A DNA stretch of 35,365 bases from Nitrospinaceae bacterium. Its GTDB lineage: Bacteria > Nitrospinota > Nitrospinia > Nitrospinales > VA-1. The position numbers and the translations under genes were made by a program. The notes under the pieces are model-generated. The model searched no databases. It was not told the origin of the DNA and saw only the letters and a program-made list of their open reading frames with translations. Below, piece after piece: positions 1 to 35,365 of the stretch (position 1 is the first letter of the stretch; every line of letters starts with the position of its first letter). The stretch is taken from contig JALPWY010000016.1 in the NCBI GenBank assembly GCA_023271875.1, forward strand, positions 1 to 35,365, in the 5' to 3' direction.

Positions 1-247
1 ACTTCGCTGTTTCTAAAGTGAATCGGTAGGATTCGATAACTGGATTGGCAAAGAGCTTTTCGCACATCTCTGTGACTCTATTTTCTGCTTCTTCTCTAGA
101 AACTCCATCCATCTGCAATTCCAAGTATTTTCCCATTTGGATCTCAGACACCTCATTATACCCGAGATCCTTTAGGGCGTGATGCACAGCCTTGCCCTGA
201 GGATCTAAAACACCATTTTTGAATGTGATGTGAATTTTAGCTATCAT
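1..247 (-). CDS. purS: Phosphoribosylformylglycinamidine synthase subunit PurS (C-terminus runs off the left edge)
   Basis: Reverse-strand ATG at 247 opens MIAKIHITFKNGVLDPQGKAVHHALKDLGYNEVSEIQMGKYLELQMDG...VTEMCEKLFANPVIESYRFTLETAK, typical of PurS. Open to the window edge. Confidence 0.9.
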   Translation of the reverse strand, partial: MIAKIHITFKNGVLDPQGKAVHHALKDLGYNEVSEIQMGKYLELQMDGVSREEAENRVTEMCEKLFANPVIESYRFTLETAK

Positions 248-369
248 TTTGGGGTGAGATTATCACAAAACTCAACCCTTTTCACAATGCTTTTAAAAAA
301 ATAGTGCCTATAAAAACTGTAAAACCAATCTTTAAACAACGGATAATTTTATCTACCGAGTAAATTTTC

Positions 370-398
370 TTGAATCCAACCTTAGTAACCGCTATATT
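370..398 (+). promoter_or_regulatory. Putative sigma70-type promoter for the aldolase/SDR gene
   Basis: TTGAAT (370-375), 17-nt spacer, TATATT (393-398), about 40 bp upstream of the ATG at 437. Confidence 0.5.
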
Positions 399-436
399 TT
401 TTGCTTTGGTTTTCAAATTTATGATGGGAAAAACGT

Positions 437-2491
437 ATGCAAAATCGTTGGAATGAATCTAAGTCCAAGGCAGCAATAGAACAATACAAGGATGTATCAA
501 AAGATATCACCCTAAGAGTATATACCTCTAGACTGATAGGAGCTGACCCCAGTTTAGTACTCCATGGCGGCGGTAACACTTCTGTAAAATCCGTTACCAC
601 AAATGCCGTTGGCGACGAGATTAACGTTCTTTACGTTAAAGGAAGTGGATGGGATCTCGATACATTAGAACCACCTGGCCTTCCTGGAGTACAACTGGAC
701 CATCTGATCAAACTAAGAAACCTGGACTGTCTTAGTGACGAAGATATGGTTAACGAGCAAAGAACCCACTTACTCGATGCTACATCCCCAAATCCATCTG
801 TCGAAACTTTATTACACGCTTTTTTACCTCACAAGTTTATAGACCATTCCCACGCAGACTCCATTTTAGTGCTTGCCAATCAACCCAATGCTAAATCACT
901 TTGTGAAAATATTTACGGAGAAACGATGGGAATCGTTCCTTATATCATGCCCGGATTTGATTTAGCTAAAGCAGCCGCAGAAGTTTATGAAACAAACCCT
1001 AATGTCAAAGGTCTGGTACTGATAAATCACGGGCTGTTCACTTTTGGGAACACAGCAAAAGAAAGTTACGACCGTCACATAGAGGCAATACAACAAGCCG
1101 AGGATTTTATAGCCAGTCATGATGAAAAAAAACTATCGCCTATTAATGCAAAAATTACTAGTGATGAAGGAGTGCTCACATCGATTGGCCCTTGTTTACG
1201 TGGATTATTCTCAAAAGAAACGGGCCAAAATTGGTTAATCCACTACAGGGAAGACCCCGCTGCCTGTGCTTTTGCCTCAAGTCTAGAGTGCGAAGACTGG
1301 TCACAAATTGGGACCGCAACACCGGATCATGTAATTCGCACCAAACAAAAACCTCTTCTACTAAACCCTAAGCATTTAAATAACTCGGAAAAACTCCGGA
1401 AAGAAATTTCTAGTGCTCTCGAAAAGTATAAAAATAATTACCATAAATATTTTAAAACTAATATTCAAAGCAAAGGAGTCGACAAAAAAGAACTTGACCC
1501 TCTGCCACGAATTATACTAGTCACCGGCCTTGGATTAGTAACTATTGGAAAGTCGGTCAAAGAAACAGAAATCTCTGCCGATATTTACCAACATACCATC
1601 GGCATTATCAGAAAATCGTTCAACATAGGCCAATTCTCACCACTAAAGGATAACGATCTGTTTGATATGGAGTACTGGTCTTTAGAGCAAGCAAAGTTAG
1701 GCAAAAACAAACCCGCGACGGCACAAGGAAAAATCGTTTATATCACAGGAGCAGCATCGGGAATTGGCCTAGCTACTGCGAAATTGTTTGCAGAAAATGG
1801 TGCTAGCCTTTTTCTAGTTGATCTAGATAAAGAAACCTTGATTTGTGAGGTAGAAAAACTACGCAAACAATTTAAAACCGGAATCGCGTTTCACGTAGTA
1901 GACGTTACAGCGGAAAAAGAAGTGAAAAAATCTTTTGAATATCTAATAAAAACATTCGGGGGAATTGATATCTTAATCTCCAATGCTGGTAATGCAATCA
2001 GAGGCAAAATAGGTGAAGTGGATTCTGCAACTTTGCGAAAAAGCTTCGAGTTGAATTTTTTCTCTCACCAGACACTGGCATCTCAGGCAGTTCAACTGTT
2101 TCAAAAGCAGAATACAGGCGGTGTTTTAATGTTCAACGCATCCAAGGCGGCATTTAACCCCGGAAAGGATTTTGGCCCCTATGCTCTGCCAAAAGCAGGA
2201 GTAATTGCCTTGATGAAGCAATACGCCATCGATTATGGTAAAGATGGTATTCGTTCGAATGCAGTCAATGCAGATCGTATCCGCACTAAGCTTTTCACCA
2301 AGGAAGTGCTCGCCGAACGGTCGACCGCCCGCGGTTTGACCCCTGACGAATACTTCAAGAGTAACCTACTTGAAACAGAAGTATTCGACACCGACGTCGC
2401 TAAAGGATTTTTTGATACTGCTCTGGCCGAAAAAACAACGGGTAGTGTCGTTATCGTCGACGGCGGTAATATCGCTGCGAGTCCTCGCTAA
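437..2491 (+). CDS. Bifunctional class II aldolase / short-chain dehydrogenase (rhamnulose-1-phosphate aldolase/alcohol dehydrogenase-like)
   Basis: N-terminal class II aldolase/adducin-like region (HGGGNTSVK, HSHADSIL, INHGLFTFG) fused to a C-terminal SDR (ITGAASGIGLATAKLF, SNAGNA, YALPKAGV). Confidence 0.9.
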   Translation: MQNRWNESKSKAAIEQYKDVSKDITLRVYTSRLIGADPSLVLHGGGNTSVKSVTTNAVGDEINVLYVKGSGWDLDTLEPPGLPGVQLDHLIKLRNLDCLSDEDMVNEQRTHLLDATSPNPSVETLLHAFLPHKFIDHSHADSILVLANQPNAKSLCENIYGETMGIVPYIMPGFDLAKAAAEVYETNPNVKGLVLINHGLFTFGNTAKESYDRHIEAIQQAEDFIASHDEKKLSPINAKITSDEGVLTSIGPCLRGLFSKETGQNWLIHYREDPAACAFASSLECEDWSQIGTATPDHVIRTKQKPLLLNPKHLNNSEKLRKEISSALEKYKNNYHKYFKTNIQSKGVDKKELDPLPRIILVTGLGLVTIGKSVKETEISADIYQHTIGIIRKSFNIGQFSPLKDNDLFDMEYWSLEQAKLGKNKPATAQGKIVYITGAASGIGLATAKLFAENGASLFLVDLDKETLICEVEKLRKQFKTGIAFHVVDVTAEKEVKKSFEYLIKTFGGIDILISNAGNAIRGKIGEVDSATLRKSFELNFFSHQTLASQAVQLFQKQNTGGVLMFNASKAAFNPGKDFGPYALPKAGVIALMKQYAIDYGKDGIRSNAVNADRIRTKLFTKEVLAERSTARGLTPDEYFKSNLLETEVFDTDVAKGFFDTALAEKTTGSVVIVDGGNIAASPR

Positions 2492-2519
2492 ACTCTGATT
2501 TAAAATGTTTAATTAAAAA

Positions 2520-5252
2520 TTATAGTTCCCAACCTTTAACAGCGCAGAGTTTTAACATGGCAGGTAGTAATGTAATACTGGCCACAAGACAACAACCAAC
2601 ACCCAAGGTTAAAACAAGCCCTAGGCTATAGACACCCTGATAGTCGGCAACCATCAGACTACCAAACCCAATCATTGTTGTAAGTGAACTAAGAACCACT
2701 CCTTGTCCTGTACTTCTTGATAAAATATTTACGTTTTTGTCTGTTTCCTCTCGATAACGGTGAACTAGATGCACACCATTGACAACCCCTATTCCAATGA
2801 TCAATGGTAGAATAACCAGATTAGCAAGGTTAAATGAAATTCCTGCCAAGTCCATGACTCCAACCGTCCACATTGATCCTGCTACAACCGGAAGCAAAAC
2901 GATTAGCGTAGCACGAATATTTCCGAAGGACACAAGAATGTATGTAAATATGGCGACCATCGCGTAAACTCCCCCTTGAAAGTATCCATCCCTCATTAAA
3001 CGGGTTGATTCAAACATGTGTATAGCGTTCCCTGTAACTCCTGAATCAACCTGCCTCAATTGCCCCATAAACTCCTCCCTCTGGGCAATATCCCATATGT
3101 CCACGCTGGGGTATACAGTAATCAAATATACTCCATTCTGACTAACATATCTTTTTCGCAAACTTTCAGATATTTCTGCAACAGTGACAGGAGAAACATC
3201 AACACTCGCTTTTAAGTCGGCAATCTTATCTCTGTAGTCAGAAAAAAGATTTTCTGAAAAATTATTAAGCCTTTTTTCCGCAATCTCCACAGATTGTGCT
3301 TCACTCTTATCTAGAAAAAGTTGTGCAAGTTTTCTTGCTTCAGCTACCCCCCTATTGCCTTCTTTGCCTTGAAGTTTAAAACGAATTTTCCTCATCGTTT
3401 TTACCAAGCGTGGATGCGAAACTGGAGAAACCTCGTCTTCAACTTTAATGTTTTTTAAAACTGGTCTCAATTCTTTGACATATTCAATCTTTTTCTTCTG
3501 ATCTTCTGGTAAGAGGGAAACTATACTCTCAACATTTCCGACAGTTGAAAGTTTTTCGAGCGCATGATGTTTTTTGACCGTTTCCTCTAAGGAATTAGCA
3601 AGCACCGCAACTGACCAGGCTGAGCGTCCCGCCTGTTCAATCACTTTCATTTCATATTTCACTGCCTCGGTCCCGTGAGCCTGCAAATTAAGCAGATTAT
3701 AATCAAACACCACGGTCCTTAAGGAAAAAAGAGAGAAAATAAATAAAATCGTGGAAACAAAAATAATCGAACGATAGTTTTGAAAAAAGCTTTCAAGGTA
3801 AGAACCTCCCCACTCAAACTGCTCCTGCGGATACTTAGGCTTGCGTAACTTTTCCTCTATACTGATCAAAGCTGGTAAGACAAGGATCATCGAGATCATG
3901 CAAAAGAGAATACCTCCTCCAGAGATTTTTCCCAGTTCGACGATACCGATAAAATCGGTGAAAACCATACCGCCGAAAGCCATAGCCGTTGTCACTGCAC
4001 CTGCAAAATTCCCACGCCCGGTACCTTGAACCGTTTTTTGCAGTGCACGAAGAATATCACCTCCGGACATCCGTTCTTCTTTATATCGCTCCAGAACATG
4101 AATCCCAAAATCAATTCCCAAGCCGATCAAAATGGTAGCAAACACAATGGTCAAAATATTTAAATGACCCACTACAAACGTAGCCCATCCAATCGACCAG
4201 CATAAGGCAATAACAAGTGAAAATACAGCAAGGAGTGGTTTTACTACTCCGCGGTAAGCAATAATAAATAACAATGTCACTCCAAAAAGGGCTATTTGCG
4301 AAGCCTTTCGAACATCGACCTGAGTTATCGCCATTTCATCAGCGGCAATAACATCTTCACCTGTTAGACCCACTTCAACTCCTGGGAACCGTGGGCGTGC
4401 TTCTTTAATTAATTTACGAATCAAACCTATAGAGTCAGAGACCGACCTGGTTTCCTTGCTTTCGTCATTGGGAACTATGAGGATGAACATAAGCCTCTCA
4501 TCATCTGAAACCAAATACCCTTCCTTACGTAAAGATGTTTTGTCGCCCGTCAAAAAAGAATTCCAAGGCGAGTGATATGAGCCTTTCCCTTCTAAATACA
4601 AAAGCATTTGTTTTTCAAGGGCGATTAACAAACTAAGGTCACTCGTTTCACCTTTGTCACCTTTGCTATCCTCACCTCCGAGAAATCCAGTCAAAATCGA
4701 ATCTACCATCCCCGCACTTATTTCAGCATTAACAGTTTCCATGAGTTTGTTAAGTCCGGGAGATGTATTTACTTTTCTAAGGAAGTTTTCGTGTGATTCA
4801 ATTTTAATTCCAAGGTCAACAAGTTCATTTTGTTCAAGATACAAAAGCCCTTTTTTTCTAAAATACTCCGTATCAATTTTATGAAATACCGTCGAAAAAC
4901 TCTTCGAATGCAACTTTAACTGGGCCACGAAAAAATCTACAAACCCCTTCATTCTTGCAGGGTCTTCATCGGCAACAACTATCATCATTCCATCAAAATC
5001 CTCAAATTCCTGACGATATCGCTCGTAGATTTCTATATAGTCTAGATTTTGCGCGACTAAGTCGCCTCGGTTATTTTTAAATGAAAGTTTTTCGACTGCA
5101 AACCATACAGACAGACTTGCGGTCAACAAAGAAATCAGAATTACAGTGACGGAATGCGTATAGGCGAGTCGTTCAATGCTTAGAAAAAAGCGGTCAAAAA
5201 AACCTAACTCCTTCTTAGCTTCAGAGCTATTCTCGTAGTCTAAATTATTCAT
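2520..5252 (-). CDS. RND superfamily (MMPL/hopanoid-type) transporter permease
   Basis: 910 aa with two repeated halves, each a large extracytoplasmic loop plus a TM bundle. Motifs ILIGLGIDFGIHVLERYKEE and LIIGIGVVNGVHLVHRYREE. Confidence 0.85.
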   Translation of the reverse strand: MNNLDYENSSEAKKELGFFDRFFLSIERLAYTHSVTVILISLLTASLSVWFAVEKLSFKNNRGDLVAQNLDYIEIYERYRQEFEDFDGMMIVVADEDPARMKGFVDFFVAQLKLHSKSFSTVFHKIDTEYFRKKGLLYLEQNELVDLGIKIESHENFLRKVNTSPGLNKLMETVNAEISAGMVDSILTGFLGGEDSKGDKGETSDLSLLIALEKQMLLYLEGKGSYHSPWNSFLTGDKTSLRKEGYLVSDDERLMFILIVPNDESKETRSVSDSIGLIRKLIKEARPRFPGVEVGLTGEDVIAADEMAITQVDVRKASQIALFGVTLLFIIAYRGVVKPLLAVFSLVIALCWSIGWATFVVGHLNILTIVFATILIGLGIDFGIHVLERYKEERMSGGDILRALQKTVQGTGRGNFAGAVTTAMAFGGMVFTDFIGIVELGKISGGGILFCMISMILVLPALISIEEKLRKPKYPQEQFEWGGSYLESFFQNYRSIIFVSTILFIFSLFSLRTVVFDYNLLNLQAHGTEAVKYEMKVIEQAGRSAWSVAVLANSLEETVKKHHALEKLSTVGNVESIVSLLPEDQKKKIEYVKELRPVLKNIKVEDEVSPVSHPRLVKTMRKIRFKLQGKEGNRGVAEARKLAQLFLDKSEAQSVEIAEKRLNNFSENLFSDYRDKIADLKASVDVSPVTVAEISESLRKRYVSQNGVYLITVYPSVDIWDIAQREEFMGQLRQVDSGVTGNAIHMFESTRLMRDGYFQGGVYAMVAIFTYILVSFGNIRATLIVLLPVVAGSMWTVGVMDLAGISFNLANLVILPLIIGIGVVNGVHLVHRYREETDKNVNILSRSTGQGVVLSSLTTMIGFGSLMVADYQGVYSLGLVLTLGVGCCLVASITLLPAMLKLCAVKGWEL

Positions 5253-5509
5253 ATTTTATTTCTAAAGTAGTGATTAAGGTCGACTTTGTTTGGAAATAAA
5301 AAACACGATAAAACCAGACCTACGAACAGTAAGAATCAGAAGCCTACCATCTTATCAGGCAACAGTCTCAACTAAACAACAATGTAACCAAACCGATTTT
5401 ATTTTTAATCTAGGGAAGGAAATACTTAGAGAGGTATTGGAGGAAAACATAACCTGCGGTTAGAAAGTTGCAGTCCTTAGGCCCAAACCAACATCAGAGA
5501 ACCACTACA

Positions 5510-6112
5510 TCAAAAACGGTATCCCAAGCTAAATACGTGGGAGTTGAGTCCGATATTTGGTTTATCCATACCTGCATTTGAAACGTGAAAAAGTCTATAG
5601 TTAAAAGAGTATGTCCCTGACTCGCGGAATATTTCTACACCCGCTCCTGCATGAAGTAAAAATTGAAATTCGGAACCTAATTCACGTTCAGCGTGCTCAC
5701 GCCAGTCCTGCATAGAAAACCCAGCACCTGCTAAAATATTCGGGGCCCATTTTCTCTGCGAATTCAAAAATTTATAATTTACCATAACAGGAGAAAAACC
5801 TATCAGGTATTCGTGCTCGCGGTGGGTAAGCACAGCCAAACCCGCTTCAACATGCCAATATAAAGCCCCCTGCAAAAGGGAGTCTGGGGCGATGACCCCG
5901 GTTAAATTTTTTTGCCAGTTCGGAAATATAAACGCAAAACTGAGATCTGTTCTATCTCTCCCCGGCGGCAAGTCAAAAGTATGGCCGAAGCCAAACTCCC
6001 CACCAAAAGAAGTATTCTCCTTGGCAAACCTATCAGCGAAGTTTTGAGCTCCCACAAAAACAGGGTTCGCGATAACCACAGTCACAATCCAAAAGAAAAG
6101 AATTCGACACAT
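5510..6112 (-). CDS. PagL-like acyloxyacyl hydrolase / lipid A 3-O-deacylase family outer-membrane protein
   Basis: Signal peptide, beta-barrel-like strands, and C-terminal FHVSNAGMDKPNIGLNSHVFSLGYRF resembling the PagL HxSNAG..xPN motif. Confidence 0.75.
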   Translation of the reverse strand: MCRILFFWIVTVVIANPVFVGAQNFADRFAKENTSFGGEFGFGHTFDLPPGRDRTDLSFAFIFPNWQKNLTGVIAPDSLLQGALYWHVEAGLAVLTHREHEYLIGFSPVMVNYKFLNSQRKWAPNILAGAGFSMQDWREHAERELGSEFQFLLHAGAGVEIFRESGTYSFNYRLFHVSNAGMDKPNIGLNSHVFSLGYRF

Positions 6113-6302
6113 ACAGGCCCTTCAAGTTTAAGCTTAGTTATTGTTTTACCATAGATTACCTAAATTTCATCGGAATATTAACACAAACTCATAAGGTCTT
6201 AAAATATATTTATTTCAATTTGTTTTTACAAGAATTAAGTGGTATGGTTGGCTCCCAAGTAAGTAAAAACAGACATTTATCACTTTATAAGGACTTCTCA
6301 TT

Positions 6303-6566
6303 ATGATGGGCATTGGTTTTCCAGAATTGATGATCATTTTGGTTATAATCATGATCATTTTTGGCGCCGGGAAGCTTCCAGAAATTGGTAGCGCCTTTGG
6401 TAATAGTATTAAGAATTTCAAAAAATCTATGAAAGAAGCTGAAGAAATTCAAGAAGCAACAAATCTAGAATCCACCGAAACTAGCGAAGATTCAGAAGGT
6501 TCGGAACCATCCGAGGGTGAAACCACTAAAGAACCTGCGCCAGCTGAGGACGCTAAAGAAAACTAG
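6303..6566 (+). CDS. tatA: Sec-independent protein translocase TatA/E
   Basis: [50 protein letters not shown] helix, FG hinge, amphipathic helix, acidic tail. Confidence 0.93.
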
Positions 6567-6604
6567 GACCCATCTTTACGATCTACTACTCCTCGCACCC
6601 CCAT

Positions 6605-6652
6605 TAAAACCTTAGTCTCTTTTTGAAATTAGAGGTTTTATAGTTCTTTTTT
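6605..6652 (+). terminator. Possible intrinsic terminator after tatA
   Basis: TAAAACCT (6605-6612) pairs with AGGTTTTA (6633-6640); followed by TAGTTCTTTTTT. Confidence 0.45.
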
Positions 6653-6772
6653 AGATCGATTTTTATGCAAGTGGCATCAAAATAAAGTGAGGTGAGCTGC
6701 CCTCCCCAACACTAGAGTGGGGTGTTACACTTTTTATATATTTTAAAATAACTTGAATGCAGTTGACTGTGT

Positions 6773-7402
6773 ATGGGATTTTCTGACCCCACTAAAGACA
6801 AAGCGATCGAAGAACAGCTTGTGAAGGATCTGCAGGCTGGAGAAATGAGATCTTTCGAGCAATTAGCCAATCTTTACCAGAAAAAAATTTACTCTCTGAG
6901 CTTTAATCTGACCCGTAATGCAACGGATTCGCAAGATGTCACTCAGGAAGTATTACTAATTCTTTTCAGAAAGGGACATACCTTTCAAGGGAAGTCGGCT
7001 TTTTCGAGCTGGGTGTACCGAATCACTCTCAATGCTTCGTATATGAAGCTTCGTTCTAGGAAGAGAGAGCCAAGCGTTTCAATCGATGATTTGCTCCCTT
7101 CGTTCAATAAAGCAGGCTTTCAGCAGGAAAAAATCCAAGACTGGTCTGAAAGCACCGAGTCTCTACTTTTTGATAATGAAACACGAGAAGTTATTCAAAA
7201 AGCAGTCGATTTATTACCAGACAAAGAAAAAGTGGTTTTTATACTTCGAGATGTAGAAGGTCTATCAACAGAAAAAGTGGGCAACATTCTAGAACTAACG
7301 ATACCAGCGGTAAAATCCAGATTACACAGAGCACGGTTATTTTTAAGAAAAAAATTAGCGAATTATTTTGGGGAATATAAAACTCGCAAGGAGAGCAAAT
7401 GA
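6773..7402 (+). CDS. RNA polymerase sigma-70 family ECF sigma factor (RpoE-like)
   Basis: Sigma2 region (FEQLANLYQKKIYSLSFNLTRNATDSQDVTQEVLLILFRKGHTFQGKSAFSSWVYRITLNASYMKLR) and sigma4 HTH (LPDKEKVVFILRDVEGLSTEKVGNILELTIPAVKSRLHRARLFLRKKL). Confidence 0.93.
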   Translation: MGFSDPTKDKAIEEQLVKDLQAGEMRSFEQLANLYQKKIYSLSFNLTRNATDSQDVTQEVLLILFRKGHTFQGKSAFSSWVYRITLNASYMKLRSRKREPSVSIDDLLPSFNKAGFQQEKIQDWSESTESLLFDNETREVIQKAVDLLPDKEKVVFILRDVEGLSTEKVGNILELTIPAVKSRLHRARLFLRKKLANYFGEYKTRKESK

Positions 7403-7635
7403 TTTGTTGTAAAGAATGTATAGAATTATTGCACGATTATCTTGATGGAGAACTTAATCCAGAAATCGAGGCTTCTCTTGAAGAGCATTTTGCAGACTGC
7501 CCACCGTGCATTGCTTTTGTCAACACCTATAAGTCTACCACGCGCCTGTGTAAAGACACCTTAAAAAGTAACGATATCCCAGACGCCGTCAAGAGTAGGT
7601 TGAAAGAGTTCGTGGACAAAAACAAGAACACTTGA
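7399..7635 (+). CDS. Soluble zinc-finger (zf-HC2) anti-sigma factor
   Basis: 78 aa with CKECIELLHDYLDGEL...HFADCPPC (HxxxCxxC). ATGA overlap with the sigma gene. No TM segment. Confidence 0.85.
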   Translation: MICCKECIELLHDYLDGELNPEIEASLEEHFADCPPCIAFVNTYKSTTRLCKDTLKSNDIPDAVKSRLKEFVDKNKNT

Positions 7636-7696
7636 TGTTGTGTAGATCCATCAAGATCATGTACTACCCACTTATCAACTCTTATTCAAACGATCG

Positions 7697-7724
7697 TTGA
7701 CAAGTTAATCAGTTTAATTATATG
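7697..7724 (+). promoter_or_regulatory. Putative sigma70 promoter upstream of the bifunctional nuclease gene
   Basis: TTGACA (7697-7702), 16-nt spacer, TATATG (7719-7724). Confidence 0.55.
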
Positions 7725-7805
7725 CTCATCATGTATTCGTTCTCAAGGTAAGTTGCAAGATGTCTTTCCATATTAGCATGAATCATTTTTTACAAGGTTC
7801 CCATC

Positions 7806-8294
7806 ATGGTTGAAATGAAGGTCGAGGGACTCACTCTGGATCCCTTGACAAATATGCCGATTATAATTCTTAAGGACCTTTTAAGCGATAAAGCCTTGCC
7901 AATTTGGGTTGGCTATTTTGAGGCAAATGCAATCGCGTTGGAAATTGAGAAAATAAACACTCCGCGTCCCATGACACACGATCTTCTCAGAAGTATGATC
8001 TCCTCCCTCGATGCAAAGGTCAAACATGTCTTGATAAATGATCTCCAAGACAATACATTTTTTGCTGTAATTTCTGTCATCCGGAATGGAAGCGATATGA
8101 CGATCGATTCTCGACCCAGCGATGCAATCGCTTTGGCCTTAAGAACCAAGTCTCCAATTTTTGTTGAAGATAAAGTCATTGAAGCTGCAAAAAAGCTAGA
8201 CCTGCCTGATCCAAACAAAATACAGAACGATGAAAAACAACAATGGAAAGACTGGATTACAAGCATCAAACCGCAGGACTTTGGAAAACTTTAA
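7806..8294 (+). CDS. Bifunctional nuclease family protein (DUF151)
   Basis: MVEMKVEGLTLDPLTNMPIIILKDLLSDKALPIWVGYFEANAIALEIEKINTPRPMTHDLL...DSRPSDAIALALRTKSPIFVEDKVIE is characteristic of the family. Confidence 0.92.
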   Translation: MVEMKVEGLTLDPLTNMPIIILKDLLSDKALPIWVGYFEANAIALEIEKINTPRPMTHDLLRSMISSLDAKVKHVLINDLQDNTFFAVISVIRNGSDMTIDSRPSDAIALALRTKSPIFVEDKVIEAAKKLDLPDPNKIQNDEKQQWKDWITSIKPQDFGKL

Positions 8295-8422
8295 GTACGC
8301 CCCGCCTAAATTTTGGTTTTTCTCCCCCAAAGACATCGCGTTATAATTAATAAAAAGTATAATGTTCTTTCGATCTCATTAATAAAGTCAGTGACGGAAG
8401 CAAGCTTTATCAATTTGAACGC

Positions 8423-9328
8423 ATGGAATTTAACAAGACAATGGGTGGTGATAAGGTAAAAAAGATAGGCGTGTTTTGTAAACCGAAAGCACCTTCTGCA
8501 ATTGACATACTAGGTAGACTCATCCCTTGGTTACGCAAACAGAACTATCATGTTTTTTTGGATACGGGTACCGCAGCTATCATCAATGAATCTTCCTCTT
8601 ATGAAAAGAGGGAAATTTCTCAGCAAGCAGATCTTCTAATAGTACTTGGAGGGGATGGCACTCTTCTAGGCGTAGCTCGAGCCGCTCATCCTTATAACGT
8701 ACCTATCCTAGCGGTAAATCTTGGCAGTCTAGGGTTTCTAGCGGAAATTTCAATAGAAGAACTTTATCCCGTTCTCGAAAATATTCTAGCTGGCAAGTTT
8801 GGAATTGAGAATCGTATGTTACTCAACGCATGTGTCTGGCGAAATGGGGAAAAAGTAGAAGACAACAACGTTCTTAACGATATAGTAATTAACAAAAGTG
8901 TTGTAGCTCGCGTCATCAATTTACAAGTTCTAGTTAATGGTCAATATATGACATCCTATAGAGCTGATGGTCTTATCATTGCGACTCCAACCGGTTCTAC
9001 CGCCTATTCATTATCTGCCGGCGGACCTATCATTCACCCCAGCATGCACACTCTGGTGCTAAGCCCCATTTGTCCACTCATGTTGACAAATCGTTCGATA
9101 CTAATACCAGACCAATCCAAAATACAAGTTAAACTCGCTGCAGAGTATGACGATGTAAGAATAACTTTGGACGGGCAGGATGGCTATGACATGAAAGCGG
9201 AAGATATTCTTGAAATTAAGAAAACCAAAACTACTCTTCGACTAATCCGAGGACCAAACAAAAACTATTACCAGATACTCCGAGATAAGTTGCATTGGGG
9301 CACCCAGAGTGACGAGGGTATTTCATAA
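8423..9328 (+). CDS. nadK: NAD(+) kinase
   Basis: GGDGTLLGVAR, NLGSLGFLAEI, NDIVINKS and TPTGSTAYSLSAGGPIIHP motifs. The true start may be the internal ATG (MGGDKVKKIGVFCKP). Confidence 0.95.
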   Translation: MEFNKTMGGDKVKKIGVFCKPKAPSAIDILGRLIPWLRKQNYHVFLDTGTAAIINESSSYEKREISQQADLLIVLGGDGTLLGVARAAHPYNVPILAVNLGSLGFLAEISIEELYPVLENILAGKFGIENRMLLNACVWRNGEKVEDNNVLNDIVINKSVVARVINLQVLVNGQYMTSYRADGLIIATPTGSTAYSLSAGGPIIHPSMHTLVLSPICPLMLTNRSILIPDQSKIQVKLAAEYDDVRITLDGQDGYDMKAEDILEIKKTKTTLRLIRGPNKNYYQILRDKLHWGTQSDEGIS

Positions 9329-9399
9329 AGTCAAACCATCTTCGCCACTCATAATACTCATTAATTAATCTGATGAGCTGAAATCAAGCGAGCACTCCC

Positions 9400-10308
9400 A
9401 TGAATCAAAGCATAGTTACTTGCCAGAAGACCGTTGATATTAATTCCCCCGTAATACTTTGGGACACTGAAATGGGTTTGGTTTGCCCAAACCGGAGGGG
9501 GCGCTCGGCTTGCAATCAACACAATCCAATCTTAAACAGCAAACCCTCAGAATCCCTGTCAGAGTATTCTGTTTCAAACCTAGACAAAGCATATGATGAA
9601 TTAAAAAGCAGTGTCTACCAACTCATCATTCATTATGACGCTTGTTACTCTTCACACCATTGCCACCAAATCATGACAGAAAGCACGTTCAAGGGGAGTC
9701 ATTTTTATTTAGACCTTGACGGTACTCTCTATCAGACATGTGACCTGTATTGGAAAACCAACACTGCCCCCGCCGACGATCGAAATGGGAACGAACGAGC
9801 CATTCACGTTGAGATATCAAACCTATCCTGGGAAGCTTTAAAGTCAGAATCGAACTCGCATAAAGTGTCATCAGACAAGTATCGACAAAAAAAAGACCGT
9901 TGGGAACTTTGCCTCTCTGACCAATGGAAAAAACAACTTCGAACTCCAGATTTTCGCGCTTATGCTGCGAGAGGATACGGAAAACGCGGCTACTTTAGCC
10001 GACGAATCAACGGCAAAATTGTTCGTATGTGGGATTTTACAGATGAACAATATAGAGCACTTATCAGCCTTTGCTTCGGCCTTAATAAACTATTGCCTAA
10101 AATTCGTCTACAGGTCCCATACGACAAAAATAAGAACCGTACGCCTCTTGATAGAATTTCTAATTACTCAACCTTTGAGGGAATTCTCGGCCATGCCCAC
10201 GTTCAACGAGGAGAGGCCGATGGTGTCTCCTGCAAATATGACCCAGGTTCAGCATTCAACTGGCCTCGTCTACGTCGAGCCCTTAATCGTAAAAAAACCT
10301 GCCCCTGA
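9400..10308 (+). CDS. N-acetylmuramoyl-L-alanine amidase (Amidase_2/PGRP-like)
   Basis: LIIHYDAC, SHFYLDLDGTLYQTCD, NERAIHVEISN and C-terminal GHAHVQRG...DPGSAFNWPRL, matching Amidase_2 zinc-ligand blocks. Confidence 0.8.
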   Translation: MNQSIVTCQKTVDINSPVILWDTEMGLVCPNRRGRSACNQHNPILNSKPSESLSEYSVSNLDKAYDELKSSVYQLIIHYDACYSSHHCHQIMTESTFKGSHFYLDLDGTLYQTCDLYWKTNTAPADDRNGNERAIHVEISNLSWEALKSESNSHKVSSDKYRQKKDRWELCLSDQWKKQLRTPDFRAYAARGYGKRGYFSRRINGKIVRMWDFTDEQYRALISLCFGLNKLLPKIRLQVPYDKNKNRTPLDRISNYSTFEGILGHAHVQRGEADGVSCKYDPGSAFNWPRLRRALNRKKTCP

Positions 10309-10594
10309 TTTTTTTGACTAGCAGCTCTTATCCTTGAACATTTAAATGAAGTTGACCCAACGGCTCATACTAGGGTAACTTTGGAAGTATAATCTACCAA
10401 ACAAAGTAATCGCATTACTTATTCTCAATGTATTTAGCTTTGTCTTAATTTCACGCCTGCCTTGGATAAAGTTCATTCAGGCGCATAAAAAAGTAACGGG
10501 AGTAATTAAAAAAACTTTACCCAACTCAAACGCTGTTGGAATACTTGAAAAAAGCAAGATTAAAGGTATTACAACCAGCAAAAAAAGGTCGCTT

Positions 10595-11074
10595 ATGAAT
10601 AAGGTCAAGAATTCTATTTTCAGGGAAGAACTTCCCGGAGAAAAAAAAAGCATTATTAATCTATTAATGACGGGGCATATCGTAACTATATCTTGCTTAA
10701 GTTATATGGCATTCTTTCTTTTTATTCAGTTAGGACAGGTCACCCGAATCGTCGACACCATTGACCCAAATCATATGACCGTAGAACAAGTCAACCTACT
10801 AAAAGAGAGGGTTTCTCGAAGCGTAGGACAATGGCAAAATGAAATGATAGGACTCGCTATCATTGGTTCCATTGTTTCTATTATCGGCGGTATTTACACA
10901 ATCAATATGGTCATTCGACCACTAAACAAACTTGTTATCTTTGCAAACAAGGAAGGGCGGACAGAACCTCTACCTGAATTTAAATCAAATACCGAAATCA
11001 AACAACTTGCCACGGCCATTACTGCACTCACCACTAAACTCAATGAAACCCTTCAGAACTCAAATGACGACTAG
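10595..11074 (+). CDS. Two-TM membrane protein ending in a HAMP-like domain
   Basis: 159 aa: TM1 (IINLLMTGHIVTISCLSYMAFFLFIQL), short extracytoplasmic loop, TM2 (IGLAIIGSIVSIIGGIYTINMVI), then RPLNKLVIFANKEG...NTEIKQLATAITALTTKLNETL. Confidence 0.6.
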   Translation: MNKVKNSIFREELPGEKKSIINLLMTGHIVTISCLSYMAFFLFIQLGQVTRIVDTIDPNHMTVEQVNLLKERVSRSVGQWQNEMIGLAIIGSIVSIIGGIYTINMVIRPLNKLVIFANKEGRTEPLPEFKSNTEIKQLATAITALTTKLNETLQNSNDD

Positions 11075-11120
11075 AATTTAAAAGCGTTTTCCTAGTGGAT
11101 ATATTTCATGAAAAATAAAC

Positions 11121-11912
11121 TCAGAACTCTGTAAAGAAATTAGAAACTCCCTTTAATTGCTGCTCGAACTCGAGATCTTTGATAGGAACTCCCATTTCTT
11201 CAAGCATCTTTAAATAGTAAAAGTAGTTCATTTTCCCCTTCAAATGCTGCATAGCTTGAATGACTGTCTTATCTTCATCGGTGACAGGAACCAGATTCAT
11301 GCAGTATTCTGCAAGCGAAACAGCCAAACAAATATCTGCTGTCTTTTTACCACAAGATACCTTATTAGGCCGATCTAAAATAGAAGAAACCCTTGATATT
11401 TCAAGCACATTTTTTCTTCGCCTGCGATCCATCTCTTCCATTTTAAGATATTTGGCACATTTTTCTCGTAGAGCCATTACTTTCTGCTGAGGCTTGGAAT
11501 TCTTCCAATTATTAGCACGAAGTTTAGTCTCCCCTGGGTTAAAAATCAGTGTGTTTATTTTTGTATTGTGCGTGGATTTTCTTTTACTGTTAACCTGACC
11601 TCTAGCCTTTTGCTCGTCATCAAGGTAGGCTTTGCTAAACTCCTCATCCGTTTCTTGCCTCTCTTTCCACTTTCTGTAGCGCAAATCAACACTATCCCTA
11701 GGGGTCATTGCTTGCAGTTCGTCGTAAAGTTTTTGCGCCTCTCCAAAACCAATTAAAGATTTGGCTTCTCCCATCATCAAATCATATTTTTCTTGGTCTT
11801 TTGCCCTGAGTTCAATGGCCGTAGGCTCGAATTGTTTCCAGCCATAGAAACCTCCACCAACTAAAACTAAAAGTAAGATTATTGCTGCCTTGATAAGAAT
11901 TTTCATAATCAA
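11121..11912 (-). CDS. Hypothetical protein with N-terminal TM anchor
   Basis: 263-aa ORF: N-terminal hydrophobic segment (ILIKAAIILLLVLVGGGFYGW), then a long charged soluble region. No recognised domain. Confidence 0.65.
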   Translation of the reverse strand: MIMKILIKAAIILLLVLVGGGFYGWKQFEPTAIELRAKDQEKYDLMMGEAKSLIGFGEAQKLYDELQAMTPRDSVDLRYRKWKERQETDEEFSKAYLDDEQKARGQVNSKRKSTHNTKINTLIFNPGETKLRANNWKNSKPQQKVMALREKCAKYLKMEEMDRRRRKNVLEISRVSSILDRPNKVSCGKKTADICLAVSLAEYCMNLVPVTDEDKTVIQAMQHLKGKMNYFYYLKMLEEMGVPIKDLEFEQQLKGVSNFFTEF

Positions 11913-12119
11913 TCACGATATTCCGGATCGCACAGGGTAAGGTCAACCAGAAAAACTAATTTCTCTAACTAAATATTTCACAATATTTAACTAATGATTA
12001 AATGTGTTAAGAGTTAATTCTATCAACTCTCCAAAGCTTATCGGCTTTTTCAGGCAGGAGTTTATTTTGCTAGTTTATAGGTGTGACCAATATCGTCCTT
12101 AAAATTCAAAAAAACGAAC

Positions 12120-13679
12120 TCAATGTTTAAAGTGACGAATGGAGGTAAAAACCATGGATATGCCATGTTCATCGGCGGCTTGAATAACTTCTTTGTCTCT
12201 AATAGACCCACCTGGCTGAATAATAGCTGAAACACCGCTCTTAGCTGCTGTATCAATCGAATCTCGAAAGGGGAAAAACGCATCGGAAGCCATAACACAA
12301 CCTTTAAGAGGTTGGCGTGCCTTTTCTACAGCTAGTCGCGACGAATCGACTCGACTCATCTGACCCGCACCAATACCCAGCACCTCCCCATCACGAGCAT
12401 AAACGATCGCATTTGATTTGACGTGCTTTGCCACAACCCAAGCAAACAAAAGGTCATCCATTTCTTTTGCGTCAGGTTGTTTCTTGGTAACAACCTTAAG
12501 GGTTGCGGGATTATGGGAAATGGTATCCTTGTCCTGAACTAGAAGCCCACCCCCAACTCTCTTTAAATCAAAAACCCGACGTTCAACTAGCGGGGTTTCC
12601 TCTGGCATTTTCATAATCCGGATATTTTTTTTACCAGAAAATAATTTCAATGCTTCTTCATCATAATCCGGAGCTATTACCGCTTCTACGAAATTTTTTA
12701 AAATTTCTTCTGCTGTATCCACGTCAACTTTTCGATTTAATCCGATGATGCCCCCAAATGCAGAAACAGGATCTGTTTCGCGAGCCTTAATAAATATTTC
12801 CCTTTGATTATCTCCCACGGCAACTCCACTGGGATTAGTATGCTTGATGACTACCGCTGATCCAACTTCAAACTCTTTTGCTAATTGCCAAGCCGCCTCC
12901 AGATCAATAATATTATTGAAGGAAAGCTCTTTCCCCTGAATTTTCTGAGCTGACACAATATCCTGGGAAGTTGCATCCGGATCACGGTAAAAAGCTGCTA
13001 ACTGATGAGGGTTTTCCCCGTACCGCAGCGTCTGAATTTTTTCAAAAGGCAATTGAAACATAGGTGTAAAGTCTTCCTTATCTTCCAACTGTCCCGATAA
13101 ATACCTTGAGATCAAAGAGTCATACCTTGCGGTATGACTATAAGCATCTCGACTCAAGCGCATACGGGTTTTTCGCGTGATAATTCCTCTACAGCTTTCG
13201 ATTTCTTCTAGTACGATTGAGTAATCTTTAGAACACACTACAACCGCCACATCATTAAAGTTTTTAGCTGCTGACCGAATCATAGCCGGTCCCCCAATAT
13301 CGATATTCTCGATAGCATCGGCTAACAAACAACCCTCTATTGCGATTGTATTTTCAAATGGGTACAGATTGATCACTACCAAATCTATAGTGTCAATACC
13401 ATGCTCCTCCATAGACTGCATATGCTCCTTACTATCTCGCCTTCCTAAGATACCACCATGTATTTTTGGGTGAAGAGTCTTTATACGACCGTCCATCATT
13501 TCTGGGAATCCAGTATAGTCAGAAACCTGCTTTACAGGGATCCCATGTTTGGTGAGCAACTCAGATGTTCCTCCCGTAGAAAAAATTTCCACGCCAAGCG
13601 CATGAAGTTTTTGTGCAAACTCCAAAATACCCGTCTTGTCAGAAACACTAATCAATGCTCTTTTAACAGACTTCATCAA
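12120..13679 (-). CDS. purH: Bifunctional AICAR transformylase / IMP cyclohydrolase
   Basis: KRALISVSDKTGILEFAQKLHALGVEIFSTGGTSELL, LRYGENPHQLAAFYRD, VVIKHTNPSGVAVG, SDAFFPFRDSIDTAAKSGVSAIIQPGGSIRDKEVIQAADEHGISMVFT. Confidence 0.98.
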   Translation of the reverse strand: MMKSVKRALISVSDKTGILEFAQKLHALGVEIFSTGGTSELLTKHGIPVKQVSDYTGFPEMMDGRIKTLHPKIHGGILGRRDSKEHMQSMEEHGIDTIDLVVINLYPFENTIAIEGCLLADAIENIDIGGPAMIRSAAKNFNDVAVVVCSKDYSIVLEEIESCRGIITRKTRMRLSRDAYSHTARYDSLISRYLSGQLEDKEDFTPMFQLPFEKIQTLRYGENPHQLAAFYRDPDATSQDIVSAQKIQGKELSFNNIIDLEAAWQLAKEFEVGSAVVIKHTNPSGVAVGDNQREIFIKARETDPVSAFGGIIGLNRKVDVDTAEEILKNFVEAVIAPDYDEEALKLFSGKKNIRIMKMPEETPLVERRVFDLKRVGGGLLVQDKDTISHNPATLKVVTKKQPDAKEMDDLLFAWVVAKHVKSNAIVYARDGEVLGIGAGQMSRVDSSRLAVEKARQPLKGCVMASDAFFPFRDSIDTAAKSGVSAIIQPGGSIRDKEVIQAADEHGISMVFTSIRHFKH

Positions 13680-13687
13680 CTGAAAAA

Positions 13688-13867
13688 TTAAGGTTTGTTT
13701 TTTTGAGGCGGGGCCTTCTTTATCAAAAAATCAGGCGTAATCACATCAATAATCTTAAGCATCCATACTGGGAAAGAACCTATCGACTCCATGAAACCGG
13801 GGTCTTCCTTACTCACACTTTTATGAATATCTTGTCTGTTTTGGTTTTCTTCCATTTTATCTACCAT
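13688..13867 (-). CDS. Small ORF (59 aa) immediately upstream of purH
   Basis: Read by eye, below the ORF-track cutoff: MVDKMEENQNRQDIHKSVSKEDPGFMESIGSFPVWMLKIIDVITPDFLIKKAPPQKNKP*. Stops 8 nt before the purH ATG on the same strand. No clear SD seen. Confidence 0.45.
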   Translation of the reverse strand: MVDKMEENQNRQDIHKSVSKEDPGFMESIGSFPVWMLKIIDVITPDFLIKKAPPQKNKP

Positions 13868-13981
13868 CCGAAATACGGGGGGAAAATTATTCCGTTTAGT
13901 TTGAGTCCGCGATGTTACACCTTTTTCTAATTTTGTAAAATAAAAACGACGACAAAAACTGCCAAGCGACTTCTACTCACC

Positions 13982-15805
13982 CTACGGCGAAGGAATTTTT
14001 CTAACAATGCAAAGGCCATGAGTGAACCCCCAATCAACCTCGCCCTTTAAATCCAGACGCCCAAATTCTTGCTGTAGATGCAAGACACACTTATTCAATA
14101 ATGATGCTAGAAATTTTTGGTCTGTGTCGGTCCAGGCTAAAGGTAACTTAAAAAGTTCCTGCTTAAAGGACTCGACCAGACTATTATCACATTGCCTCAC
14201 TTCCTCCTTAAAAATTCCTGGAAAAAATATAATCCCAAGAAAACTTTTGGCCGCCGGTTCAGATAATGGCACACAAGAGATCTTCTTAAAAAGAATATAG
14301 TGTGCAAAAGCCATCGTAGTCCAAATAGTCAAGTCCACCACCTCATGTTTCTCGGGAACGTCACACATTTTCAAGTATTGTTTTATGATGCGCTCGTTCA
14401 GGCCAAGGCCCTTGCGCGCAAATCTATGGTAAAATGCCCATTGATCAAGAAATGACTCTGCATTTCGAACATCTTGAATTGATGTAAAATGTCTCCAGCT
14501 TAAAGATTTCTTATCACTCACTTCGGCAACTCTCGGGAAACGGTCTATGAGTGCTGCCAATAGATCCTTCTGAAGCTCTGTGAACATCCACTCGAGAAAG
14601 GTTCCGTTTTCCTTGAGAAAACTTTCGGTCTTCCACTTTAGACTCATCAACTGTTGATACCCCGCCTGAAATAAAGGCATAACATGGGTATGACTAAGAA
14701 GCTTGGCTCCTTTTTCCAAGTCACCAGCAGCCCCCAACTCCAATCCAATATTTATATATCCCAGTACTTTTTGTAAAGATTGCTTGCGCATTTCCAAATC
14801 CGAAGGCTTCACCTGGTCCGCTACCATTATTTTGTTTGCAAGATATACGAGTTCCCAGCTAATTGTGTTTAGGCGGGAAGAATTACCCAACCGCAAAATA
14901 ACGTCTTTTAAAAATGGCACTGAGCCCGTAAGCAAGAGCGGATAAGTCGGAGCTACATTAAATTCCCCTTGATTAGCAAAGTCTTCTAATTCAGGGATAG
15001 GTATTTTCAATGCATCCGGGCTCGGGTAACTGTATACTCCCATTGCCTCTTCAAAGTCAGGGATTCCCCTCTCAGCGGTTCTAATAAGCCGCCACCGATA
15101 TGCCTTTTCAATCGTCTGGGTAACAGGGTACCAAATTACTCCTTCAAGAATAGATGTATAAAGCGTTGGGTCAGCCGATCGTAACAGAGTGAGTAGTCTT
15201 TTTAGAGCTCCGTACTCTTCTGTTTTAAAAAAAATGTCGTAAAGGCCGTCCAAACTTAAGTGTGCCATGCCCTCCACACCTTCATAGGAATTTGTCATTT
15301 CATCGTCTTTATATACTTTGATGAGCGACTGAAATAAAACCACCTTCTGGTCAAAATCTTCATTCTGTAACCATTGCAAAATACTAGAATCTTCGCATGC
15401 ATCTAAAAACTCTAACCACTCCAAAGCACATTCAGGAACAAAGAGGTCCCGCTGCCACCACTCAAGGTCAAAACTGTATTGCAATTGACTCTGAGACATC
15501 ATTGCAAGCACGGGGAGCGACTCCCCGATTCCTCTCTCTTTTATCATTTGATAAAGTTCTTCTGGAGGCAACCCTCTGATTACTGCCTGAGAACAGGGAG
15601 AAAGGTTTATAAAATCTTGCATTCGCGATCCCCGTAACTGCATGGCGTAACGAATCTGATCCTCTATCGACAATTTTGCGAGGGCATCCTCCACTTTATC
15701 AGGGTGTTCACTAATCCATTCGACAGGGAACGGAGTTACAACACCTGAAAAGTTTTTCAAAACATCAGTTATATTTTTTGTGCTCATAAGGGAACCATCG
15801 AACAA
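13982..15805 (-). CDS. DUF6178-like family protein
   Basis: 607 aa; LPPEELYQMIKERGIGESLPVLAMMSQSQLQYSFDLEWWQRDLF resembles the DUF6178 helical-repeat signature from memory. The start may be the internal ATG at MSTKNITD. Confidence 0.6.
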   Translation of the reverse strand: MFDGSLMSTKNITDVLKNFSGVVTPFPVEWISEHPDKVEDALAKLSIEDQIRYAMQLRGSRMQDFINLSPCSQAVIRGLPPEELYQMIKERGIGESLPVLAMMSQSQLQYSFDLEWWQRDLFVPECALEWLEFLDACEDSSILQWLQNEDFDQKVVLFQSLIKVYKDDEMTNSYEGVEGMAHLSLDGLYDIFFKTEEYGALKRLLTLLRSADPTLYTSILEGVIWYPVTQTIEKAYRWRLIRTAERGIPDFEEAMGVYSYPSPDALKIPIPELEDFANQGEFNVAPTYPLLLTGSVPFLKDVILRLGNSSRLNTISWELVYLANKIMVADQVKPSDLEMRKQSLQKVLGYINIGLELGAAGDLEKGAKLLSHTHVMPLFQAGYQQLMSLKWKTESFLKENGTFLEWMFTELQKDLLAALIDRFPRVAEVSDKKSLSWRHFTSIQDVRNAESFLDQWAFYHRFARKGLGLNERIIKQYLKMCDVPEKHEVVDLTIWTTMAFAHYILFKKISCVPLSEPAAKSFLGIIFFPGIFKEEVRQCDNSLVESFKQELFKLPLAWTDTDQKFLASLLNKCVLHLQQEFGRLDLKGEVDWGFTHGLCIVRKIPSP

Positions 15806-15934
15806 ACTACGGCCATTAATCTTTAATCACTGCCAAAAACTATAGGATTAAATGCTATCGCTTTGATTTTATCAAAAATCTAAGCATCACGGTAATAAAG
15901 CATAAGTTAAGCCGAGACAAATAAGAACTAGAAC

Positions 15935-16708
15935 CTATTCTCTCGATTGAAGCATGGCTAGCGTTATCAATCTTCCAGTCTTCCCTTCTCTTCTGTAAGA
16001 ATACCATCGGTGGTTTTCACACGAGGTACACGGTCCATCGGTATAAATATTTTCCATTAATACACCCGCTTCATACCCTTCAAATCGATTTACCTTTGGT
16101 AAATCAAGAAAAAACTTATTTTCCCCTGTTTTATTAATAAATTCTGAGCAAAGCGAACTTTTTTCGATTAAAGGCAACGCGCAAGCCTCATCCAGTTCAT
16201 AACAACATCCCCGAATGGCGGGTCCCATACCCACTATAAGGTCTTTGGGGTTTGAGTCGTATTCACAAGACAAAGCCTCAACAGTATTAGTAAGTATACG
16301 TTTTTGGGTACCCAGACGGCCAGCGTGTACGACGCCAACCACATGTTTAATAGGGTCATAGATGATTATGGGAACACAATCTGCTGTTAAAACAACTATC
16401 GGACAATCTGGGATATGAGTGATGATAGCATCTGCTTCGCAACGACCTACTTCACCAACAGGAATGCCTGAATTTTTTAAAACATAAACATGATTTCCAT
16501 GAACCTGAGTCACACGAAAAAAAACTTTCTTTCCTGTTCCCAGCGAATGCAAAAAAGAAATTTGATGCTCAAGGAACAATTTCTCGTCATCTTTCCCAGA
16601 ACAGAATAAGGGTTTTCTTTCTCCGTTTATCACATAACATCTTGGACTGGTTCCATGAACCAATGAAGGTTGTTTTTTCAGAACATTAATAAAAAACGAC
16701 GAAATCAT
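15935..16708 (-). CDS. pgeF: Peptidoglycan editing factor PgeF / YfiH-type multicopper polyphenol oxidase family
   Basis: TQVHGNHVYVL, VVLTADCVPIIIYD, VGVVHAGRLGTQKRIL, GMGPAIRGCCYELD. The His/Cys/His metal ligand positions look conserved. Confidence 0.88.
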   Translation of the reverse strand: MISSFFINVLKKQPSLVHGTSPRCYVINGERKPLFCSGKDDEKLFLEHQISFLHSLGTGKKVFFRVTQVHGNHVYVLKNSGIPVGEVGRCEADAIITHIPDCPIVVLTADCVPIIIYDPIKHVVGVVHAGRLGTQKRILTNTVEALSCEYDSNPKDLIVGMGPAIRGCCYELDEACALPLIEKSSLCSEFINKTGENKFFLDLPKVNRFEGYEAGVLMENIYTDGPCTSCENHRWYSYRREGKTGRLITLAMLQSRE

Positions 16709-16919
16709 AATTTTAGCAAAAAAATATTCTCTAAATTAATATTTTTTTAATTTTATTTTTACGAAGGCAGTGCTCAACAAGCCTCGCATAAAAACAATGG
16801 CACCAAGCGATCAGCCTTTATTGAAAGGACTTTTAGGGCTAACAATATAACCACACACTTAAATAAAAAAAACCACAGAGTTGTTTTTTTCTTTAGCTTC
16901 TTTTTATATAAATATCCAC

Positions 16920-16947
16920 TTGACATTAAACACGTTTAGAATAAAAT
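16920..16947 (+). promoter_or_regulatory. Strong putative sigma70 promoter for the Lys/Ala-rich protein gene
   Basis: TTGACA (16920-16925), 16-nt spacer, TAAAAT (16942-16947). Confidence 0.65.
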
Positions 16948-16962
16948 ATTCAGACAATGTTA

Positions 16963-17196
16963 GGGCGCTGAAACGAAACTTAACATTGAACAAGGAGATC
17001 TTGATGGCAACCAAGAAAAAAGCTAAGAAAAAAGCAACAAAGAAAAAAGCTAAGAAAAAAGCAACAAAGAAAAAAGCAACAAGGAAAAAAGCAACCAAGA
17101 AAAAAGCTAAGAAAAAAGCAACAAAGAAAAAAGCAAAACGGAGAAGATAGTCTAACACCAAACTGTTTTGCTGATTATAGAATCGTTTCAGCGCCC
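16963..17196. repeat. Perfect 14-bp inverted repeat flanking the Lys/Ala-rich gene
   Basis: GGGCGCTGAAACGA at 16963-16976 and its exact reverse complement TCGTTTCAGCGCCC at 17183-17196. Confidence 0.9.
17004..17150 (+). CDS. Lys/Ala-rich repeat protein (histone H1-like / AlgP-like basic tail)
   Basis: AAGGAG SD (16992-16997), then ATG at 17004: MATKKKAKKKATKKKAKKKATKKKATRKKATKKKAKKKATKKKAKRRR*. The 5' extension in the ORF track (from 16881) lies upstream of the SD and promoter and is unlikely to be coding. Confidence 0.8.
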   Translation: MATKKKAKKKATKKKAKKKATKKKATRKKATKKKAKKKATKKKAKRRR

Positions 17197-17284
17197 AAAA
17201 ACATTTCTAGCCTACCGCAAAACCCCTCTCCATTTTCTTTGCGAAGTCAAACTTAAATCTAACTATTTGAATAACTGTTGGTTA

Positions 17285-18484
17285 TTAGATTATTTTACAA
17301 AACACTCCTTTTAGGTATTCCCCTTCCCTAAATATAAATGGGTGATCCTTTGCGTGACTGGTACGGCCGGTTTCTTCATATCCACGGCTAGTTGACTGAA
17401 TTCCTGAAAATACAGCCTTAAAAAAACTGGGGGGTTGAACATGAACTGAACAAGACGCAGCAAAAAGAATACCCCCTTTTTTAGTAACCTTAGCACCCGC
17501 CTGAGCTAGCTTCATGTATGCATTTAGAGCGACATTTGCTTGTTTTTTTCTTTTCGCAAACGCTGGTGGATCTAGAATAACCAAATCATACTCCTGATTA
17601 CCCAATTCTAATTCTGACAACGCATCGAACCCATCTGCTTTCATTTGACTGAATTCTTCCACTGAAAAATTTCGATTTGAAAAATGTAATCTTAAGTTTT
17701 TTCTTGATGCCGCCAACGCAACAGAATTAGAGTCAATTTCTAAAACTGAACTGGCACCCCCGGCAAAGGCATAAACTGAAAACGCTCCTGTATAACTAAA
17801 TACATTCAATACGGAGTTCCCCCTTGATAACAAACGGACCTTTTGTCTATTTTCTCGTTGGTCAAGGTAAAAACCTGTTTTTTGCCCAGCAATTACATCC
17901 ACCTCAAAATCAATTCCATTTTCTTTAAAACGAACTGGTCCTTCTAATTTGTCACCAAACAGAAGGTGTCCTTCATTATACTTTTTTGAAATTCCCGCTA
18001 ATGCTGCTACTTTTCGACTCCGTCTTAAAACACAACGTTTGATAGAAAGTTTTTTTTTGAATAACGTAATTAAGGTGTCCAGATAGGGAACCCATGCGGA
18101 CGTGTATAGCTTTAGAACTACTGTCTCTTCATAACGATCAAGTACTAATCCGGGGAAACCATCATTCTCTCCATTTATAACACGGTAACCGGTTGTCCCT
18201 TCACCGGACAAATTATCACGTAGTTCCAGAGCCCGGTTAAACCTTTCTTCAAAAAAACTTCTGTCAATGTCGACTGGATTGGAAGTTTGTAAGATACGCA
18301 AACGAATATCTGACTCTGGGTCGTACAAACCAATAGCGAGAAATTGGTTTTTGCTATCGTACACCACCGCTAAGTCACCGGGTTTTCCTTCTACCTTTGC
18401 GTTTTGAACTTGATAATGAAATACCCAAGGATACCCCTGTCTAAGTTTTTTCTCCAATGTTTTGGAAATTTTGATATGTATCAT
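17285..18484 (-). CDS. rlmI: Class I SAM-dependent rRNA methyltransferase (RlmI/RlmK-like, PUA plus methyltransferase)
   Basis: PUA-like N-terminus (KTLEKKLRQGYPWVFHYQVQ), GQKTGFYLDQRENRQKVRLLSRGNSVLNVFSYTGAFSVYAFAGGA, DLVILDPPAFAKRKKQ. Confidence 0.88.
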   Translation of the reverse strand: MIHIKISKTLEKKLRQGYPWVFHYQVQNAKVEGKPGDLAVVYDSKNQFLAIGLYDPESDIRLRILQTSNPVDIDRSFFEERFNRALELRDNLSGEGTTGYRVINGENDGFPGLVLDRYEETVVLKLYTSAWVPYLDTLITLFKKKLSIKRCVLRRSRKVAALAGISKKYNEGHLLFGDKLEGPVRFKENGIDFEVDVIAGQKTGFYLDQRENRQKVRLLSRGNSVLNVFSYTGAFSVYAFAGGASSVLEIDSNSVALAASRKNLRLHFSNRNFSVEEFSQMKADGFDALSELELGNQEYDLVILDPPAFAKRKKQANVALNAYMKLAQAGAKVTKKGGILFAASCSVHVQPPSFFKAVFSGIQSTSRGYEETGRTSHAKDHPFIFREGEYLKGVFCKII

Positions 18485-18538
18485 TAACTTTAGTTATTCA
18501 AAGAGCATTTTAATTTCGCGAGAAATCAATACAATATT

Positions 18539-19270
18539 TTAATATTGAATAGGAATATGACTCTGGCTCATTATGCTAAGAATTTTTGACTGTCGATCTG
18601 ACACATTTGGTTGTGGATTCAACACTGACCAGATTCGCGGACTAGGCAAAACTGATGCCATTAAAGCCGACTCAACAGGAGAAAGAGTTGCGGATGAATG
18701 TTTATAATATTTAAGAGAAGCGTGTTCACACCCAAACATACCATTTCCCCATTCGATAACATTTAAATAAACTTCTAAAATACGTTTCTTAGTCCATAAA
18801 TTTTCAATCAAAAAAGTAAACCAAACCTCAAGAGACTTACGAAGCCAATTACGATCTTGCCATAGGAATACATTACGTGCTGTTTGCATGGAAATGGTAC
18901 TAGCTCCCACTGTTCTATCAGTCGCGAGATTAATCTTGATAGCGGCTTCAACTGCTTGCCAGTCAAACCCACTATGGTTATAAAATTTTTGATCTTCCGC
19001 GACTATGACAGCACGAATAAGGTTAGGAGAAATTTGATTCAAGGGAACCCAATGTTTCAGAAAAGTGGGGTGTGATTTGTTATAGCCCGATTCAACCCAA
19101 CGAATCCATAGTAAGGGGGTGGTGGGGGGGTCAACTAACCGATAAACCAAAACAGGAATTACTGTAAAAATTAGAAAAAAGATCAAAAAATCGAAAAATA
19201 TTTTAATAAAATAGATTTTGATCGAGGTTTGAATTTTCTTTTTGCGATTTTTTTTTTTCACGCGAGGCAT
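18539..19270 (-). CDS. mtgA: Monofunctional biosynthetic peptidoglycan transglycosylase
   Basis: GT51 motifs: AVIVAEDQKFYNHSGFDWQAVEAAI, GASTISMQTARNVFLW, LEVYLNVIEWGNGMFG. Start set at MPRVKKKNRK (19270), preceded by GGGGGAGGGAG; the ORF track extends to 19297. Confidence 0.92.
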   Translation of the reverse strand: MPRVKKKNRKKKIQTSIKIYFIKIFFDFLIFFLIFTVIPVLVYRLVDPPTTPLLWIRWVESGYNKSHPTFLKHWVPLNQISPNLIRAVIVAEDQKFYNHSGFDWQAVEAAIKINLATDRTVGASTISMQTARNVFLWQDRNWLRKSLEVWFTFLIENLWTKKRILEVYLNVIEWGNGMFGCEHASLKYYKHSSATLSPVESALMASVLPSPRIWSVLNPQPNVSDRQSKILSIMSQSHIPIQY

Positions 19271-19318
19271 TGGCGCGCTCCCTCCCCCCAACACCAAAAC
19301 ATTTATTATATGTGCTAT

Positions 19319-20518
19319 TTAACCGGCCTGGACATTCCGGTCAATCTTATTTTTGTCATAAAACGCGTCATAAAAACTTACTATTTTCTTAAAATCGCCT
19401 CTTTCTTGATCAGAAATATCCCGCTGGTAGGTCTTATGATATTTAAAATCAAAGGGATTATAGACGGTATTTTTGTTACTTCGACCACGAACCTCATAAT
19501 GTAGGTGAGGTGCAAAGCTACGGCCCGTATTCCCAGATTTCCCGATTATCTCACCTTGTTTTACGTACTGTCCTCGTTTCACTAGAACCCGACTCAAATG
19601 AAGGTAGCGAGTTTTAATTTTTTGATTCGGGTGGTCGATCTCAATGCAATAACCGTTAGCCCTTCTATTCCAATTGGCACGACTGACACGACCATCAAAA
19701 GTTGACCGAATGGGTGTTCCAACCTCCGCTTTAAAATCTGTTCCAGCGTGACCTCGCCTCCCTTTTCGAAAATCTCCCGGTAGGGAGACTATTTCTATAT
19801 ATTCATCGATTGGTGACTGTTCTTTTACAATCCGCTGAGGAATTTCTTTACCATTACGATTAAAATACCCCCCATATTTCATTCCTCGTTCTTTGTAAAA
19901 ATTAGCCTTCATTGTTTTTTTTATATAACTGCTTTTATAAATTAATTGCAATATTTTGAACTGACCTTCATTATCTAATCGTTCGTAGACCACATTCAGG
20001 TCGTCCCCATTGCGCATTTCTTTATTTACATCTAGAAACCAAACCAACAATCTTGCTAGATGAGCAGCTAACGAATCACATTCATTCCCTAATTTTACTT
20101 TCTGGCATATCGTATAATTTAGAGAATTTTTGACTTTTAACTTTAGGGCTTGAATATCAGGTTCATTGGACTGAATCGACGAATCAAATAAAACCGGTTC
20201 AACTTTGTAAGAAGAGGTTTCTGCTAAATTAAAATTCTGGACCGACTCTTCTTCATGAATGTTTGTCTTTAACCCTGACCCCAAAGGTTGTCTTTTCAGC
20301 ACAACCGGGTTTAACTCGACTATACTCTCCTCAGTAACCTTTTTCACTTTCAACCCGAAATCATATGCGCTGGCTACTGAACTCAACTCATATTGAAAAA
20401 CCAAAAAATAAATATTGAACCCCAAAGAAGTTACAAATAATAGATTGAACAACATTCTCAAAGAAAAGGTCTTTCGAATATTTTTCCCATGATTTTTTAC
20501 AAAAAATTGTGACTGCAT
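19319..20518 (-). CDS. M23 family metallopeptidase (LytM-type endopeptidase), membrane anchored
   Basis: N-terminal TM; GHAGTDFKAEVGTPIRSTFDGRVSRANWN...GYCIEIDH...LHLSRVLVKRGQYVKQGEIIGKSGNTGRSFAPHLHYEVRG. Confidence 0.92.
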   Translation of the reverse strand: MQSQFFVKNHGKNIRKTFSLRMLFNLLFVTSLGFNIYFLVFQYELSSVASAYDFGLKVKKVTEESIVELNPVVLKRQPLGSGLKTNIHEEESVQNFNLAETSSYKVEPVLFDSSIQSNEPDIQALKLKVKNSLNYTICQKVKLGNECDSLAAHLARLLVWFLDVNKEMRNGDDLNVVYERLDNEGQFKILQLIYKSSYIKKTMKANFYKERGMKYGGYFNRNGKEIPQRIVKEQSPIDEYIEIVSLPGDFRKGRRGHAGTDFKAEVGTPIRSTFDGRVSRANWNRRANGYCIEIDHPNQKIKTRYLHLSRVLVKRGQYVKQGEIIGKSGNTGRSFAPHLHYEVRGRSNKNTVYNPFDFKYHKTYQRDISDQERGDFKKIVSFYDAFYDKNKIDRNVQAG

Positions 20519-20763
20519 AGATATTGTATTCAGAGGTTGAAAATTAGTGGCGAATTAGTTTTATATTGCTCAAATTACGGTTGAAGTATTGAATTGCTAC
20601 AAGATATAGAGAAGTCCTCTGCTGGCTTGCGTTTATAGAACATTTAGGTTATTCATATTAGCACTTCAATTACTTTACCTATCTTAGATCAATGTTATTG
20701 TTGTTTTCTCGAGGTAAAGTATCATTATTTTGCTTTATATTTTAAATAAAATCAATAATTTAC

Positions 20764-21888
20764 ATGAATTCCACTTCTCTTAGCACGGGTAGGGAAATAG
20801 AGTTTTCCCCCGAGACTATCTTTATCGATAAGTCAGTTGCTGACCATCCGCTGACCCTGAAAACTCTTCTTCAATTTCCAGATACGCCCATCGAACATAA
20901 TATTACCGTTGATGAGGCCATTCAAATAATTCGGAAAACTTCAAGTGATGTTTTTGGTGCTGGGAAACGTAATTTGGTCCTCACTCGATTTAAAGGTTCG
21001 TTTCTAAAAAAATGCCCTGGTATTAGCCCGGGAATGGTTTGCTGTAATTATTACGTGGTTAATCTTCTTAAAAATTGCATGTACGATTGTTCCTATTGTT
21101 TTTTACAAGATTTTCTTCAAAACAATCCGCTACTTGTTGCTTACGTTAATATCGAAGATTTATTAGATGAACTAGAGCGAACATTCGCAGCTCACCCCGA
21201 TCGGACATTTCGCGTAGGTACGGGAGAGTTAACTGATAGCCTAGCTCTGGATCAAGTTATTCCATTCTCTCAACAATTGATTCCATTTTTTAACCAGAAA
21301 AAAAATGCAGTTCTTGAACTCAAGACAAAATCAAACTGCGTGATAAACTTGCTAAACCAGAACTGCGCAGATAATGTTGTAGTTTCCTGGTCGTTGAACC
21401 CACAAAGAATTATAGATCAAGAAGAAAAAGGAACCCCAAACCTCGAACAAAGATTAGAGGCTGCTCGGCTGTGCGCAAACAAGGGTTATAAAATAGGAAT
21501 ACACCTCGATCCTATTATAATTTCGCCAGACTGGGAAAGGGCATACCATGGTATGATCGAAAAAATATTCGAGGTGCTATCACCATCGCAAATAGAGTGG
21601 GTGAGTCTTGGCAGTTTTCGCTATCGAATGTCTCTTAAGAAAATCATTAATGAGCGTCATAATAATACTCGCCTATTTACAGGCGAACATATTTCTAGCA
21701 AAGATGGGAAACACCGCTACCTTAGATCGCTTAGGAATGAAGCTTATAAAAACCTTCGCAGTCTCTTAAAAAATTTCTCTACCGATTTAAACGTCTATCT
21801 ATGTATGGAAACCAGAGAGATCTGGGAAGGGGTTACAGGGAAAATGCCGCGGTCTGATGAAACGCTAGACAAATTTTTTGACCTATAA
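20764..21888 (+). CDS. SPL (spore photoproduct lyase)-family radical SAM protein
   Basis: CMYDCSYCFLQ (CxxxCxxC cluster) and C-terminal VYLCMETREIWEGVTGKMP, typical of SplB-like radical SAM proteins. Confidence 0.85.
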   Translation: MNSTSLSTGREIEFSPETIFIDKSVADHPLTLKTLLQFPDTPIEHNITVDEAIQIIRKTSSDVFGAGKRNLVLTRFKGSFLKKCPGISPGMVCCNYYVVNLLKNCMYDCSYCFLQDFLQNNPLLVAYVNIEDLLDELERTFAAHPDRTFRVGTGELTDSLALDQVIPFSQQLIPFFNQKKNAVLELKTKSNCVINLLNQNCADNVVVSWSLNPQRIIDQEEKGTPNLEQRLEAARLCANKGYKIGIHLDPIIISPDWERAYHGMIEKIFEVLSPSQIEWVSLGSFRYRMSLKKIINERHNNTRLFTGEHISSKDGKHRYLRSLRNEAYKNLRSLLKNFSTDLNVYLCMETREIWEGVTGKMPRSDETLDKFFDL

Positions 21889-21896
21889 AATCTCAG

Positions 21897-23000
21897 TCAC
21901 AAACGCATAGGCATCACGATACTTTGATAGTCTTTGTCACCGTTTGAGGTGATAAGACATGAGGATTTTTCGTCTTTCAGATTAAGGACAACTTCTTCGT
22001 CATCGATCACGCTTAACACATCGAGAACATATTTAGCATTTAGTCCAACTGAAACACCCTCTCCAGAATAAGAAATAGCTATTTCCTCCCTAGCCTCGCC
22101 TAGCTCAGTCGTATCTGTAGTCAAAACAATATTCCCTGACTGTATATCAAAGCGAACCATTTTCGATTTTTCATCAGCCAGCAACGCAACACGCTTTAAA
22201 GCATGTTGAAACACATCGCGGTTAATCTGTACTTGCAGTTTATTATCGGAAGGAATAACTTGCTGATAATTTGGGAATTTACCATCAATCTTTCTGGAAA
22301 CAATAACCTGATCGCCTTGCATAAAGGCCAAATGATTATTTTTTGCTGAAAAAGAAAAAGTAGCCTCTTCGTCCTCAACGAGTTTCATCAACTCCGCTAA
22401 AGCCTTTTTGGGAATAAGGTAACTTCCTTTTTCACCTTTTGAACTGCCACCAAGATCCCGCCGAATTACTGCTAATCGATGCCCATCAGTTCCAACCATT
22501 TTCACTTTTCCATTATCTTGCTCTAGCAATAAACCGTTCAGAACCTGTCGTGTTTCATCGGGAGACTGCGCAAAAAAAGTCTTTCGGATCATTTCTTTAA
22601 GTAGCTTACCGCTAAGTTCCATTAGGCTATCTTGACTAAATTCGGGAAGAGGAGGGAAGTCTTCCGGGGGCATTCCTGGTAAACGAAATCTTGATTTACC
22701 ACACTTAAGTCTAATCCAATGATTATCTTCCTTGATTAGGTGAACTTCCTCTCTTGGTAGCTCACGCAGAATATCAAATAATTTTTTAGCATTAAGGGTT
22801 ACCTCCCCCGCAGAGACAACATTGGCAGGATAATATCCTTTAGCCCCTATTTCTAAGTCGGTAGCCTGAATACCAATCCGATCTTTTTCTGCATTAAGTA
22901 AAAAATGCGAGAGTATGGGCATCGCACCCTTGGTTTCTGCAATTCCTTGAACTTTTTGCACTCCATCGAGGAAAATATCTTTGTATATCCTAACTTCCAT
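21897..23000 (-). CDS. dnaN: DNA polymerase III subunit beta (sliding clamp)
   Basis: MEVRIYKDIFLDGVQKVQGIAETKGAMPILSHFLLNAEKD...LEIGAKGYYPA...VMPMRL*. Start set at the internal ATG at 23000; the ORF track starts at 23027. Confidence 0.97.
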   Translation of the reverse strand: MEVRIYKDIFLDGVQKVQGIAETKGAMPILSHFLLNAEKDRIGIQATDLEIGAKGYYPANVVSAGEVTLNAKKLFDILRELPREEVHLIKEDNHWIRLKCGKSRFRLPGMPPEDFPPLPEFSQDSLMELSGKLLKEMIRKTFFAQSPDETRQVLNGLLLEQDNGKVKMVGTDGHRLAVIRRDLGGSSKGEKGSYLIPKKALAELMKLVEDEEATFSFSAKNNHLAFMQGDQVIVSRKIDGKFPNYQQVIPSDNKLQVQINRDVFQHALKRVALLADEKSKMVRFDIQSGNIVLTTDTTELGEAREEIAISYSGEGVSVGLNAKYVLDVLSVIDDEEVVLNLKDEKSSCLITSNGDKDYQSIVMPMRL

Positions 23001-23892
23001 TTGGCGGGTCTCCAAAACGGTGGGCATGCTATTGCGGTTGGTTTAGCATAATTAACCAAGCCTGTCAAAACGTAATTATACAACATACTAACAATAATAC
23101 GTAAACTTAAACCTTAATCGATACCTACCTTCACCCCAAGCAGTATACCTCTGCCTTATCCTTCTAATCTTGACTTGGTATTTATCTTGCGCTAGCCCCG
23201 TACTCCAACCCCGCAAAGAATCATGACAATTTTGATGAAGGCCGGCGCCTTTTCAAATCCAACAGAGACAGCCAAAAAAAAACTTGGGCCCTGGGTTACA
23301 AAGTTCACGAAATTTTAAACTGGAGTGAAAAGTAGTCAATGTAGTAAGTGATGAACACCTCTAAGGAATTTCTCAAATCCGCAGAGTATACTCTTTCAGC
23401 AGGCAGGCCTAATGTTATTCTTTGCAACTGGGTATCCAAACTTTTGAAACTTCTGCTCGCAATACTCTCGATTTAAGTTGTACCCCCACGATAAAACAGG
23501 AACCCTACTCGCTGATCATAAAGTATCTAAGTCACAAGACAGGTCAATGGAATTCAGCTGCCGATACGCCCCTAGGGTTCATCGCTTGCGGAGTTGATCC
23601 CCTAATGATTGAGTTGCGCCCTGATTCATTCAATACCTACTCGGATAACCCGAGTCTCTCAAACTAGAAAAATTTTTCAATCTCTAATGAATAGTCCGAA
23701 ACCGGTTGCAAACATGATGGGTCAGACCGAACTAAGTGGTCCACCTGACTATTTTATAAAATGGCGCTTGTCTTTCGTGACTTATTGAGAAATAATAAAA
23801 AAGAGTATATTCTGGTCTACGATTCCCTTGATTTTATGCTGTTTAGGGACTAACGATTCACATTACTCAACCGGTGGCCATACCAGTGTCCC

Positions 23893-26622
23893 ATGAGTGA
23901 CTTCCATCAGTCCAACAGGATTATCAACGAAAAGTATCGACGTGAACTTTTCGACCACGTTACAAAACAGGTGCGCCCTGAAAACTTTTCTAACTTCAAG
24001 GCAACAGATCCGCAAAGATTTTACTTGGATTTCAAGAACTGCGTTGTCCCCCTCATCAATACTGAAATTCAACGTCTCGAGAAAAGTCTTATCCATACAA
24101 GCGATAGCCATCTTCTATTACTAAAGATTAGCACTTTAGTCGATGCCATTATTCAGGCTGCACTTGGTGCCTCTATCTGGCTTCATAATCACACGCTACA
24201 AAAAAAATTACACCAAAAAAATATACCGATCGCGATCATAGCTCGTGGTGGGTACGGTAGAGAAGAAATTTATTTCCAGTCAAATATAGATGTGCAAATT
24301 ATTTCAGGCAAAGGCAAAACGGAAGCAACAAGACAAATTGTGAAGCACCTAGAATATCTTTTTGTTCATCAAAATATTTTTCAGACTTCGACTAGCACTT
24401 GTTACACAAATATTGACTCGCTAGAACGAGAACTAGGCGGCGGCAAGATAAATGATTTATGCGCTCTTCTCGAAGGAAGGCTTATAACCGGGAACCCTGA
24501 TACATATTTGGAGGCCATAAACATAGTTAAAAAAGTTTCTGCTCTACAAAAAGAAAACCTACTTAACTACTGCCACGAACATAAAAATTATTATGAAGTG
24601 TCAAACACCGTCTTTCAACAGGAACCCAACGTTAAAGAAGAGCTAAGTAGGCTATACTGGGCCCTTGCTTTAGCTAGGCTCAAGTATGATCTTAAAAATA
24701 CCAATCAGTTTGAACTTCTTGATGAACTATTAAAAAATGATCTCATAAGCGCACCTGCCTTTAAAAATATTCAGTCCTCGTTCGCATTCTTATCCAAAGT
24801 TAGACTTTTTCTACATTGTAACCAAAAAGGGTCACATCGAGATATGATGAGCTATGAAGTGAGGGAGAAAATAGCCCAGTCGATGGGATATGGAGTTAAA
24901 GAGTTTTTCCATAAATATTTTTACGAGGCTGCTTATCCCCTAAAAAAATATAGCCGTAATATTTTTTGGGAAAGTATGACGCCAGACACTCGAAAGGTAA
25001 AAAGTCTTTCCAAAAATTTTTCCGTAAATTCTCAACATCAAATCATTTTAGAAAAAGACCCCTCCGCTCTATTCTCCCAAGATCCTATTAGAATTTTTAA
25101 AATATTCGCATGGATATCAGAGAAAAATTATTACTTATCGTATTCTATTGTTAGATCCATCGAGCACCACGTCGACCAAATGTGCCCGATCTTCATAGGC
25201 AAAAATGACCGCAAGGAGGTTCAACTATGTTTTAAGCGTGTTATTAATGGAAAATTTTTTTCAAAATCACTAAGACTTTTGCATGAGTTTGGACTACTGG
25301 AGAACTTTTATATTCCAGAATTTAAAAATATCTGTGGCCTTTTGCAAGATATCTATGTCCATCATTTCCCAACCGACATACATGTGCTCTCCGCTTTGGA
25401 TATTTTAAATGGGTTAGAAACAAACGAAAATACTGATCCGTTTTTAAGAAGTCTTTATCATTCAATTCGAGACAAAACCACTCTTAAACTTTCTGTACTT
25501 CTTCATGACATCGGCAAGGGAGTTCGTTTGCCAGGCCAAAACGAAGAACTATTAGGCGCCCGTCTTGTCCCACCAATTTTGGAAAACCTAGGATACATTA
25601 AAAATAGTCGTCGCGTAAATGATGTTTCATTTTTAGTCGAAAAGCATTTGATGATGCATGACCTCCTTCTTCTCGATCCAGAAGAAGACGATACCTATGA
25701 TATGATCTGGGACCTAGTCAACCATGATATAGAGCTCCTAAAAATGCTTCTTCTGCTTACTTATTCAGATAGGGGAGGCACAAAAATGAAGATGTCACTT
25801 TCCCAAATTGAACAGTTAAAAATCTTTTACCAACACACGCTGCATCATAAAAAACGACAGGCTGTTCCAGGATCAGTTAAGGCGGACTTTCTTAAAATGG
25901 TTCGACTCCCTAGAGACATGCAGTCTCATCTCGAAGTTTATAATGATTTCTGCCGGTCAAATGAAGCGTTTGCCTGTGAACTGCTCTTCAAGCCAGCACA
26001 AAACTCAGAATTGGTTATTTGCTCAAAAGATCGCGCAAACTTGCTTTATAGTTTTTCAGCAGTCCTCGCCTTTAACAAACTGAATATTGTAGAAGCCAAT
26101 ATCCACACTCTACGTGACCACGTTTTTGATGTGTTCAAAATCGTCAACTCCACAGGCACTCCTATTGACTATGCTGATGTTTTTACCCTTCAAAATCAGA
26201 TTAAGGATGATTTAAGACGGATTTGTGTCGATCAGGAAGCTCTGTCCAAGATCTTTAAAAATCGGTCGTTTCCCGCTTCACATGAACAAACCATAGTAGA
26301 AGATATCAAACTCAAAGTGAAGCTAATCGGGCGTTCAATAAAAGTGGAAACACATGACTTACACGGAACATTTATGACCCTGACAGGAATATTTTCGCAG
26401 TTTAATATGGAAGTACAACGAGCTGTCTTAGACTCGCGGGAAGGAGTAGCTTCAAATATTTTTTATGTGAGACCAAAAGATGTCCGCTACATCACAGAAA
26501 ACAAGGACCTTTTTCTGAACACCCTTAAACAGTCTCTACAGGAATTGGTTGATTCAAAAGAAATTCTTCTCAAAGAATCATCCACTTCAACTATTCCCGA
26601 AAAACCAAGTTTTGCTGTCTAG
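23893..26622 (+). CDS. glnD: GlnD-like [protein-PII] uridylyltransferase/uridylyl-removing enzyme with a degenerate NTase motif
   Basis: 909 aa: NTase-like ARGGYGREEIYFQSNIDVQII, HD domain (LSVLLHDIGKG...VEKHLMMHDLLLLD...LLLTYSDRGGT), two C-terminal ACT-like regions. Confidence 0.85.
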   Translation: MSDFHQSNRIINEKYRRELFDHVTKQVRPENFSNFKATDPQRFYLDFKNCVVPLINTEIQRLEKSLIHTSDSHLLLLKISTLVDAIIQAALGASIWLHNHTLQKKLHQKNIPIAIIARGGYGREEIYFQSNIDVQIISGKGKTEATRQIVKHLEYLFVHQNIFQTSTSTCYTNIDSLERELGGGKINDLCALLEGRLITGNPDTYLEAINIVKKVSALQKENLLNYCHEHKNYYEVSNTVFQQEPNVKEELSRLYWALALARLKYDLKNTNQFELLDELLKNDLISAPAFKNIQSSFAFLSKVRLFLHCNQKGSHRDMMSYEVREKIAQSMGYGVKEFFHKYFYEAAYPLKKYSRNIFWESMTPDTRKVKSLSKNFSVNSQHQIILEKDPSALFSQDPIRIFKIFAWISEKNYYLSYSIVRSIEHHVDQMCPIFIGKNDRKEVQLCFKRVINGKFFSKSLRLLHEFGLLENFYIPEFKNICGLLQDIYVHHFPTDIHVLSALDILNGLETNENTDPFLRSLYHSIRDKTTLKLSVLLHDIGKGVRLPGQNEELLGARLVPPILENLGYIKNSRRVNDVSFLVEKHLMMHDLLLLDPEEDDTYDMIWDLVNHDIELLKMLLLLTYSDRGGTKMKMSLSQIEQLKIFYQHTLHHKKRQAVPGSVKADFLKMVRLPRDMQSHLEVYNDFCRSNEAFACELLFKPAQNSELVICSKDRANLLYSFSAVLAFNKLNIVEANIHTLRDHVFDVFKIVNSTGTPIDYADVFTLQNQIKDDLRRICVDQEALSKIFKNRSFPASHEQTIVEDIKLKVKLIGRSIKVETHDLHGTFMTLTGIFSQFNMEVQRAVLDSREGVASNIFYVRPKDVRYITENKDLFLNTLKQSLQELVDSKEILLKESSTSTIPEKPSFAV

Positions 26623-26635
26623 TTAGGATCTAGCC

Positions 26636-27331
26636 ATGTTTTTTTTGCGATTATTATTTTTTTTATTTTTCTTTAATACCATAGTTGCAAGCGATGCGCT
26701 TGCAATAAGTCCTGAAGAGTTGCTTGAAAAAGCGCAAACTTTGGAAAATAATGGTTTTTTGGAAGAAGCTACAGAATCATGGGAAAAACTCAGGGCAGTA
26801 GAAAATAATCCCAATTTTGTTATCTATGCTCAGTTGAAACTGGGCACCACCTATCTAAAACTTAAACAATTCCAAAAATCAATTGACATCTTAAAGGTAA
26901 CCACAATGTCAAACCCAGATAGTTTTGATGCTCATTTTAGTTTTGCTAACTCTTTAAGTGCATTTAAAAATTTTCCGGAAGCCATCAAATTCTATCAAAA
27001 AACCATCACCCTAAAACCAAGGGAGGGATTGAGCTATGTGGGACTTGGATTATCCCTGTTTGGGAATGGTGACTCAAAAAACGCGATCAAAACGCTTTTG
27101 AAAGCCAATAAATTGTTTAAGGAAAAGAAAAATATTTCCTGGTATCGAGACACTCGAGTCATGATCGCGCAAATAAAACACTTTGCAAAGTTCCCCCCTC
27201 ACTTTTCAAATCTCTGGCTTACTAACAACCTAAAACTTATTCACGATACTTACGAAAAGGCTGTGTTTAACTCTAAATATTACCTCTCCTCAATTTCTAT
27301 GCATGAAAAAACCAACTTTCCTTTTAAATAA
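26636..27331 (+). CDS. TPR-repeat protein with N-terminal signal/anchor
   Basis: 231 aa; hydrophobic N-terminus (MFFLRLLFFLFFFNTIVASDALA), then TPR-like repeats (PEELLEKAQTLENNGFLEEATESWEKL; AHFSFANSLSAFKNFPEAIKFYQKTITLKP). Confidence 0.8.
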   Translation: MFFLRLLFFLFFFNTIVASDALAISPEELLEKAQTLENNGFLEEATESWEKLRAVENNPNFVIYAQLKLGTTYLKLKQFQKSIDILKVTTMSNPDSFDAHFSFANSLSAFKNFPEAIKFYQKTITLKPREGLSYVGLGLSLFGNGDSKNAIKTLLKANKLFKEKKNISWYRDTRVMIAQIKHFAKFPPHFSNLWLTNNLKLIHDTYEKAVFNSKYYLSSISMHEKTNFPFK

Positions 27332-27555
27332 AGCAATTAAACTTTTGCGCAATTTTCTGGGTCGCTGATAAAAACTTTCTTAACTTATGACCACTTAGTT
27401 CAAAATCCACTCAAAAACAACCATTAAAAATTTTTAACCTAAAGTTAATCATTTGTTAACATTCTTTCTAGTAAAGTGGCATTTAGGAGTTTCTCCTCCT
27501 TTCTGAGAAGAATGTGGTTTATGTCATTTTCTTCTTTCAGACCTCCTCTTGTTAG

Positions 27556-27603
27556 TAGGGGAACGGGTCGCTCTTTAAGAGTAAACCGTTCCCCTATTTT
27601 TTT
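27556..27603 (+). terminator. Strong intrinsic terminator (11-bp stem plus T7)
   Basis: TAGGGGAACGG (27556-27566) pairs perfectly with CCGTTCCCCTA (27586-27596), followed by TTTTTTT (27597-27603). Confidence 0.9.
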
Positions 27604-27926
27604 ACTCCGCGAACTAAAAAGATAATTCGAAATCAGAGCAATTGTTTCAGTTTTATAGTAAACTGGCTTATGGCTTTCAAGCTGCAACCCATCAAAAGTA
27701 AACCATTGAAAATTAATAGTTTTCGTGAAATGGAATTCCTTTAACTAGGTTCCATTTTCACCCAAATGATAATTGAACTTCTTCTCATTTGTCTCCTTAC
27801 TAAATTTATGTTGAAATTGAAATCAAACCCAATTTCTTATAATTGTAGGAAACTCATTTAATGAATACATAATATCTAATTGGGAATAATTTTTTACATC
27901 ATCAAGCTTTTATCTTCTGGAGGCTT

Positions 27927-28520
27927 ATGAAAAAACAATCTGCGCTTAATTTGGTCTGGATAGACCTTGAAATGACAGGACTAGACCCTGAGCTAGAAGT
28001 CATTATAGAGATTGCAACTTTAGTGACCGATTATGATCTAAATGTATTAGCTGAAGGACCTTGTTTGGCTATTCATCAAAGTGATGAAATTCTTGGCCGC
28101 ATGGATACTTGGAATCAGAAACATCATAATGCCTCTGGGCTGGTAGAGCGCGTACGAAAGTCAAAAATTACTCATGATGAGGCCTCGCGACAAACTCTGG
28201 AATTTATTCAGCAATATTGCCCAGAAAACACTTCCCCCCTTTGCGGAAACTCCATTGGTCAGGATCGTAAATTTCTTGAAAAGTATATGAAAAAACTTCA
28301 TAACTATTTGCATTATCGAAGCGTTGATGTAACGTCAGTTAAGGAATTAGTTAGTCGTTGGTATCCAGATGGACCCAAACTTCCCAAAAAAAGCGAAAGT
28401 CACATGGCATTGACCGATATTAGGGAGTCGCTGAATGAGCTCATATTTTACCGCAAGGAATACTTTGTCCCTAGTGGTTTAACCACCCCAAAAGAGCTTC
28501 TAACTCAGGAAAAAACATAA
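27927..28520 (+). CDS. orn: Oligoribonuclease (DEDD exonuclease)
   Basis: [27 protein letters not shown]...[45 protein letters not shown]...[25 protein letters not shown] upstream. Confidence 0.96.
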
Positions 28521-28789
28521 TGAGCAAAGGAAGTATCATCACCTTTGCGTTTCTAATGTTCATCGGATACCTATCCTTTACCATGATATGGTCTGGTAGC
28601 AAGTTCCAATGTGAAATTTGTGTTGAGTACAATGGGGTAAGGTCATGCCAAGAGGTAGAGGGCATGGCTAAGCAAGATACTATAATGACAGGTATGAGCA
28701 CCGCTTGTGCTGCCGTAACTAACGGGAGAACAGAATCCATAGACTGTTCAATGACCCAGCCTGTAAAAGTTCAGTGTAAAGATATTTAA
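28520..28789 (+). CDS. Small membrane-anchored cysteine-containing hypothetical protein
   Basis: 89 aa; TAATG stop/start overlap with orn. N-terminal TM (IITFAFLMFIGYLSFTMIW), then six Cys in the soluble part (CEIC...C...AC...C...C). Confidence 0.7.
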   Translation: MSKGSIITFAFLMFIGYLSFTMIWSGSKFQCEICVEYNGVRSCQEVEGMAKQDTIMTGMSTACAAVTNGRTESIDCSMTQPVKVQCKDI

Positions 28790-28832
28790 TGAACATCAGC
28801 AACTTCACCTGCGGTTTGCCTTCTGAATATTT

Positions 28833-29552
28833 TTACTTCTTATTTGAACAGACAAGGTTATAAACTTCGCGATATTTTTCTTCGACACTTCCCATACTAA
28901 AACGAAAGCGATCTTTGTCCATTTTTTCACCGGTCTCTGAATGCCATAGGCGGCACCCATCAGGGCTAATTTCGTCCCCTAAAAGAATCTCTCCTTTATG
29001 TCTCCCAAACTCAAGCTTAAAATCTACCAGTCTGATCTTCCTTTCCTTGAAATATTCCACCATCAAATCATTTATGCTATATCCAAATTTTCTCAGCGTA
29101 TCAAGTTCTTCCTGTTTCGCCCACCCAAAAGTAACTGCATGACAATCGTTGATTAAAGGGTCGTGCAGGTCATCGTTTTTATAAAAAAACTCGAGAATCG
29201 GGGGATTAAATTGTTTCCCTTCTTCAACTCCTAAACGCTTACATAAACTCCCCGCAGCTACATTACGAAGAACTACCTCCACTGGGATAATATCTAATCT
29301 TTTAACAAGGGTTTCTCTGTCATTGAGCTGCTCCACAAAATGTGTCTTGACCCCCTTCTCCTCCAAGTATTGATATATACAATTTGACACTTCATTATTG
29401 ATGACCCCCTTATCGACAATGGTTCCTTTTTTAACACCATCAAAAGCACTAGCGTCATCCTTAAAATATTGAATCATTAAACTGGGGTCTTCCGTGGCAT
29501 ATAGTATCTTAGCCTTCCCTTCATAAATTTTTTCAAGCCGTTTTATTGTCAT
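28833..29552 (-). CDS. purC: Phosphoribosylaminoimidazole-succinocarboxamide synthase
   Basis: KLEKIYEGKAK-type N-terminus (KRLEKIYEGKAKILYAT), KGTIVDKGVINNEVSNCIYQYLEEKGVKTHFV, EVVLRNVAAGSLCKRLG, VDFKLEFGRHKGEILLGDEISPDGCRLW. Confidence 0.98.
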   Translation of the reverse strand: MTIKRLEKIYEGKAKILYATEDPSLMIQYFKDDASAFDGVKKGTIVDKGVINNEVSNCIYQYLEEKGVKTHFVEQLNDRETLVKRLDIIPVEVVLRNVAAGSLCKRLGVEEGKQFNPPILEFFYKNDDLHDPLINDCHAVTFGWAKQEELDTLRKFGYSINDLMVEYFKERKIRLVDFKLEFGRHKGEILLGDEISPDGCRLWHSETGEKMDKDRFRFSMGSVEEKYREVYNLVCSNKK

Positions 29553-30850
29553 TTTTTATTTTTAAAAACTCTTTTAAAGATTTTATCTACATTTTTTAAC
29601 TGATCTTTTATGTTGCATACCTTGTCCAATTCTTTTCCTGAAAGATGTTTTTTAATCTCACTATCCTTCTTTAAAAGTGATATAAAAGCAACCTTTCCTC
29701 GCCAAGCCTTCATCGCATTGCGTTGAACTAAGCTGTATGCATTCTCCCGTGACAAACCCTTGCGAACCAAGGCAAGCAAAACTGACTGCGAGTAATATAG
29801 CCCCCCAGTAATTTCCATATTTTTTTCCATATTCTTTGGATAAACGATCACCTTTTTCACTAGTCCGGTCATTTTTCTCAACATATAATGCAAAAGAATC
29901 GTGCTATCAGGGCCGATCACTCGCTCCACCGAAGAGTGACTAATGTCTCTCTCGTGCCATAAAGAAACATTTTCCATCGCCGCGATTGCATTGGCTCGAA
30001 CCACGCGCGCCAAACCACACATTTGCTCAGAAATTATTGGGTTTCGTTTATGTGGCATTGCAGAAGAACCTTTTTGCCCTTTAGAAAAAAATTCCTCCGC
30101 CTCCAACACTTCTGTTCGTTGCAGATGCCTGATCTCTGTGGCAAATTTATCAATTGACCCTGCGATAATAGCAAGAGTCGTAAAAAATTCGGCATGCCTA
30201 TCCCGCTGAACTATTTGCGTGGAAATAGGTGCTGGTTTAAGCCCTAATTTTTTGCACACGTATTCCTCAACTACCGGGTCCACGTTCGAGAAAGTTCCCA
30301 CCGCACCTGAAATTTGACCATATGCGATCCGTTCCTGTGCTCGTTTCAGTCGCTCTATATTCCGACAGGTTTCTTCATACCATACTGCGAGTTTTAATCC
30401 AAAAGTAAGGGGCTCTGCATGAATTCCATGCGATCGCCCAATGGTCGGTACATCTTTATGAAGAAGAGCTTGCTCCTTTACTGCATCCCGAAAAGATCGT
30501 AACTCTTTGAGTATTAACTTTGTCGAGTCCTTCAATTGAACGGCAAGTGTTGTATCAAGAATATCCGAGGAGGTGAGCCCTAGATGCATGTAACGATTAG
30601 CTTCTCCCACGTTTTCTGAAACACACGTTAGAAAAGCAATGACATCATGCTTGACCTCCTTTTCAATTTCATCGATTCTCTTGATGTCAAACTTAGCCTT
30701 CTTTTTTATCTCGGCTACTGCTGACGCAGGAATTTCCCGCCTTTTTGCCAAAGCCTCGCATACTAAAATTTCAATCTTGAGCCAAACATTAAACTTGTTC
30801 TCTGGTTCCCAGATTTTGGCTAATTCGGGAAGAGAATATCGAGGGATCAA
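29549..30850 (-). CDS. purB: Adenylosuccinate lyase
   Basis: MHLGLTSSDILDTTLAVQL, GRSHGIHAEPLTFGLKLA, GSSAMPHKRNPIISEQMCGLARVVR. Start codon is TTG (CAA at 30848-30850 on the + strand) with AGGAG upstream. Overlaps purC by 4 nt. Confidence 0.97.
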   Translation of the reverse strand: MIPRYSLPELAKIWEPENKFNVWLKIEILVCEALAKRREIPASAVAEIKKKAKFDIKRIDEIEKEVKHDVIAFLTCVSENVGEANRYMHLGLTSSDILDTTLAVQLKDSTKLILKELRSFRDAVKEQALLHKDVPTIGRSHGIHAEPLTFGLKLAVWYEETCRNIERLKRAQERIAYGQISGAVGTFSNVDPVVEEYVCKKLGLKPAPISTQIVQRDRHAEFFTTLAIIAGSIDKFATEIRHLQRTEVLEAEEFFSKGQKGSSAMPHKRNPIISEQMCGLARVVRANAIAAMENVSLWHERDISHSSVERVIGPDSTILLHYMLRKMTGLVKKVIVYPKNMEKNMEITGGLYYSQSVLLALVRKGLSRENAYSLVQRNAMKAWRGKVAFISLLKKDSEIKKHLSGKELDKVCNIKDQLKNVDKIFKRVFKNKK

Positions 30851-30984
30851 AAGGAAACTCCTGTTTTTTAACTTTAGTTATGGTTTGAGTTGAATGGTTA
30901 GTTAATTACACCTAAAATGATAGGCGTTAGCCATTTAAGACTGGGCTATATTAAACATAATCTGAAACTAAATCAATCTCAGAG

Positions 30985-31476
30985 ATGAGTAAAATAGCCG
31001 AAGTCAGTTTTGTGTGCCTTGGGAATATATGCAGGTCACCACTGGCCCAAGGGGTATTTCAGGACTTAGTCAACCAAGAAAAATTAGACCAAAAGATTAT
31101 AGTTACTTCAGCCGGAACAGGTGGTTGGCATATTGGTGATCTACCTGATGAAAGGATGCGTCAAACAGCTCAATCTAAGGGTATTAAATTAGAAAGTCGT
31201 GCTCGGCAATTCCAAAGCGCGGACTTTAACAGATTCAATCTGGTGCTGGCAATGGATCAAAGCAACCTAGCCAGACTTGAAGAAATTGCTCCAAGCAACC
31301 TCCCTCCAGAAAAACTGATGCTTTTTCGTTCTTTTGATCCTGAATGCAACGGTGACCAAGATGTCCCAGACCCTTATTACGGGGGAACAAAGGGGTTTGA
31401 GGAAGTCTATTCTATGGTAAAACGCACGTGCCCTCCGCTCTTGGACTACATCAAGTCTCGCTTTTTGAATCTCTAG
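30985..31476 (+). CDS. Low-molecular-weight protein-tyrosine-phosphatase family protein
   Basis: VCLGNICRSPLAQGVF (C-x5-R-S P-loop), VLAMDQSNLARL, VPDPYYGGTKGFEEVYSMV. Confidence 0.95.
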   Translation: MSKIAEVSFVCLGNICRSPLAQGVFQDLVNQEKLDQKIIVTSAGTGGWHIGDLPDERMRQTAQSKGIKLESRARQFQSADFNRFNLVLAMDQSNLARLEEIAPSNLPPEKLMLFRSFDPECNGDQDVPDPYYGGTKGFEEVYSMVKRTCPPLLDYIKSRFLNL

Positions 31477-32355
31477 ATGAAAGAAAATCTTTCCCAACTA
31501 TTAGAATCTATTTACGGAAATCCTATCCAAATTAAAAGCTTCGAAGCCATTGGAGGTGGGTGCATTAATGAAACCCAAGCTCTCAAATTGTCTAATGGTG
31601 AACGAGTATTTTTAAAATCTAACCCCTCTGCTCCAAAAAATTTTTTTACCGCTGAAGCTGATGGGCTTCGATTACTAGAAAGATCAAAGAACGGCCCTAG
31701 CGTTCCCCGTCCCCTTGGTATTTCGACCGAATCCAACCCACAGTTCCTACTCCTTGAATATATTGAATCATCCTCTCCAAAGGTTGGATTTGCCAGTCGT
31801 TTTGGACAAGCGCTTGCTGAAATGCATAGAGAAACTCAAGAGCAATACGGCCTTGATTATGACAACTTCATAGGAAAAACTGTTCAAAAAAACAATCTAG
31901 AATTAGATGGTTTGGTTTTTTTTCGCGAACACCGTATTCGCTTTCAACAGGAGTTAGCAAGAAAAACGAGAGGACTACCAAAATCTATAGATAAACGCTT
32001 AGATCTGTTTTGCGGAAAGCTTGAAACCCTGCTCGATTTGAAAGATGAAAAACCAGCCTTGCTCCACGGCGATTTGTGGTCCGGAAACTACCTTGCCAGC
32101 AATGATCAAGTGCCTTACATCTTTGATCCTGCCGTTTATTTTGGATTAAGGGAAGCTGACCTTGCAATGACTGAAATGTTTGGAAGGCTACCGGAAGAGT
32201 TCTACAGTGCTTACCATGAAGTTTTTCCTACACAACCAGGGTACACCGAACGTAAAGATCTATATAACCTCTATCATCTTCTAAATCATTATAATTTATT
32301 CGGTGGGTCTTATCTTGAACAGGCGGACCGGATCGTGAGAGAGTTTTTAGATTGA
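31477..32355 (+). CDS. Fructosamine kinase / ketosamine-3-kinase family protein
   Basis: FEAIGGGCINETQALKLSNGERVFLKSN, FFTAEADGLRLL, LLHGDLWSGNYLASNDQVPYIFDPAVYFGLREADLAMTEMFG. The ATG directly abuts the upstream stop codon. Confidence 0.93.
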   Translation: MKENLSQLLESIYGNPIQIKSFEAIGGGCINETQALKLSNGERVFLKSNPSAPKNFFTAEADGLRLLERSKNGPSVPRPLGISTESNPQFLLLEYIESSSPKVGFASRFGQALAEMHRETQEQYGLDYDNFIGKTVQKNNLELDGLVFFREHRIRFQQELARKTRGLPKSIDKRLDLFCGKLETLLDLKDEKPALLHGDLWSGNYLASNDQVPYIFDPAVYFGLREADLAMTEMFGRLPEEFYSAYHEVFPTQPGYTERKDLYNLYHLLNHYNLFGGSYLEQADRIVREFLD

Positions 32356-32375
32356 TAAAAATTTTAAGTGCGTGA

Positions 32376-33137
32376 CTAAAAACCTCCTCCTATTTTGCGC
32401 ATAAATGTTCTCAACTCCTGTTGAGTAACCTGATCAAACTGATCCATCTCATTGTTCAAGGTAGTCAAAACGGGTCGTCCGATACTACTTTCCAACGCTG
32501 AAGCAATACTGACAATTATGCGCGACCCATAGCGTTCTACTAGATCGTAATCCTCGACTTTGGAAAACAATTCTTCTGGATCCATCGTCATAGCCCACGC
32601 CTGAACCACTGAAACCTCGTTGGATTCGCGAAATTGAAGCGACTCAACGGCCTCCATATATTCTTCCGCACCCATTTCACCCGCTTCAAATTTTTCGATG
32701 AGTTGGTTTAAATTAACATTCTCATTATCTTCTTCACTACCAAGGATGTGCTCTAAAAATTTAGGCTGCAGTTTTTTCATTTCATCCTTATCCCAGGGAT
32801 TCGTAAAATCCTTATTGCCTGAAGTTGGGCTTTTTGTTTCTCTTTCTATTTTTTCGATACACGTTTGACAACGACCCCCTGCATCACAACTAAACTTAGA
32901 ACCACAACTACACGAAGAAAGACAAGTTTGTATGGCCAAAGAAAGTGCTTCGCCTCTAAGCCCTAAAACTACTCGTAAGCTAAGGCGAAGAGGATTTGTC
33001 CTGCCTACAGCTACCCAGTTCACACAAGATGAACAATAGATCTGGTAACTTTTTTCTCCCTCTTCCGGACCTAATACAGGGGCATAAGTTTCCTTACATA
33101 ACACGCAATTAATTTCACGAGTGGTAGTTTCCGCCAT
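32376..33137 (-). CDS. Hypothetical protein with Cys-rich (putative zinc-binding) N-terminal region
   Basis: Start set at MAETTTREINCVLC (33137). CVLC..CSSC pair, then CLSSCSCGSKFSCDAGGRCQTC. C-terminal half is acidic and helical. The ORF track extends to 33176. Confidence 0.65.
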   Translation of the reverse strand: MAETTTREINCVLCKETYAPVLGPEEGEKSYQIYCSSCVNWVAVGRTNPLRLSLRVVLGLRGEALSLAIQTCLSSCSCGSKFSCDAGGRCQTCIEKIERETKSPTSGNKDFTNPWDKDEMKKLQPKFLEHILGSEEDNENVNLNQLIEKFEAGEMGAEEYMEAVESLQFRESNEVSVVQAWAMTMDPEELFSKVEDYDLVERYGSRIIVSIASALESSIGRPVLTTLNNEMDQFDQVTQQELRTFMRKIGGGF

Positions 33138-33232
33138 GTAGCAGCTCTCTATTTTTTGATTAAAAAAAATATTCAAACCTTACCTAACAAACATTCTGCC
33201 AATCCAAAACAAATTAATCAGCAAGGTAATTT

Positions 33233-33267
33233 GAAAAAAAAATGCCCATGGCATATATGCCATGGGC
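33233..33267 (-). terminator. Intrinsic terminator of the 2-oxoacid:ferredoxin oxidoreductase operon
   Basis: Perfect 24-nt palindrome GCCCATGGCATATATGCCATGGGC (33244-33267). On the minus strand it is followed by A then a run of T, directly downstream of the delta subunit gene. Confidence 0.9.
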
Positions 33268-33286
33268 TGTATTTACATTAATTCAT

Positions 33287-33568
33287 TTATCCAGAGTAAG
33301 CTTGTCCAAGGCCAGCCGTTTCTGCCTCCTCAGCTCCCATGATTACCTTGCCAGTTGTGGCATCCACAGGAAACATGGTAATAGCATTGTGTGTACTACA
33401 AACCACTTTACACAAATCACAACCTTTACAGCGTGGCTCAATGACTATGGCCTTATTAGTACTTTCGTCCATCATTATGGTGTCTGCCTCAGGACAGTAC
33501 ATTATGCACAGTCGGCAACCCTTATCCGCGATACACTTTTCATTATCTACCCACGCTATGTTATACAC
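33287..33568 (-). CDS. 2-oxoacid:ferredoxin oxidoreductase delta (ferredoxin-like) subunit
   Basis: Two 4Fe-4S motifs, CIADKGCRLCIMYCP and CKGCDLCKVVC; clustered with the beta and gamma subunits. Confidence 0.88.
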   Translation of the reverse strand: MYNIAWVDNEKCIADKGCRLCIMYCPEADTIMMDESTNKAIVIEPRCKGCDLCKVVCSTHNAITMFPVDATTGKVIMGAEEAETAGLGQAYSG

Positions 33569-33631
33569 GCAAAAAATCTCCCCATCATTAAATGATTAAA
33601 CCTTAGAACTGGGCGTTAATTCCCAAAATGA

Positions 33632-34318
33632 CTAGACTTCGACTAACTGCAGGTTATCTTGTTTCGCTGCCCATTCTTGAGACAGACTATACGACTCTGT
33701 AATGCAATCCATATTAGCCTTGAGAAGATCATTCTTTTTCTTATATTTCTTCTTGATGGCTTCATCAAGTGAGGCGGTACCACCAGAAGCAACGAACTTC
33801 TTCCCAAATCGTTCTTGAAGAGCACCATCCAAGGATTTCAAGGTCACTATTTTCGTCACCCCGGCACAAGCACCAATCATTGCCATGTTAGTCGAAAGTT
33901 CCGTCTTACCAATATCCAAGGCAAGCTTAGTCGCGTCATGGTTGAACACCTTAACATTTAGGTCAGCTAAAGTTTCACGATCTTCATCATTTAACAGGTC
34001 AGCGGGTGTGTTGATAATAATCATACCGTTCTGTTGGATCCCTGAATAAAAAGGCGCGGTATAGCTTTTCTGCATGGTGATAACCTGAGGATGAAATATC
34101 ATAATGACATCCGGATATACTAATTCACCGCGGTCATAAATGCGTTCTGAGCCAACTCTACAATAACTCTCAGCGGGTGCCATTCTCTTTTCTGCTCCAA
34201 AGAATGGATTCGAAATAGAGAACTTGCCGTCCCGATTGGCCGCCATAGCCAAAAGATGCGCAGCAGTTACTGCTCCTTGACCCCCCAAACCAGAAATACG
34301 GATATTCATCCTTGCCAT
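33632..34318 (-). CDS. 2-oxoacid:ferredoxin oxidoreductase gamma subunit
   Basis: MNIRISGLGGQGAVTAAHLLAMAA...NPFFGAEKRMAPAESYCRVGSERIYDRGELVYPDVIMIFHP; KOR/POR gamma fold. Confidence 0.92.
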   Translation of the reverse strand: MARMNIRISGLGGQGAVTAAHLLAMAANRDGKFSISNPFFGAEKRMAPAESYCRVGSERIYDRGELVYPDVIMIFHPQVITMQKSYTAPFYSGIQQNGMIIINTPADLLNDEDRETLADLNVKVFNHDATKLALDIGKTELSTNMAMIGACAGVTKIVTLKSLDGALQERFGKKFVASGGTASLDEAIKKKYKKKNDLLKANMDCITESYSLSQEWAAKQDNLQLVEV

Positions 34319-34347
34319 AGCTTCTACTCCTATCTCTCTATTATGAG

Positions 34348-35259
34348 TTAACCAACTTTTGCTGCCTTAGCCGCTTCCTTAGCAGCTTTTTTTCTAGCCT
34401 TGGTCTCAGCCTTAATAGAATCGATAAGCTTCTGGGCTTCTTCAGTAACATACTCCTTCTGAACAAATCGACCACCTATAGTCTCTGAGTCCTTCATCTC
34501 ATCCAACCCCTCCATACTCTGTTTTCCAATTTCAAGAATACACGGAGTATAAAGCTGAACAAATGTCGGCCCAATTTCTCGCGCCACGTATACGGCATTT
34601 TTGATAGCTTCTTCAACTCGATTAGGCTTACTAACTGTCAACAAAGCAACATAAGCACAACCTGCCTCTCGAGCAATTTCAGGCAACCTAACTTTTTCAA
34701 AGTTTTTACCCTTAGGGGCCATCTTGGCTACGAATCCCTTCTGCATCAGACCACTTTCCTGACCACCTGTATTAGCATAAAGCTCGTTATCAAAACAAAT
34801 TGTGGTGAACTTTTCCTGGCGAAACCAAGACTGCATTGTCATATCTAGACCAATATCAACCGTCGCTCCATCACCAGCCAAAACCACTACATCTTTTTCT
34901 ACTTCTGGGAAACGTGCCTTCAAAGTACGCTTCAAACCAGAAGCAATCGCATTCTGATTTCCAAAAAGCGAGTGAATGTTCTGAACCGCTACATGCGGGA
35001 ACACCAGACTGGTGCAACCGGTAGAACCAACAAACACAGTATCCTCAGGAGCGGGTAAACTGGCTAGAATATAACGAAAAGCAATAGACTCCGGACAACC
35101 GGCACACAAGGAATGCTGCTCGATCAATTCTTTGGAGGAACCAATGTCCTTCCAGCCTCGGTCCTGTTTCCCAAAAGTTGCACTTTCAACTAGTTCCTGA
35201 TACTCAGGAGGCATAATGTCGGCAAACTCATCACAGAGTTGAATTTTTTCTTTGCTCAT
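34348..35259 (-). CDS. 2-oxoacid:ferredoxin oxidoreductase beta subunit (TPP-binding)
   Basis: HSLCAGCPESIAFRYIL, VGSTGCTSLVFPHVAVQNIHSLFGNQNAIASGLKRTL, VVLAGDGATVDIGLDMTMQSWFRQEKFTTICFDNELYANTGGQESGLM. Confidence 0.94.
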   Translation of the reverse strand: MSKEKIQLCDEFADIMPPEYQELVESATFGKQDRGWKDIGSSKELIEQHSLCAGCPESIAFRYILASLPAPEDTVFVGSTGCTSLVFPHVAVQNIHSLFGNQNAIASGLKRTLKARFPEVEKDVVVLAGDGATVDIGLDMTMQSWFRQEKFTTICFDNELYANTGGQESGLMQKGFVAKMAPKGKNFEKVRLPEIAREAGCAYVALLTVSKPNRVEEAIKNAVYVAREIGPTFVQLYTPCILEIGKQSMEGLDEMKDSETIGGRFVQKEYVTEEAQKLIDSIKAETKARKKAAKEAAKAAKVG

Positions 35260-35335
35260 TAGAAAACCCCTTTAAATTAAAATCCCGAATCGGGAGTTAA
35301 ATAACTATCATAAGTTAAAATATAGTCAAAAAAAC

Positions 35336-35365
35336 CTAGCTTCCGCGACTCGCCAAGGTATCAAC
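35336..35365 (-). CDS. C-terminal end of the upstream subunit, presumably 2-oxoacid:ferredoxin oxidoreductase alpha (runs off the right edge)
   Basis: The minus strand reads ...VDTLASRGS* immediately upstream of the beta subunit. Identity inferred from operon position only. Confidence 0.4.
   Translation of the reverse strand, partial: VDTLASRGS

Follow-up and report, generated by a model that had tools for sequence, protein, structure and literature searches.

What does a perfect inverted repeat do when its arms bracket a whole gene, one in each untranslated region of the predicted mRNA? The question is raised by a small gene in a Nitrospinota genome, within a stretch of 35,365 nucleotides that was analysed as a whole and is called the window here. 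The 5′ arm, GGGCGCTGAAACGA, lies at 16963–16976 on the plus strand (placed by its exact copy in the window and by the alignment of relatives), and the 3′ arm, TCGTTTCAGCGCCC, its exact reverse complement, lies at 17183–17196 on the same strand. Between them is an ORF of 48 amino acids (17004–17150, plus strand), a Lys/Ala repeat of histone-like composition, with a Shine–Dalgarno sequence (SD), AAGGAG, at 16992–16997, an ATG at 17004 and a stop codon at 17148–17150. This ORF sits between pgeF and rlmI, an arrangement shared by many relatives, with the arms in its 5′ and 3′ UTRs: the former begins 15 nt past a predicted sigma70-type promoter (TTGACA-16 nt-TAAAAT, 16920–16947, plus strand) and the latter 32 nt past the stop codon. 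A sequence-only reading had pointed to the perfect 14-bp repeat around the ORF, whose coordinates are exact, and to TAAAAT as a −10 element, which proves to be part of that promoter. As possible roles it had listed closure of the mRNA, a cis element recognised by a protein and the ends of a small mobile cassette.

Relatives were gathered by a DNA search of 60 related genomes and by a search with the rlmI-like neighbour. Both arms are kept in 47 of the 47 genomes in which both UTRs could be read, spanning four families of one order; orthologues without the paired arms, which would have refuted the earlier proposal of pairing, are absent from this set. Genomes missing an arm were left out of the count, their contigs ending within or beside the repeat-rich ORF; such breaks inside or beside the Lys/Ala repeat occur at this locus in G003, G004, G006, G024 and others. 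A promoter of this kind precedes the 5′ arm in all 46 orthologues considered (46/46; spacing of 16 nt, 17 nt in two cases), which leads us to predict, without RNA-seq, that both arms belong to one transcript. When named genomes were scanned with a sequence pattern, 34 matched. Their titles read Nitrospina, Nitrospinaceae, Nitrospinae or Nitrospinota, apart from two titled Nitrospirota/Nitrospirae, and these two apparently correspond to G053 and G016 of this order.

The 3′ arm had been held not to be an ordinary terminator. This stands: no terminator-like site was found within the window, and a long T-tract follows the arm in only three relatives (L031, L033 and L048). In genus g7 (L033, L048) the 3′ arm is found within a GGTTTTTT...AAAAAACC-type hairpin followed by T8, and arm and terminator may be fused there; a T7 tract follows the arm in L031 (g5). 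Both in the window (17197–17260) and in 36 of 36 relatives, the stretch after the 3′ arm is rich in C and poor in G and is, for that reason, compatible with a Rho-type ending and trimming back to the stem, although this fit is an untested argument from composition only.

The arms vary together. In an ungapped alignment of 40 distinct sequences over the 14-bp helix, 98.0% of cells are paired, and pairing falls to 35–45% when the partner is slid by 1–3 columns. Changes on both sides affect 6 pairs and 27 cells (2.4 and 4.6 in shuffles). Pair 2 changes from G-C to A-U in genera g5 and g7, pair 4 from C-G to U-A twice (in g3 and in one g8 genome), pair 6 from C-G to U-A in g2 and pair 11 from A-U to U-A in f4 g13; pair 13 changes from G-C to A-U or U-G, and pair 14 from A-U to C-G or U-A. 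A genome's own arms pair at −29.9 kcal/mol as against −26.2 kcal/mol for swapped arms, an advantage equalled in none of 20,000 permutations and, with one genome per lineage, in none of 50,000. Since both-side changes are found and own arms beat permuted ones, we infer RNA pairing in cis, and this comparative evidence leaves us nearly certain that both arms are halves of a conserved RNA helix. The locus thus has one of the defining marks of 5′/3′ UTR-paired mRNAs of the hbs and icaR kind, a conserved pairing between both UTRs; among the roles listed earlier, it is mRNA closure that the orthologous loci and their compensatory changes strongly back. Because the arms persist in four families although both sides have changed, a bacterial 5′–3′ mRNA closure becomes testable by covariation.

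Folding predictions agree with the pairing. The predicted transcript (16954–17205), whose folding the sequence-only reading had suggested, has a z of −6.1, with none of 200 shuffles as good, and the closing stem is predicted at a probability of about 1.0 in 35 of 35 complete mRNAs. Beyond the 14 bp, the helix is extended by 6 bp across a 1×3 internal loop, where AATGTT (16956–16961, plus strand) can pair with AACATT (17200–17205, plus strand). Two further elements had not been recognised before: a local 5′ hairpin and an antisense small RNA encoded elsewhere. The hairpin, CAATGTTAGG...CTTAACATTG (16955–16988, plus strand), is 5′-terminal, holds most of the 5′ arm inside its loop and would form in place of the long-range helix. 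Most genomes have the 5′ arm in the loop of such a hairpin, with a stem that varies between lineages (e.g., CGGTATT/AATACCG, AAATATTTGG/CCAAATATT, GATATTTGG/CCAGATATC); in genera g5 and g7 this region is arranged differently. Covariation was not counted for this hairpin, as the consensus alignment is too variable, and single-sequence folds are the only evidence for it. With it, the nascent RNA could fold locally first and pair over the long range later, or the arms could meet in a kissing contact; which step comes first is inferred.

The small RNA is indicated by a second copy of the start region. Most genomes of the order have CTTGATGGCAACCAAG at one further place, as does none of 13 genomes from the rest of the class. 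Each genome contains the 17-nt start-site sequence about two times, at the mRNA and the small-RNA loci, and controls gave no hit in 77 genomes. The second locus reads on the opposite strand: in 53 of 53 sequences it has TTGACA, about 30 nt upstream of the small-RNA start, and an extended −10, followed by a predicted RNA of 100–140 nt with a T-rich end. This RNA is unannotated, has a sigma70-type promoter and a predicted three-way-junction fold, and in the window's genome its gene lies on the minus strand at G000:C2:13143-13272 (L184:3944-4073). Its closing stem carries changes on both sides, and its loop region is invariant in 44 aligned sequences; the predicted fold of the shorter forms has the closing stem, then a small hairpin, and a third arm that bears the hairpin UCUUGGUUGCCAUCAAGG. 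Neighbouring genes are proA, an M50 protease gene and then an OEP/TolC-like gene, dprA or topA, with proA, dprA and topA identified by eye from translations. The gene is present in two copies in G029 and G044, and partly so in G011. Rfam gave no credible match for the mRNA or the small RNA. We rejected the reading of the second locus as a second Lys/Ala or short-peptide gene: the peptides are not conserved, and the promoter and T-tract are on the other strand.

Its target site on the mRNA, AAGGAGATCTTGATGGCAACCAAG (16992–17015, plus strand), takes in the SD, the start codon and codons 2–4, and is predicted to be faced by the small-RNA stretch GUUGCCAU. The predicted duplex begins upstream of the SD, reaches about codon 4 and has an energy between −40 and −56 kcal/mol in all 42 genomes that have both RNAs; family f2 has one internal mismatch. 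Codons 2–4 are GCA ACC AAG in 45 of 46 ORFs. Further along the ORFs, ACC accounts for only 19% of Thr codons and AAG for 35% of Lys codons, so the constraint lies on the RNA sequence itself. A trans-encoded antisense small RNA is expected to have a separate locus with its own promoter and terminator, which is met as far as sequence alone can tell, and conserved complementarity to the RBS and start codon of its target, which is also met. On this basis, we consider it highly probable that this is an antisense small RNA with the Lys/Ala mRNA as its target. The arms of the mRNA and of the small RNA resemble one another. Pairing in trans between them was rejected, as own pairs were no better than swapped ones and showed no covariation. 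A common origin of both RNAs by inverted duplication is possible and remains untested.

The product is less easily named. The 35 complete ORFs encode 20–116 amino acids, varying widely in length among relatives, with about 58% Lys+Arg, 23% Ala and almost no acidic residues. The likeness to histones is one of composition only, since profile matches to H1-like families are far below the cut-off: the window ORF had no match in a histone H1-like profile search, and a 67-aa fragment of a relative reached HC2 with E 0.78 and 10.3 bits against a curated cut-off of 40, so membership in HC2 and the other histone H1-like families is not met. Longer Lys/Ala H1-like proteins (170 aa) are encoded at L176 (G012:C16) and L178 (G030:C53), by genes with unrelated 5′ regions that are without the small-RNA target site. 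Elsewhere in the window (20764–21888) there is an SPL-like radical SAM protein (Pfam spore photoproduct lyase), carried by a group that is not known to sporulate.

Three elements are established here by sequence comparison: a conserved, covarying helix, a small-RNA locus with predicted promoter, fold and T-rich end, and conserved complementarity to the start site. Around them we hypothesize the following course. The nascent RNA would first fold into the 5′-terminal hairpin, with the motif exposed in the loop; after synthesis of the 3′ UTR, the 3′ arm would pair with the 5′ arm, either by kissing or by opening the hairpin. The closed helix, with the whole ORF in its loop, would shield both ends from nucleases and stabilise the mRNA, and the hairpin UCUUGGUUGCCAUCAAGG of the trans-encoded small RNA would pair with the SD and start codon and block ribosome binding. 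Transcription, end protection, folding order and repression are all inferred; we have no transcript data, and the promoters, the ends and both RNAs are predictions. As a whole, an mRNA closed by a helix for stability together with trans-antisense repression of initiation seems to us the likely explanation. The stability clamp as the role of the arms, which was chosen partly by analogy, we put at about even chances. It is favoured over masking of the RBS because SD accessibility is the same with and without the 3′ arm (mean predicted SD unpaired, 0.51 and 0.53). The SD at 16992–16997 lies outside the arms, no anti-SD is present in them, and predicted accessibility of the SD and AUG is unchanged on removing the 3′ arm; therefore, no direct effect of closure on translation is seen, and masking of the SD by closure is left without support from folding.

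These predictions also bear on the alternative that survives best, a fold-back inhibition in which the 5′–3′ interaction keeps the full-length mRNA translationally inert until trimming at the 3′ end activates it, and the activated mRNA is neutralised by the antisense RNA. The hok/Sok and aapA/IsoA type I toxin–antitoxin mRNAs have such a long-distance 5′–3′ interaction (PMC6733600), and the layout is the same at our locus: an alternative hairpin at the 5′ end, a 5′–3′ interaction and an antisense RNA at the RBS. A toxic product is also conceivable, given that the histone-like HctA is lethal when expressed in E. coli (PMC4355289). However, folding, though it is only a prediction, does not show closure sequestering the SD as the hok/aapA mechanism requires; the antisense RNA is encoded in trans; and the protein is basic and soluble, a repeat with about 58% K+R and 23% A, not a small hydrophobic toxic peptide. 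We regard this alternative as unlikely.

Somewhat more doubtful is the possibility that RNase III processes the mRNA at the closed helix, so that pairing leads to decay and not to protection. The precedent is icaR of Staphylococcus aureus, whose 5′ and 3′ UTRs pair across the SD by way of UCCCC, giving a substrate for RNase III (PMC3868564), and in the window 14 bp plus a further 6 bp could serve in the same way. In many relatives, however, the uninterrupted part of the helix is short (about 12–16 bp) and, unlike in icaR, the Nitrospinota SD is outside the helix, in the loop; inhibition of the icaR type, by pairing of the 3′ UTR with the SD, is not met.

The arms could also be two DNA sites in opposite orientation for one regulator, the matched changes then recording its changing specificity. 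A common shift in specificity could indeed produce changes on both sides, but wherever one side alone has changed and pairing is retained (14 cases), the result is G-U; this points to RNA pairing and is not an outcome that a DNA site would favour. The DNA-level version of a protein-recognised element thus becomes unlikely. In addition, the arms stand at either end of the predicted transcript, the motif is flanked by 5′ stems specific to each lineage, and no further recurrent copies of the arm 12-mer were found at other places; a search of the genome assembly (61% complete), as the sequence-only reading had advised, returned only the 2 arms. We give very little weight to this explanation. A chance repeat or the ends of a small mobile cassette, with nothing in their favour beyond the repeat itself, can be dismissed as practically negligible on account of the single syntenic pgeF–rlmI position in four families across the order, the covariation, the lack of other copies and the rarity of perfect inverted repeats of at least 14 (0 in 20,000 mononucleotide shuffles; 1 in 3,000 random window stretches of the same size, some possibly including the repeat studied), which is of the order estimated earlier, about 1 in 10,000.

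Helix closure combined with antisense repression, the explanation that we prefer, would bring an undescribed small RNA with a single clear target to Nitrospinota, a phylum to which major marine nitrite oxidisers belong, and it points to RNA control of a histone-like protein there. A literature search for Nitrospina and sRNA, limited in scope, found no small-RNA study, and a two-RNA control of a histone-like protein across the order appears to be previously undescribed. Few bacterial 5′/3′ UTR interactions are known. One involves hbs, the gene for the histone-like nucleoid protein HU.

In Bacillus subtilis, a 14-nt interaction between the 5′ and 3′ UTRs of hbs mRNA protects it from RNase Y (Braun et al. 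2017, as described in PMC7821165). Both systems have a 14-nt pairing of two UTRs in one mRNA and a histone-like product, although HU is unrelated to the Lys/Ala repeat. That source describes several functional 3′ UTRs, hbs included, as not conserved between close relatives, whereas the Nitrospinota arms are conserved and covary across an order; the portion consulted mentions no trans-antisense small RNA for hbs, whereas one is predicted in Nitrospinota, and the protection of their mRNA is inferred. The other half of our proposal resembles hctA/IhtA of Chlamydia trachomatis (PMC4355289): a trans-encoded structured small RNA, which blocks initiation on its target, is complementary around the start codon of an mRNA for a highly basic histone H1-like protein, and the first codons of that mRNA are conserved as RNA sequence. 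IhtA pairs with hctA mRNA through 7 nt, in contrast to about 24 or more pairs, from the SD to codon 4, in Nitrospinota; no 5′/3′ closure of hctA mRNA is reported in the portion consulted, and there is no detectable sequence kinship. Both mechanisms are therefore of kinds already known and, as far as could be checked, what is new is how they are combined, how deeply the system is conserved and the group of hosts that carries it. More speculatively, and with more doubt than belief, we conjecture an order-wide two-RNA switch, in which a self-closing mRNA and a trans-encoded antisense RNA are built on closing stems that resemble each other (GGGNNCUGAAC/GUUCAGNNCCC), and one of them may have arisen from the other by inverted duplication. 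Together they would gate a histone-like protein that condenses chromatin and could arrest growth, a switch comparable to HctA/IhtA of Chlamydia and independently evolved.
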